Below, in pieces: positions 1 to 46,557 of a DNA stretch of 46,557 nt. The notes below the pieces were generated by a model. That model worked only from the letters and a program-made list of their open reading frames with translations, searched no databases and was not told where the DNA came from. The stretch is taken from assembly GCA_002839355.1 (NCBI GenBank), contig PGXW01000031.1, positions 1 through 46,557 of the forward strand, in the 5' to 3' direction. This DNA is from Spirochaetae bacterium HGW-Spirochaetae-2. Lineage in GTDB: Bacteria > Spirochaetota > Spirochaetia > Sphaerochaetales > Sphaerochaetaceae. The translations under genes were made by a program, and so were the position numbers. How positions within the stretch are numbered: the first letter of the stretch is position 1; every line of letters starts with the position of its first letter.

Positions 1-63
1 CAAACTGTATCACGGGAGGCCTTTTCTTTCGAAACATTTGTTCGGGTCTAACCACCTATCGCA

Positions 64-82
64 CCACAGGCTCAGCCTGTGG
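64..82. terminator. Perfect 8-bp hairpin, possible terminator
   Basis: CCACAGGC (64-71) and GCCTGTGG (75-82) form a perfect stem around a 3-nt TCA loop, followed on the plus strand by a weak T-containing stretch. It may end transcription entering from the left edge or the leftward recombinase transcript. The T-tract is poor, so the terminator role is uncertain. Confidence 0.4.
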
Positions 83-116
83 ATTTCTTACACTATTAAT
101 TCTTATTTTGTACCAC

Positions 117-390
117 AGTATACCTTTATTTCGACTATCCATCATCAATGACAACCTGCCCATGATACAAGATTACCCTTTGCAAGTGTTTGTTTTGTAA
201 ACACTTAGTTTTCTGAAATTTTACCAGTTTTTCAGTTTTTTTTGATATTTTAGACTACTCAATTTCGTCAATTTTTACCAAGGCTACGCACACTCGCATC
301 CTCAACATTACCGTTGATTCTTATACCATTTAGTTTTGGGGTTCAGGGGTTTTCTTCGTCCTATTCACAGCCTTCTTGGAGCTGTAATGG
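117..390. repeat. Direct repeat copy 1: recombinase 3' end plus downstream DNA
   Basis: This stretch covers the last codons of the serine recombinase and about 210 bp beyond its stop. It recurs at 3175-3449 in the same orientation with scattered substitutions and small indels. Both copies keep an internal inverted repeat, AAGTGTTT and AAACACTT around a 7-nt spacer (185-207 here). That repeat could be a terminator stem or a recombinase contact site. The identity stops abruptly near 117 and 390, as expected for an element end or a past recombination joint. Confidence 0.8.
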
Positions 391-1340
391 GTGCTCTTTC
401 TGACCTTGTTCCCATACTCATCGATCTCAATGTTGGAGCGCTTCGCCTTGAGTTTCTGCACGCGCTTGAACCGGCGTTCATGGATGATTGGGAGGTGATG
501 GTTGCGTGACCGGTGGACCTCGAACGGGTCACGGGCTTTTCTCTTGGTGGAAGGGAACTCTGCAGACTCTGTTTCTCCATAGACTGAGGTGCCGGTATAT
601 TTCTCGTTGGTGAGAATATTTTCGATCGTCTTCACCGGCCATTTCTTCTTGCCCGTTGGTGAGGGAACCTTGAGGGCTTCCAGTTCCTTCTTGATCCTCA
701 CTATGCTCCAGCCTTGCTCGTACCAATCAAAGATCTTCAGGACTATTCTGGCTTCTGCGATATTGAGGATGAGGCCTTCCTCCTCATTACGATCATACCC
801 ATAACACCTACGAGAGAATGCCGGGGAGTCTGGATCCATGGTGCTCCTTCTCAGACCCCATTTGATGTTCTCGCTCTTGTTCTCACTCTCTGCCTGGGCT
901 ACACCGGCATGAAGAGTAAGGAGCAACTCCCCTGCCTGGCTGAGGAGGTGGATCCTCTCATTATAGAAAAAGACATCAATTTTCAGTTCCTTGAGCCGCC
1001 TGAGCGTCACCAGAAAATCAACGCAGTTGCGTCCGAACCGGCTGATGGACTTGGTATAGATCATATCGATCTTACCCGCCTCACAATCAGCAAGGAGGCT
1101 TTGGAATCCCGGTCTGGAGCTGATGGTCCGTCCCGACTTGATATCGGTATAGGTACCAACATATTCCCAAGCAGGGTTCTCCAGGATATCCTCTTTCTCG
1201 AAATCCATCTGGGCTGACAGGCTTTGCAGCTGTCGTTCCATATGTGTGCTCACACGGCAGTACAAGGCGACCCGGAGACGCTTGAAATGCCGTCTGGCTG
1301 GGATGACATGTATGATGGGTTTTCTTTTCTCGTCCGGCAT
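330..1340 (-). CDS. Serine recombinase (resolvase/invertase family), short form
   Basis: A 336-residue site-specific recombinase. The N-terminal catalytic domain (about residues 24-170) carries the YCRVST motif with the nucleophilic serine at S31, followed by the resolvase-type segment IYTKSISRFGRN. A DNA-binding Recombinase domain follows (about 180-290, containing GTSVYG). Large serine integrases usually run 450-600 residues with a zinc ribbon and coiled coil. Those parts are absent, and the protein ends in a basic tail. It may be a transposon-type recombinase or a shortened integrase. No convincing ribosome binding site precedes the ATG. It could have mobilised the neighbouring cargo. Whether it is the prophage integrase cannot be decided here, because about 15 kb of cargo separates it from the phage repressor. 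Confidence 0.85.
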   Translation of the reverse strand: MPDEKRKPIIHVIPARRHFKRLRVALYCRVSTHMERQLQSLSAQMDFEKEDILENPAWEYVGTYTDIKSGRTISSRPGFQSLLADCEAGKIDMIYTKSISRFGRNCVDFLVTLRRLKELKIDVFFYNERIHLLSQAGELLLTLHAGVAQAESENKSENIKWGLRRSTMDPDSPAFSRRCYGYDRNEEEGLILNIAEARIVLKIFDWYEQGWSIVRIKKELEALKVPSPTGKKKWPVKTIENILTNEKYTGTSVYGETESAEFPSTKRKARDPFEVHRSRNHHLPIIHERRFKRVQKLKAKRSNIEIDEYGNKVRKSTHYSSKKAVNRTKKTPEPQN

Positions 1341-1450
1341 GGTTTTTTATAACACGAATGGAAAGGGAAGACATAAACCAAGAAAATCATGATAGCTGAA
1401 TCTGATATATCAAGAGACTTTGGAAATTCACTCCTGTCTTTATCTTCTAG

Positions 1451-2017
1451 CTAGTTTTCATTGGAAGTTGCCCATATACCATTTACTAGGATGAAATAAT
1501 CAGCAATATCCTCGGGAGTATGGGAGAATCCACCTTGGATCCACCAATTCACTGTGAATGCAAAGCTGGAGATAAGATGATTCAAGAGGTAATCGGTGGA
1601 AACCCGGATAGAGGAGGCTGAAGCGCAAGGTTCGAATATGTCTTTGAGATAATCACCAAAATAACGTATGAACAACTGTCCATTTTCTGAAGAGAAAACG
1701 CCTTTTGTCGTTGAGCTGTTGTCTTTGAGATGATAGAGAATATGGATGAGTCGATTTTTTAGATCGGTGTTCGAGTCGGAGAAGTCATGTGATTCTTCTG
1801 TTCGGATTGTTGTCGAGAGGATATGGATGAAAATTTCCGAACAGACGGCATCCATCAGATCCGCCTTGGTTTCAAAGTGGGAATAGAAGGTACTGCGTCC
1901 GATGTTCGCCTCATCCGCAATGTCCTTTATCGATATATCTTCGAAGCGTTCTCCTTCGAGAAGCTTGTCTAGTGCTTTGAATATTGCATTCCTTGTTTTT
2001 TGTTGCCGCCTATCCAT
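1451..2017 (-). CDS. TetR/AcrR-family transcriptional regulator
   Basis: The N-terminal 50 residues form a TetR helix-turn-helix, with the typical segments IKDIADEANIGRSTFYSHFETKA, here split by eye. The C-terminal helical part is variable, as usual for ligand-binding domains of this family. I prefer the ATG at 2017 (or 2020) over the upstream ATG at 2032, because GGAGG lies 4 nt before it while the upstream codon has no ribosome binding site. It is divergent from the EamA exporter gene with an inverted repeat in between, so it probably represses that gene and itself. The ligand is unknown. Confidence 0.85.
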   Translation of the reverse strand: MDRRQQKTRNAIFKALDKLLEGERFEDISIKDIADEANIGRSTFYSHFETKADLMDAVCSEIFIHILSTTIRTEESHDFSDSNTDLKNRLIHILYHLKDNSSTTKGVFSSENGQLFIRYFGDYLKDIFEPCASASSIRVSTDYLLNHLISSFAFTVNWWIQGGFSHTPEDIADYFILVNGIWATSNEN

Positions 2018-2026
2018 CATTCCTCC

Positions 2027-2049
2027 GAACATTTTTGTACTAAGTGTTC
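2027..2049. promoter_or_regulatory. Probable TetR operator, inverted repeat
   Basis: GAACA at 2027-2031 and TGTTC at 2045-2049 are mirrored around 13 bp in the divergent tetR/EamA intergenic region. TetR-family proteins bind such dyads in shared promoters. The assignment rests on position and symmetry only. Confidence 0.45.
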
Positions 2050-2115
2050 AATAACTTACACTATGGCAGATTGTAGCATGGAAACTCAGACCGAGGGAAC
2101 ATACAATCTGGTCGT

Positions 2116-3030
2116 ATGAAACAGAACACAAACAGATCCGGAATAACTATGGCTCTACTGGCTGCAGCCTGCTATGCGGTGAATGCCCCTTTTTCAAAAA
2201 TCTTGTTGGAACACATCCCCTCGACTCTCATGGCAGGATTCCTCTATATCGGTGCAGGGGCCGCTATGGTGGTGATTAGTCTGCTCCAGAATACGGCAAC
2301 CATCAGAACTGATGAGAAAAAACTTGGCAAGGCGGAACTGCCGTATGTGATTATGATGGTAGCTTTGGATATTGCTGCCCCGATATTCTACCTCATAGGG
2401 TTGAAGACTGCCACTGCAGCGAATGCTTCTCTATTGACAAACTTCGAGACGGTAGCGACCGCAATGATTGCGCTGATGTTTTTCAAGGAAAGAATCAGCC
2501 TGCGGTTATGGGCTGGAATAGCCTTCTTTACCTTTTCCAGCATACTCCTGTCAGTTGAGGATCTGTCGGCCCTTCGGTTTTCCATGGGATCGTTATTTGT
2601 TGTACTTGCATATTGCTGCTGGGGAATCGAAAACAACTTCACACGAAAGCTGTCTTCAAAAGACCCATCTCAGATAGTGCTCATCAAGGGATTCGGCTCA
2701 GGAATCGGCTCTCTGATGATCGGTTTGGTTCTTGGGGAACGGATTGGCACCATGTGGCCTGTCTTCGCAACCATTGCCCTTGGCAGTGTGTCCTTTGGTT
2801 TAAGCAGCTATTTGTATGTGTATGCTCAACGATACCTTGGAGCCTCTCGTACCAGTGCCTATTATTCAGCGGCGCCATTCATCGGTGCGGTCCTATCATT
2901 CGTGGTATTCATGGAGCTTCCCGGTCTACAGTACTTGGTCGCCTTCGCTATGATGATCATTGGTGCCTTTCTCTCCTCCAGCGACAAAAGCCTATTCTGC
3001 TTGGACTATAAAAGTTCCCGAGTACGATAA
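2116..3030 (+). CDS. EamA/DMT-family transporter
   Basis: A 304-residue membrane protein with about ten hydrophobic helices in two similar halves, the drug/metabolite transporter fold. The first half contains the NAPFSKILLEHIPSTLMAG type start and the GLKTATAANASLL region typical of EamA domains. The second half repeats the pattern (AQRYLGASRTSAYYSAAPFIG). These inner-membrane proteins export small metabolites or drugs; the substrate cannot be read from sequence. It is divergent from the TetR regulator and is probably induced by the transported compound or a related ligand. The two genes sit between the two direct repeats, so they may be cargo. Confidence 0.88.
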   Translation: MKQNTNRSGITMALLAAACYAVNAPFSKILLEHIPSTLMAGFLYIGAGAAMVVISLLQNTATIRTDEKKLGKAELPYVIMMVALDIAAPIFYLIGLKTATAANASLLTNFETVATAMIALMFFKERISLRLWAGIAFFTFSSILLSVEDLSALRFSMGSLFVVLAYCCWGIENNFTRKLSSKDPSQIVLIKGFGSGIGSLMIGLVLGERIGTMWPVFATIALGSVSFGLSSYLYVYAQRYLGASRTSAYYSAAPFIGAVLSFVVFMELPGLQYLVAFAMMIIGAFLSSSDKSLFCLDYKSSRVR

Positions 3031-3174
3031 TCAGTAATTTTGCTTTCAGCCAAATATCAACATATGTGATTATGGAGACTGGGCTGTTTGGTTGTAAATG
3101 AACAATCAATAGCGATATGTCGTTTCAATCCAATGGATTTTTCCAAATGGCTCAACGTTTTTAACTTGTTCCTT

Positions 3175-3449
3175 AGTATAAATTTATTTCGACTATAAAT
3201 CATCAATGACAACTTGCCCTTGATACAAGATTACCCTATGCAAGTGTTTGTTTTGTAAACACTTATTTTTCTGGAATTTTACCAGTTTTTCATCATTTTT
3301 TGATATTTTAGACTACTCAATTTCGTCAATTTTTATCCCAGGTACGCACACTCGTATTTTCAACAATACCGTTGATTCTTATGCCATTTAGTTTTGGGGT
3401 TCGGGGGTTTTCTTTGCCTTGGTCACAGCCTTCCTGGAGCTGTAGTAGG
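3175..3449. repeat. Direct repeat copy 2 (recombinase 3' end relic)
   Basis: Second copy of the 117-390 repeat, same orientation. It retains the inverted repeat AAGTGTTT/AAACACTT, the downstream AT-rich DNA and the recombinase terminal codons. Identity ends near 3449, after which no recombinase coding sequence can be followed. Confidence 0.8.
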
Positions 3450-3450
3450 C
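3388..3450 (-). pseudogene. C-terminal fragment of a second serine recombinase
   Basis: Read leftward to the TAA at 3388-3390, this segment encodes about 20 residues ending SSRKAVTKAKKTPEPQN. The intact recombinase ends SSKKAVNRTKKTPEPQN. The substitutions suggest a diverged paralogue rather than a recent duplication. Everything upstream of residue -20 is missing, so this is the stump of a deleted gene. Confidence 0.7.
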
Positions 3451-3518
3451 TCATCTGTATTTGACGTTGTGATCGGCTTGTTATCATTTTCGAGTTTCTT
3501 TCTCAATCACAGATATTT

Positions 3519-4349
3519 CTAAATATCACCTTTAGCGATGTTAACTAAATCATGCCACGTCAAAGTTTCGAGATCCTCACTATTAAATGAGTAATAAGTA
3601 GCCAATATATTACTTACAATACGTTTTCTATCGTCAAAACCACCTGCCAAGTAATTTTCTCTAATCCTTTTATGTTCCTTCAATTTTAGTACCACTGCCT
3701 CATATGAATATACAGCTGAGAGATTTTCAATAATTTTCATATCAATTGATCCGATAAATTCATGGCTTATCTTTGTTAGAGTTGCTACATCTTTAAATGT
3801 TGGGGGACTTCCCCCTAAATAGTCAGCAAGAAGTTTATGAATGTCTAGTCCAGCATATTTATCATGAATCAATTCTTCGTTACCTGTTAAGCATTCATAA
3901 TGTTCCTTCTTTATTTCATTTTCTGAAAAAAAATGAAGCATGTTATTCCTGTAACAAATCAACAAATCAATGAAAGCTTTCTGGAGTCGGTCGGTTCGAA
4001 AGTATTCTGCAACACCCATTGCCTTTTTAAAAACTGATTGTCCTGCACCATCGAATATTTCTTGGAATTTTACATTTTCTATGTATTTAGGTTTTCTGTT
4101 TAGCTCTGTGAAATATAGGTCAAGCCCATCAACAGCAAAAGCTAGATAAGATTTTAAGATAAATTGTCGGGACCTACTTATTGAATTTTCCAAATTCTCA
4201 GGGTTCCACGTGGTTGAAAAATCTTCAGGACATTTAATGTTCTTATCCGTTAATCTCAAATTATAAAGAGCAATTAATGAAGTTATCAAAAAATGATTTG
4301 ATTGTCCAAAATTCTTTTTAAATTTTTTACGTGCAGCTGTTGTCTTCAT
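3519..4349 (-). CDS. Hypothetical protein with HEPN-type RNNMLH motif
   Basis: A 276-residue, lysine- and asparagine-rich protein I cannot name. Residues 134-139 read RNNMLH, which fits the R-x4-6-H signature of HEPN ribonucleases (polar residue after the arginine). A helical segment around 62-85 precedes it, as in HEPN folds. There is no obvious membrane segment. HEPN proteins commonly act as RNA-cutting toxins in abortive infection and anticodon-nuclease systems. The ATG at 4349 has no Shine-Dalgarno. Instead a tRNA-shaped RNA ends 6 nt upstream, so the two are probably co-transcribed and the message may be leaderless after processing. Very AT-rich relative to the prophage. The HEPN assignment is motif-based inference. 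Confidence 0.5.
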   Translation of the reverse strand: MKTTAARKKFKKNFGQSNHFLITSLIALYNLRLTDKNIKCPEDFSTTWNPENLENSISRSRQFILKSYLAFAVDGLDLYFTELNRKPKYIENVKFQEIFDGAGQSVFKKAMGVAEYFRTDRLQKAFIDLLICYRNNMLHFFSENEIKKEHYECLTGNEELIHDKYAGLDIHKLLADYLGGSPPTFKDVATLTKISHEFIGSIDMKIIENLSAVYSYEAVVLKLKEHKRIRENYLAGGFDDRKRIVSNILATYYSFNSEDLETLTWHDLVNIAKGDI

Positions 4350-4355
4350 AAATAT

Positions 4356-4450
4356 TGCAACATATAGGACTCGAACCTACATCTCTCCCTTTTAAGGATG
4401 CACAAACACACCAGTGAAGGGGAACGGCTTTCCAGTTAGTCTAATGTTAC
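4356..4450 (-). tRNA. tRNA-shaped RNA gene with expanded anticodon loop
   Basis: On the minus strand GTAACAT pairs with ATGTTGC as a 7-bp acceptor stem with discriminator A. The T arm is GTAGG-TTCGAGT-CCTAT. U8, A14, A15, G18, G19, A21 and Y48 are all in place. The D stem GACT/AGCC has one mismatch. For the middle, TTCCC (RNA nt 27-31) pairs with GGGAG (62-66), leaving a 30-nt anticodon loop and a 4-nt variable loop. Alternatively a 7-nt loop CTTCACT (anticodon UCA) with a long variable arm is possible, but its stem has two mismatches. No encoded CCA. It is 95 nt long. It could be a degenerate tRNA, a tRNA mimic or an antitoxin RNA for the HEPN-like gene just downstream. Confidence 0.55.
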
Positions 4451-4456
4451 GGACTA

Positions 4457-4485
4457 AGTATAATCTACAATATTCCAGAAAACAA
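4457..4485 (-). promoter_or_regulatory. Sigma-70 promoter of the tRNA-shaped RNA
   Basis: Reading leftward, TTGTTT (4485-4480) and TATACT (4462-4457) are separated by exactly 17 bp. Six bases later comes the first nucleotide of the acceptor stem, so the expected +1 is at or next to RNA nt 1. This promoter would drive both the RNA and the HEPN-like ORF. Confidence 0.65.
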
Positions 4486-4614
4486 TAATTAGAGTTTTGA
4501 CATTTGGCTATTAGAATATTTATGCTGTGCTTGCTCAAATAGTCATGATTTGTCTTCTATTAATAAATCAAAAAAATACCTCACTTTAATTTCATATATG
4601 ACAATATTTTTTCT

Positions 4615-5178
4615 TTATTCATATCTCCGTCTTTTATCTTCTAATAACTTTTTTAAAAAGGGTTTGATTGATCCAAGAATAATAGCAGCTACTTTTTTTT
4701 CTTCTCTACTAGATAGCTCAGATTTTTTATTGAACATCTTTAACATAAATTTATAGTCCAACTCTGGATTAAAATTATTATACTTGTTTCTCTTGAAGGC
4801 ACCTTCTTCAAACAAATAATGAAGCATTTTTTTTGAGAAGAACTCGGCTGATAAGGTTAAGAATTGGTTATTTTCAATGGCGTGAAGTAACTTAAAAAGT
4901 TGTTCTTTAATTTTCACCTCTTCATCCAAGTCGTTTCTTTCAAACTTTTTTATACAAGAACTTCCAATGGGGAATAGAGTTTTTCCATTTAAATCATTAC
5001 GAATTGTGAAGAGATAACGTAAATTTTCCTTCCCACAGATACACGATTCTATTAGTGTATCGTCCTCTGCAAAATCATGAATACTCCATTCTTCTACTGC
5101 AGATTTCCAATCTTTTGCTACTGATAATTCGATTACAGTTTCTATTAACCTATTATAATATGAACTACTTTCACTCAA
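4615..5178 (-). CDS. Hypothetical protein with CxCG...C motif
   Basis: A 187-residue protein of no family I can name. Residues about 47-80 read CICGKENLRYLFTIRN followed by a glycine-rich turn and IGSSCIKKF. CxCG and a later Cys in a GSSC context look like a small zinc-binding treble-clef unit. The rest is helical and lysine-rich. It starts with TTG at 5178: GGAGGG lies 6-7 nt upstream, so the unusual start codon is well supported. It is divergent from the OLD nuclease gene across a 417-bp gap, and a defence-island role is suggested only by its neighbours. Confidence 0.6.
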   Translation of the reverse strand: MSESSSYYNRLIETVIELSVAKDWKSAVEEWSIHDFAEDDTLIESCICGKENLRYLFTIRNDLNGKTLFPIGSSCIKKFERNDLDEEVKIKEQLFKLLHAIENNQFLTLSAEFFSKKMLHYLFEEGAFKRNKYNNFNPELDYKFMLKMFNKKSELSSREEKKVAAIILGSIKPFLKKLLEDKRRRYE

Positions 5179-5595
5179 TCGCTTCCCTCCAAATTTATCT
5201 TTTTATAACGAATATCCATCGATGATGTCTTTAGATTACGTCCTCTATGGTAAAATGTAAAAATAAATTCTTGCCTAAATTGATTATTTTTTTTACGTAA
5301 CCTACTCACAATCCTGACTTTCAACTTCTACACCATTGTATAGATTCAATATTTTTGTTGCTATGTCGATTAGTAAGAGGAGTCTTCACTTCAATTTTTC
5401 TTTTTGATTTCCTCACTCCAATATCTTTTCTTACCATCAAACCACATTTCTCCCTTAGAAGAAGAAAAACATTTGTAGAATAGCTGGAATAATTTTTATT
5501 CGATCTACTGTATTCAATAAAAAATTATTAAATACATGACTTTTGGGAGATTATGGACGATAATCAACGTACTAGACTATTAAAGGTGCACCCAT
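5179..5595. other. Divergent intergenic region before the OLD nuclease
   Basis: AT-rich 417-bp spacer with no full-length gene. A short 25-codon frame starts at 5553 (GGGAG just upstream) and overlaps the start of the nuclease gene in another frame. It could be a leader peptide or chance. Promoters for both divergent genes must lie here, but I see no clear-cut pair of hexamers. Confidence 0.4.
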
Positions 5596-7158
5596 ATGCA
5601 ACGAATTGTGAAAGGAATCCGACTTTTTAACTATTGTCGTTTTATGGACTTCTCAACAGATTTTAATGATAGGCTAAATATATTGATTGGAGATAATGAA
5701 TCGGGTAAAAGTAGTATTTTATCTGCAATTGATATTGTATTGAGTGGAAGTCGTAGTAAGGTTGAGGCACTTGGTTTAGATAAACTATTTAATACTGATA
5801 TTATTAAGAATTATTTAAAGTCTGCAAAAAGGTACGATGACCTGCCTGAACTTTTTATTGAAGTCTTTTTAAATGATTTCAATGAAAAGGAACTAGAAGG
5901 GAAAAGTCATCCTTCTGGCCAGTATTGTCATGGGTTATATTTATTATGCCAACCTAGAGATGATCTAAGTAAAGAAATAAAAGACATTCTTGATAAAGGT
6001 GAGGATAACTTTCCTTTTGAATATTATTCAATAACCTTCAAAACATTTGCAGACCAAAGCTATACCGGGTATAGCCGGTTCCTCCGTCATCTACTAATTG
6101 ATAATTCAAAAATTAGCAATGATTATGCAACAAAGACCTATATTAGTACTGTGTACCAGGCTTTTGCTGACGGCGCTGAGAGAAACAAACATCTTTATGA
6201 GTATAGAAGCTATAAGGAGAAATATTCTAAAACTGAACTTGCAAATATTAATAGTAGGATTCAAGATTACAAATTTGCTGTTAAGTCAAATTCCAAAAAC
6301 AACCTTGAAACTGATCTGACTATTACTGAAGAGGGCATTGATATTGAGAATAAAGGGATGGGGCGTCAATGTTTCATCAGAACAGAGTTTGCTTTGCAGA
6401 AAAATGGTAACGAATTAGACGTCATACTTTTAGAAGAGCCAGAAAACCACTTAAGTCATACAAATATGTACAGATTGATTCAAAAGATAAAAGATACCGA
6501 CTCTCGTCAAGTTTTTCTTTCTACACATAGCAATCTTATTAGTGCTAGATTAGATTTGAGAAAATCTATCTTCTTGAATAGCAGTTCTTGCGATCCTCTG
6601 CAGCTAAATAAATTAGAAGAGAATACTGCAAAATTTTTTATGAAGGCTTCAGATAACAATATTTTAGAATACATTATGTCTAATAAAGTATTATTAGTAG
6701 AAGGTGATGCTGAATATATATTAATGAGTCAATTTTATTATAACTCAACATCAGAAGAGATTGAGAAAAGTGGTATTCATATAATATCTGTTAGGGGGAC
6801 AAGTTTTAAACGATATTTGGATGTCGCAAAAATTTTAAAAATTAAAACAGCCATAATCCGTGATAATGATGGAAACTATAAAAACAATATCACTGAGTCA
6901 TATAAGAATTATATATCAGACATAATCCAGGTTTTCTCTGATGAAAATGATGATATAAAGACTTTTGAAATTGCTGTATTTAATGAAAACCGAAATATCT
7001 GTAATGAGTTGTTTGCTCCTGGTCGAAAAACTTTGTCAGTCTTAGATTATATGTTATCAGAAAAAGCTCAATGTGCATTTGAATTGCTGGATAAGAAAGG
7101 AGAGGAACTTTCCGTCCCTAAATATATAATAAAGGCAATAAATTGGATAAGAAAATAA
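5596..7158 (+). CDS. gajA: OLD-family ATPase/TOPRIM nuclease (GajA-like)
   Basis: A 520-residue class 2 OLD-type protein. Walker A is GDNESGKSS (32-40), the ABC signature-like NKGMGRQ is near 252-258, Walker B is DVILLEEPENH (275-285), and the switch histidine is in LSTHSN. The C-terminal TOPRIM nuclease begins with LLVEGDAE (366-373) and continues with RDNDGN (422-427), supplying the acidic metal ligands. Class 2 OLD proteins lie in tandem with a UvrD-like helicase, as here; the Gabija anti-phage system is that arrangement. The ATPase senses nucleotide state and licenses DNA cleavage. It is slightly shorter than typical GajA. Its 3' end overlaps the helicase gene by 16 nt, implying translational coupling. 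Confidence 0.82.
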   Translation: MQRIVKGIRLFNYCRFMDFSTDFNDRLNILIGDNESGKSSILSAIDIVLSGSRSKVEALGLDKLFNTDIIKNYLKSAKRYDDLPELFIEVFLNDFNEKELEGKSHPSGQYCHGLYLLCQPRDDLSKEIKDILDKGEDNFPFEYYSITFKTFADQSYTGYSRFLRHLLIDNSKISNDYATKTYISTVYQAFADGAERNKHLYEYRSYKEKYSKTELANINSRIQDYKFAVKSNSKNNLETDLTITEEGIDIENKGMGRQCFIRTEFALQKNGNELDVILLEEPENHLSHTNMYRLIQKIKDTDSRQVFLSTHSNLISARLDLRKSIFLNSSSCDPLQLNKLEENTAKFFMKASDNNILEYIMSNKVLLVEGDAEYILMSQFYYNSTSEEIEKSGIHIISVRGTSFKRYLDVAKILKIKTAIIRDNDGNYKNNITESYKNYISDIIQVFSDENDDIKTFEIAVFNENRNICNELFAPGRKTLSVLDYMLSEKAQCAFELLDKKGEELSVPKYIIKAINWIRK

Positions 7159-8165
7159 TTTTTGCTGTTGCAGGTTCAGGGAAGACTACATATATTGTTG
7201 AATCAATAAATGAAGAAGATCGTTTCCTCGTTATAACTTACACTGTAAATAATTTAAGAAATATTTCAGCTTCTATTAAGAGGAAATTTGGATACTTCCC
7301 GCAAAATATAGAAATCTATACATATTTTAAATTTCTTTATTCATTTTGTTTCGCACCATTTCTTGCATATGAGTTAGATGCAAGAGGCTTATTCCTAGAT
7401 TTCCCACCACGGAATACATTAAAATTTAGACGAACAGACCCTAGGTATTATCAAACAACTGACGGGAAATTGTTTAAGAATCGGTTGGCAAAACTTCTTG
7501 AGGTTAAGGATGTAATACCTGAAATCATTAAACGTTTAGAAAAATACTATGATTATCTTTACATTGATGAGGTGCAGGACTTTGGGGGTCATGATTTTAA
7601 TTTCCTAGAATCAATTCTCCAAACATCAGTTGGAGTGTTAATGGTAGGTGACTTTTATCAACATACCTTTGATACCAGTAGAGATGCCAAAATTAATGAG
7701 GGGCTCCATGATGATTATATTTCATATATATCTAGGTTTCAAAAGATTGGGATACAGTTCGATACAACGACATTAAGTAATAGCTATAGATGTAGCCCTC
7801 AGATATGTAATTTTATTACTTCAAACCTTGGAATTAAAATAGAATCTCATCGGACAGATCAAACTCATGTGTATGAAATCTCGGATTATGACAATGCTAA
7901 AAAGATATTTAGTGACAATTCAATAATTAAGTTGTTCTATCAGAGAAGTGATAAGTACCTAGGCTTTACCAGAAATTGGGGAGATTGTAAAGGCGAAGAT
8001 TGCTATGAAGATGTTTGCGTTCTATTAAATGCAACGACATATTCACTTTATCAAAAAAGGGAATTATATAAATCAGCTCCTTTGACAAGAAATAAGCTCT
8101 ATGTCGCATTTTCCCGAACTAGAAACAATCTCTATATACTTCCAGAAACCTTGATAAGCAAATAG
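7143..8165 (+). CDS. gajB: Compact UvrD-like SF1 helicase (GajB-like)
   Basis: A 340-residue superfamily 1 helicase with a nearly complete motif set: Walker A AVAGSGKTT (8-16), motif II DEVQD (142-146), motif III VGDFYQHTF, motif IV-like LSNSYRC, and motif VI YVAFSRTRNNLYI near the end. UvrD/Rep proteins are 650-750 residues and GajB about 490, so this is a minimal version lacking most 1B/2B insertions. It starts with TTG at 7143 inside the last codons of the nuclease gene. The pairing indicates a two-component defence complex in which the helicase binds damaged or terminal DNA and activates the nuclease. That mechanism is known for Gabija and inferred here. Confidence 0.8.
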   Translation: MDKKIIFAVAGSGKTTYIVESINEEDRFLVITYTVNNLRNISASIKRKFGYFPQNIEIYTYFKFLYSFCFAPFLAYELDARGLFLDFPPRNTLKFRRTDPRYYQTTDGKLFKNRLAKLLEVKDVIPEIIKRLEKYYDYLYIDEVQDFGGHDFNFLESILQTSVGVLMVGDFYQHTFDTSRDAKINEGLHDDYISYISRFQKIGIQFDTTTLSNSYRCSPQICNFITSNLGIKIESHRTDQTHVYEISDYDNAKKIFSDNSIIKLFYQRSDKYLGFTRNWGDCKGEDCYEDVCVLLNATTYSLYQKRELYKSAPLTRNKLYVAFSRTRNNLYILPETLISK

Positions 8166-8205
8166 TTTATTGTTTGGCGCCAGGAACAGGAAAGCATGAG
8201 CTTCA

Positions 8206-9693
8206 TTAATTATCATAATCAGACAAGAATAAAGGAATAGCAACTTCAACGTTTTTATGGAGTTTCTTTTCTTCCACATGAACTGATAATGATAGATAGA
8301 TCACGGCTTCTCTTATATATCGCAAGAGTCTAAAAGTCTTTTCTGAAAGTTCGAATTCTGTCACCGAAAAAGCTAGAGTATCATTGCATAAATCTCCTTC
8401 AGTTTCATCTAGTTTAAACCAATGTATTTTGCAATACTTATGTTCAAGATTATTCCTTAAATCGTAAATTCTTTTTGCATCAGGATCTGCAACCTCAAGA
8501 TACTCCATATCTTTTCCATCATTTGAAAACAAATCTTTACTTAAGAAATACAACCCTCTTAATGGATTATTGTTCAATCCCTCTATGTTAGGATCAATTT
8601 GATTATTTCTATACCAAACATTTTTAAAGTAAACTTTATTCTTATCCTTCCCTAATCTTAAATATTCATTTAGGAAGTATCCAATTTTGTCAAACAAGGA
8701 GTATAGCATCTTAAATGAGTTTTTTAACTGCTCATATCTAAATCCATACTGGGGATAATCAAATGTATCAACTAGGCATCTGCCTTTATCCGAGAAATGA
8801 ATGCCTTCCCCAGATAATTCATGTTCATAGCAATAGAATAAATACCTAGCAGTCAAATACTCTTGTTTTATTTGATTATAAAACCCTTGGAAAACAGGTG
8901 CTGAAAAATCTCGTACAAGCATACTCGGGAGTGAAGTAACATCATGAGCAATCGCTGTATCAAAGAATAAATCATTTAGAGGGTTAAGGAATAAACCGTT
9001 GTCAAGAACCCATTTTTTATAAGATTTTTCCTGATCAGTCTTCCCTAATGAGTACTTCTTAAACTCATTCCTTTTTGATAAAAAACTTTCCCCAAGTTTT
9101 TTCTTAATGGCTTCTACACCTGAATCGAATACTGTTTGTGCTTCTTTAGGAATATTGGGCTGACTTGAATAGGTTCGAAGTAATCTATACGCATGTCGCA
9201 AAACTAATGCTTCATGATTTGTATCATATAGATAACTAGCATAATAAATTAATCCATGGCCATAATTACATCCAGCCATCCCAAATGTTGGCTCAATCTC
9301 CAATGCATTTTTCCAACACTCGATAGCATAAATAATTCGTCCTGATACAGAAAACATGTTTCCGAGATTTGTATATGCCTGAAGAAAAATATTTTTTCTA
9401 ATATGATCGGAAATATTGTTTGTTGAAACACATCTTCTAAATGATTTTATTGCATTGATATGTTCATTACGATTATAAGCCCATAAACCTTGCGATGTTG
9501 AGGAACGTATCTTATCCAAATCTGCCCAAGCATTACCGATATAATATTCAAGAACAGCAAGGTCATCCGGTGTATTGCAATTATCTCTAATTGATTCTGC
9601 ACTACTTATGCAATCATAAAGTGCTTTTTCATTTTTCTCCTCGTAAGATTTATCTATTAGCTTACCAATTTGAATAATATCTCCATTTATCAA
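8206..9693 (-). CDS. TPR protein with LA2681-type HEPN domain
   Basis: A 495-residue protein. The N-terminal half holds TPR-like helical pairs, for example around residues 107-140 (AYTNLGNMFSVSGRIIYAI...WKNALEIEP, split). The C-terminal half (about 270-480) resembles the LA2681-like HEPN family, with the catalytic-type motif RNNLEH at R413-H418. HEPN proteins of this sort are predicted RNases in defence islands, with the TPR part likely sensing or scaffolding. It is convergent with the Gabija-like pair (40-bp gap) and codirectional with the restriction genes to its right. The exact trigger and target are unknown. Confidence 0.72.
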   Translation of the reverse strand: MINGDIIQIGKLIDKSYEEKNEKALYDCISSAESIRDNCNTPDDLAVLEYYIGNAWADLDKIRSSTSQGLWAYNRNEHINAIKSFRRCVSTNNISDHIRKNIFLQAYTNLGNMFSVSGRIIYAIECWKNALEIEPTFGMAGCNYGHGLIYYASYLYDTNHEALVLRHAYRLLRTYSSQPNIPKEAQTVFDSGVEAIKKKLGESFLSKRNEFKKYSLGKTDQEKSYKKWVLDNGLFLNPLNDLFFDTAIAHDVTSLPSMLVRDFSAPVFQGFYNQIKQEYLTARYLFYCYEHELSGEGIHFSDKGRCLVDTFDYPQYGFRYEQLKNSFKMLYSLFDKIGYFLNEYLRLGKDKNKVYFKNVWYRNNQIDPNIEGLNNNPLRGLYFLSKDLFSNDGKDMEYLEVADPDAKRIYDLRNNLEHKYCKIHWFKLDETEGDLCNDTLAFSVTEFELSEKTFRLLRYIREAVIYLSLSVHVEEKKLHKNVEVAIPLFLSDYDN

Positions 9694-9838
9694 TCGCGCA
9701 CCCCTTGTTGTGAGTTAGCTTTGCATCAAAATCTATTCATCATAAATCTCCATACTGAAAAATAATACATATTTAAACTTCAGAAATGATGTATTGAACT
9801 CTTTCAAGTTAAGCCTCATCTTTCACTCTTCGCGCATC

Positions 9839-12490
9839 TTATAACTCCCTAAATTGTCTTGCCAATTGTATAAATGAGGAATTAGGCAGGACTTGTTTGG
9901 AGGGAATAAACAGGTATTGCCATTCCTTGTAGTTATTGGCATTTCCCCACCGAGAAGCTACTTCACAATACTGGATTCCTCGTTTCTTCTTTGCTATAAC
10001 ATCAGGATCATTCAATCGATCCTCACCTTTCACCTCTACAAGATATATAACATCTTTGGTCTCAACCACGAAGTCTGGTTCATAGATGTGACCATGATTA
10101 TACGTGATGTTGAACTCTTGTGGCATCGGGCGTAGCCAATTTATAACATCGCTGTCAACCTCGAGGATTCTTCCGAGTACCAATTCAGGATGGCTATCAA
10201 ACTTAGCAGTATCAAAAACACCTTTCTTTATTCCTTCAAAGAGAACGGATTGGATTTTCTCTGAATAACTTTCATCAAATAAATTGCTGCGTTCTTTATA
10301 GTTGTAGGTTTGTTGAAGATTGTAGTTCCGAGTTCCAACAACCTCTTCCTGGAAAAAACCATTTTCACAGTAGAAGTGTTGCATCATTTGATCATATATT
10401 TTTTTTGCAATGTCTCGCTTGAACATCATGACGATATTCTTCATTCCGTTCATTCCAAACTTATTCTCATAATGGCTACAAAGCTGGGATATTAGCTTAA
10501 AAAGCAGCGCGGCGCATTTCTCGTAATCAATTTCAGGTTTCTTTCTAAGCTCTTCAAGAATGACCTTCTGTGGGTTATAACCTTCAAAATCAATGGTATC
10601 ACCTTTGATGCGTTGCCTGTCATGCATATCTTCAAGATTTTGAATAATCATCTCATTCTTGATTGGTGCATGCGTAAACTCAGAAAGGTCTAGATTAAAG
10701 TCAATAAAAACATACTCTTCAACCCCAGCATCAGTAATTTTTATCCTTGGTATGGGGATGAACTTCGACTGGGCAGCACGATGCGTTCTTTCCGTATGCT
10801 CTTGTAGCCATAGGTCAAAAGGCATCTCGTTTTCTTTGTAGATATCAGCCAGGTCTTTATCCTGTGATAGTTGATTCTTAACATTTTCAATGATCTGTTC
10901 TTTCTGGTCTAAGGTGATGTTATGTGTTGGTGTATCTTGGATGATTTTAACAACTTCTTCACTAACAAGTTCTTCCGCCTTACGGAACATAGCGTCAGCA
11001 GTCTCGGATTTTTCAATATTTGTTTGGCTGTATGCTGTCTCTAACATTTCGTCCGATTCATTTTCCAACGTCAACTGAGTAACTGAGATTTTTTCCGGTA
11101 CGATTTCTTCAGCTTTAATGATGTTCCCAGCCTTGAATATTGAATCTCCTTTCTGTGCCTCTCTCAGGAGCTCCTGGAATTTGTCGTGCGCGGTGAGCAT
11201 GACTGCATCAACTTCCTTATCACCGGTACGCTCACCATACGGTAAACGTAAACCACGCCCCACCATTTGCTCACGTAAAATCTTTGAAGCAGCGGTTCGT
11301 AATGGAACGATAGTATACAGATTGTTCACATCCCATCCTTCCTTGAGCATGTTCACATGTATGACAATCTCAACAGGATTATTAGGGTTCTCTACATCGA
11401 GCAGAAGCCGGGTATTTGTATCACTTTCCGACCCTTTCTGTTTGGAGTGGACAATTATGGTTTTATTGCTGTAAATACCATCATGGAATTCATCTGACTT
11501 CACAAACCTTTCAACCCAAGCTGCATGCTCTGTGTCTTTACAAACGATAAGCATGAATGGTTTGACTTCCGGTCTATTATGATTAGCTGCGTAGACTTTC
11601 AATTTGAGTCTTGCATTCTCGTGGCAGGCAATACCATCGAGAAGCATCAACTTGTCGAGTTGTTCCTCACCAAAATTAAAAAAATCAATATCGGTACGAG
11701 TTACAGCAAATGGGGTGCGTGTATAGCCATCTTCGATAGCCTTGGACAACGGATATTCATATACTATATTCTTGAACGGCACCTGTTTGCTTCCATTTGG
11801 AACGAGTGGAGTGGCAGTTAACTCAATACCAAAGAGTGGATGCAATTCATTAAGTGCCTGAGCTCCTTTCGCTGCCCGATAATGGTGTGATTCATCCATA
11901 ATGAGCACCAAATCATCCAAATTGGAAAGGAATCGATAGAACGAATCTCCTATGGTCTCGCTGACCTTCTTCATATTTGCATCCTCTTTATTGAATTTAT
12001 CAATATTGAAAACAAAAATATGGATATCAGAATCAAATAGCATCAGAGGTTTTTCCTTGTAATCCTCATCGGCAATTATCTGCGGTGGATTACTGAAGCA
12101 ACCAAGTCCATTGAATACATATTTATGGTAACTAGGGTCGATCAAATCCTTTTTCAGTTTCTCATAGATCGTTGTATTCGGCGCAACGACAAAAAAGTTC
12201 TTAATATTGTGTTGCGTATATAAGTAGGCGATAAATGCTCCCATTAGCCGAGTCTTGCCAACGCCGGTAGCCAAAGCAAACGCTAGCGACACAAAGTCTC
12301 GTTCAAAATCTGTGCATATCGGATACAGGGCATGAACAGCCCCGAGAGCTGCCTTCAAATTCATGCCTTTCCGCAATGTTAAGCTTGTGGTGATCTCCTC
12401 AAGTATCTTTAATGATTCTGTTTGTGGCCTACGAAGAGACATCACACCACTAATATAGTCGGTGGTATAGTGAGGATAACGGTTACTCAT
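9839..12490 (-). CDS. res: Type III restriction endonuclease Res subunit
   Basis: ATP-dependent restriction subunit of a type III system. The helicase core begins with Walker A in ATGVGKTRL, has the DEAD-like box DESHH, and a motif VI region near MVGRGLRLPYG. The C-terminal PD-(D/E)XK nuclease is visible as PDFVVETKDVIYLVEVKG. I chose the ATG at 12490 because GGAGGTGG lies about 6 nt upstream and the codon overlaps the mod stop (ATGAGTAA), giving 883 residues. A longer frame to 12517 lacks a ribosome binding site. It works as a complex with Mod: two head-to-head unmethylated sites trigger translocation or diffusion and cleavage. Appears intact. Confidence 0.92.
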   Translation of the reverse strand: MSNRYPHYTTDYISGVMSLRRPQTESLKILEEITTSLTLRKGMNLKAALGAVHALYPICTDFERDFVSLAFALATGVGKTRLMGAFIAYLYTQHNIKNFFVVAPNTTIYEKLKKDLIDPSYHKYVFNGLGCFSNPPQIIADEDYKEKPLMLFDSDIHIFVFNIDKFNKEDANMKKVSETIGDSFYRFLSNLDDLVLIMDESHHYRAAKGAQALNELHPLFGIELTATPLVPNGSKQVPFKNIVYEYPLSKAIEDGYTRTPFAVTRTDIDFFNFGEEQLDKLMLLDGIACHENARLKLKVYAANHNRPEVKPFMLIVCKDTEHAAWVERFVKSDEFHDGIYSNKTIIVHSKQKGSESDTNTRLLLDVENPNNPVEIVIHVNMLKEGWDVNNLYTIVPLRTAASKILREQMVGRGLRLPYGERTGDKEVDAVMLTAHDKFQELLREAQKGDSIFKAGNIIKAEEIVPEKISVTQLTLENESDEMLETAYSQTNIEKSETADAMFRKAEELVSEEVVKIIQDTPTHNITLDQKEQIIENVKNQLSQDKDLADIYKENEMPFDLWLQEHTERTHRAAQSKFIPIPRIKITDAGVEEYVFIDFNLDLSEFTHAPIKNEMIIQNLEDMHDRQRIKGDTIDFEGYNPQKVILEELRKKPEIDYEKCAALLFKLISQLCSHYENKFGMNGMKNIVMMFKRDIAKKIYDQMMQHFYCENGFFQEEVVGTRNYNLQQTYNYKERSNLFDESYSEKIQSVLFEGIKKGVFDTAKFDSHPELVLGRILEVDSDVINWLRPMPQEFNITYNHGHIYEPDFVVETKDVIYLVEVKGEDRLNDPDVIAKKKRGIQYCEVASRWGNANNYKEWQYLFIPSKQVLPNSSFIQLARQFREL

Positions 12491-14072
12491 TGCATTCCAC
12501 CTCCATATCATCCTCATATACAGGAGGATGAATGATATTCAGATTATAATCTGTTCTACCGAATTCACATCGGTCGAGGAGCATTTGCGGTATCTTCTTT
12601 AAAGAAATATGCTTATAAGCGCTTTCTAGCCCTGCATCAAAGGATCGGCAAGCGATTATAAGATACTCATTTTCTTCCATAGTATCTTTAATGGAATCTA
12701 GATAAGTACTGTTCATGTGACGTGTGGTAACAAAGAGAAATGACTTCTCATTGCCCACGGATTGCTTCCAGAACAGGTCGTTATCCGGTTGATATTCAAA
12801 ACCCTCGTGAAGAGCCACCGCCGCGGCCAACATTTCTGCGCTATACTCTGTATTTATCACAGGCTCCCCGAAAGAATCTGTGTTGATGAGGGTGGGTGCG
12901 AGCTCAAAAAATCGGTACCCTCCACCACCTTTCCAAGAGACAGACTTTGTGATCCCCCCCTTATCTTTTCCAGCAACAACTTTATCAAGTCGTACTTTAC
13001 AGTGGGTATATGCATGTTCTCCCATCTCAATCCCAATCCACCGCCTACCCATTTTGTGGGCGACTGCTGCTGTAGTTCCAGAGCCAAGAAAGGAGTCAAG
13101 CACAAGGTCATTTTGATTTGTTGCGATATGAATTATTCGTTGTAATAATCGTTCTGGTTTTGGGGTATCAAAAGCGTTTGCAGCACCAAAAAGAGCGATA
13201 ACTTCTTTCTTTGCTTCTTGATTGTGTCCCACTTCTTTATTCGTCCACCAGGTCCAAGGGACTACTCCTTCACGTTCATATAAATACGTCTTCCTCCTAG
13301 GAATACCCCTTCCATCCTTACCGAACCACATTCTTCCATCTCTTACTTGTTGCAGATACACTTCCTCAACATTTTTCCAACATCGTCCTTCTGGAGGAGT
13401 GTATTCAATACCTGCTGGTGTGACAATTTTGTACATTTGATTCGGTCGAAAACCTTGTGCGGTAAAATCTGAGGAAGTCCAAGGTCCACGGGGGTCCTCA
13501 TCTGGATTTTTAAAATTTTTAATTTGACTATCATTGAGAGGAATTTTATTCCGTACATTTTTAAAAACTTCCCTATTTTTCGCATAGGACAAAACATATT
13601 CATGACCATCACTTATTACAGCACGCATATCTGGAGATGTACGCTTCTGCCAGAGATTAGTAGCCAGGTAGTTATTCCGCCCAAAAACCTCATCACAAAG
13701 AACCTTTAAATATGCTTGTTCATCATCATCAATACTGATCCAAATGCTTCCATCTGTAGCGAGTAATCTCCATAGAATCTGTAACCGTGGCCGCATAAGA
13801 TTAAGCCATTGGCTATGTTCCAGATTATCATCATACTGCTCAAAAGCAGAACCTGTATTATAAGGTGGATCTATATAAATGCATTTGATCTTCCCCGCAA
13901 AATTGATTTCTAGCGCCTTGAGTGCCAACAGATTATCTCCATGGATCAGCATGTTTTCAGTATCAGATTCTGCAAAATTATTTGACATCGTTGCATTCTC
14001 AATTAAAATGCGCGGTTCAACGATTATGGGTTCCGCTTTCCCATACCAAGTCAGTTCCAATTTATTAGCCAT
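12483..14072 (-). CDS. mod: Type III adenine methyltransferase Mod subunit
   Basis: A 529-residue DNA N6-adenine methyltransferase that also supplies the target recognition for Res. The beta-class order is visible: catalytic DPPYNTG at 68-74, then a central target-recognition region, then the SAM-binding FLGSGTT in the C-terminal half. AGGAA lies about 7 nt before the ATG. It overlaps res by 8 nt, so the two subunits are translated together. I see no simple-sequence repeat tract, so phase variation as in some mod genes is not indicated. The recognition sequence cannot be read from the protein. Confidence 0.93.
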   Translation of the reverse strand: MANKLELTWYGKAEPIIVEPRILIENATMSNNFAESDTENMLIHGDNLLALKALEINFAGKIKCIYIDPPYNTGSAFEQYDDNLEHSQWLNLMRPRLQILWRLLATDGSIWISIDDDEQAYLKVLCDEVFGRNNYLATNLWQKRTSPDMRAVISDGHEYVLSYAKNREVFKNVRNKIPLNDSQIKNFKNPDEDPRGPWTSSDFTAQGFRPNQMYKIVTPAGIEYTPPEGRCWKNVEEVYLQQVRDGRMWFGKDGRGIPRRKTYLYEREGVVPWTWWTNKEVGHNQEAKKEVIALFGAANAFDTPKPERLLQRIIHIATNQNDLVLDSFLGSGTTAAVAHKMGRRWIGIEMGEHAYTHCKVRLDKVVAGKDKGGITKSVSWKGGGGYRFFELAPTLINTDSFGEPVINTEYSAEMLAAAVALHEGFEYQPDNDLFWKQSVGNEKSFLFVTTRHMNSTYLDSIKDTMEENEYLIIACRSFDAGLESAYKHISLKKIPQMLLDRCEFGRTDYNLNIIHPPVYEDDMEVECNE

Positions 14073-14185
14073 TATTTATTCCTGTACCCTTACTGCTATT
14101 ATTAAAATTACAATCCTCTAATGGATTAATGATGCCATGGGATGTTGGTGTAGTTTACATCAATACGAAAATAATCAAGCTCACA

Positions 14186-14368
14186 TTACATAATTACAAT
14201 TAACAAAAAGAGGATAAGGATCATCACGACCAAAATTATCCCGAAGGTCTTCCAGCCGCCAGTAATATTATCCTGTTCAGGATTAGATTTTGGTGATTTA
14301 GCTTTAGGCTGTGACCTTGTAGCTTTAACAACTGAACGAGCAAAATGATTAACTAGGAATTTACTCAT
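14186..14368 (-). CDS. Small tail-anchored membrane protein
   Basis: A 60-residue protein with a basic, proline- and lysine-rich N-terminal half and a single strongly hydrophobic C-terminal helix (about 41-59) running to the last residue. AGGAG lies about 8 nt before the ATG (GAGGAGAGGG), which supports translation. It precedes mod by about 110 bp in the same direction. Function unknown; a small membrane effector or accessory factor is conceivable but not shown. Confidence 0.5.
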   Translation of the reverse strand: MSKFLVNHFARSVVKATRSQPKAKSPKSNPEQDNITGGWKTFGIILVVMILILFLLIVIM

Positions 14369-14837
14369 TACCCTCTCCTCTTCATAATGCTAGATTCAAA
14401 TTCTTCTAGAGTTTAATTTATTTCACTACCATTACACCACATTATTTCCAATTTCGTAAGACCTAGCGCAGAATCCTCACAATTAGGTAGCATTTTTGTA
14501 CCTACATGGCCTAAAGGTCCATTTACTTTCCATCGAAATAGGTCCCAATAACTATACAACTAATCAGCAATAACACAATATGGACAAGGGTTCTAAAGAA
14601 AAGGGATTCCAATCTATCGCAAGATCTGTTTAAGTGGAGAATTGAAGGATTCTCAATTACTTCGCTTAGCAAAAATCCTGAATCTGATCCTTGAATATCC
14701 TATGAGGCAGATGTGGGATTAATACTAATGTGAAACAATAGAAAAGCCAGTATTAGGCAAGTCCCTTTCTTTCAATCCAAGTGTCATGCCCTGATATACC
14801 CCCATCTGCGCTCTTGAATCTTAACACATTCAATAAA
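14369..14837. other. Intergenic gap, no gene recognised
   Basis: About 470 bp with no convincing frame or RNA. Composition changes here from AT-rich defence DNA to more balanced phage DNA, so this is a plausible place for an element boundary. I find no matching att repeat within the window. Confidence 0.4.
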
Positions 14838-16235
14838 CTAGAAGGGAATATCATTATCAAATCTAACTTTTTCGTCGTCCTCAGGCAATCCAAGTACCTC
14901 TCTATACGTCTTAAGGAGCTTGTTCTGGAGATACACCGTTGGCTCTCCGCACTGTTCACAGAACCTTGAGTCGGGAAGATTCTCGTGGGATTGGCTATCA
15001 TGCAAATTTCCGTAATCGTCCTCCCATTGAGCAGGTATGCATCTGTTAACCAATGGCAATCCACAAATCCGACAATAGGTGGCATCAGCACTGAATTCTT
15101 CGTTCTGGCACCGTGGGCATTCCTTGACTTTATTTGTTTTCCGATCGTATTTGATCTCGGACTTGTATATCATCGAGAAGTCTCCTTCAGTATATTTTTC
15201 TAAGCTTTGTTTTATCTGTAAATGGTATTCGCTATCTTTGAATGCAGTAGGTTTCCCGCATGCATAGCAATGTTTCGCTTCAGGATGATTGAGATGCGAC
15301 GGATCATGTGTACATGGATTTGTTAACGGAGTACCGCATATCCTGCAGTATCCAGCGTCTTCTGAGAAAATCTCATTTCCACAGACAGGACATGGGGAAA
15401 ATTGTGTGTGAAAATTCACACCAAGATCCCTGTAGCTGAATCCTGAATCATTAATCTTGAACGTAAATTGCTTTCTGCCACACTCGAAGCAATGGGAGGC
15501 CCCCGGTAGCCGTACCCATCCACAATGGGAGCAATACCAGGTTGCAGCATGTTTAATGTGTTTCGTGGATTCCCAATCTATCTTTGAAGTACTGTACTTG
15601 TTGATATCTGCCTGCAGCAACCCAATCCTGGCTTTTGCGGCAGGAGACGAGATGTCGAATGCTTTCTCGATCAAGGATTCCGCACTGAAGCGAGCCTTTA
15701 AGTTCGAGGTAACCGGAGTCTGTTGGATAACTACCCAACCTTCGCTTCCATCAGCAACTTTTGAGATGCCGTGACTATCCAAGAGCCGTTCGGTATGGTA
15801 GGCGGGACAAAGAAGGTTTCTGGCAAAGCAATTCGCTTCGTTCTCTAAGCGCTTATAAAGCTCTTGCCCCACTCCTCCCCTCTCAAGTATGGGTTTGCCA
15901 TATTCTTCATGGTGGCCGAGAAAGATGTGTCCGATCTCGTGTGCAATGGTAAACCGAATACGTTGCTTCTTCTTTTTTTCATTATAGTAGACGATGTATT
16001 TGCCACATCTCTCATCCATAACAGCGGCACCATCCTCTGATCCAAAAAACTTGAAGCAGTTCTTTTGGGATATACCTGATTGCTCCATAAGTTTTCCATA
16101 AGAACAAAACTCAAACAAATTATGGAATTGATGTTGAATAGCATGCAGACTCACCGGAAATCGGTCGATGCCGGAGTCCTCAAGTACGATCAAGGCTTCA
16201 ATTATGGGTTGTTGGTAATCTGGATACAGTCGCAT
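14838..16235 (-). CDS. ImmA/IrrE metallopeptidase with C-terminal zinc ribbons
   Basis: About 465 residues. The N-terminal third is an ImmA/IrrE-type peptidase with the zinc motif in FTIAHEIGHIFLGHH (HExxH plus a downstream His). The remainder holds a series of Cys4 zinc ribbons: CSHCGW...CFECG, CPVCGNE...CRICG, CYACG, CPRCQNE...CRICG and CEQCG. ImmA proteases cleave the partner phage or ICE repressor on induction. The ribbons are an unusual addition and may sense or bind nucleic acid or protein. It starts with the ATG at 16235, overlapping the repressor stop by one base (TGATG), so it is translationally coupled. It likely controls prophage induction. Confidence 0.8.
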   Translation of the reverse strand: MRLYPDYQQPIIEALIVLEDSGIDRFPVSLHAIQHQFHNLFEFCSYGKLMEQSGISQKNCFKFFGSEDGAAVMDERCGKYIVYYNEKKKKQRIRFTIAHEIGHIFLGHHEEYGKPILERGGVGQELYKRLENEANCFARNLLCPAYHTERLLDSHGISKVADGSEGWVVIQQTPVTSNLKARFSAESLIEKAFDISSPAAKARIGLLQADINKYSTSKIDWESTKHIKHAATWYCSHCGWVRLPGASHCFECGRKQFTFKINDSGFSYRDLGVNFHTQFSPCPVCGNEIFSEDAGYCRICGTPLTNPCTHDPSHLNHPEAKHCYACGKPTAFKDSEYHLQIKQSLEKYTEGDFSMIYKSEIKYDRKTNKVKECPRCQNEEFSADATYCRICGLPLVNRCIPAQWEDDYGNLHDSQSHENLPDSRFCEQCGEPTVYLQNKLLKTYREVLGLPEDDEKVRFDNDIPF

Positions 16236-16618
16236 CAAAAGTCATCAGAAGCCTGGGGCTCGATGACTCCATCGCTATCAGCATCCTGGAAGGCTGTAGC
16301 AAAATTGTTTCGTAGGATTTCCATCATCCGCTCCCTATCGTCTTCGGACATGGACTTCGACGCACGCGCAATAATCCTGATATCCTTGTCATCATCAATC
16401 GTCTTGTTCAAACTGAGAAGGTAATTGTAGTCAATGTGCAGCGCCTGCGCAATAGCTTTCAGGGTACTCGGATCAGCCACGATATCTGGATTGTTTTCGA
16501 TTCGTGAGATGGTGGCATGATTGAGGTGTATAGCCCGGGCAAGTTCCCGTTGGGTCATATCAAGCTTTTCACGTTTTTCCTGAATGACTTTTCCCAATGT
16601 GAGTTCGCTTTCGCTCAT
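16235..16618 (-). CDS. XRE-family repressor (phage C1/ImmR-like)
   Basis: A roughly 127-residue protein with an N-terminal XRE helix-turn-helix (about residues 8-62: MTQRELARAIHLNHATISRIE). The C-terminal part has no LexA/CI peptidase domain, consistent with removal by the adjacent ImmA-like protease instead of self-cleavage. GGGG lies 6 nt before the ATG at 16618; a second ATG at 16624 is too close to it. It faces the early phage operon across four dyad operators and is the probable lysogeny repressor. Confidence 0.85.
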   Translation of the reverse strand: MSESELTLGKVIQEKREKLDMTQRELARAIHLNHATISRIENNPDIVADPSTLKAIAQALHIDYNYLLSLNKTIDDDKDIRIIARASKSMSEDDRERMMEILRNNFATAFQDADSDGVIEPQASDDF

Positions 16619-16690
16619 ATCCATCCCCTTTTCTCTCGTTATTCACCTTCGATAGCAGTCAAAATGTTCAGTAACAGGTAGATACTACCA

Positions 16691-16848
16691 AAAATGTTGA
16701 TTCTAGTCAACATTTTTCAAATCTTCTCATTTTGTGTTGACTCGAAGCAACAATTATTGTACTTTCACTCTGTTGATTCGATGCAACACCATACCCCCAA
16801 AGCCTTCGGGCTGCATTTTTTTGGGGTATGTGTTGCTTCGAGTCAACA
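16691..16848. promoter_or_regulatory. Four-site phage repressor operator array
   Basis: Four 18-bp dyads share TGTTG...CAACA: 16694-16711 (TGTTGATTCTAGTCAACA), 16735-16752 (TGTTGACTCGAAGCAACA), 16771-16788 (TGTTGATTCGATGCAACA) and 16831-16848 (TGTTGCTTCGAGTCAACA). They lie between the leftward repressor gene and the rightward early operon. This is the layout of a lambda- or ICEBs1-like switch. Promoter hexamers are not clear; TTGACT inside the second site could be a -35. Confidence 0.85.
16783..16836 (+). terminator. Long hairpin with UUCG loop inside the operator region
   Basis: GCAACA...CATACCCC (left) mirrors GGGGTATG...TGTTGC (right). Inside, AGCC-TTCG-GGCT makes a tight tetraloop stem followed by GCA and seven T. 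Read rightward it looks like an intrinsic terminator placed between operators 3 and 4. It could attenuate read-through into the early operon. Confidence 0.55.
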
Positions 16849-17034
16849 ATAAAATCGATTCGAGCCTGACAACGTTTAGGGCGAGGAATCCTGATGCAAC
16901 AGCCTGTCACACCAAGAGTGTTGGCGGGCTGTTTCGGGTCTCCTGGTCTCGTTGTGCCCTCAGGCTTGCAATCTGATCATCACGACTTCGAATGGCGTCA
17001 TGACCTCGCCCTCCGTCTCAGGCGGGAGGCACAC

Positions 17035-17526
17035 ATGGCAAAGGACGCCAAGACAGAATTCTTCTATTACATCGACGAAAAACCGTACCGACTTACCCCA
17101 GGTAAGGACGGAATCACCCAGGAGATCATCACTGTTCTCCGTGACTCATACCATGCCGAGAAACTGAACGACCGGTATGAGGATGAACTGCAGGATGCGA
17201 AGTTCAAATTCTCAAAGACCCTTCACGATGCCAACCCGACAGCTCATCCAACAGATCCCATCGAGCATCTTGTGGATAATTCCCAAGCCCCAGAGGAGGT
17301 CCTATTCCAGGATGAGCTTCCCCCCTCGATCAGGGATCAGGTACACACGATCATCCCACAGCTGATCCCCGCCCAACAGGAGCTTTTCTGGAAGCTCTGT
17401 GAAGGCCGACAACTCGTCGATATCGCCCGGGAGGAAGGGACCACGGACAATGCGATCCGTAGCCGCCGCAGAAAGATGTTCGATCGCATCAGGGCTCTCT
17501 ATGCCGAGGAGTTTGGGGATGCATAA
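17035..17526 (+). CDS. Sigma-70 region 4-like phage HTH protein
   Basis: A 163-residue protein. The C-terminal 60 residues carry a sigma region 4-like helix-turn-helix (LVDIAREEGTTDNAIRSRRRK, split here in reading). The N-terminal part is acidic and helical and resembles small phage sigma-like regulators. I start at the ATG at 17035, because GGGAGG lies 5 nt upstream. A longer frame from 16894 has no ribosome site and reads into the leader. It is the first gene of the rightward operon, next to the operators, so a Cro-like or activator role in early transcription is likely. Confidence 0.7.
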   Translation: MAKDAKTEFFYYIDEKPYRLTPGKDGITQEIITVLRDSYHAEKLNDRYEDELQDAKFKFSKTLHDANPTAHPTDPIEHLVDNSQAPEEVLFQDELPPSIRDQVHTIIPQLIPAQQELFWKLCEGRQLVDIAREEGTTDNAIRSRRRKMFDRIRALYAEEFGDA

Positions 17527-17647
17527 TCCCCGTTTTCTCCTTGGGGTACGGATTTCAGGTATTAGGCAGAGGATGTACACACGGGGTGATGCCACACCGA
17601 AACAGCCTCCGGGGAAACAACACCCCGTACAGCGATGGAGAAACACA

Positions 17648-17860
17648 ATGAAACTTCAACACAGGGTCCAGATCAATGTGGCCCAAGGCGGGGAAGGAAC
17701 CCAGGGAGTGCTGGGTAGTCGTGGACGAAAGTTACCCGCAAGGCTGCTGCGATTTCTGTTCGGCCAGTACAGCGAAGTGCTCGTACTTACACCGGGCAAA
17801 ACGGTCAGGAGCGTCGAAATACATGAGATGCAAGAAGGAGTGAATGAAAATGGAAGATAA
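17648..17860 (+). CDS. Small conserved phage protein, 70 aa
   Basis: Starts at the ATG at 17648 with GGAGA 6 nt upstream. The protein is basic in its middle (RGRKLPARLLRFLFG) followed by a beta-rich end (SEVLVLTPGKTVRSVEIHE). I do not recognise a named family. It overlaps the next gene by 17 nt in the early operon, which supports it being real. Confidence 0.6.
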   Translation: MKLQHRVQINVAQGGEGTQGVLGSRGRKLPARLLRFLFGQYSEVLVLTPGKTVRSVEIHEMQEGVNENGR

Positions 17861-18371
17861 AGCCCAGTTGTTGCTTGATGGAGCCAAGGGATTCAGATCT
17901 CTTGCGGAGGCGCTCGAATTAGCCGCCGAAGTGCTTCGCACACAAGACCTGAAGAACCTGCTCGGACAGAAGGAGATCCAACCAGACCTTTTTGAAGCAC
18001 AGGACTCCCAAGCGTTTCAAGAGCCCCCAAAGGATGAGAAGCCTTTGTCTCTGATCGATGTGCGCAAGATACTCGCAGAGAAGTCACGTGATGGTTACAC
18101 GGACCAAGTGCGGCTGCTCCTGCAAAAGTATGGAGCTGACAAGCTCTCAGCGATCGATCCCTCCCATTTCAGAAATCTTGCCGATGAGGCCCTTTGTTTG
18201 GGAGCGACATTGGAAGATTTGAAGGCTGCCGTCAACGCAATCACCTCGAAGGACAAGGCCGATCAGCTGCCAGCCATCTTCGAACACCACTACGCCACCA
18301 GCCTTGAGGATCTGAAACCGGAATATTACCCGGGTTTCCTCAGGGATATCAGGAGGCTTGCCGATGAGTAG
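17844..18371 (+). CDS. Early phage protein of unknown function
   Basis: A 175-residue helical protein. The middle section, VRKILAEKSRDGYTDQV followed by LLLQKYGADKLSAIDPSHF, matches my memory of a phage family often labelled 'rRNA biogenesis protein rrp5' in databases, a label with no functional support. The N-terminal segment is a predicted coil (KGFRSLAEALELAAEVL). An ATG at 17850 has better spacing to AAGGAG than the one at 17844. It overlaps the DUF2800 gene by 8 nt. Its location before the nuclease and SSB suggests a role in replication or recombination. Confidence 0.65.
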   Translation: MKMEDKAQLLLDGAKGFRSLAEALELAAEVLRTQDLKNLLGQKEIQPDLFEAQDSQAFQEPPKDEKPLSLIDVRKILAEKSRDGYTDQVRLLLQKYGADKLSAIDPSHFRNLADEALCLGATLEDLKAAVNAITSKDKADQLPAIFEHHYATSLEDLKPEYYPGFLRDIRRLADE

Positions 18372-19488
18372 GCATGCCCTTCTTTCTCCCTCATCGGCCT
18401 CGCGATGGACAATGTGCCCGCCATCGGCACGCCTATGCGAACACATCGAGGAGAAATCAAGTGTGTTCGCCGAGGAAGGAACCGAAGCCCATACCCTATG
18501 CGAGTACAAGGTCAAGCTTGCCCTGGGAATCAAGATGGAGGACCCGAGACCCACCCTGCACTACCACAATGAGGAAATGGAAAGCTGTACCGATGAATAT
18601 GCCGCATTCGTTCTCGAGGCATTGCAGCTTGAGAAGGATGCTCAAAAAGATCCGTTGATACTCCTTGAACAACGCCTGGATATCAGCACGTATGTACCTG
18701 AATGTTCTGGGACCGGAGACTGCATCATCATCGCCGACAGGAACCTGCATATCATCGACTTCAAGTACGGACAGGGGGTCGAAGTCTCTGCAGACCACAA
18801 TACCCAGATGATGCTCTACTCCCTCGGAGCTCTTGATATGTTCGGCTCGTTGTATGAGGTGGAAGAGGTATCGATGACCGTATTCCAACCCCGCCTTGCA
18901 AACGTGAGCACGTTCACCATGACTGCCGATGACCTAACCAACTGGGCTGAATCCTATCTCAAACCAAGGGCTGAATTGGCATTCCGGGGCAAGGGTGAAT
19001 TCTGCTCAGGTTCCCATTGCCGCTTCTGCAAGGTGAAAGCCACCTGCCGTAAGCGTGCCGAGGCAAACCTGGATCTCGCTCGCTACGAGTTCTCCGAGCC
19101 TGTACTCCTGGGAGATGACGAGATTGCAGAGATCCTGAAGCAAGCTGACGAGTTGGCTTCTTGGGTAAGCGATATCAAGGGGTACGCTCTTTCGGTATTG
19201 GGTAGAGGAGGAAAACTGGAAGGTTTCAAGCTGGTCGAAGGTAGATCGATACGCAAGTACACCGATGAGCAGGCTGTCGCCGAGGCAGTCAACTCTTCTG
19301 GATTCGATCCCTACGACCACAAGGTACTGGGAATCACAGCAATGACCGAATTGCTGGGAAGAACACGATTCAAAGAGATCTTGGGCCCATTCATCTACAA
19401 GCCCAAAGGCAAACCGACGCTCGTACCGGAAAGCGATAAAAGACCGGCTATCACAATCAACGACTTTGACGACATGGAGGAAAAGTAA
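18364..19488 (+). CDS. DUF2800 RecB-like nuclease
   Basis: A 374-residue phage protein of the DUF2800 family. The N terminus (HALLSPSSASRWTMCP) is the family hallmark. A PD-(D/E)XK-like core is visible as CIIIAD...LHIIDFKYGQG, followed by a conserved QMMLYSLGA. Near residue 220 a CxxxxCRFCK...C cluster (CSGSHCRFCKVKATC) resembles the four cysteines that hold an iron-sulfur cluster in Cas4/AddB-like nucleases. AGGAGG lies 7 nt before the ATG at 18364. It directly precedes the ssDNA-binding protein gene, and the pair probably acts in phage recombination or DNA end processing. Confidence 0.85.
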   Translation: MSRHALLSPSSASRWTMCPPSARLCEHIEEKSSVFAEEGTEAHTLCEYKVKLALGIKMEDPRPTLHYHNEEMESCTDEYAAFVLEALQLEKDAQKDPLILLEQRLDISTYVPECSGTGDCIIIADRNLHIIDFKYGQGVEVSADHNTQMMLYSLGALDMFGSLYEVEEVSMTVFQPRLANVSTFTMTADDLTNWAESYLKPRAELAFRGKGEFCSGSHCRFCKVKATCRKRAEANLDLARYEFSEPVLLGDDEIAEILKQADELASWVSDIKGYALSVLGRGGKLEGFKLVEGRSIRKYTDEQAVAEAVNSSGFDPYDHKVLGITAMTELLGRTRFKEILGPFIYKPKGKPTLVPESDKRPAITINDFDDMEEK

Positions 19489-20051
19489 TGTCAACAATCG
19501 CAAATCCAATGAAGGTAATCACCGGAAAGAACACCAGATGGTCCTATGCAAATGTGTGGGAGCCCAAGTCCATCAATGGAGGGTCTCCGAAGTACTCGGT
19601 CTCCCTGATCATCCCCAAGAGCGACAAGGCAACTGTGCAGAAAATCAAGGCTGCCATCGAGGCTGCGTACAAGGAAGGTGAGGCAAAACTCAAGGGCAAC
19701 GGAAGGACAGCCCCGTCGCTTGCATCGCTGAAGACTCCCTTGCGCGATGGGGATATCGACCGCCCGGATGACCCAGCCTACGAGAACGCATTCTTCATCA
19801 ATGCCAACAGTGCCACCGCACCCGGTATCGTTGATGCGGATTGCAACCCCGTGCTGAACCGCAGTGATGTGTACTCGGGTGTCTACGGACGGGCCTCGAT
19901 CACCTTCTATGCGTTCAACTCCAACGGCAACCGCGGCATCGCATGCGGCCTGCAGAATCTGCAGCTTATCCGCGATGGGGAACCCCTGGGCGGCAAGGCA
20001 AGTGCAGAGAGTGACTTCGCCACCGACGACGAGGATGATTTCCTTGCCTGA
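19488..20051 (+). CDS. DUF2815 single-stranded DNA-binding protein
   Basis: A 187-residue protein of the DUF2815 family, which has a gp2.5-like OB fold. Features are the N-terminal TGKNTRWSYANVWEPKSI segment with SVSLIIPKSD, and a very acidic C-terminal tail (ATDDEDDFLA) typical of phage ssDNA-binding proteins that recruit polymerase. Its start overlaps the DUF2800 stop by one base (TAATG). It sits between the nuclease and the DNA polymerase in the replication block. Confidence 0.85.
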   Translation: MSTIANPMKVITGKNTRWSYANVWEPKSINGGSPKYSVSLIIPKSDKATVQKIKAAIEAAYKEGEAKLKGNGRTAPSLASLKTPLRDGDIDRPDDPAYENAFFINANSATAPGIVDADCNPVLNRSDVYSGVYGRASITFYAFNSNGNRGIACGLQNLQLIRDGEPLGGKASAESDFATDDEDDFLA

Positions 20052-20138
20052 TCTCTTCACAAGAGGACGGTGGCAATACGCTGCCGTCCTTTTAATATGT
20101 GCTTACTTGAAACCCAACTTCGTTACCAGGAGATCAGG

Positions 20139-22079
20139 ATGAACTACCTTAGCATCGATATCGAGACATATTCCTCGATCAATCTAGCCAAGAGCGGAGT
20201 TTACCGTTACTGCGAGGCAGAGGACTTCGAGATCCTCCTGTTCGGTTACAGCGTGGACGGCGGAGAGGTGAAGATCGTCGATCTCGCCCGGGGAGAGAAA
20301 ATCCCCAAAAACATAATCAGTGCTATCTACGATGATGGCATCATCAAATGGGCGTTCAATGCAACCTTCGAACGCATTTGTCTTTCCTGCCATTTGGGAT
20401 TGCCGACAGGTACTTATCTGGATCCGTCCTCCTGGCGTTGCACGATGATCTGGTCGGCGTATCTGGGACTACCCCTATCGCTGATGGGTGTCGGTGCAGT
20501 GCTCGGTCTTCAGAGACAGAAGCTCTCCGAGGGCAAGGATCTGATCAGATACTTCTGCACACCATGCAATCCTACTATCACCAACGGCGGACGTACCAGG
20601 AATGAGGCTGATGATGCACCTGACAAATGGAAATTGTTCATCGAGTACAACAAGCGCGATGTCGAGGTTGAGATTGCCATCCATCAGCGCCTCTGTCGAT
20701 TTCCGGTTCCCGATGCCATCTGGGATGAGTACCGCCTTGATCAAGGCATCAACGACCGGGGTGTGCTGGTCGACAAGAATCTCGTGGGTAATGCAATCAG
20801 GATGGACAAACGTGCCCGAGAAGAGTTGATTGCGAAGATGAAGGATCTCACTGACCTCGAGAATCCCAACTCGGTATCCCAGGTAAAGACCTGGCTATCA
20901 GAGAACGGTCTTGAAGTCGATTCTCTTGGCAAGAAGGATGTGAAGGCGGCTTTGCAGGATGCCCCGCGCCAGATCCAGGAAGTACTCGAGCTCAGGCTTC
21001 AGCTTGCCAAGTCGTCGGTGAAGAAGTACCAGGCGATGGAAAATGCAGTTTGCAGCGATGGCAGGACAAGGGGCATGTTCCAGTTCTACGGGGCAAACCG
21101 TACCGGGAGGTGGGCCGGAAGACTCGTGCAAATGCAAAATCTACCCCAGAACCATCTGGAGGATCTGGAGACTGCAAGAACCTTGGTGAATAGCGGTGGG
21201 TATGAAGCGGTGCAGATGTTGTATTCCGATGTTCCCAACACATTGTCGCAGTTGGTCCGTACCGCCTTCATTCCCAGGAAAGGATATCGGTTCATTGTAT
21301 CGGACTTCTCTGCAATAGAAGCAAGGGTGCTCTCCTGGCTTGCAGGGGAAACCTGGCGCATGGAGGTCTTTGCGGGCAATGGCGACATCTACTGTGCATC
21401 CGCTTCTCAGATGTTCAAGGTCCCTGTAGAGAAGCATGGCCAGAATGCCCATCTAAGACAGAAAGGGAAAATTGCCGAATTGGCGCTCGGGTACGGCGGG
21501 TCGGTGGGAGCTCTGAAGGCGATGGGCGCTCTGGATATGGGCCTTGAAGAGAATGAGCTCAAGCCATTGGTAAATGTGTGGCGTCAATCCAATCCGAACA
21601 TCGTCCAGTTTTGGTGGGATGTGGACAAGGTGGTTAAGGAAGCAGTCAAGGATAGGATCTCGACCAACACACATGGCATCAAGTTCTCGTATGAGAGTGG
21701 CTTCCTGTTCATCACCTTGCCATCAGGCAGACGGCTTGCCTACGTGAAGCCCCGTATGGGTACCAATGATTTTGGCAGCGATTGCGTAACCTATGAGGGT
21801 GTGGGAGCCACAAAGAAATGGGAACGCATCGAAACATATGGGCCCAAGGTGGTGGAAAACATCGTCCAGGCAATCAGCCGTGACATTCTCTGCTACTCGA
21901 TGCAGCAACTCAAGGATCATCGGATCTGCATGCACATCCATGACGAGATCGTCATCGAGGCACCTGCTGAAGTGGAACTGAAAGACATCGAGGCTTCCAT
22001 GGCGGCATCGCCATCATGGGCGAATGGATTGCTGCTCAATGCGGATGGCTTTGAGACCAAATTTTACAAGAAGGACTAA
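20139..22079 (+). CDS. Phage DNA polymerase, family A
   Basis: A 646-residue family A polymerase with 3'-5' exonuclease. The exonuclease begins at the N terminus with the metal motif in SIDIETYSS. Polymerase motif A is SDFSAIEARVLSWLAGE, the motif B region is RQKGKIAELALGYGG, and motif C is MHIHDEIVIEAP. There is no 5'-3' exonuclease domain, unlike host Pol I. I start at the ATG at 20139, preceded by AGGAG at 6-7 nt. It replicates phage DNA together with the VapE primase-helicase and DUF2815 SSB encoded nearby. Complete by length. Confidence 0.93.
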   Translation: MNYLSIDIETYSSINLAKSGVYRYCEAEDFEILLFGYSVDGGEVKIVDLARGEKIPKNIISAIYDDGIIKWAFNATFERICLSCHLGLPTGTYLDPSSWRCTMIWSAYLGLPLSLMGVGAVLGLQRQKLSEGKDLIRYFCTPCNPTITNGGRTRNEADDAPDKWKLFIEYNKRDVEVEIAIHQRLCRFPVPDAIWDEYRLDQGINDRGVLVDKNLVGNAIRMDKRAREELIAKMKDLTDLENPNSVSQVKTWLSENGLEVDSLGKKDVKAALQDAPRQIQEVLELRLQLAKSSVKKYQAMENAVCSDGRTRGMFQFYGANRTGRWAGRLVQMQNLPQNHLEDLETARTLVNSGGYEAVQMLYSDVPNTLSQLVRTAFIPRKGYRFIVSDFSAIEARVLSWLAGETWRMEVFAGNGDIYCASASQMFKVPVEKHGQNAHLRQKGKIAELALGYGGSVGALKAMGALDMGLEENELKPLVNVWRQSNPNIVQFWWDVDKVVKEAVKDRISTNTHGIKFSYESGFLFITLPSGRRLAYVKPRMGTNDFGSDCVTYEGVGATKKWERIETYGPKVVENIVQAISRDILCYSMQQLKDHRICMHIHDEIVIEAPAEVELKDIEASMAASPSWANGLLLNADGFETKFYKKD

Positions 22080-22081
22080 AT

Positions 22082-22510
22082 ATGAATATACGCAACAAGG
22101 AAGGATATATGGATAGGACCCCCTATGAGGCCATGAAGATTATTGAGAAACAAGCAAGACCACATTTTGATTATCATCCCATGGTCTATATCTGCTCTCC
22201 ATATGCTGGGAATATCGAAGAGAATGTGTTCCATGCCAGGCGTTACAGCCGCTTTGCTGTCGAGAAAGGTTATCTTCCGATAACCCCTCACCTGCTCTAT
22301 CCCCAGTTTCTTGATGACGGGCTTCAGAGCGAACGCGACCTGGGCATGTTCTTCGGCATCGTGCTCATGAGCAAATGTTCGGAAGTTTGGGTGTTTGGTG
22401 ACCGGATCAGTACAGGAATGCAGATTGAGATTGATAGGGCTCGCTGCAAGGGATACAAGGTGAGATTTTTCGGCAGCGATTGCCTTGAGACCGAACCCAG
22501 GAACATTTGA
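22082..22510 (+). CDS. DUF4406-like nucleotide-binding fold protein
   Basis: A 142-residue protein with VYICSPYAG near residue 35 and a later VFGDRISTGMQIEIDRA, the pattern of the DUF4406/nucleoside 2-deoxyribosyltransferase-like fold. Such phage proteins may hydrolyse or transfer nucleotide bases or cap metabolites; the substrate is unknown. Two starts are possible: 22082, just after the polymerase stop, or 22109, with AAGGAAGG a few bases upstream. Confidence 0.75.
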   Translation: MNIRNKEGYMDRTPYEAMKIIEKQARPHFDYHPMVYICSPYAGNIEENVFHARRYSRFAVEKGYLPITPHLLYPQFLDDGLQSERDLGMFFGIVLMSKCSEVWVFGDRISTGMQIEIDRARCKGYKVRFFGSDCLETEPRNI

Positions 22511-22555
22511 TCATTTCATTTCCTCCTCTGTGGTTTCCCTTTTCCCAAATTCAAA

Positions 22556-22613
22556 GGGTACGGTTTTTCGGCAATAAGAAGGAGGAATAATTATGAGTCG
22601 AAAAACCTTACCC
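22556..22613. promoter_or_regulatory. Inverted repeat enclosing RBS and start of the antirepressor gene
   Basis: GGGTACGGTTTTTCG (22556-22570) mirrors CGAAAAACCTTACCC (22599-22613) with one mismatch. The 28-nt loop contains GGAGG (22581-22585) and the ATG at 22593. As RNA this would put the ribosome site in the loop of a 15-bp stem and could gate translation. As DNA it could be a repressor dyad. Confidence 0.6.
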
Positions 22614-23306
22614 TGTTATAGCCAAGACCGGTGCAACAATGATGTGTGCCATTCCAGTGAAAGAACATCCCCTTCATTAGATACGCTGATTCCCATCAAC
22701 TATGAAACCCCAGTCCCTACTGTCAGTGCACGGGACCTACATCAGGCATTGCAGGTGTCTACCCGTTACAATGATTGGTTCTCTCGAATGTGTGACTTTG
22801 GATTCATCGGCGGAAAGGACTTTTACTCAAATCTGAGTAAAAGTATTGGGGGTCGCCCGGGCATCGACCATGAGATTACTATTGCTATGGCCAAGGAGCT
22901 GTGCATGCTCCAGCGCTCTGAAATGGGCCGAAAATTCCGACGGTACTTCATTGCTATAGAGGAAGCATGGAACTCTCCCGAACACATCATGGAACGCGCA
23001 CTGCAGATCGCACACCAAAGAGCACTCGAGGCGCAACGACGGATCATGGATCTCACGGAAGAAAATGAAACCCTCGAGATCGCCTTGAATACCTCACTAC
23101 AGTTCTACACCGTGGCGAAATACAACAAGGTTTTCGGGAAACACTGGAATCTTGCACAATCCCAGGCCATCGGCAAGCAGCTTTCGGCATTCTGCCGGTC
23201 ACGAGCGATCGAGATACGTACATGTGAAACGAACGACGAACGCTTCGGTACGGTGAACAGTTATCCGATCACCGCATGGAACGACTTCCTGAAGGAGATA
23301 CAATGA
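22593..23306 (+). CDS. AntA/AntB-type phage antirepressor
   Basis: A 237-residue protein. Residues about 45-125 match the AntA/AntB antirepressor domain (VSARDLHQALQVSTRYNDWFSRM, IDHEITIAMAKELCMLQRSEMGRKFRRYFIA). A coiled linker and a C-terminal KilA-like region with conserved Trp/Tyr residues follow (KHWNLAQSQAIGKQLSAFCRS). Antirepressors bind the phage repressor and promote lytic growth. Its start codon lies in a hairpin loop, so expression may be regulated at translation. It overlaps the primase-helicase gene by 4 nt (ATGA). Confidence 0.8.
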   Translation: MSRKTLPCYSQDRCNNDVCHSSERTSPSLDTLIPINYETPVPTVSARDLHQALQVSTRYNDWFSRMCDFGFIGGKDFYSNLSKSIGGRPGIDHEITIAMAKELCMLQRSEMGRKFRRYFIAIEEAWNSPEHIMERALQIAHQRALEAQRRIMDLTEENETLEIALNTSLQFYTVAKYNKVFGKHWNLAQSQAIGKQLSAFCRSRAIEIRTCETNDERFGTVNSYPITAWNDFLKEIQ

Positions 23307-25741
23307 ACGACCAACTCATCAAGGTTGCGCTCTGCAACCGAAAGACCGACCGGAAGTACAAGAATCAGGAAATGACCTGGCAAGCGATAAAGGATCGTAA
23401 TGCCAATCCCATACGAACCTCGGAGACGGTACAGGAGTACCCTCGGCTACCACGTGTGCAACGTGATCAGCTGAAGGACCAGGGAGGCTTCGTCGGAGGA
23501 TGGTTGAAGGAAGGCATCCGAAAAAATGGCCATGTGATTTGCAGGTTGGTGGGAACCCTGGATGCAGACCATATCGAAGGCGGAGAAGACTTCCCCAATA
23601 AGGTGAAGAATTCCCTGACGGGTATAACCTATTTCCTCTACTCAACACACAGCCATGCTCCTGAGAATCCCCGCTGCCGCATCGTATTCCCGTTCACCCG
23701 TGAAGTAGGTGAAGACGAGTACCCCGCACTCATGCGCATGGTGGCCAAACAGATCGGCATAGACCATTTCGACGACTCCACCTACCAAGCAAACCGTATG
23801 ATGTACTGGGCGAGTTGTCCATCCAACGGGGAATTCATATTCGAGGCCCAGGACGGGGTTGCGCTTGATCCCGACAAGTACCTTGGCATGTACCACGACT
23901 GGAAGGATGCCTCCCAATGGCCGGTCAGCTCCCGTCAGTCCGAGGTCATCCAAACCTCGATGCGTAGCCAAAGCGATCCGCTGGCGAAAGAAGGAATTGT
24001 GGGGGTATTCTGTCGAGCCTACCACCCGATCGATGAGGCAATCGATGCGTTCCTTTCCGGTGTGTATGCTCCCTCCACTCAAGATGGAAGGTACGACTAC
24101 ATTCCCGCTGACTCGAGCGCCGGGGTGGTGATCTACGACGGCAAATTCGCCTACTCACATCACGCGTCCGATCCTGCATGCAACAAGACTCTCAATGCAT
24201 TCGACTTGGTAAGAGTACATCGCTTCGGTGACGACGATCCGAAGAAATCATTCAACGCCATGGCAGATCTTGCCAGCAAGGACGAACGGGTGAAGTTGCT
24301 CATCCTTCATGAGCGCAGAATGGAAGCAGAGGCTGACTTTGTACCGGAGGATGACTGGAAAAAACGGTTGATATACGAGACCAGGAGCACCGTGCTCAAA
24401 AATTGCGTGTGGAACCTGAACCTGATCCTCGACAACGACCCGGATCTCGCGGGGTTTGCTTACAACGATCTTGCCGGGCGCATTCAAGTCACATCGAAGA
24501 TGCCATGGGACAGGCCGGTGGGAAATAACTTCTGGCGCGATGCCGATACGGCACAGCTGAAATCCCTCATCGATATCCGCTATGGGTGTTTCTCAAGCCG
24601 CAATCATGATGTGTCGTTCACAAAAATCTCAGATGACCGCCATTTCCACCCCATCCGCGACTATCTGAATGGCTTGCCGCCATGGGATGGTGTACCAAGG
24701 GTCGAAGAGCTTTTCATCCAGTACCTGAAAGCCGACGATACCTCCTATGTCAGGGAGATAACCAAAAAGACCTTCGCTGCCGCGGTTGCCCGCATTTACC
24801 ATCCGGGAACCAAGTTCGACAACGTGCTGGTGCTCGACGGCGAGCAAGGTATCGGCAAGAGTACGATCGTGAAGGACCTCGTTGGTAGTGAGTACTATTC
24901 TGAAACCCTCTCTTTGGCCGATATGGAGTCCAAGGCGGGTGCCGAGAAGCTGCAGGGGGTGTGGATCGCAGAGATCGGGGAACTGGCAGGAATAAAGAAA
25001 GCCGACATTGAGAAAGTGAAGGCGTTCTTCTCCACATCCGACGACCAATACCGCCCCAGCTATGGCAAGGTGGTCGAAAGCCACCCTCGCCAGTGCGTGA
25101 TCATTGCGACGGTCAACGGAGAACACGGGTACCTTCGCGACATCACCGGCAACCGCCGGTACTGGATCATCAAGTCCAACCTGGCTCGGCATAAGATGAC
25201 TTGGCAATATTCCGAGGCGTATCGGACCCAGTTTTGGGCAGAAGCGAAGGCCATCTGGCAAAACGGTGAAAAACTCTATCTCGAGGGAGGCTTTCTGGAG
25301 GAGGCGGAGGAGGTCCAGAGCGAAGCCATGGAGATCGATGTGCGCGAGGGATACGTCAGGAATTACCTCGATTTTCTGCTTCCCGAGAACTGGGAAGCGA
25401 TGGACCTCTATGCACGACGTGCATTCCTTTCCGAGAAGGACAGCGGCATGACGGTGAGGGGAACCGTCAGGAGAACCGTGGTCTGCAATATGGAGATCTG
25501 GTGCGAATGCTACGGCAAGGACCCCGCAATGATCAGCAAGAACGACTCATATGGGATCACTGCCATCATGCAGAAGATCGAGGGATGGGGTAAATACCAA
25601 GGAACAAAAACAGGAACGCGATACTTCCCGATTTACGGAAAGCAACGCGCCTACGTTTTCCAAGGGACGGAACAATCATCGGAACGTTCCAAGCCTGTTC
25701 CAGAACTGGTTCCATTGGACTATGACGCAATCCCGTTCTGA
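23303..25741 (+). CDS. Primase-helicase with VapE domain
   Basis: 812 residues. The N-terminal third looks like an archaeo-eukaryotic-type primase: LDADHIEGG, then YSTHSHAPENPRCRIVFPF, then YQANRMMYWAS. The C-terminal half is the virulence-associated E P-loop ATPase, with Walker A DGEQGIGKSTIV, an acidic AEIGELAG segment and a sensor region (NRRYWIIK). This couples primer synthesis and helicase loading for phage replication. The ATG at 23303 overlaps the antirepressor stop and has GGAG upstream. The last 130 bp coincide with a cluster of GGAAC/GTTCC repeats. Confidence 0.88.
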   Translation: MNDQLIKVALCNRKTDRKYKNQEMTWQAIKDRNANPIRTSETVQEYPRLPRVQRDQLKDQGGFVGGWLKEGIRKNGHVICRLVGTLDADHIEGGEDFPNKVKNSLTGITYFLYSTHSHAPENPRCRIVFPFTREVGEDEYPALMRMVAKQIGIDHFDDSTYQANRMMYWASCPSNGEFIFEAQDGVALDPDKYLGMYHDWKDASQWPVSSRQSEVIQTSMRSQSDPLAKEGIVGVFCRAYHPIDEAIDAFLSGVYAPSTQDGRYDYIPADSSAGVVIYDGKFAYSHHASDPACNKTLNAFDLVRVHRFGDDDPKKSFNAMADLASKDERVKLLILHERRMEAEADFVPEDDWKKRLIYETRSTVLKNCVWNLNLILDNDPDLAGFAYNDLAGRIQVTSKMPWDRPVGNNFWRDADTAQLKSLIDIRYGCFSSRNHDVSFTKISDDRHFHPIRDYLNGLPPWDGVPRVEELFIQYLKADDTSYVREITKKTFAAAVARIYHPGTKFDNVLVLDGEQGIGKSTIVKDLVGSEYYSETLSLADMESKAGAEKLQGVWIAEIGELAGIKKADIEKVKAFFSTSDDQYRPSYGKVVESHPRQCVIIATVNGEHGYLRDITGNRRYWIIKSNLARHKMTWQYSEAYRTQFWAEAKAIWQNGEKLYLEGGFLEEAEEVQSEAMEIDVREGYVRNYLDFLLPENWEAMDLYARRAFLSEKDSGMTVRGTVRRTVVCNMEIWCECYGKDPAMISKNDSYGITAIMQKIEGWGKYQGTKTGTRYFPIYGKQRAYVFQGTEQSSERSKPVPELVPLDYDAIPF

Positions 25742-25900
25742 GGAGCAGGTTTTGGGGCAACAGGAACAATGGAACAAGAATATCTACTACATAAGTGGAA
25801 GTAGATATACAGGGAATGAGAGTGGCGGCGAGGGCGTATATACGCACGTGGGACTTTATAGGACCCCCTGTTCCTTTCGTTCCACTCGTTCCTTCGTTCC
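25601..25900. repeat. Cluster of 13 GGAAC/GTTCC pentamers, possible origin
   Basis: GGAAC or its complement occurs 13 times in 300 bp, at 25601, 25612, 25669, 25681, 25686, 25697, 25709, 25763, 25771, 25870, 25879, 25888 and 25896. About one would be expected. The last four are spaced 9, 9 and 8 bp, iteron-like. The cluster spans the 3' end of the primase-helicase gene and the 174-bp non-coding gap after it. A phage origin often lies in or beside its initiator gene. Confidence 0.55.
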
Positions 25901-25915
25901 AAAGGGAGATTTGGA

Positions 25916-26197
25916 ATGCTTGAGAAAGAGATCGAGTTGCAGCTGGTGAAGGTTGTGAAGAAGATGGGAGGCCGGGCTGTGAAATTCATGAGTCCCGGCT
26001 TCGATGGAATGCCGGACCGATTGGTGCTGCTGCCCGGCGGACGGTGCGGCTTTGTGGAAGTGAAGGCCCCGGGCAAAAAGATAAGGGCACTCCAACGGGT
26101 AAGGCATGAAATGCTGAAGGCCCTGGGGTTCAAGGCATACGTGCTGGATGCAAAAGAGCAGATAGAGGAGATCATCAATGACATATGCACCGCATGA
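25916..26197 (+). CDS. VRR-NUC domain nuclease
   Basis: A 93-residue stand-alone VRR-NUC (PD-(D/E)XK) nuclease. The catalytic core is GMPDRLVLLPGGRCGFVEVKAPG, with D in PDR and E-x-K in EVK. N- and C-terminal helices complete the minimal fold. GGGAG lies 7-8 nt before the ATG. It overlaps the SNF2-type helicase gene by 20 nt. This nuclease/helicase pair is a recurring phage module and probably processes branched or stalled replication intermediates. Confidence 0.9.
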   Translation: MLEKEIELQLVKVVKKMGGRAVKFMSPGFDGMPDRLVLLPGGRCGFVEVKAPGKKIRALQRVRHEMLKALGFKAYVLDAKEQIEEIINDICTA

Positions 26198-27551
26198 CTA
26201 CCAACAGTATGCGAGCGACTTTATTGAGCAGCACCCCGTGGCAGCGGTATTACTGCAAATGGGACTTGGCAAGACAGTCATCACATTGACCGCCCTTTCC
26301 AACCTCCTCTTCGATTCCTTTCTGGTTCGAAAAATACTGATCATCGCGCCCCTTCGGGTTGCACGGGATACCTGGCCTGCCGAAATCGGCAAGTGGGATC
26401 ACCTTGGGGATTTGATTCCGTCAGTGGCCGTGGGAAGTACCGCCGAGCGCCTTACTGCCTTGGAGCGCAAAGCTGACCTATACATCATCAACCGTGAGAA
26501 CATACAGTGGCTGATCGAGGAGACCACCCTGCCCTTCGACTTCGACATGGTGGTCGTCGACGAACTCTCGTCGTTCAAGAACCACCGCTCCAAGCGCTTC
26601 AGAGCGCTGATGAAACGCCGTCCCGTGGTAAAGCGCATCGTAGGCCTGACTGGCACCCCGGCAAGCAATGGCCTGATCGACCTCTGGGCGCAGTTCAAAC
26701 TGCTGGACAAGGGTGTGCGCCTAGGCAGATTCATCGGAGCTTACCGTGATGCATACTTCAGGCCCGACAAGCGCAGCGGCCAGGTGGTGTTCAGTTACAA
26801 GCCCGCCCCCGGTGCCGAGGAAAGGATCTACCAAGCGATCGAGGACATCACCATCTCCATGAAGGCCCAGGACCATATCAGGATGCCCGAGCTCGTGACC
26901 AATGAATATAAGATTTCCCTCAGCGACGATGAGCGGATGGCCTATGAGAGACTACGGAAAGATCTGGTGCTCGACGCCTCCGGAGGACAGGTGACAGCAG
27001 CCAATGCGGCAAGCCTGTCGGGCAAGCTGCTGCAGCTGGCAAATGGGGCTGTGTACACCGACGACGGGAAGACCATTGCCCTTCACGATCGCAAGCTCGA
27101 TGCGCTTGAGGACCTCATTGAGGCGGCCAACGGGAAAAGTGTGCTGGTGGCCTATTGGTTCAAGCACGACCTTCAGCGGATTGCGGGGAGGCTGGAGAAG
27201 CTTGGCGTGTCGTTTTCAACTCTGGATACGAGCGAAAGCCTCCAAAAGTGGAATGAGGGAAAACTCCCGGTCGGTTTGATTCACCCCGCATCCGCTGGGC
27301 ATGGGCTGAACCTCCAAAGCGGTGGCAATTGCCTGATCTGGTTCGGACTGACCTGGAGCCTCGAACTCTACCAGCAGACGGTAGCGCGCCTGTGGCGCCA
27401 AGGGCAGCAGTCCGAGACGGTGGTGGTCCAACATCTCATCACCGAGAAGACCATCGATGAGCGCATCATAAAGGTTCTTTCAGGTAAGGCACTAACTCAG
27501 GATGCGTTGATCGAAGCGGTAAAGGCCGAACTTTCAGGGGGCACTCGATGA
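26178..27551 (+). CDS. SNF2-like DEAD/DEAH helicase
   Basis: A 457-residue superfamily 2 ATPase of the SNF2 group. Walker A is QMGLGKTVI, the DEAD-like box is VVDELSSFK, motif III is GLTGTPASN, and motif VI is QTVARLWRQGQ. It is small, without the accessory domains of chromatin remodellers, as usual for phage versions. AGAGGAG lies about 8 nt upstream. Coupled to VRR-NUC upstream and, by 4-nt overlap (ATGA), to the next small gene. Likely a DNA translocase in replication or recombination. Confidence 0.9.
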   Translation: MTYAPHDYQQYASDFIEQHPVAAVLLQMGLGKTVITLTALSNLLFDSFLVRKILIIAPLRVARDTWPAEIGKWDHLGDLIPSVAVGSTAERLTALERKADLYIINRENIQWLIEETTLPFDFDMVVVDELSSFKNHRSKRFRALMKRRPVVKRIVGLTGTPASNGLIDLWAQFKLLDKGVRLGRFIGAYRDAYFRPDKRSGQVVFSYKPAPGAEERIYQAIEDITISMKAQDHIRMPELVTNEYKISLSDDERMAYERLRKDLVLDASGGQVTAANAASLSGKLLQLANGAVYTDDGKTIALHDRKLDALEDLIEAANGKSVLVAYWFKHDLQRIAGRLEKLGVSFSTLDTSESLQKWNEGKLPVGLIHPASAGHGLNLQSGGNCLIWFGLTWSLELYQQTVARLWRQGQQSETVVVQHLITEKTIDERIIKVLSGKALTQDALIEAVKAELSGGTR

Positions 27552-27769
27552 CCGAGACGAGCATGAGACATCTGGCTGCTGCGATTGTGGATCGAGCTGT
27601 TAGTGATTGGCACAAGGCGGTATCGCAGTTAGAAGGCAATCCCGATTACGTATATGCATGGGCAGAAAAGGATGAGATCGAACGGTTCTTCGAAAGTGAG
27701 TGGTTCGAGCTCCTGTGCGATATCAGCCCCGACTTCACCAAGATTCACCTACAAGAGGCAAGAGCATGA
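27548..27769 (+). CDS. Small early phage protein, 73 aa
   Basis: An acidic helical protein with an aromatic patch (IERFFESEWFELLCDISPDF). Four-base overlaps with the helicase gene before it and the DUF1492 gene after it make it a credible gene. I recall similar short proteins at this position in other phages, but no function. Confidence 0.65.
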   Translation: MTETSMRHLAAAIVDRAVSDWHKAVSQLEGNPDYVYAWAEKDEIERFFESEWFELLCDISPDFTKIHLQEARA

Positions 27770-28176
27770 AAGCAAAGGAATATCTGTCGCAGGCATGGTA
27801 TCTGGACAAGCGCATCAAGACCAAGGAACGCCAGCTCGATTGGCTCAGAAGCCATGCCGTCTACGTCTCCCCCAACCTCACCGAGGTCCCCAAGGCTCCG
27901 TCGATCAGGCGCTCTCCCGTAGAGGAGGCGGTGGTGCGCATTACCGAGTTGGAGAATGAGATCAACACCAGCATCGCCCAGTTGATGCGGCTCAAGACCG
28001 AGATCGCCGAAGTGATCCGGAACGTGAACAGCATGGAGTGCGAGACGCTGCTGGAGATGCGCTACCTCGCCTTCCTTGCTTGGGACCAGGTGGCAGTGCA
28101 ATTAGGATACAGCCAGGACTATATCTACCACCTGCATCGGAAGGCGCTGGCGCTGGTGAGGGTCCCTGTCAGTTGA
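27766..28176 (+). CDS. DUF1492 / sigma-like late regulator
   Basis: A 136-residue protein. The N-terminal half is a coiled segment of the DUF1492 type (KAKEYLSQAWYLDKRIKTKE), and the C-terminal half is a sigma region 4-like helix-turn-helix (WDQVAVQLGYSQDYIYHLHRKAL). The position as last gene of the early operon and first regulator before the terminase region matches ArpU/RinA-like activators of late genes. Overlap with the previous stop fixes the start at 27766. Regulation of late genes is inferred from position. Confidence 0.75.
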   Translation: MKAKEYLSQAWYLDKRIKTKERQLDWLRSHAVYVSPNLTEVPKAPSIRRSPVEEAVVRITELENEINTSIAQLMRLKTEIAEVIRNVNSMECETLLEMRYLAFLAWDQVAVQLGYSQDYIYHLHRKALALVRVPVS

Positions 28177-28183
28177 AACACCC

Positions 28184-29497
28184 TTATCCCTGCAGCAACC
28201 ACGAATAGGCGGGAACGATGTGGATGATCCTTCCCGTCTTCTCGTCCTTGAGCTCTTCTTCCTCGTACGCGGTGATGATCCACGACTCTTGCAGCCCAAG
28301 TTCCTCCATCCCATCAAGAAGCGGTGAAAGTTCCCGCTCCCTTATCTGCTCATCCTTGCCCAAACTCCAGCTGACCTGTATGAGCTGGATATCCGAATCG
28401 GGACCAACCGCAAAATCGATCTCATCACCTTGGGAAGTCTTGTAGTAGAAGATCTGCTCAGTAACACGTCGGAGTGCCATGAATACCATGTTCTCCAATA
28501 CCAGCCCGCTGTTTTCCGAAGTGGAACGGGAATAGGCTTGGACCAACGCATGGTCGACACAGTACACTTTCTTTGGATTGACCGACTGGACAGCCGTGTT
28601 GTACGAACGAATGGGAACCGTGAAGATCAAGTAACAGTCCGCAAGCTTTTCGATGTAGTCGCTGATGAGTTCGGGTGAAAGCCTGTTCCGTTCACCCGCA
28701 AGCCGCTGTTTCAGCTTGTTGACCGTGATGAGCCGGGAATAACTGCTCATCAAGATATGCACGAGCCGTTTCAACTGGACAGGATGCTGGATATTGTATC
28801 TGAGCAGGATATCGCGACTGATCACATCGTTCACCAGATTCTGGAAATAGATCGGCGCCATGGAGCTTTTCGGAAGAACCAACCGCTCGGGCATGCCTCC
28901 CATCTCAACGTAAGAATCAAAGGCACGTATGACGGCATCCCTGCTCGCGATATCCGTGATCGCTTGGGGCTTCCCGGTTGCCCGCAGGAATTCCTTGAAT
29001 GAGAACGGAAACATCTCCCAAGTGAAAGTCCTTCCCCCCAGCTCTGTCGCGATCTCCTTTGAAAGCAGTTTTGCTGAAGAACCGGTGATATACACCTCGC
29101 ACAACTGTGTCGTCTGTATCCTGTTGACAAACTGTGCCCACCGGTTCACATACTGCAATTCGTCGAAGAAGAAATAGACCTGTTGCTCATGCTTCTGGGG
29201 ATACATCCCATAGTAGGTATCCGTAATCACCGCAGGATCCGATCCTTCAAGTCTCAGGAAATCAAGGCGATCGTCAGAGAAGTCTATATAACAGATGTTT
29301 TCTGCGTCAAGGCCATCGTCAAGAAGGGACTCCATCTTCTCATGCTGCCAGGTGGATTTTCCGCAACGTCGGATTCCTATGATCACTGTCGCTTTTCGCG
29401 GAACCGGAAGTATCTGTGTATCCCTGGGGATGATGGGGAATTGGCTCCTCAGGTTTTTCTGTTGCTGGGCGATAATAAGGCGTAACATATCATTCAT
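28184..29497 (-). CDS. AAA_14 ATPase with DUF4143 domain
   Basis: About 437 residues. Walker A is IGIRRCGKST, Walker B is FFDELQYV, and the C-terminal DUF4143 region is present (ending in a nuclease-like DEIDFAVG motif). This family is common in bacteria and archaea, often in mobile regions; its role is unknown, possibly related to DNA or toxin-like functions. It lies on the minus strand between phage early and late genes, a typical cargo ('moron') position. The frame extends to a TTG at 29527, but ATGs at 29497 and 29488 are more plausible. None has a strong ribosome site. Confidence 0.8.
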   Translation of the reverse strand: MNDMLRLIIAQQQKNLRSQFPIIPRDTQILPVPRKATVIIGIRRCGKSTWQHEKMESLLDDGLDAENICYIDFSDDRLDFLRLEGSDPAVITDTYYGMYPQKHEQQVYFFFDELQYVNRWAQFVNRIQTTQLCEVYITGSSAKLLSKEIATELGGRTFTWEMFPFSFKEFLRATGKPQAITDIASRDAVIRAFDSYVEMGGMPERLVLPKSSMAPIYFQNLVNDVISRDILLRYNIQHPVQLKRLVHILMSSYSRLITVNKLKQRLAGERNRLSPELISDYIEKLADCYLIFTVPIRSYNTAVQSVNPKKVYCVDHALVQAYSRSTSENSGLVLENMVFMALRRVTEQIFYYKTSQGDEIDFAVGPDSDIQLIQVSWSLGKDEQIRERELSPLLDGMEELGLQESWIITAYEEEELKDEKTGRIIHIVPAYSWLLQG

Positions 29498-29527
29498 ACG
29501 TGCATGATACCCACAAACAGAGTACAA

Positions 29528-29892
29528 GTCAAATAGTTTTCATGTTTTTGTAAACTTTTGCAGATTAGCTATCTATATTTTGGAAACTTTGGCATCATGT
29601 GCGGGTACCAACTTTGAAGCTTTGGTAAATCAGCAATTGCCCTGTATCTATTCTTACGTTCCTGAAATATCCAATGGCATGAATACCAGTAATATAAGGG
29701 GAGAATACCAGCGCGGCATGTAGCTCCACTGGTACCTCTCGACTGGTGAGTTGTTGCAAATCTATTGACTCCGGTTTGGATGAAATAGGAAGGACTACAA
29801 GAAAGGGAAGGGGTTACTCTGAATCTGTTTTATCCATACAGGTTTCTGCAGTGAGAATGCCATTGCATCTGAACAGTTGATAGACATTTTTC
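29528..29892. other. Intergenic gap, nothing recognised
   Basis: 365 bp between two leftward cargo genes, without a supported frame or RNA. It should contain the promoter of the ATPase gene, but no clear hexamer pair stands out. Confidence 0.3.
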
Positions 29893-30600
29893 TTATGTTT
29901 TAATAGTTGATTTTATTATTGTGTTAAAGTCTTTAATCACTAAAATTGAAAAAATCGACCAAGGTATTAAGGATAATAATGCCATAGTCATTCCAATTAT
30001 ACCAGCTGTCGCTGGTACAGTCATAAGTATTCCGGATACAAGCCCGATATATGCTGTTATTTTTCGAAATTTATGATTCTTAATCATTGCTAAAAAGAAA
30101 AGAATTAACGCGATGCCATTAAAAACATAATATACAGCATAGGACGTGCCTCTCCAAATTGAATATAAAGTTTGACCAGATGCAAGCAGAATAGTTTTCT
30201 GTTGTTCGGTTACAGCCTGTGCATATTGTCTACTATTTGAAAGCATTTCGATTGATGTATTTGAAGGGAAATACAATGAGAGCCCAATCAGTCCTAATGT
30301 TAAAGCGAATATCGGCAATGATTTGTTTCTATCCTTAAGAGCGAAAAAGAGAGCAAGATAAAGGAAGATAGATGCAATCATACTTAGTAGATACAAAAAA
30401 TCAAAACTAATGAGACCAATAAGCCAGTTATTCTGAAATAGGACAAACCAGTCAATAATAGTTGTTGGATGAGGCCAAATTACATAAAAAATTATTTGAA
30501 CAGGAATCATGGTAAGCATAAAGGCAGCAGAAATTATCCCTGTTCGGTATATAGCTATTTTGAAACTAGTTTGCTGCTCAATGCTATTTTGTATTTCCAT
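29893..30600 (-). CDS. DUF4386-like integral membrane protein
   Basis: A 235-residue protein with about six hydrophobic helices and short loops, matching the DUF4386 pattern (N-terminal YRTGIISAAFMLTMIP, C-terminal LLSLIPWSIFSILVIK). It is AT-rich, much like the defence region and unlike the phage genes on both sides, which points to recent transfer. AAGGAA lies upstream of the ATG. Function unknown; some cargo membrane proteins block superinfection, but nothing here shows that. Confidence 0.7.
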   Translation of the reverse strand: MEIQNSIEQQTSFKIAIYRTGIISAAFMLTMIPVQIIFYVIWPHPTTIIDWFVLFQNNWLIGLISFDFLYLLSMIASIFLYLALFFALKDRNKSLPIFALTLGLIGLSLYFPSNTSIEMLSNSRQYAQAVTEQQKTILLASGQTLYSIWRGTSYAVYYVFNGIALILFFLAMIKNHKFRKITAYIGLVSGILMTVPATAGIIGMTMALLSLIPWSIFSILVIKDFNTIIKSTIKT

Positions 30601-30956
30601 TGTCTTATTTCCTTTTTACTCAAATCAGTATGGGAAATAATAAATTAGTCTCTATTATTTATTAACTGCAGGGTCAATGGTTTTTTTACAGTATAGTACT
30701 ATCCCTTTAACCTTTACAATAAATAACTCAATAATAAGCCCGAATAGGGTTTATTCGGTGCTTGAGAACGCATTCAAGAACAGGTGTATGGACTGATCAT
30801 GAGTGCTCCCGATATCCTTGGAACCCAATCGTTAAAATATCAGAAAATAACAGTTGTGCTCAGTTCGTCTTGTACGCTACTGTACACTCAGACAAGTCCA
30901 ATCGAGAGCTCGGGAATTCCTCCCGGGCTTTCTTTTTGCCCCAAGGAGTACCCCTC
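30601..30956. other. Regulatory gap before the late operon
   Basis: 356 bp with no gene. The left half is AT-rich, like the cargo gene. The right half holds a short dyad (GTACGCTACTGTAC) and then the terminator at 30907. The late promoter acted on by the DUF1492 protein may lie here. Confidence 0.4.
30907..30937 (+). terminator. Intrinsic terminator ahead of late genes
   Basis: AGCTCGGGA (30907-30915) pairs with TCCCGGGCT (30921-30929) over 9 bp with one G-T pair and a 5-nt loop, followed by TTCTTTTT. It could stop leakage into the late operon and be passed by antitermination. Confidence 0.75.
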
Positions 30957-31319
30957 ATGCCCTACAAGCCCAAGCGACCGTGCAGCCACCCAGGCTGTCC
31001 ACATCTCACCGACGGTCGGTACTGCGAGGAGCATGCGAAAGAGGCTGCGAGCGCCTACGAACGCAACCAACGAGATCCCGGCACCCACAAGCGCTACGGA
31101 TCCACTTGGAGGAAGGCCCGGAAAACATTCCTTGAAGGGCATCCCTTCTGCGAGCTGTGCAGGAGAGAGGGACGCCTTACACGAGCGACGGTTGCCCATC
31201 ATATCACTGCCACTAGATATGGTGGTACGGATGACGAGGAGAACCTCATGGCACTATGCAACAGGTGCCACTCAGCCCTCCACGGGCGCCAGAGAGACCG
31301 ATGGAACGTTAAAAGGTAA
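30957..31319 (+). CDS. HNH endonuclease (terminase-associated)
   Basis: A 120-residue protein with an N-terminal zinc knuckle (CSHPGC...YCEEH) and a C-terminal HNH domain (CELCRREG, then VAHHITATRYGG, then NLMALCNRCHSALHG). HNH proteins beside terminase genes are required for genome cleavage and packaging in HK97-like and cos phages. AAGGAG lies 8 nt before the ATG at 30957. A longer frame starts upstream but covers the terminator, so it is not used. Confidence 0.9.
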   Translation: MPYKPKRPCSHPGCPHLTDGRYCEEHAKEAASAYERNQRDPGTHKRYGSTWRKARKTFLEGHPFCELCRREGRLTRATVAHHITATRYGGTDDEENLMALCNRCHSALHGRQRDRWNVKR

Positions 31320-31454
31320 CTATTAGTAGCGCCAACCCTAGGGGTATCTGAATCTCTACACCATATGTAGTGTACAACGGGCAGGGGCAATCACGCGGAA
31401 AAATTGGAATTCAAACGGGGGATTGACCCCCTCATCATACGAAGGCGGTGCGAC

Positions 31455-31988
31455 ATGGCAAAAGACGGTACCAACCGTGGCGGTGCCCGCGTCGGTGCAG
31501 GGAGGAAACCCAAGGCTCTCTCAGAGAAAATCCACGATGGCAGAGCGGCCCGCGTGGTGCAATTGCCCGAGGCTCCCGAGCTCGAGGGCGCGGACATGCC
31601 TGAGGTCAAATATTACATGACGGTCACCCAGAAGAGTGGCATCGAGCTCGATGCTGCAGAGGTCTTCCAGGAGACATGGGATTGGCTCAAGACCAGGCGC
31701 TGTGAGAATTTAGTCAGCAGCCAGATCATACACCAGTACGCGATGGCAGTGGCGCGATGGATCCAGTGCGAGATGGCAGTCAGCGAGTACGGCTTCCTCG
31801 CAAAGCACCCGACCACCGGTGCCGCGATCGCTTCTCCCTACGTTGCGATGAGCCGTGAATACATGAAACAGGTAAACCAGATCTGGTACCAGATCTTCCA
31901 GATTGTGAAGGAGAACAACGCCACCTCCTACCAAGGAGCGAACCCTCAGGATGACCTGATGGAACGACTGCTCACTGCACGCCGGTAA
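31455..31988 (+). CDS. terS: Phage terminase small subunit, P27 family
   Basis: A 177-residue protein. The N terminus has the basic GGARVGAGRKPK motif common in P27-type small terminases, followed by helices that form the DNA-recognition ring. It binds the packaging site and feeds DNA to the large subunit. The large subunit lies 6 kb downstream rather than next to it, because methylation, lysis and amidoligase genes intervene. GGCGGTG before the ATG is a moderate ribosome site. Confidence 0.85.
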   Translation: MAKDGTNRGGARVGAGRKPKALSEKIHDGRAARVVQLPEAPELEGADMPEVKYYMTVTQKSGIELDAAEVFQETWDWLKTRRCENLVSSQIIHQYAMAVARWIQCEMAVSEYGFLAKHPTTGAAIASPYVAMSREYMKQVNQIWYQIFQIVKENNATSYQGANPQDDLMERLLTARR

Positions 31989-32022
31989 CGCCAAACAATC
32001 AAACAACCAAAGGAATTCAAAC

Positions 32023-33186
32023 ATGAAGAACTACCTCACATCCGAGAGTGTCTGCCAAGGACATCCCGACAAGCTGTGCGACTACATCGCCGATTCGATA
32101 CTCGATGCCTGCCTGAGCAGCGATGCATATTCACGCGTGGCCTGCGAGGTCATGTCGACCAAGGGCCGGATCATCGTCGCCGGTGAGATCACCAGCCGTA
32201 CCAAGGTCAACATACGCCAAACCGTACGGACCGCCCTTGCAGAGTGTGGCTACAACCCCAAGGAATTCACCATCAGCGTGTTCCTCCACAACCAGAGTTC
32301 TGACATTGCAGGCGGCGTCGATACAGCCCTGGAGATCAGGGATGCCGAGGGTGACCGGGATGAATTGGGAGCCGGGGACCAGGGCACGGTGTACGGATAT
32401 GCAACCGACGAGACACCCACCTGCATCCCCTTGCCTCTTGAACTCTCCCACCGCATCTGCAGCATCCTGGACAAGTGCAGGAAAAACGGCACCATCATGG
32501 GAATCCGCAGCGACGGCAAGGCCCAGGTTTCGGTGGAGTATGATGATGGCATTCCCGTCAGGGTTGCCGCCGTCATCGTCTCGGTCCAGCATGAGCGTGA
32601 CAAGAATCTGGACACACTCAAGGGCGAGCTCATCGAAAAGGTGCTCGAGCCTGCCTTCATCCACTTCCCCCTCGATGCACACACCCGCATCCTCATCAAC
32701 CCATCCGGTCGTTTCGTTGAGGGCGGACCTGGTGCCGACACCGGCCTGACAGGTCGCAAGATCATGGTGGACACCTACGGGGGTCTGGCACTCCACGGCG
32801 GGGGCGCCTTCAGCGGCAAGGATGCGACCAAGGTGGACCGAAGCGGAGCCTACATGGCGCGCATGATCGCCAAGAACATCGTCTCAGCCGGCCTTGCCAA
32901 ACGCTGCGGGGTAGCAATCTCGTATGCCATCGGTAAGGCCGAACCTGTCGCAGTAAATGTACACACTTTCGCTACAGGAAATATCGACGATGAGCAGCTT
33001 GCGGATGCTGTCCGCACAGTCTTCAGCCTCAAGCCGAAGGACATCATCGAGGAGTTGGGGCTGCGCAGTCCCATATACAACCTTACCTCCTGCTACGGCC
33101 ATTTCGGAAACTCCCTCTTTGCATGGGAACAGGTGAGCGAACGGTATATAGAGGCGCTCAAGGGAGAATTGGATCATGACCATTGA
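32023..33186 (+). CDS. metK: S-adenosylmethionine synthetase (phage-encoded)
   Basis: A full-length 387-residue MetK: HPDK at 14-17, the ATP motif GAGDQG at 116-121, and the P-loop-like GGGAFSGKD at 259-267. It makes S-adenosylmethionine from methionine and ATP in the cytoplasm. A host gene would not normally sit inside a terminase region. Here it overlaps the following DNA methyltransferase gene by 11 nt, so the phage probably supplies its own methyl donor for DNA modification. All visible motifs are intact, implying activity. Confidence 0.93.
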   Translation: MKNYLTSESVCQGHPDKLCDYIADSILDACLSSDAYSRVACEVMSTKGRIIVAGEITSRTKVNIRQTVRTALAECGYNPKEFTISVFLHNQSSDIAGGVDTALEIRDAEGDRDELGAGDQGTVYGYATDETPTCIPLPLELSHRICSILDKCRKNGTIMGIRSDGKAQVSVEYDDGIPVRVAAVIVSVQHERDKNLDTLKGELIEKVLEPAFIHFPLDAHTRILINPSGRFVEGGPGADTGLTGRKIMVDTYGGLALHGGGAFSGKDATKVDRSGAYMARMIAKNIVSAGLAKRCGVAISYAIGKAEPVAVNVHTFATGNIDDEQLADAVRTVFSLKPKDIIEELGLRSPIYNLTSCYGHFGNSLFAWEQVSERYIEALKGELDHDH

Positions 33187-34420
33187 ACAGAAACACATCG
33201 ATGAGTTGCTGCCTGCTGACTACAACCCGCGCAAAGACCTCAAGAGCGGCGATGCCGAGTATGAGAAACTCAAGCGCTCGATCGAGCAGTTCGGCTATGT
33301 GGAGCCGGTGATCTGGAACAGGACCACCAGTCGGGTCGTAGGGGGCCACCAGAGGTTGAAGGTCCTCAGGGATGCCGGACACACCGAGCTCGAATGCGTG
33401 GTCGTGGATCTCTCCGAGGACAAGGAGAAGGCCCTCAACATTGCACTGAACAAGATCAGCGGTGAGTGGGACAAGGACAAGTTGGCTCTTCTCATCACCG
33501 ATCTGCAGGGTCTGGACTTCGACGTATCGCTCACCGGCTTTGACCCGGCCGAGATCGACGACCTGTTCAAGGACTCGCTTGCCGACGGTGTGCATGATGA
33601 TGACTTCGATTTGGAGGCGGAGCTGGAGAAGCCCACGATCACCAAGAGCGGGGACCTGTGGAAACTGGGAAGACACCGCCTGGTATGCGGGGATAGCACC
33701 AAGGCCGAGACCTTCGAGTTACTCATGGCGGGTGCCAAGGCGAACCTGGTGGTCACCGACCCGCCCTACAACGTCAACTACGAGGGACAGGCGGGCAAGA
33801 TCAAGAACGACAATATGACAGGCGATGCTTTTCTGCAGTTCCTGCTCGATGCCTTCACCAACACTGCAGAGCATATGGCCGACGATGCCTCCATCTATGT
33901 CTTCCATGCCGATACCGAGGGGCTGAACTTCAGAAAGGCATTCAGCGAGGCGGGCTTCTACCTGTCGGGAACCTGCATCTGGAAGAAGCAGTCTCTGGTG
34001 CTCGGACGCTCGCCCTACCAGTGGCAGCACGAGCCGGTGCTCTTCGGATGGAAGAAGAAGGGCAAGCACCTGTGGTACACCGGACGCAAGGAATCGACGA
34101 TCTGGGAATTCGACAAACCCAAGAAGAATGGGGAGCATCCCACGATGAAACCGGTTGCTTTGATCGCCTACCCGATCATGAACTCGTCGATGAGCAACAC
34201 GCTGGTGCTCGATCCGTTCGGCGGCAGCGGCAGCACGTTGGTTGCCTGTGAGCAGACCGAACGGAGCTGTGCCACCATCGAGCTGGATGAGAAGTATTGC
34301 GACGTCATCGTCAAACGCTACATCGAACTCACCGGATCCTCAGCTGACGTCATCGTGCAACGCGATGGATTGGATTACCCCTACGAGGAAGTCGCCTCCC
34401 AGGAGGCAAGTGATGGATGA
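33176..34420 (+). CDS. ParB-domain DNA methyltransferase (N4/N6 type)
   Basis: 414 residues. The N terminus (about 1-110) is a ParB/sulfiredoxin-like domain with GGHQRL. The C-terminal part is a beta-class methyltransferase: DPPYNVNY comes first, then the SAM motif DPFGGSGSTL. It modifies adenine N6 or cytosine N4 in a target I cannot predict, probably to protect phage DNA from restriction. Translational coupling to metK upstream is clear. Phage ParB-MTase fusions near terminase genes are common; the metK pairing is less so. Confidence 0.9.
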   Translation: MTIEQKHIDELLPADYNPRKDLKSGDAEYEKLKRSIEQFGYVEPVIWNRTTSRVVGGHQRLKVLRDAGHTELECVVVDLSEDKEKALNIALNKISGEWDKDKLALLITDLQGLDFDVSLTGFDPAEIDDLFKDSLADGVHDDDFDLEAELEKPTITKSGDLWKLGRHRLVCGDSTKAETFELLMAGAKANLVVTDPPYNVNYEGQAGKIKNDNMTGDAFLQFLLDAFTNTAEHMADDASIYVFHADTEGLNFRKAFSEAGFYLSGTCIWKKQSLVLGRSPYQWQHEPVLFGWKKKGKHLWYTGRKESTIWEFDKPKKNGEHPTMKPVALIAYPIMNSSMSNTLVLDPFGGSGSTLVACEQTERSCATIELDEKYCDVIVKRYIELTGSSADVIVQRDGLDYPYEEVASQEASDG

Positions 34421-34718
34421 GCTGACCCTGATCACTACTCTCGCGGTATGCCTGTTCGGTTCGGGAGGTATCGTATTGTGGCTGCTGAACCGACTGGCAA
34501 AGAAAAGTGATGACCGCCAGTGCTATGCGAAGGACCTGAGAGAGATCAAGACCACCATCACCAGAGTCCAGATGGGCTTGGTCATGGCACTGGAGAACGA
34601 CAAGGTCATCTTCAAGTCGCTGAGGACCCATGAGATCAACGGGGAATCCGAGGAGCAGGAGAAGAAGATGGACGATTACTTTTTGTCACTACTTGGTAGC
34701 AAGGGGGAACGGGGATGA
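34413..34718 (+). CDS. Small membrane protein, lysis cassette
   Basis: 101 residues with one N-terminal membrane helix (about 3-24), then a charged helical cytoplasmic part. AGGAGG lies 6 nt before the ATG, which overlaps the methyltransferase stop. The topology resembles XhlA-like or holin-accessory proteins. It starts a chain of four overlapping genes ending in the spanins, so a lysis role is likely but unproven. Confidence 0.6.
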   Translation: MDELTLITTLAVCLFGSGGIVLWLLNRLAKKSDDRQCYAKDLREIKTTITRVQMGLVMALENDKVIFKSLRTHEINGESEEQEKKMDDYFLSLLGSKGERG

Positions 34719-35026
34719 CTCTGAGTGCAATATTGCTCGCATTCGCCGCGTTCCTAGGGCTGGTGATGGAACTGTACAAGAAAAGCCTTCGCCGTGACAG
34801 GGCAAGCGAGAACGAGATCAAGCTGGTCGCCCTCGCCTGCTCAGCGCTCCTGGGGTATGTGACATTCCGCATCGTTGCAGGAACAGGCGTCGATGGGGGG
34901 CTGAACAACACACCATACCTGGTAGTCCTGTACACCGTAGCGATCTACCTGCTGCAGCTTCCTGCGTGCATGGCGTTCTGGAAACCACTGGTCAAAAAGT
35001 TCATGGAGAGAAAAGTCGATGAATGA
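34715..35026 (+). CDS. Holin-like membrane protein
   Basis: 103 residues with three hydrophobic segments (about 2-20, 36-55 and 67-86) and a basic C-terminal tail, the usual layout of class I holins. It overlaps the previous gene by 4 nt (ATGA) and the i-spanin gene by 8 nt. Holins form holes in the inner membrane to release endolysin; no endolysin gene is in this window. The assignment rests on topology and position. Confidence 0.6.
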   Translation: MTLSAILLAFAAFLGLVMELYKKSLRRDRASENEIKLVALACSALLGYVTFRIVAGTGVDGGLNNTPYLVVLYTVAIYLLQLPACMAFWKPLVKKFMERKVDE

Positions 35027-35309
35027 AATCATGCAGATGCTGATCCTCATCATCCTGGGATTGCTGGGGATCACACGATTGCAAGCACACAAGACCAAGG
35101 ATCTGAAAAAGGATATCCAACAAGCCCAGGTTACGGTGAAGAAACGAGAACAGGAATTGGAGAAGATCGATGAAGTACACCAAAAGATCACCACCATCAC
35201 AAAAGAGGCGGTACCTGAAAAGATCGAACCTCCTGAAAGCGGTGACTCTGCTGGCCGTCTTGATCGTCTCAACCGGCTGCACGAGCGTGCCAACAGTAGA
35301 GGAGAATGA
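35019..35309 (+). CDS. i-spanin, Rz-like
   Basis: 96 residues: an N-terminal membrane anchor (about 5-20) followed by a long charged coiled coil (KDLKKDIQQAQVTVKKREQE region) and a proline-containing tail. This is the classic inner-membrane spanin. The o-spanin gene starts inside it in another frame, an arrangement as in lambda Rz/Rz1. Spanins disrupt the outer membrane at lysis, so the host is a diderm. Confidence 0.78.
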   Translation: MNEIMQMLILIILGLLGITRLQAHKTKDLKKDIQQAQVTVKKREQELEKIDEVHQKITTITKEAVPEKIEPPESGDSAGRLDRLNRLHERANSRGE

Positions 35310-35532
35310 CCCGTATCGCCAGGTTCTGGTCTCGATGGCACCTAAGGCTCCAACATTCCCGACCTTCCCAACCCTGAACTGGACATACCAGAATGGATTG
35401 TACTGCATATCGGAGACGGATGCCGACAAGCTTCTGGACTACGGGGAGAACGCTCTACCGCTGTTTGCCCACCACTATGACCAATACCTGCGCCAGATGC
35501 GACTCATCCTGGATGCTTTGGCGAAACCCTGA
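35170..35532 (+). CDS. o-spanin lipoprotein, Rz1-like (overlapping gene)
   Basis: 120 residues beginning at 35170, within the i-spanin gene in the +1 frame and overlapping it by 140 nt. A basic N terminus, a hydrophobic stretch (LLKAVTLLAVLIVSTGC) and a lipidated cysteine at about 37 mark a lipoprotein; the relaxed lipobox (V-S-T-G-C) fits spirochaetal rules better than strict enterobacterial ones. A proline-containing segment follows (APTFPTFPTL). It is longer than lambda Rz1, with an extra C-terminal domain. Partner of the i-spanin for outer-membrane fusion. Confidence 0.75.
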   Translation: MKYTKRSPPSQKRRYLKRSNLLKAVTLLAVLIVSTGCTSVPTVEENDPYRQVLVSMAPKAPTFPTFPTLNWTYQNGLYCISETDADKLLDYGENALPLFAHHYDQYLRQMRLILDALAKP

Positions 35533-35594
35533 AGCATAGGACTTGCTATTCATGCAAAGCTGAGCGATCAATGCACACTACACGGAGGATTTAT

Positions 35595-35834
35595 ATGGAT
35601 GAAATGAACCGTAAGAGAGTCGAGGTCCTCAGGAAGCAATACCCACCCGGGTGTACCGTGGTGCTTGTCAGCATGGATGACGAGTTCGCACCTCCCAAGG
35701 GTACCAAGGGTAAAGTAATCCACGTGGATGACATCGGCAGCATCCACATTGCATGGGAAACCGGCTCGACTTTGGGAGTGGTACCGGGGGTCGACATGGT
35801 GAGAAAACTGGACGAAGAGATACCCAGAAAATAG
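35595..35834 (+). CDS. DUF4314 protein
   Basis: A 79-residue DUF4314 family protein: RKQYPPGCTVVL, then DDEFAPPKGTKGKV, then HVDDIGSIHIAWETG, a small beta-barrel-like fold found in phages and conjugative elements. Function unknown. GGAGG lies 7 nt before the ATG at 35595. An extended -10-like element lies upstream at 35544. Confidence 0.8.
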   Translation: MDEMNRKRVEVLRKQYPPGCTVVLVSMDDEFAPPKGTKGKVIHVDDIGSIHIAWETGSTLGVVPGVDMVRKLDEEIPRK

Positions 35835-35858
35835 TGTATCTTATTTGCATATATACAC

Positions 35859-35869
35859 TTGCTATATAT
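35859..35869 (+). promoter_or_regulatory. Extended -10 promoter-like element
   Basis: TTGCTATATAT has the TGnTATA core of an extended -10. Similar elements occur at 35544-35550 (TGCTATT) and 37594-37602 (TGCTATAGT), each before a gene that follows a small gap. No good -35 is seen here. Confidence 0.35.
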
Positions 35870-35927
35870 CCCTCTTTGAGTGATTACTACAGTACGAAGA
35901 AAAACACACCAAAGAGAGGTAGATGGC

Positions 35928-36818
35928 ATGGAAAAGACAACACGGTTCGGAATCGAGATCGAGATGACAGGCATCACCCGCAAGGACGCAGCCCTGGCTG
36001 CCCAGACGGTCCTCGGTGGAGAGCTGCTCTACGGGGGTTCCTACTATGACACCTACGAACTGAAGACCTTCGATGGCCGCACATGGAAGTTCACATACGA
36101 TGGTAGCATCCGATGCGAAACCAAGACACGAGGGATCAAAGAGAGTGCATCTCGCCTGTACAGCGTCGAACTGGTCAGCCCGATCCTCACCTACGAAGCG
36201 GACATCGAGAACCTGCAGGAGGTCATCAGGGCGCTGCGCAAAGCCGGAGCCTTCACCAACAGCTCCTGCGGCATCCACATCCACCTTGATGGCCAGCCGC
36301 ACACACCACGCTTGAACATCATCTACGCCCGAAACGACCTGTTCTACAAGGCCCTGGGCATCGAGACCCAACGGGCACGGTACTGCAAGAAGATGGACGA
36401 GCACCTTGTGGCGACCATGAATCGCAAAAAGCCGACCACCTTCGCCAAGATCGAGAGCATCTGGTACGAAGGCTACCGGGGAAACCGGGATGCACACTAC
36501 CACGAAAGCCGCTACCATTTCTTGAACCTGCACTCTTTCTTCCACGGCCACAAAACCGTCGAGCTACGCGGTTTCAACAGCACCCTCCATGCCGGAGAGG
36601 TCAGAAGCTACATCGTCCTTGCCCTTGCGCTGAACACCCAGGCGCTCACGCAGAGCTCGGCAAGCACCAAGAAGCCCCAGGCCGAGAACGAGAAGTTTGC
36701 GATGCGCACATACCTCAACCGCATCGGCTTCATCGGCGACGAGTTCCGCTCCTGCCGCGAGCACCTGACCAAGCGCCTCACCGGATCAGCGGCATGGCGC
36801 AGGCGGGTTGCCGCCTGA
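35928..36818 (+). CDS. Phage amidoligase (glutamine synthetase-like fold)
   Basis: 296 residues of the Amidoligase_2 type: RFGIEIEMTG at the N terminus (acidic metal/ATP residues), then a YDGSIRC segment, then ELVSPIL, and SCGIHIHLDG with paired histidines. The enzymes form amide or peptide bonds with ATP. It lies in an AIG2 cyclotransferase-containing operon, a pairing described for phages and proposed to modify peptides or proteins. ATG at 35928, with GAGAGG upstream. Substrate unknown; cell-wall peptides or host proteins are candidates. Confidence 0.85.
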   Translation: MEKTTRFGIEIEMTGITRKDAALAAQTVLGGELLYGGSYYDTYELKTFDGRTWKFTYDGSIRCETKTRGIKESASRLYSVELVSPILTYEADIENLQEVIRALRKAGAFTNSSCGIHIHLDGQPHTPRLNIIYARNDLFYKALGIETQRARYCKKMDEHLVATMNRKKPTTFAKIESIWYEGYRGNRDAHYHESRYHFLNLHSFFHGHKTVELRGFNSTLHAGEVRSYIVLALALNTQALTQSSASTKKPQAENEKFAMRTYLNRIGFIGDEFRSCREHLTKRLTGSAAWRRRVAA

Positions 36819-36898
36819 AGAGGCAACCTGACAAGGCTCTGAGGGCGGGACGACCGCCCTTGGGGTGGTAGAAGACCAAGTGAAGGAGCAAAGCAACG

Positions 36899-37345
36899 AT
36901 GAAGAAAATTTATCTGGCCTATGGAAGCAACCTGAACCTCGAACAGATGGGATACCGATGCCCCGATGCCGCGGTCATCGGGACAACGATACTGCACGAT
37001 TATCAGCTGTTGTTTCGGGGAGGCCGACATACTGGCGTGGCCACCATCGAGATGAAACGGGGTGCAAAGGTTCCGGTGCTCCTTTGGCAGATCACCGAGA
37101 AGTGCGAGAAGGCCTTGGACCGCTACGAGGGTCACCCCCACCTGTATCGCAAGAAGAAGCTGATGGTGAATCTGGACGGTGATGAGTTGGTGGCGATGGC
37201 CTACGTCATGAACGAAGGACCTCCGCTGGCTATGCCGGATGCATACTATTACTCGACCATCCTTGACGGTTACTACGACTGCGGCTTCGATGAGGGTATC
37301 CTCAAGCAGGCGGTTATGGAATCGATGGAGGCCGGCAATGACTGA
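36899..37345 (+). CDS. Gamma-glutamylcyclotransferase (AIG2-like)
   Basis: 148 residues. The N-terminal IYLAYGSNLN is the family substrate-binding signature, a general-base glutamate follows at the LDRYEGHP segment, and YYYSTI is near the C terminus. Such enzymes cleave gamma-glutamyl amides to release 5-oxoproline. With the amidoligase upstream, the pair could make and break gamma-glutamyl linkages on a common target. The next gene overlaps its stop by 8 nt. Confidence 0.85.
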   Translation: MKKIYLAYGSNLNLEQMGYRCPDAAVIGTTILHDYQLLFRGGRHTGVATIEMKRGAKVPVLLWQITEKCEKALDRYEGHPHLYRKKKLMVNLDGDELVAMAYVMNEGPPLAMPDAYYYSTILDGYYDCGFDEGILKQAVMESMEAGND

Positions 37346-37517
37346 GCAGATAAGGGACCAGATCCTCAAGGTACGTGACAGTGGTCTGACGAACATGTTC
37401 AACACGGGGGCGGTTCAGTGGATCGCTTCCCAGATGGGTCTTACGGAACTTGTCGACTACCTTGATGGGGACAACACAAGGGAATACGCTCACTTCATAC
37501 TCACAGGCGATAGCTGA
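37338..37517 (+). CDS. DUF5049 protein
   Basis: A 59-residue DUF5049 protein: REQIL-type helix (RDQILKVRDSGLTNMF), then a small helical domain ending HFILTG. Common in phage genomes beside amidoligase/AIG2 genes. Function unknown. The start at 37338 is fixed by overlap with the cyclotransferase gene. Confidence 0.8.
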   Translation: MTEQIRDQILKVRDSGLTNMFNTGAVQWIASQMGLTELVDYLDGDNTREYAHFILTGDS

Positions 37518-37574
37518 CAGGAGCCTTCACAAGGTGGCATACTGGACTCTACATCAGCAGTGTGTTTATTCATA

Positions 37575-37602
37575 TTATTGCGCTGTAACAAGTTGCTATA
37601 GT
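37575..37602 (+). promoter_or_regulatory. Possible promoter for the small gene at 37654
   Basis: TTATTG (37575-37580) and an extended -10, TGCTATAGT, with TATAGT at 37597-37602 and a 16-bp spacer. It precedes the gene at 37654 by about 50 bp. Moderate match. Confidence 0.4.
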
Positions 37603-37653
37603 TTCCGAATTGAGGGATATATACACCAACAAAACGGACACGGAGGCAAGAGC

Positions 37654-37878
37654 ATGTGGAGAGAAGGAACTTTGGAGATCGGGAAGAGCGTTTTCAGGTA
37701 CTGCATCAAGGTGTACGGGGAGGGTTCGGAATACGGGATCGACGAGGGAAGGATCTCCAAGCTGATGATCAAGAGGAATGGCAACGTCGTATGCAACTAC
37801 GACCGCGGCTGGGACATCAGGCCACGTGACACTGATACCAGGCAGGCCCTTGAGAGCCTGAAGAAAACATACAACTGA
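37654..37878 (+). CDS. Small conserved phage protein (DUF7678-like)
   Basis: 74 residues. The segments WREGTLEIG, VYGEGSEYGIDEGRISKL and NYDRGWD are conserved in a small phage family I recall as DUF7678. No function known. GGAGG lies 7 nt before the ATG at 37654. It ends just before the intrinsic terminator. Confidence 0.7.
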   Translation: MWREGTLEIGKSVFRYCIKVYGEGSEYGIDEGRISKLMIKRNGNVVCNYDRGWDIRPRDTDTRQALESLKKTYN

Positions 37879-37898
37879 CAACAAGTACCTACCACTTG

Positions 37899-37924
37899 AA
37901 GGGACCCACGCCGGGTCCTTTTTG
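37899..37924 (+). terminator. Intrinsic terminator before terL
   Basis: AAGGGACCC and GGGTCCTTT form a 9-bp stem with an ACGCC loop, running into TTTTT. It separates the accessory block from the structural genes. Confidence 0.85.
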
Positions 37925-37949
37925 TTTGCCCTGAGGAATGAAATAAGTT

Positions 37950-39551
37950 ATGCCGAAACCGAAGAAATACACCCCTACATCCTTCATGGCAAAGGAATCA
38001 ACCTACGACAAGACCCTGGCCGACCGTGCAGTTGGGTTCATCGAATGCCTCTGCCACACCAAGGGGGTTTGGGCGGGAAAGCCCTTCAAGCTGCTTCCCT
38101 GGCAGGAGAGAATCATCCGCGACCTGTTCGGTATCGTCAAGACCGATGGATATCGGCAGTTCAACACTGCCTACATCGAGATTCCCAAAAAGAACGGAAA
38201 GAGCGAGCTTGCCGCCGCGGTGGCACTGCTGCTGACCTGCGGAGACTTCGAGGAACGCGCCGAGGTCTATGGATGCGCTGCCGACCGCCAGCAGGCATCG
38301 ATCGTATTCGAAGTGGCAGCGGACATGGTGCGCATGTGTCCCTCGCTGAACCGGCGCGTCAAGATCCTGGCCGCCACCAAGCGCATCGTGTACCTGCCGA
38401 CCAACAGCTTTTATCAGGTGCTGAGCGCCGAAGCCTACTCCAAGCACGGATTCAATATCCATGGGGTGGTCTTTGATGAACTGCACACCCAACCGAATAG
38501 AAAGCTCTTTGACGTGATGACCAAGGGCTCGGGCGATGCGCGTGCCCAGCCGCTGTTCTTTCTGATCACCACCGCAGGCACCGACCAGCACTCCATCTGC
38601 TACGAGCAGCACCAGAAGGCCAAGGACATCATCGAAGGTCGCAAACACGACAAGACCTTCTACCCGGTGATCTACGGCTCGGAGGAGGACGACGACTGGA
38701 CCGATACAAAGACGTGGAAGAAAGCCAACCCGTCGCTTGGGCATACCATCACCCTCGAGAAGGTGAAGGCGGCCTGCGACAGCGCAAGGCAGAACCCGGG
38801 CGAGGAGAACGTGTTCCGTCAGCTCAGGCTCAACCAATGGGTCAAGCAGGCGGTGCGCTGGATGCCGATGGAGAAATGGGACCTGTGCAACTTCCCCGTC
38901 GATGCCGAGGAGCTCGAAGGCAGGGTCTGCTACGGCGGACTGGACCTCTCGTCGACCACCGACATCACCGCCTTCGTGCTCGTATTCCCACCCAGGGATG
39001 AGCATGACAAATTCGTGATCCTCCCCTGGTTCTGGATACCCGAGGACAGCTTGGGCCTACGTGTGAGGCGTGATCATGTTCCTTACGACGTATGGGAACG
39101 AACCGGCCACGTACAGACCACCGAAGGCAACGTGGTCCACTACGGATTCATCGAGGCCTTCATCGGCGAGCTCGGCAAGAGATACAACATCCGAGAGATC
39201 GCGTTCGACCGTTGGGGAGCGGTGCAGATGGTGCAGAACCTTGAGGGCATGGGCTACACAGTGGTGCCCTTCGGACAGGGATTCAAAGATATGAGCCCCC
39301 CTACCAAGGAGCTGATGAAGCTGGTATTGGGGCAGAGCATAGCACATGCAGGCCATCCGGTGCTCCGCTGGATGATGGACAACATTTTCATCCGCACCGA
39401 TCCGGCTGGGAACATCAAGCCCGACAAGCAGAAGTCCACCGAGAAGATCGACGGCGCGGTTGCCACAATCATGGCACTGGATCGGGCGATCAGGTGCGGC
39501 AACGAAGTGCGCGAATCGGTCTACGAGGACCGAGGCATCCTCTTCATCTAG
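37950..39551 (+). CDS. terL: Phage terminase large subunit
   Basis: 533 residues. The ATPase motor has the Walker A-like PKKNGKSE and Walker B GVVFDELHT. The nuclease domain contributes acidic residues such as GGLDLSSTTD and the later AFDRWG and TEKIDGAVA. It cuts concatemers and packages DNA into proheads through the portal encoded next. Belongs to the HK97-type cluster that pairs with P27 small subunits. GAGGAA lies upstream. Confidence 0.95.
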   Translation: MPKPKKYTPTSFMAKESTYDKTLADRAVGFIECLCHTKGVWAGKPFKLLPWQERIIRDLFGIVKTDGYRQFNTAYIEIPKKNGKSELAAAVALLLTCGDFEERAEVYGCAADRQQASIVFEVAADMVRMCPSLNRRVKILAATKRIVYLPTNSFYQVLSAEAYSKHGFNIHGVVFDELHTQPNRKLFDVMTKGSGDARAQPLFFLITTAGTDQHSICYEQHQKAKDIIEGRKHDKTFYPVIYGSEEDDDWTDTKTWKKANPSLGHTITLEKVKAACDSARQNPGEENVFRQLRLNQWVKQAVRWMPMEKWDLCNFPVDAEELEGRVCYGGLDLSSTTDITAFVLVFPPRDEHDKFVILPWFWIPEDSLGLRVRRDHVPYDVWERTGHVQTTEGNVVHYGFIEAFIGELGKRYNIREIAFDRWGAVQMVQNLEGMGYTVVPFGQGFKDMSPPTKELMKLVLGQSIAHAGHPVLRWMMDNIFIRTDPAGNIKPDKQKSTEKIDGAVATIMALDRAIRCGNEVRESVYEDRGILFI

Positions 39552-39569
39552 GAATCAGGAGATACACAT

Positions 39570-40898
39570 ATGGGACTCTTATCCAAGCTTGTCACCAGAA
39601 CGCGTGACAAGCCGCAAAACAGGACCAGCGGGTCCTCATACAGCTTCCTCTTCGGTGGTTCTACCAGTGGCAAGGCGGTGAACGAACGATCGTCGATGCA
39701 GATGACGGCAGTCTATGCCTGCGTGCGCATCCTGGCCGAGGCAATCGCAGGCCTACCGCTCCATCTGTACCATCACGACGATGACTCGAGCAAACACAAG
39801 GCCAAGGATCATCCGCTGTACACCCTGCTGCACAGCGAGCCCAATGCGGAGATGACCAGCTTCGTGTTCCGCGAGACGCTGATGACCCACCTGCTGCTCT
39901 GGGGCAATGCGTATGCGCAGATCATCCGAAACGGCAAGGGCCAGGTTGCCGCACTCTACCCGCTGATGCCCAACCGCATGCAGGTCGACCGCGACAAGAG
40001 TGGCAAGCTCTACTACCAATACACCACCAGCGCCGAGGACGCTCCCACCATGCAGGGAAACTCGGTGGTTCTGGACGCCTCAGAGGTGCTGCACATACCG
40101 GGACTCGGATTCGACGGGTTGGTTGGCTACTCGCCGATCGCGATGGCCAAGAACGCCATCGGCATGGCGATCGCCTGCGAGGAGTACGGGGCGAAGTTCT
40201 TCGCCAACGGGGCCGCCCCAAGCGGGGTGCTCGAGCATCCGGGAACGGTGAAGGACCCCACACGCCTCCGCGATACGTGGCAGGGCCAGTTCGGCGGCTC
40301 TGCGAACTCGCACAAGGTGGCCGTCCTCGAGGAGGGGATGAAATACACCCCGATTTCGATCTCGCCCGAGCAGGCGCAGTTCCTGCAGACACGCAAGTTC
40401 CAGATCAACGAGATCGCGCGGATCTTCCGGGTCCCGCCGCACATGGTGGGGGACCTGGAGAAGTCCTCGTTCAGCAACATCGAGCAGCAGTCGCTCGAGT
40501 TCGTCAAATACACCCTCGACCCGTGGGTGATCCGATGGGAGCAGGCGCTTTCGCGTGCGCTTTTGGGAACAGATGAGAAGCAGACGCACTTCTTCCGCTT
40601 CAACGTCGAGGGACTGCTGCGCGGTGATTACCAGAGCCGCATGGGCGGGTATGCCACCGCGCGCCAGAACGGATGGATGAGCGCCAACGATATCCGAACG
40701 CTGGAGGACATGGACCTCATAGACGACGAGGACGGGGGAAACCTCTACCTCGTCAACGGAAACATGCTCCCCCTTTCTCGGGCCGGGGCATTCGCAGACA
40801 CGTATACGGACACATCCCAGGAGGAGAGTAATGAAGAACAGGAAGTTCTGGCAATGGAAAAACCAGGGCGAAGACGAAAGCACAGCGAGAATCCTTGA
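39570..40898 (+). CDS. Phage portal protein, HK97 type
   Basis: 442 residues with the family pattern SMQMTAVYACVRILAEAIAGLPL near the N terminus, EVLHIPGLGFDG in the middle, and a helical C-terminal stem (FSNIEQQSLEFVKYTLDPW). Twelve copies form the DNA entry ring of the head. The 3' end overlaps the protease gene by 68 nt, unusually long for this operon. A ribosome site, AGGAGA, lies upstream. Confidence 0.93.
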   Translation: MGLLSKLVTRTRDKPQNRTSGSSYSFLFGGSTSGKAVNERSSMQMTAVYACVRILAEAIAGLPLHLYHHDDDSSKHKAKDHPLYTLLHSEPNAEMTSFVFRETLMTHLLLWGNAYAQIIRNGKGQVAALYPLMPNRMQVDRDKSGKLYYQYTTSAEDAPTMQGNSVVLDASEVLHIPGLGFDGLVGYSPIAMAKNAIGMAIACEEYGAKFFANGAAPSGVLEHPGTVKDPTRLRDTWQGQFGGSANSHKVAVLEEGMKYTPISISPEQAQFLQTRKFQINEIARIFRVPPHMVGDLEKSSFSNIEQQSLEFVKYTLDPWVIRWEQALSRALLGTDEKQTHFFRFNVEGLLRGDYQSRMGGYATARQNGWMSANDIRTLEDMDLIDDEDGGNLYLVNGNMLPLSRAGAFADTYTDTSQEESNEEQEVLAMEKPGRRRKHSENP

Positions 40899-41559
40899 GC
40901 TTTCGGGCACGATCGCCGAGGAGAGCTGGTTCGATGATGATGTCACCCCCGAACAGTTCCGCGATGAGCTGTTCGCCGACAGCGGCGAGGTGACGGTGTG
41001 GATCAACAGCCCCGGAGGGGACTGCATCGCAGCGAGTCGCATCTACGCGATGCTCATGGAGTACCCGGGACATATCACCGTGAAGATCGACGGGATCGCC
41101 GCGAGCGCGGCCTCGGTCATCGCGATGGCGGGGACATCCGTCCTGATGGCACCCACCGCATTGATGATGATCCACAACCCCATGACGCTCGCCTACGGCA
41201 ACCACGCCGACATGCAGAAGGCAATCGGCATGTTGGACGAGGTCAAACAAAGCATCGTGAACGCCTACGAGATCAAGACGAACCTCACACGGGCGAAGAT
41301 CAGCCACCTGATGGACAACGAGACGTGGATGAACGCGAAGAAGGCCATCGAGCTTGGCTTCGCCGACGCGATCCTCGAGGATGCGAAGAAAACTTCAAAT
41401 GAAGTCCCCTATTCGTTCTCCACCAAGAATTCGCAGCTCTCGCTGCTGAACAAGATCACCGACACCTATGCGCACATAGCGGACCAGGCGCCACCTGAAG
41501 CTGGCACAATCGGGCTTTGCGAGCTCGAGAAACGACTGAATCTCATCAAACCCCAATAG
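40831..41559 (+). CDS. ClpP-like head maturation protease
   Basis: 242 residues of the S14 family. Catalytic S92 lies in GIAASAAS and H115 in MMIHNP; the third residue lies further on. The preceding INSPGGDCIAA is the oxyanion-hole region. It cleaves the scaffold-like delta domain of the capsid during prohead maturation. GGAGGAG lies upstream, inside the portal gene. The C-terminal 60 residues are a variable tail. Confidence 0.92.
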   Translation: MKNRKFWQWKNQGEDESTARILELSGTIAEESWFDDDVTPEQFRDELFADSGEVTVWINSPGGDCIAASRIYAMLMEYPGHITVKIDGIAASAASVIAMAGTSVLMAPTALMMIHNPMTLAYGNHADMQKAIGMLDEVKQSIVNAYEIKTNLTRAKISHLMDNETWMNAKKAIELGFADAILEDAKKTSNEVPYSFSTKNSQLSLLNKITDTYAHIADQAPPEAGTIGLCELEKRLNLIKPQ

Positions 41560-41570
41560 GAGAAGACACA

Positions 41571-42773
41571 ATGGGAAAGATCAACGACATGCGCGCACAG
41601 CGCGCGAAGACCTGGGAACAGGCGAAGGCATTCCTCGACTCCAGGCGCAACGAGAAGGGCATCCTGGGCGCCGAGGATACCGCGACATACGAAAGGATGG
41701 AGGCCGAGATCGTGGATCTGGGCCACGAGATCGAGCGCCAGGAGCGCATCGAGGCATTCGAGCGCGAGCTGAACGCACATGTGGGCTCTCCCATCACCAG
41801 CCGCCCCGAGGGGGCCGCCAAGGCCGAGATGAAGGCAGGACGGGCCTCGGATGAGTACCGTAAGGCATTCTGGAACCACCTCAGGCGCCGGGAGAACGCA
41901 CCCGATTTGCGCAACGCATTGCAGGTGGGAACCGACACCGAAGGCGGCTACTTGGTGCCCGACGAGTTCGAACGCACCCTCGTGACAGCTTTGGAGGATG
42001 AGAACCTGTTCCGCTCCATCGCCAAGATCATCCAGACCGCCAGTGGAGACCGCAAGATACCGATCAGTGCCTCCAAGGGCGAGGCGGCATGGATCGACGA
42101 GGAGGGAACCTATCCCGAGAGCGATGACAGCTTCGGGCAGGTGACCATCAGCGCCTACAAGCTGGGCACGATCATCAAGGTATCCGAGGAACTCATCAAC
42201 GACAGCGTGTTCGACATCGAGTCCTACATCGCCACCGAATTCGCCCGTCGCATCGGGGCCAAGGAAGAGGCGGCGTTCTTCACCGGGGACGGATCGGGCA
42301 AGCCTTTGGGTATCCTCGCGGCCACCGGAGGGGCGCAAATCGGCGTCAACGCGGCATCCGCGACCGCCCTGAATGCCGATGAGGTCATCGACCTGTATTA
42401 TGCGCTCCGTAGCCCGTACCGCAAGAACGCGGTGTGGGTGACCAACGATGCCACCGTCAAGGCGCTTCGCAAGCTCAAGGACGGCAACGGGCAGTACATC
42501 TGGCAGCCTTCGCTGACTGCTGGCACTCCCGACACCATCCTGTCCCGTCCGGTGAAGACCTCGGCCTACATGCCCGAGATCGCAGGCGGGGCCAAGACAC
42601 TGGCCTTCGGGGACTTCTCGTACTACTGGATCGCCGACCGCCAGGGACGTACCTTCAAGCGCCTGGGCGAACTGTTCGCCCCGACCGGGCAGGTGGGGTT
42701 CCTCGGGTCCCAACGTGTGGATGGGCGACTGATCCTCGGCGAGGCCGTCAAGGTCCTGCAGCAGAAGGCGTAA
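41571..42773 (+). CDS. Major capsid protein, HK97 fold
   Basis: 400 residues. The first about 110 form a coiled, charged delta/scaffold region (DMRAQRAKTWEQAKAF...), expected to be removed by the ClpP-like protease. The HK97 core starts near LQVGTDTEGGYLVPDEF and includes the E-loop and P-domain patterns (VTNDATVKALRKLKDGNGQY). It forms the icosahedral shell. AGGAGA lies 7 nt before the ATG at 41571. Confidence 0.94.
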   Translation: MGKINDMRAQRAKTWEQAKAFLDSRRNEKGILGAEDTATYERMEAEIVDLGHEIERQERIEAFERELNAHVGSPITSRPEGAAKAEMKAGRASDEYRKAFWNHLRRRENAPDLRNALQVGTDTEGGYLVPDEFERTLVTALEDENLFRSIAKIIQTASGDRKIPISASKGEAAWIDEEGTYPESDDSFGQVTISAYKLGTIIKVSEELINDSVFDIESYIATEFARRIGAKEEAAFFTGDGSGKPLGILAATGGAQIGVNAASATALNADEVIDLYYALRSPYRKNAVWVTNDATVKALRKLKDGNGQYIWQPSLTAGTPDTILSRPVKTSAYMPEIAGGAKTLAFGDFSYYWIADRQGRTFKRLGELFAPTGQVGFLGSQRVDGRLILGEAVKVLQQKA

Positions 42774-42785
42774 GGGAGGTAATTG

Positions 42786-43034
42786 ATGTCATATAACACC
42801 AAGAACTACCGCGAGCAAGGCGGTGAGAAAACTGTCATCGGCGGCGAGGTCATCCTCGCAGCGAATGCGAAGGTAACCATCGACCCTGCGGCACTCATCG
42901 AAGGGCTTCCCGGTGGGAGCCTCACCCCGGCGGCAAGCCAAGCGGACAGCACGGCGACCACCATCGAAGAGCTGGTGCTGGATTTCAATGCACTGCTGGC
43001 TAAGCTCAGGAGTGCAGGTCTCATGGCCAGCTGA
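42786..43034 (+). CDS. Head fibre-like protein
   Basis: 82 residues. The N terminus YNTKNYREQGGEKTVIGGEV matches small capsid-decorating or 'head fibre' proteins found after the capsid gene. GGGAGG lies 6 nt before the ATG at 42786; a TTG three bases earlier is possible but less likely. The C-terminal half is a short coil (IEELVLDFNALLAKL). Confidence 0.75.
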   Translation: MSYNTKNYREQGGEKTVIGGEVILAANAKVTIDPAALIEGLPGGSLTPAASQADSTATTIEELVLDFNALLAKLRSAGLMAS

Positions 43035-43050
43035 TAGTAAACGATTATGG

Positions 43051-43078
43051 GGGCATCCCGGTGAGAGCTGGGGTGTCC
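43051..43078. other. Strong intergenic hairpin without T-tract
   Basis: GGGCATCCC and GGGGTGTCC form a 9-bp stem with two G-T pairs and a 10-nt loop, between the head fibre and connector genes. No T-run follows, so it may be an mRNA stability or processing element rather than a terminator. Confidence 0.5.
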
Positions 43079-43103
43079 ATCACCTTGATGATGGAGGAAG
43101 CGC

Positions 43104-43562
43104 ATGATCGCCAGTATCGCCATGTTCAACACCTACAGCGGCAATTATGAGGACTCTCCCGAGGCCGTAGAGCTCAAGGGCGCTTTCCTCTCCACTGCCG
43201 AGGATATCGTGGCCTCGTATTTGGGCTTCGATCCGAAGCAGCGGGATTATGCCGATATCGTGTGCTCGGGGACCGGCTCGCGGCGCCTGTACCTACCCTG
43301 TCGCAATATCCAGACGGTCGAGTCTCTTATCATGGGAACGACGCCTATAGACACCACGCTGGTGGCACCGTGCGACGACCATATCCGTTTTGTGGATCAC
43401 ACCACCAAGTTCCCCATCGGGGAAGACAATATCCGCCTCAGCTACACCGCTGGATGGGAAATCGAGCAGATGCCTTCGGACAACAGCCGCACGTTCGTCA
43501 ACTACAGCAACTACCGCAAGTACCTGCAGCCGCTGGACAGCTTGCGCATCCTGGGGTTCTGA
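43104..43562 (+). CDS. Head-tail connector, gp6-like
   Basis: 152 residues resembling HK97 gp6-type adaptor proteins: an N-terminal helical part (AVELKGAFLSTAEDIVASYLGF) and a beta-rich end with IRLSYTAGWE. It forms a ring below the portal. GGAGG lies 6-7 nt before the ATG. Order (capsid, connector, joining protein) fits the family. Confidence 0.82.
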   Translation: MIASIAMFNTYSGNYEDSPEAVELKGAFLSTAEDIVASYLGFDPKQRDYADIVCSGTGSRRLYLPCRNIQTVESLIMGTTPIDTTLVAPCDDHIRFVDHTTKFPIGEDNIRLSYTAGWEIEQMPSDNSRTFVNYSNYRKYLQPLDSLRILGF

Positions 43563-43563
43563 C

Positions 43564-44082
43564 ATGTTTGAGAGACGAAAACGGTACAGCACCGAAAGCG
43601 TATCGGTCGAGACCGACCTGGCTGAAGCGCTCTCCTACCTCGAAAGTTTGGGGACGAACCGGCACAAGGCGATGCGTCGCATCCTGGGCGGCATTGGCAC
43701 GGCCGCAAGAGCCCAGGTACGCAAGGCCTACAAGTCCCAGGGGCTCTCCAAAGGTAGTGGGGCGCTGTACAAGAGCATCAGCCGCCGTGTGATCCGTAGC
43801 GGCAAAGCGGTCATCGTCGAAGCCAAGGCTTCCTCACAAGAGACCAAAGTATTTTACGGCTACGCCCTGGCCAAGGGAGCTCGGATCACTGCCAAGGATG
43901 GGGGATACCTCACATTCCAGAAGGACGGAAAATGGGTGCGCGTGCACTCGGTGAAGCTTCCCGAGCGCGATTTCGTAGCCGCTCCGGTGAAGAAGTACCT
44001 GAGCTCTACCGCCTTCAAGACGAAACTCGATCAGCTGGTACAGCGGGAGGTGGCGCGCATCGAAAAGGAGAGTAAACGATGA
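43564..44082 (+). CDS. Head-tail joining / HK97 gp10-like protein
   Basis: 172 residues with a basic, helical N-terminal half (HKAMRRILGGIGTAARAQVRKAY) and FYGYALAKGARI, then a conserved HSVKLPERDFVAAP region typical of gp10-like tail completion proteins. The ATG at 43564 follows the connector stop by 1 nt. It overlaps the next gene by 4 nt (ATGA). Confidence 0.8.
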   Translation: MFERRKRYSTESVSVETDLAEALSYLESLGTNRHKAMRRILGGIGTAARAQVRKAYKSQGLSKGSGALYKSISRRVIRSGKAVIVEAKASSQETKVFYGYALAKGARITAKDGGYLTFQKDGKWVRVHSVKLPERDFVAAPVKKYLSSTAFKTKLDQLVQREVARIEKESKR

Positions 44083-44585
44083 TAACTGAAATGCAGGTGC
44101 TTGAAAGGCTCAAGACAGTGATCGCCACTGATATGATCGGATTGCAGGAGAGCGAAGAGGGGATTTCCATCGAGCACTTCGATGATAAGAACATAGAGAT
44201 CGATTTTCCCGATGTGGACAGCATGCGGCGCCCTGCGATGCTCTACATCCAGCCCGATTATGAGAACCTCGAGCCGCTAGGAATGCATAGCGACCTGGCC
44301 ACCATGCGCGCCACCATCTTTCTCCTGTGCAAGAGTGCGCCCAACGCGATTCTGGTCAAACGTGTATTCGCACTGTATGGAGCCCTGTACCTGCTCCTAC
44401 GAGGGGACCCCACGCTGGGAGGATTCATCGAGGACGCGCGCATCACCGACATGGACTACTACCCTGCCGTAACCGCAAGCACGACGGTCACCGCCATCGA
44501 GGCAAGCGAACGGGATCGCGGCTGCAGGCAGGCAAGGAAAGCTCCTTCGCCCAAGCTGCCAGTCCCACAACACTGGTCGATCTGA
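44079..44585 (+). CDS. Minor tail/tail terminator-like protein, with read-through end
   Basis: 168 residues. The position just before the tail tube gene and the mixed alpha/beta pattern fit a tail terminator/completion protein. The ending looks abnormal: after TTVTAIEASE the sequence runs into RDRGCRQARKAPSPKLPVPQHWSI-type basic residues, which is the antisense-like look of the tail tube gene read in the wrong frame. A natural end would be at about 44510. So its stop may have been lost, or the long overlap is real. Confidence 0.7.
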   Translation: MITEMQVLERLKTVIATDMIGLQESEEGISIEHFDDKNIEIDFPDVDSMRRPAMLYIQPDYENLEPLGMHSDLATMRATIFLLCKSAPNAILVKRVFALYGALYLLLRGDPTLGGFIEDARITDMDYYPAVTASTTVTAIEASERDRGCRQARKAPSPKLPVPQHWSI

Positions 44586-45451
44586 CCAGTGAGAGCATCA
44601 AGGTGGCTGTCGAGAAAGGTGACGAGGGCTCGCTGCTGGGAAGCAAGACCGCATCAAGCAGGGATCTGTTGGCAGTGACGGTGGAGGGCTCGGTGAGCTT
44701 CATCCTCCGACCCGAATCGGCCGGTCTCATCCTGCACGCCGCCCTGGGGGGAGAAGACGCCTGCGCCCAGGTGGGAGACTCGGATTCGTACATCCACACC
44801 ATCGGCCTTTGCGATGTGAACGAAGCGCTTCCCAGCCTCACCTTCACCATCGACCGCAAGGCGGCAATCAAGCGCTACGCGGGGTGCACCATCAGCGCCC
44901 TCAGCCTGGATTGCGCGGCCGGCGATTATGTAAAGGGCAGCATAGACATCAAGGGGACCACTGAAGAGAACGGAACCATTGAAGAGGCATTGAAGAGCTT
45001 CTCCATCCCCTCGTACCGGTGCACCAATGCGACCTTCACGGTCAACGGCACAACGTACGACATCACCAGCGCATCGCTGAAGATCGACAACGCGCTCGAA
45101 AGCTCCCCACGCACCTATGCCTCAGGCCTGTATGCAGGACAACCGCGGCATGGAAAGAGAGCTGTGACCATCAACTTCGAGATCCCCTACAGCGCCGAGG
45201 TTGAAACGCTCAAGAGCTCGTATCTGACCAGCGAGGAGAACGCTTCTGTAGAGCTGACCTTCTCATCCCCTGCCGCAGGGCACAGCATTACCATCACCCT
45301 CTCGCATGTGGCGATCAGCGAGGTGGATGCGAATGTCGGGGGCACCGGCATACTCAGCTCTACCGTTGCAGGCGAGGCACTCAGTGTGGGCACCGAAGAG
45401 CCCATCACCATCGTGATCACCGACAAGATTTCGACACCCTACGGAGGATAA
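44510..45451 (+). CDS. Major tail tube protein, no normal start codon
   Basis: About 313 residues of a phage tail tube protein: GSRLQAGKESSFAQAA, then LVDLTSESIKV, immunoglobulin-like beta pattern and the ITASLKIDNALE-type segment, here SASLKIDNALESSPRTYASG. The family normally begins M(x)TGSRLQAG. Here the codon before GGA (44513) is ACG, with no ATG, GTG or TTG near it. GAGG lies 7 nt upstream of the ACG. Either ACG is the start, or an ATG was lost. Possible starts far upstream lie inside the previous gene in its antisense-looking frame. Confidence 0.75.
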   Translation, partial: TGSRLQAGKESSFAQAASPTTLVDLTSESIKVAVEKGDEGSLLGSKTASSRDLLAVTVEGSVSFILRPESAGLILHAALGGEDACAQVGDSDSYIHTIGLCDVNEALPSLTFTIDRKAAIKRYAGCTISALSLDCAAGDYVKGSIDIKGTTEENGTIEEALKSFSIPSYRCTNATFTVNGTTYDITSASLKIDNALESSPRTYASGLYAGQPRHGKRAVTINFEIPYSAEVETLKSSYLTSEENASVELTFSSPAAGHSITITLSHVAISEVDANVGGTGILSSTVAGEALSVGTEEPITIVITDKISTPYGG

Positions 45452-45456
45452 GAACC

Positions 45457-45906
45457 ATGTTCATCAAGACAAAACATTATGACAACTGCATCCAGAAAGT
45501 ACGCATCGAAGTGGGAACACTGGTTGGCCTCAAGGCCGACGACGAGGCATACATCGTGCTCAAGGAGCTGCCCACCTTGGAGATGCTCAAACTGAAGGAA
45601 GCTTCCGAGCAGGGAGAGAACCAGACGCTCACCCTACTGCGCGACCTGCTTCCCTCAATCCTGGTTGACCACAACTTCTATGAGGATGCGGATGCCAAGC
45701 GCAAGATGGACAACCGGGAGGTGGCCTCATTGGTATTCGAGTCGCTGGATCTGACGGTGAAGGTTGTCAACGAATACACGCATGCCGCTTTTTTTTCCCG
45801 CACGGACACCAGCGGAGGCAGATCGCATCCCTCTGCACAGAAGTCTTCAACGGAAGGCGTAGCGCCGAGCTCTACGCCGAGTACGGCCACTGGCTCTTCT
45901 ACATAA
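45457..45906 (+). CDS. Tail assembly chaperone, frame-0 product
   Basis: 149 residues, read without frameshift. The first about 108 residues are the gpG-like domain (EAYIVLKELPTLEMLKLKEASEQG). After the T-run, the frame-0 tail (SRTDTSGGRSHPSAQK) is low-complexity, as usual for the unshifted ending. Located between tail tube and tape measure, the standard place. It chaperones the tape measure during tail assembly. Confidence 0.85.
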   Translation: MFIKTKHYDNCIQKVRIEVGTLVGLKADDEAYIVLKELPTLEMLKLKEASEQGENQTLTLLRDLLPSILVDHNFYEDADAKRKMDNREVASLVFESLDLTVKVVNEYTHAAFFSRTDTSGGRSHPSAQKSSTEGVAPSSTPSTATGSST

Positions 45907-46079
45907 CCGATATCTTCCTTCCCTGCTGCGATTCTGAGAGCGGGGACTTCAGGCACTTGCCGTTCGCTGGTTCTCTCATGGACCAGCCGTACATGAGCAT
46001 GCAGATTCTCAAGCTGATTCAGCTCAACTACCGGCGGCATTTGCATGAGCAGGCTAAGAAAATGACACAGAAACACTAA
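45457..46079 (+). CDS. Tail assembly chaperone, -1 frameshift product (gpGT-like)
   Basis: Slipping back one base in the T-run at 45789-45796 joins frame 0 to an open frame that runs to TAA at 46079, giving 207 residues. The added domain is protein-like (SAELYAEYGHWLFYITDIFLPCC, then LKLIQLNYRRH), unlike the frame-0 ending. Lambda gpG/gpGT uses the same device to make two chaperones at a fixed ratio. Confidence 0.85.
45789..45795 (+). promoter_or_regulatory. -1 ribosomal frameshift site T_TTT_TTT
   Basis: Frame-0 codons around the run read GCT TTT TTT TCC, so the heptamer T TTT TTT permits both tRNAs to re-pair after a -1 slip. Eight T in a row are present at 45789-45796. Confidence 0.85.
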
Positions 46080-46083
46080 TCAC

Positions 46084-46107
46084 AGGGCGTCCATGGGGCG
46101 CCTTTTT
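46084..46107 (+). terminator. Weak hairpin with T-run before tape measure
   Basis: AGGGCG and GCGCCT pair imperfectly (one bulge) with CTTTTT after. It may tune expression between the chaperone and tape-measure genes. Confidence 0.45.
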
Positions 46108-46130
46108 CATTGCATAAGGGGAACACGAGT

Positions 46131-46557
46131 ATGGCAGCACAAGCGAAAGTCATCATCAAGGGCCAGAACGACATCGGTGGTGCGGTCAAATCAGCCGCAG
46201 CCGATCTCGGAAGCCTAAAGGGTGCTGCTACCAAACTGGGTGGAGTGCTTAAAGGCGCCTTCGCCGCCACCGCGATCATCGCTTCAGTGAAGGCTTTGGG
46301 AAGCGCGGTATCGGCAACATTCTCCGAGTTCTCCGCAGCCGAACGATCCTACAAGCAACTCGCACTTGCTCTGGGGGACAGCACCTCGTATGAGAAGGTT
46401 ACCGCCGTGGTCGAGCGGCTGAGCAGTCAGACGCTCTCGGGCAAGGGCGATATCGAATCCATGGTCGCCCAGTTGGCCGCGCTGGGCAAGAGTGCCGACG
46501 AAATCGAAAGCATCTCCGAGGCGGCAGTGTACCTGTCCAACGTGACGGGCAAGGACC
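46131..46557 (+). CDS. Tape measure protein, N-terminal part (cut by window end)
   Basis: The first 142 codons are present and the gene continues past the window. AAGGGG lies upstream of the ATG. The start (AKVIIKGQNDIGGAVKSAAADL) and alternating glycine/alanine-rich helices (GALKGAFAATAIIASVKALGSAVSA-like) are typical of tape measures that set tail length. Its place directly after the frameshifted chaperone confirms the call. Confidence 0.88.
   Translation, partial: MAAQAKVIIKGQNDIGGAVKSAAADLGSLKGAATKLGGVLKGAFAATAIIASVKALGSAVSATFSEFSAAERSYKQLALALGDSTSYEKVTAVVERLSSQTLSGKGDIESMVAQLAALGKSADEIESISEAAVYLSNVTGKD

Follow-up and report, generated by a model that had tools for sequence, protein, structure and literature searches.

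A tRNA-shaped RNA with an enlarged anticodon loop lies directly upstream of a predicted HEPN RNase gene in prophages and on plasmids

Results

Organization of the locus

The DNA analyzed here (the window) is a 46,557-nucleotide stretch from Spirochaetae bacterium HGW-Spirochaetae-2 (contig PGXW01000031.1), and it contains a prophage whose terminase, portal and head genes are found from 37.9 kb onward. A promoter-like element, a tRNA-shaped RNA and the gene for a putative HEPN RNase, hereafter P0001, follow one another on the minus strand at the edge of a defence island (5596-16238). The features of this unit and of the island are as follows.

3519..4349, minus strand: P0001, a 276-aa predicted HEPN RNase (ORF, motif, alignment and predicted model)
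3933..3950, minus strand: Rx4H motif R134-N-N-M-L-H139, whose R, N and H do not vary among the 5 intact homologues aligned
4356..4450, minus strand: tRNA-shaped, non-decoding RNA of 95 nt (ARAGORN, Rfam RF00005, covariation)
4390..4419, minus strand: enlarged anticodon loop, 30 nt against the normal 7, with a weak inner hairpin predicted
4457..4462, minus strand: -10-like hexamer TATACT, 17 nt past the -35-like hexamer and 6 nt ahead of RNA nt 1
4480..4485, minus strand: -35-like hexamer TTGTTT (from the sequence; placement tested)
5596-8165: Gabija GajA/GajB (E 4.9e-105 and 1e-48)
8206-9693: HEPN_LA2681 protein with TPR
9839-14072: type III restriction-modification

The island also holds a Peptidase_M78 zinc-ribbon protein resembling CapP/RmrA. 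A 187-aa ORF with a C-x-C ... C pattern (P0002, 4615-5178, minus strand) lies 5' of the RNA on the same strand and matched no family over a cut-off. A direct repeat of 292 nt (100-391 and 3158-3449, 87% identical) flanks a cassette carrying a serine recombinase, a TetR regulator and an EamA transporter; this cassette may be mobile, since the match of a near-identical copy of the window (L035) ends at 3158.

The initial annotation had reported a tRNA-like RNA 5' of the ORF, and two programs agreed with it: ARAGORN and the Rfam tRNA model RF00005 (40.4 bits; gathering score 29) both found the RNA, which ends 6 nt before the ATG. Its stems comprise 7 bp (acceptor), 4 bp with one mismatch (D), 5 bp (anticodon) and 5 bp (T), its T loop reads TTCGAGT, its discriminator is A, and CCA is not encoded. 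Read by hand, the D loop with its GG, the variable loop and the T loop occupy canonical positions. ARAGORN named the RNA "tRNA-Val (cac)", which is a forced label because the anticodon loop measures 30 nt. At the gathering score, Rfam reported RF00005 only over the whole window, and the abiF RNA motif RF03085 was absent; at E <= 1, region 4300-4500 gave the tRNA and one chance plant-virus element only. On a crude score against 33 host tRNAs, the window RNA was closest to Arg(gcg) and Trp, and the RNA of the prophage paralogue described below was closest to Trp; the margins were small, and imitation of a single, specific host tRNA was not supported.

The RNA and the gene occur together in six independent loci

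The initial annotation had staked the pairing on homologues of P0001 also having an RNA upstream. A tRNA-shaped RNA lies directly 5' of the gene, on the same strand, in 6/6 independent loci, namely the window, a prophage paralogue (L036/L037), a gene on a Sinorhizobium americanum plasmid (L041), two IMG/VR contigs (L043 and L042) and a frameshifted gene of Pseudoalteromonas piscicida (L040). The gap between RNA and start codon is 6 nt in the window, 12 nt in L036 and 18, 17, 8 and 26 nt in the others; in L040, an acceptor stem read by hand two nt outside the match of our RNA model (R1, below) gives a gap of 24 nt. The anticodon loop measures 30 nt in the window, 20 nt in L036 and 26, 26, 29 and 20 nt in the remaining loci. 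The unit keeps its order, strand and spacing in differing surroundings, a plasmid and a 1.3-Mb replicon being two of them.

The paralogue, P0003, is encoded on another contig of the window's genome, in another prophage, where it adjoins phage terminase genes. It has 243 aa, is 27% identical to P0001 over 204 residues and carries the motif RNKIVH; its RNA is a cloverleaf lying 12 nt 5' of the ATG (Rfam 38.9 bits, loop of 20 nt). This pair emerged from tRNA and protein searches of the window's genome that coincided. With 49 tRNA matches in 3.6 Mb, we estimate the chance of a tRNA within 26 nt upstream of a given gene, on the same strand, at about 2 in 10,000. In the protein searches L041 showed 32% identity over 70% of the query, L043 31% and L042 38%, and the RNAs of L041 and L043 score 52.6 and 56.1 bits in Rfam. 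At L042 Rfam found no RNA, and at L040 it found the T arm only, below threshold. R1, built from the four RNAs of the window, L036, L041 and L043, located the L040 and L042 RNAs in place (E 4.4e-6 and 3.2e-4, 82 kb searched). The Rfam tRNA model thus accepts 4/6 RNAs, the other two being too divergent, and ARAGORN accepts 2/6 (the window RNA, and that of L043 as "tRNA-???").

Several further copies were not counted separately. With 98.9-99.75% identity to the window, L034, L035, L038 and L039 were counted with it as one locus, and L037/L044 were counted with the second prophage. Only six independent loci are available, and two of them are related, the Sinorhizobium and L043 proteins being 65% identical. 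L034 (PHAA01000049.1), filed under HGW-Firmicutes-15, shares 8.3 kb with the window at 99.7% identity, which probably means that the prophage is the same and the bin was mis-sorted.

As a control we used PF18735 (HEPN_RiboL-PSP), the nearest Pfam HEPN family. None of the members of the P0001 family exceeded its curated cut-off; 1/5 matched at E <= 1, and P0003 reached 19.6 bits against a cut-off of 28.4. PF18735 matched 11 of the 198 genomes searched in the window's phylum at E <= 0.001, six of them over the cut-off. The 13 resulting rows minus L071, which is P0003 itself, left 12 control loci, some weak or partial (L067, L069). No tRNA was found at these loci by ARAGORN or R1 (0/12), which argues that the upstream tRNA-like RNA is specific to the P0001 family and not general to HEPN genes.

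The RNAs keep a covarying tRNA body

In the alignment of four sequences, 95.2% of cells pair and 15/21 pairs are changed on both sides; 0/500 shuffles reach either value, and with slid partners the maxima are 51.3% and 4 pairs. The six-sequence alignment (A8), which was fitted to the RNA model, has 94.4% of cells paired and 17/21 pairs changed on both sides, against at most 46.6% and 7 pairs in slid versions. Folded without constraint, the RNAs of L041, L043 and L042 adopt the cloverleaf and that of L036 nearly does so, and the window and Pseudoalteromonas RNAs fold otherwise. Folding energies across the RNAs lie 1.6-3.0 sd below shuffles, and that of the window RNA is modestly below them (z -1.72; 11/200 shuffles fold equally well). 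The case for the structure therefore rests on covariation, not on energy. An inner hairpin was predicted in 4/6 anticodon loops; L042 excepted, it was no more stable than in shuffled loops, and we do not retain it as a firm feature.

Canonical D, T and acceptor arms are present in the window, L036, L041 and L043 RNAs and, through R1, in those of L040 and L042, eroded in the latter. All six RNAs lack the 7-nt anticodon loop of a functional tRNA and, because this loop has 20-30 nt, are unable to decode. Prophages often sit at tRNA genes, and in view of the tRNA-Val label of the window RNA one could read it as a working tRNA, for instance a suppressor, or as a tRNA decayed at an integration site, its proximity to the gene being incidental. 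We find this scarcely credible: the loop is enlarged in 6/6 RNAs, the stems are kept by covariation across distant hosts, the same order, strand and spacing recur in different contexts, and the control HEPN loci have no such RNA.

Other traits of the RNAs bear on whether they enter the tRNA pathway. If they were trimmed, given CCA and modified like tRNAs, an intact RNA could restrain the HEPN RNase and act as sensor or bait, detecting tRNA cutting or modification by a phage or a shut-off of tRNA processing. In favor of this, CCA is encoded in L041, L043 and, in the hand register, L040; the window and L036 RNAs have no encoded CCA, as is the case for most tRNAs of the window's genome given in full; and the T loop begins with TTCGA in 5/6 RNAs. 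However, no candidate trigger gene was found, in the R1 register no CCA follows the L040 RNA, the full TTCRANY is present in 4/6 only, and the L042 RNA has no CCA and eroded D and T loops, with a T loop of 6 nt and no G18G19. We consider a sensor or bait quite unlikely.

Promoter and leader

The initial annotation had proposed that a TTGTTT-N17-TATACT promoter places +1 on RNA nt 1. The element exists and ends 6 nt before nt 1. We scored, for each locus, the best -35/-10 pair putting +1 on RNA nt 1, using the hand register for L040. The window element matches 8/12 consensus positions, a score reached by about 5% of sampled window positions; taken alone, it is no better than chance, and a promoter scan requiring 9/12 did not pick it up. 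The placements at L037, L041, L043, L042 and L040 match 10, 9, 8, 9 and 8 of 12 positions, scores reached by 0.2, 0.3, 1, 0.45 and 8.7% of positions, respectively. Combined, the six placements give a Fisher p of ~2e-7, a value that is overstated because the Sinorhizobium and L043 loci are related. The proposed promoter is thus supported by the family and not by itself, because the combined placements are unlikely by chance and that of the window alone is not.

As originally noted, the 6-nt gap between the window RNA and the ATG contains no Shine-Dalgarno-like run; good runs of this kind are found 3' of the RNA in L036 and L043. No terminator-like site was listed on the minus strand between 2500 and 6500, so none separates the window RNA from the gene. 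The tRNA-like element might then be an operator in its own mRNA, bound or cut by the HEPN protein and limiting its synthesis, with no separate antitoxin. tRNA-like operators are known in mRNA leaders, such as that of E. coli thrS, and the distance of 6-26 nt between RNA and start codon in six loci fits such an autoregulatory leader, as do the missing Shine-Dalgarno and terminator-like sequences of the window copy. Against it, a complete tRNA body with encoded CCA (L041, L043, perhaps L040) looks like a processed free RNA, and the L036 and L043 genes have Shine-Dalgarno-like runs of their own past the RNA. On balance, we judge the leader explanation unlikely.

P0001 is predicted to adopt a HEPN-like fold with an Rx4H motif

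The RNNMLH motif (R134-H139) first read in the 276-aa ORF is present in the translation. All five intact proteins share R134, N135 and H139, and also W48, S56, R61, D169, K186 and D203. Profile searches with Pfam, NCBIfam and PHROGs gave P0001 no name, and PADLOC returned weak matches only, DUF3644 to P0001 around the motif (E 0.006) and E1-E2 to one other member (E 0.001). Abi_2 (which we take to be PF07751) was not matched among the families listed for the five members at E <= 1; a very distant kinship is possible. A sequence search of the PDB gave no match, and a search of a viral structure library gave nothing at E <= 0.001.

AlphaFold2, applied to four of the five intact proteins, gave models of P0001 (pLDDT 74.9 and pTM 0.67) and P0003 (pLDDT 86.8 and pTM 0.82). 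With these models Foldseek returned nothing at E <= 0.001, the best E being above 0.1: unrelated helical proteins ranked at the top for P0001, with a HEPN toxin fifth (E 1.5), and YutE and HEPN toxins ranked at the top for P0003 (E 0.14). Structural realignment of the Foldseek candidates with VIA-align placed HEPN toxins in the first seven rows for P0001 (Z 9.3-10.2; 129-149 residues at rmsd 3.5-5.4), the next row having Z 6.9. With P0003, we read the 16 highest rows as HEPN relatives, counting YutE and two Thermus proteins as presumed ones; the best of these rows has Z 11.9 (rmsd 3.3, 127 residues aligned), against Z 6.7 for the best row that is clearly unrelated. Helical bundles call for caution at Z below 13; we nevertheless assign P0001 and P0003, by prediction, to a HEPN-like fold with an Rx4H motif, because the matched family is consistent and the catalytic motif is present. 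The HEPN fold expected by the initial annotation is therefore what structure prediction returned.

Catalytic HEPN domains are marked by Rx4-6H with N, D or H following R, as described in PMC3710099. The polar residue after R in the Rx4H motif of P0001 fits this pattern, and RNase activity is predicted. The same source describes HEPN families that have lost the catalytic motif (PMC3710099), and P0001 could likewise be a HEPN-fold protein devoid of RNase activity, an RNA chaperone or a superinfection switch, with the RNA as its ligand. The invariance of R, N and H in five divergent intact proteins makes this highly unlikely in our view.

Distribution and genomic context of the family

In the collections searched here, the family is rare. 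It was found in 2/101 genomes, that of the window included, in 1/392 genomes of the window's phylum (the window's own) and, as a single real match, among 398 genomes of the phylum of G450 (G450 itself). The other two of the three matches in those 398 genomes (L049 and L050) were rejected, as they adjoin ORFs read as sigma factors. Among plasmids, 2/72,556 records matched; queries with part of L040 and with the proteins of L041 and L042 recovered known loci only. P0001, P0003 and the L041 and L042 proteins found none in 50,697 phage records, and scans of viral contigs yielded five distinct contigs. When R1 was run over 296 genomes from the phylum of the window (E <= 1e-10, strict filters), no additional mimic scored above 60 bits, and the remaining 35 matches had the length of ordinary tRNAs, 71-74 nt. 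At this setting, RNAs with the divergence of the L040 and L042 copies (24-31 bits) would be missed.

Outside the window, the gene next to the unit in Sinorhizobium encodes an ApeA-like HEPN protein. On two different viral contigs, the unit (L042 3886-4861 and L043 3881-4912) has phrog_6367 as its neighbor within the head-tail region. A mobile cargo gene would be expected to show this pattern, and the surroundings of phrog_6367 are a possible cargo hotspot. The prophage holding the second unit (L036, on contig C51 of the window's genome) carries two more tRNA-like RNAs (3695-3798 and 5748-5814; Rfam 39.5 and 40.3 bits), neither accepted by ARAGORN. One, of 67 nt, seems to have no proper anticodon arm; the middle part of the other is oddly long. 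Both could be decayed tRNAs or decoys with which the phage counters tRNA-cutting defences.

Discussion

We propose that the RNA and the gene form a type III-like two-part module, in which a HEPN RNase is restrained by a non-decoding tRNA mimic; for us this is an even call. Conserved pairing, a covarying cloverleaf, a large loop, a predicted HEPN fold with its Rx4H motif, the lack of such an RNA at the control HEPN loci and a mobile, defence-associated context support it. Counted against it are the few loci, the frameshifted L040 gene, the eroded L042 RNA, the missing repeats and terminator, and the Foldseek E values.

Such a module would travel on prophages and plasmids. Its promoter would start the transcript at or beside nt 1 of the tRNA-shaped RNA, and the gene within 6-26 nt of the RNA would supply the HEPN-fold protein with its putative RNase activity. 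Having kept a tRNA body with a 20-30 nt anticodon loop, the RNA would not decode; it most likely binds the RNase as a mimic of its tRNA substrate, and the large loop could alter or block cleavage. Binding would keep the RNase inactive or limit its synthesis. If the RNA were lost during phage infection, the freed enzyme would stop translation, presumably by attacking tRNA, probably at the anticodon arm; tRNA as the target of the RNase rests on analogy. We take the RNA to restrain the RNase because the HEPN toxin AbiF is bound and neutralised by the upstream ncRNA RCd22 in the analogous system outlined in PMC12373285. Substrate imitation is suggested by the tRNA shape of the RNA and by PrrC and RloC, HEPN RNases acting against phages which, according to PMC3710099, cut tRNA anticodon loops.

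Of the two interpretations put forward by the initial annotation, a type III-like RNA antitoxin with its toxin is our best guess, as a prediction, and tRNA sensing is a live rival. A class of immune or addiction modules combining both is also conceivable, though we consider it less likely than not: the tRNA mimic, possibly matured like a tRNA, would serve a HEPN anticodon-arm RNase both as its antitoxin and as its sensor, and the enzyme would be freed when a phage disturbs tRNA supply or processing. The likeness to HEPN Abi proteins with upstream RNAs was also raised from the start; it is apt in view of AbiF/RCd22 (PMC12373285), but the unit is not AbiF, as Abi_2 and the abiF motif were not found. 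Identity as AbiF, HepT/MntA or a classical type III system is excluded by the absence of Abi_2 and RF03085, of RX4HXY and (at the window) an MNT neighbour, and of repeats and terminator together with another fold.

Among the matches listed in a literature search by title and opening of the abstract, in which subscription journals are thinly covered, none paired a HEPN gene with a tRNA-shaped RNA. This suggests that the unit joins the RNA-paired HEPN modules with an apparently undescribed, tRNA-shaped partner. It has been suggested that the Cas13 nuclease descends from AbiD/F HEPN RNases, some of which are paired with RNAs encoded upstream (PMC12373285). If the two-part module is real, it would be a second pairing of a HEPN family with an RNA, in which cells control such enzymes with substrate mimics, and it would explain some odd prophage "tRNA genes" mislabelled or missed by annotation programs. 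The unit is small and would form a single operon.

Comparison with known systems

Several known systems share traits with this unit. YrlA and other Y RNA-like RNAs are tRNA-shaped, non-decoding and bacterial, and their partner is Ro60, with RNA-repair genes. The window RNA resembles them in shape and in not decoding; at E <= 1 it drew only the tRNA model and the chance plant-virus element from Rfam. In type III toxin-antitoxin systems (ToxIN, CptIN, TenpIN), tandem RNA repeats and a terminator precede the gene for a toxin with the ToxN fold. Here, too, an RNA gene lies 5' of a predicted RNase gene, apparently in one transcript, but the RNA is single and tRNA-shaped, with no tandem repeats and no terminator-like site, and the predicted fold is HEPN, not ToxN.

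We know of no RNA partner for HepS of prophage Gifsy-1. Like P0001, HepS is a prophage HEPN protein (PDB 9oij, 9oik; Z 5.9-7.5); unlike it, HepS has a phage tail-tip ligand according to the titles of these entries. For P0001 this Z is no better than that of unrelated helical rows. PrrC and RloC are large NTPase proteins and, to our knowledge, have no RNA partner. Unlike the P0001 family, they are controlled by other domains or by protein partners, as described in PMC3710099.

With HepT/MntA, as presented in PMC7641770, the family shares the Rx4H motif, and HepT/MntA was the best structural match of both models on realignment. Unlike HepT (PMC7641770), the family has no RX4HXY, H139 being followed by F-F in P0001 and H128 by G-S in P0003. 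None of the neighbouring ORFs scanned at the window locus has an MNT nucleotidyltransferase Pfam domain; an RNA partner stands here in place of the nucleotidyltransferase. Finally, like AbiF (AbiFCd/RCd22), P0001 is a prophage-borne HEPN protein with an R-phi-xxx-H motif (PMC12373285), and, as in the AbiF system of that report, a small structured RNA lies directly 5' of the gene with a promoter-like element ahead of it, recognized here by sequence only. It differs from AbiF in that no terminator-like site precedes the gene and in that a tRNA cloverleaf takes the place of the abiF-motif hairpins.

Follow-up and report, generated by a model that had tools for sequence, protein, structure and literature searches.

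The tRNA-shaped RNA encoded at positions 4,356 to 4,450 of the prophage DNA analysed here (the window, 46,557 nt in total) raises the question of what a molecule with the body of a tRNA and a 30-nt loop in place of the anticodon loop may be, and what it may do directly in front of a protein gene. The features of the window and the related loci are collected in Table 1.

Table 1. Coordinates of the tRNA-like RNA, the adjacent gene and their surroundings in the window, and the homologous loci
Feature	Position	Strand	Remarks
tRNA-like RNA, 95 nt, cloverleaf	4356..4450	-	RF00005 match; covariance model R1; covariation
Anticodon arm, 5-bp stem closing a 30-nt loop	4385..4424	-	stem paired in 29 of 30 cells over six homologues; two-sided changes
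30-nt loop CUUCACUGGUGUGUUUGUGCAUCCUUAAAA, RNA nt 32-61	4390..4419	-	similar to L018 loop
Probable sigma-70-type promoter, TTGTTT-N17-TATACT	4457..4485	-	6 nt before RNA nt 1
HEPN-like protein, 276 aa	3519..4349	-	ATG 6 nt past last base of RNA; homologues with upstream RNA, model, fold matches
RNxxxH motif (R134, N135, H139), HEPN active site	3933..3950	-	invariant in aligned proteins
187-aa ORF upstream of module	4615-5178	-	no family above cut-off; counterpart not noticed at homologous modules
Gabija-type pair (GajA 5596-7158, GajB 7143-8165)	5596-8165	+	about 1 kb from module, opposite direction
Second HEPN protein, TPR repeats	8206-9693	-	Pfam HEPN_LA2681, E 4e-61; same island
Type III restriction system in prophage (res subunit 9839-12517, DNA methyltransferase 12483-14072)	9839-14072	-	
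Homologue, second prophage of the same genome (C51)			29% identity to window protein
Homologue, Sinorhizobium americanum plasmid A (L012)			32% identity
Homologue, IMG/VR contig L018			38% identity in best segment
Homologue, IMG/VR contig L019			31% identity
Homologue, Pseudoalteromonas piscicida replicon (L021)			33% identity to C51 protein; frame broken in record

Structure and conservation of the tRNA-like RNA

Read on the minus strand from 4450 to 4356, the RNA is GUAACAU-UA-GACU-AACUGGAA-AGCC-G-UUCCC-[CUUCACUGGUGUGUUUGUGCAUCCUUAAAA]-GGGAG-AGAU-GUAGG-UUCGAGU-CCUAU-AUGUUGC-A. Rfam RF00005 matches this strand from 4450 to 4356 over the full model with 40.4 bits (E 3e-5, cut-off 29 bits) and places a 26-nt insert in the anticodon loop, which bears out the original prediction of a tRNA-shaped RNA with a 30-nt anticodon loop. 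The anticodon stem UUCCC/GGGAG joins nt 27-31 (4424-4420) to nt 62-66 (4389-4385) by five of five pairs, one of them G-U. The variable loop is that of class I (4 nt), the discriminator is the A at 4356, CCA is not encoded after it, and the D stem contains one A-C mismatch. The T arm resembles that of the host tRNA-Trp, a likeness not common to all members of the family; mimicry of tRNA-Trp is not claimed.

A tRNA scan of the genome ranked this RNA and its counterpart in the second prophage within the four weakest of 49 matches. The covariance model R1, whose training set comprised the window RNA and four others of the family but not that of L018, assigned the window RNA 77.5 bits, against at most 62 for ordinary tRNAs in 296 Spirochaetota genomes; among the matches listed from these genomes, those beyond the two modules are ordinary-length tRNAs, and the E-values of R1 are rough. 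Folding, put forward earlier as a check, was ambiguous: the minimum-energy fold of the window RNA alone contains no D, in-register anticodon or T helix. The same single-sequence folding of 44 ordinary host tRNAs, however, lost the anticodon stem in 11 and the T stem in 15, and since between a quarter and a third of them thus misfold as well, this result is not counter-evidence.

Protein-based searches revealed five diverged homologues of the protein encoded next to the RNA, each of them accompanied by an RNA of this kind at the corresponding place. The family thus has six distinct members, two of them from short viral contigs, and it appeared rare and patchy in viral contigs, in plasmids and phages searched by tblastn, and in 393 and 395 Spirochaetota-centred genomes. 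A search of genome contigs for more members returned identical copies only; a stretch of 1082 bp covering RNA, gene and flank at the locus in the window occurs with zero differences in five other records, one of them 'Sphaerochaeta sp. UBA6084', and these copies were not counted toward conservation.

Directly upstream of four of the five homologues and on the same strand, Rfam reports a tRNA match (38.9, 52.6, 56.1 and 26.3 bits, the last, in L021, being under the cut-off), and these four RNAs keep the anticodon stem and have an enlarged loop. No Rfam tRNA match was obtained in L018, where the RNA is recognisable but more degenerate, with a T loop one base short and a D loop lacking GG; R1, built without it, detects it with 22.8 bits (E 6e-4). 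At all six loci the RNA ends 6-26 nt from the start codon on the same strand; given the density of tRNA genes, a tRNA on that strand and no more than 50 nt away would be expected by chance with a probability of about 3e-4 at each locus. A search with R1 found one tRNA-like RNA per locus and no tandem repeats.

In L012 (3953-3955) and L019 (2972-2974), and not in the other four loci, CCA stands right after the discriminator, so that some members could, judging by their 3' ends, be mature-tRNA-like without CCA addition.

Pairing was analysed in an alignment of five sequences with 21 pairs. Cloverleaf cells are paired in 95% of cases, versus 70% in shuffles, and two-sided changes occur at 17 of the 21 pairs, a value matched by none of 500 shuffles; when partner columns were slid by 1-3 positions, pairing dropped to 31-45%. 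In these five sequences the anticodon stem is 100% paired, with a two-sided change at each of its five positions. The comparison indicates that the cloverleaf structure is under selection, and because two-sided changes occur with pairing retained, a decayed tRNA or a chance stem is refuted. Covariation and a conserved stem with a variable long loop had been set beforehand as the test of a tRNA mimic; in the homologues, the acceptor, D, anticodon and T helices are kept by compensatory change as the loop varies, which supports the mimic. The same data bear on the degraded tRNA that the original prediction had listed as another option, here taken as the remnant of a tRNA gene into which a mobile element had integrated, standing beside the ORF by accident. 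Prophages often attach at tRNA genes, and the window is a prophage; nevertheless, compensatory changes in every arm, the constant position before one protein family at six loci, the recurrence of the layout in a spirochaete, in alpha- and gammaproteobacteria and in viral contigs, and a neighbour that is not an integrase (the integrase is a serine recombinase at 330-1340) leave this origin with hardly any probability.

A misaligned tRNA, whether ordinary, of class II or interrupted by a short intron, was also considered, given that both Rfam and ARAGORN call a tRNA here. The earlier remark that a 7-nt loop with anticodon UCA needs a mismatched stem held up: the stem of the 7-nt reading has three of five pairs in the window and zero or one of five in the five homologues, versus four or five of five for the long-loop stem across the six. 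The ARAGORN call, tRNA-Val(cac), is unsupported by the homologues, in which the 7-nt-loop stem is mostly unpaired. Class II is contradicted by the variable loop, which measures 3-4 nt in all six RNAs, and the intron by its size, since the introns that bacterial tRNA genes are known to harbour are of group I and much longer than this insert; moreover, the Sphaerochaeta-like host genome encodes 45 ordinary tRNAs of its own. Such a misaligned tRNA is therefore very improbable. The window RNA does have the RF00005 cloverleaf of a decoding tRNA, and four of the six module RNAs exceed the cut-off of that model, but it does not have the 7-nt loop and, by this comparison, is not a decoding tRNA.

The adjacent HEPN-like gene and its transcript

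The gene next to the RNA, which the original prediction missed, is probably of the HEPN type, and it is from this neighbour that the likely meaning of the RNA derives. The encoded protein carries YRNNMLH, an RNxxxH motif like that of HEPN ribonucleases, and the motif was found in all six members (WRNKIVH in the Pseudoalteromonas piece). Searches of Pfam and NCBIfam families gave no match for the 276-aa protein, and none of the homologues matched Abi_2. The PADLOC model DUF3644 matches the window protein weakly (E 0.006), and one homologue matches Pfam HEPN_RiboL-PSP with E 0.0009, which is below the cut-off; none of the library families is matched above its threshold.

The AlphaFold model of the window protein, computed from a four-sequence alignment with the Sinorhizobium row left out, is all-helical with a mean pLDDT of 76.7 and values above 80 in the active-site region. 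Among solved structures, the first six places are taken by HEPN toxins of the HepT type (Z 9.3-10.1, 128-148 residues aligned, all-helical models being prone to inflated Z), the next unrelated chain having Z 7.7; Csm6' and HepS, a HEPN protein from a prophage, rank lower. Foldseek by itself gave no significant match for the model, for which reason the HEPN assignment rests on motif and fold jointly, and a BFVD fold search of the protein returned nothing. With fold support that is moderate, the product of 3519-4349 is likely a HEPN ribonuclease.

The promoter in the window is weak when taken alone, since 23% of shuffles are as good. A -35-like hexamer (TTGACA three times, TTGACC, TTGAGT and TTGTTT) nevertheless lies 33-40 nt before RNA nt 1 at all six loci, with -10-like sequences of uneven quality between it and the RNA, and on account of this constant spacing transcription probably starts at or near the first base of the RNA and runs on into the gene. 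No terminator-like site was found between RNA and gene, and where a ribosome-binding site can be seen, it follows the RNA closely.

This arrangement is also what would be expected of a cis-acting leader, in which the HEPN protein would target the mimic within its own mRNA, by binding or cutting it, and so repress its own synthesis, the RNA having no separate life. A tRNA-mimicking leader is found in thrS of E. coli, and at the present loci the RNA serves as 5' leader: it ends 6-26 nt ahead of the start codon, no terminator intervenes, and the ribosome-binding sites that are visible come directly after it. A repressor site, however, would not require all the features of a tRNA, and the full cloverleaf, the TTCGA T-loop (degenerate in L018), the discriminator and the CCA of L012 and L019 suggest a free tRNA-like product; regulation of this kind alone is considered unlikely.

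Possible function of the module

The RNA, its structure, its linkage to the gene and the HEPN motif are established as a module by comparison of the six loci. The reading preferred here, with a probability of about 0.5, is a two-part module in which a tRNA-mimic RNA binds and restrains a toxic HEPN ribonuclease that recognises tRNA-shaped RNA. From a single promoter, a transcript would begin at the first base of the tRNA-like RNA and continue into the ribonuclease gene. The RNA consists of a tRNA body (acceptor, D and T arms and anticodon stem) and is unable to decode, because a loop of 20-30 nt replaces the anticodon loop; with no terminator ahead of the gene, freeing it from the mRNA would call for a processing step, such as cleavage by RNase Z. 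The HEPN protein would be a toxic ribonuclease recognising tRNA-shaped RNA and probably cleaving anticodon loops, and the co-transcribed mimic would bind it and hold it inactive, as RNA antitoxins do. Phage infection, by halting transcription or destroying the RNA, would then release the nuclease and shut down translation. A tRNA-shaped inhibitor suggests a nuclease with a tRNA substrate, for which the HEPN anticodon nucleases PrrC and RloC (PMC3710099) may serve as precedents. The prophage location and the Gabija pair and type III restriction system alongside were counted in favour of this restrained-toxin module. The decoy mentioned in the original prediction is a possible role for the RNA but not the best reading.

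The loops of the six RNAs measure 30 and 29 nt (window, L018), 26 and 26 nt (L012, L019), and 20 and 20 nt (L020, L021), so that length tracks the protein subfamily. The loops of the window and L018 and those of L012 and L019 are significantly similar when compared with shuffles, none of 500 shuffles being as similar as the window and L018 loops are. Across subfamilies the sequences differ and have in common a mostly U-rich start, C-U-U in four of six, and an A-rich end in all (UUAAAA, CUAAAA, UUUAAA, CUUAAA, UCAGA). Since both length and similarity follow the protein subfamily, the loop, to judge from these few sequences, seems to evolve in step with the protein and to be neither free nor hypervariable. 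A role as anti-Shine-Dalgarno sequence (CCUCC in L018, UCCUU in the window) was dropped, the other four loops being without it.

The loop might instead be bait, the mimic being a substrate or sensor whose exposed loop is cut by the HEPN protein or by phage or host anticodon nucleases, with cleavage activating the system. The anticodon loop is the customary cleavage site of HEPN anticodon nucleases, and the long loop on an intact anticodon stem is largely single-stranded: a hairpin inside it is not significant in the window, and only that of L018 beats shuffles. No cutting motif is common to the subfamilies past the U-rich start and A-rich end, and this role is held to be improbable. Still more doubtful is that the tRNA body is a scaffold displaying a subfamily-specific loop of 20-30 nt that sets the specificity of the nuclease, as a natural guide or sensor RNA for a defence enzyme that cuts RNA, analogous to the line leading from AbiF to Cas13 but separate from it. 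The genome of the window, searched on both strands with up to three mismatches, contains no second match to the 30-nt loop and no complementary site, and the loops are conserved within subfamilies and not fast-changing.

Two further observations concern the surroundings of the modules. At the Sinorhizobium locus an unrelated HEPN gene adjoins the module (L012:5408-6802). The C51 prophage, which carries the second module, contains two further odd tRNA-like RNAs on the plus strand, neither of which adjoins a HEPN gene. The first (C51:49694-49797, L017:1695-1798) measures 104 nt and has a long region past the anticodon arm; the second (C51:51747-51813, L017:3748-3814) measures 67 nt, has an anticodon stem of about 2 bp and lies some 30 nt before a phage gene.

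Taken together, the RNA-plus-gene pair, found on prophages and on mobile DNA of other kinds, looks like a so far undescribed module, either a toxin or an anti-phage system, under the control of an RNA. If the restrained-toxin reading is true, the antitoxin would be a copy of its toxin's probable substrate, and some prophage genes annotated as odd or pseudo-tRNAs may belong to defence modules. A system this small, with two parts, lends itself to direct tests in E. coli.

Comparison with known systems

The literature search covered neither preprints nor most subscription papers; within its reach, no published account of tRNA-like RNAs with HEPN genes, or of natural anticodon loops of this size, was found. 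The module shares with the tRNAs of RF00005 and of phages the acceptor, D and T arms, the loop bases of the tertiary contacts and the anticodon stem, and differs in its 20-30-nt loop, the lack of an anticodon and the tie to one protein gene. With HEPN/MNT (HepT-MntA) and the prophage RNase HepS it shares the predicted HEPN fold, HepT chains being the best matches and HepS also appearing further down the list, but no MNT or other recurring protein partner is present here and an RNA takes that place.

In the type III toxin-antitoxin systems (ToxIN, TenpIN, CptIN) an RNA precedes an RNase gene and both are served by one promoter; at all six loci of the present family an RNA directly precedes a putative RNase gene, with a promoter predicted from sequence. 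Their RNAs are pseudoknot repeats and their toxins have the ToxN fold, whereas a single tRNA-shaped RNA and a HEPN-like putative toxin occur here; because the repeat RNA is missing, the module is not filed as a type III member, though the favoured reading would work alike.

The closest layout, and the nearest tested precedent for the proposed mechanism, is that of AbiF/RCd22 (AbiF-AbiFr). AbiF is a HEPN toxin carried by prophages; an ncRNA encoded upstream and transcribed together with it binds the toxin and neutralises it both in cis and in trans (PMC12373285); AbiFr binds each AbiF monomer and inhibits it via a single-stranded bulge (review, PMC12737573). In both systems a prophage-borne gene for a HEPN RNase, predicted in the present case, follows straight after a structured ncRNA, expected on one transcript, and the active site is of the R-N/H/D-xxx-H type (PMC12373285, PMC12737573). 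The RNA here is, however, a tRNA cloverleaf and not the 36-37-nt abiF motif (RF03085), which has no match in the window at the gathering score or in the homologous loci (E 0.1-0.5); the protein is without an Abi_2 match, and the terminator that in AbiF lies between RNA and gene and yields excess RNA is absent. With protein family and RNA motif both lacking, the module is, by sequence criteria, not AbiF. RNA-controlled HEPN ribonucleases are of special interest since Cas13 is thought to derive from such a pair, AbiF (PMC12737573), and the controlling RNA of the present module is apparently a remade tRNA. RNA-partnered HEPN ribonucleases are thus already known, and what the comparison appears to add is a remodelled tRNA as the dedicated RNA partner of a predicted one.
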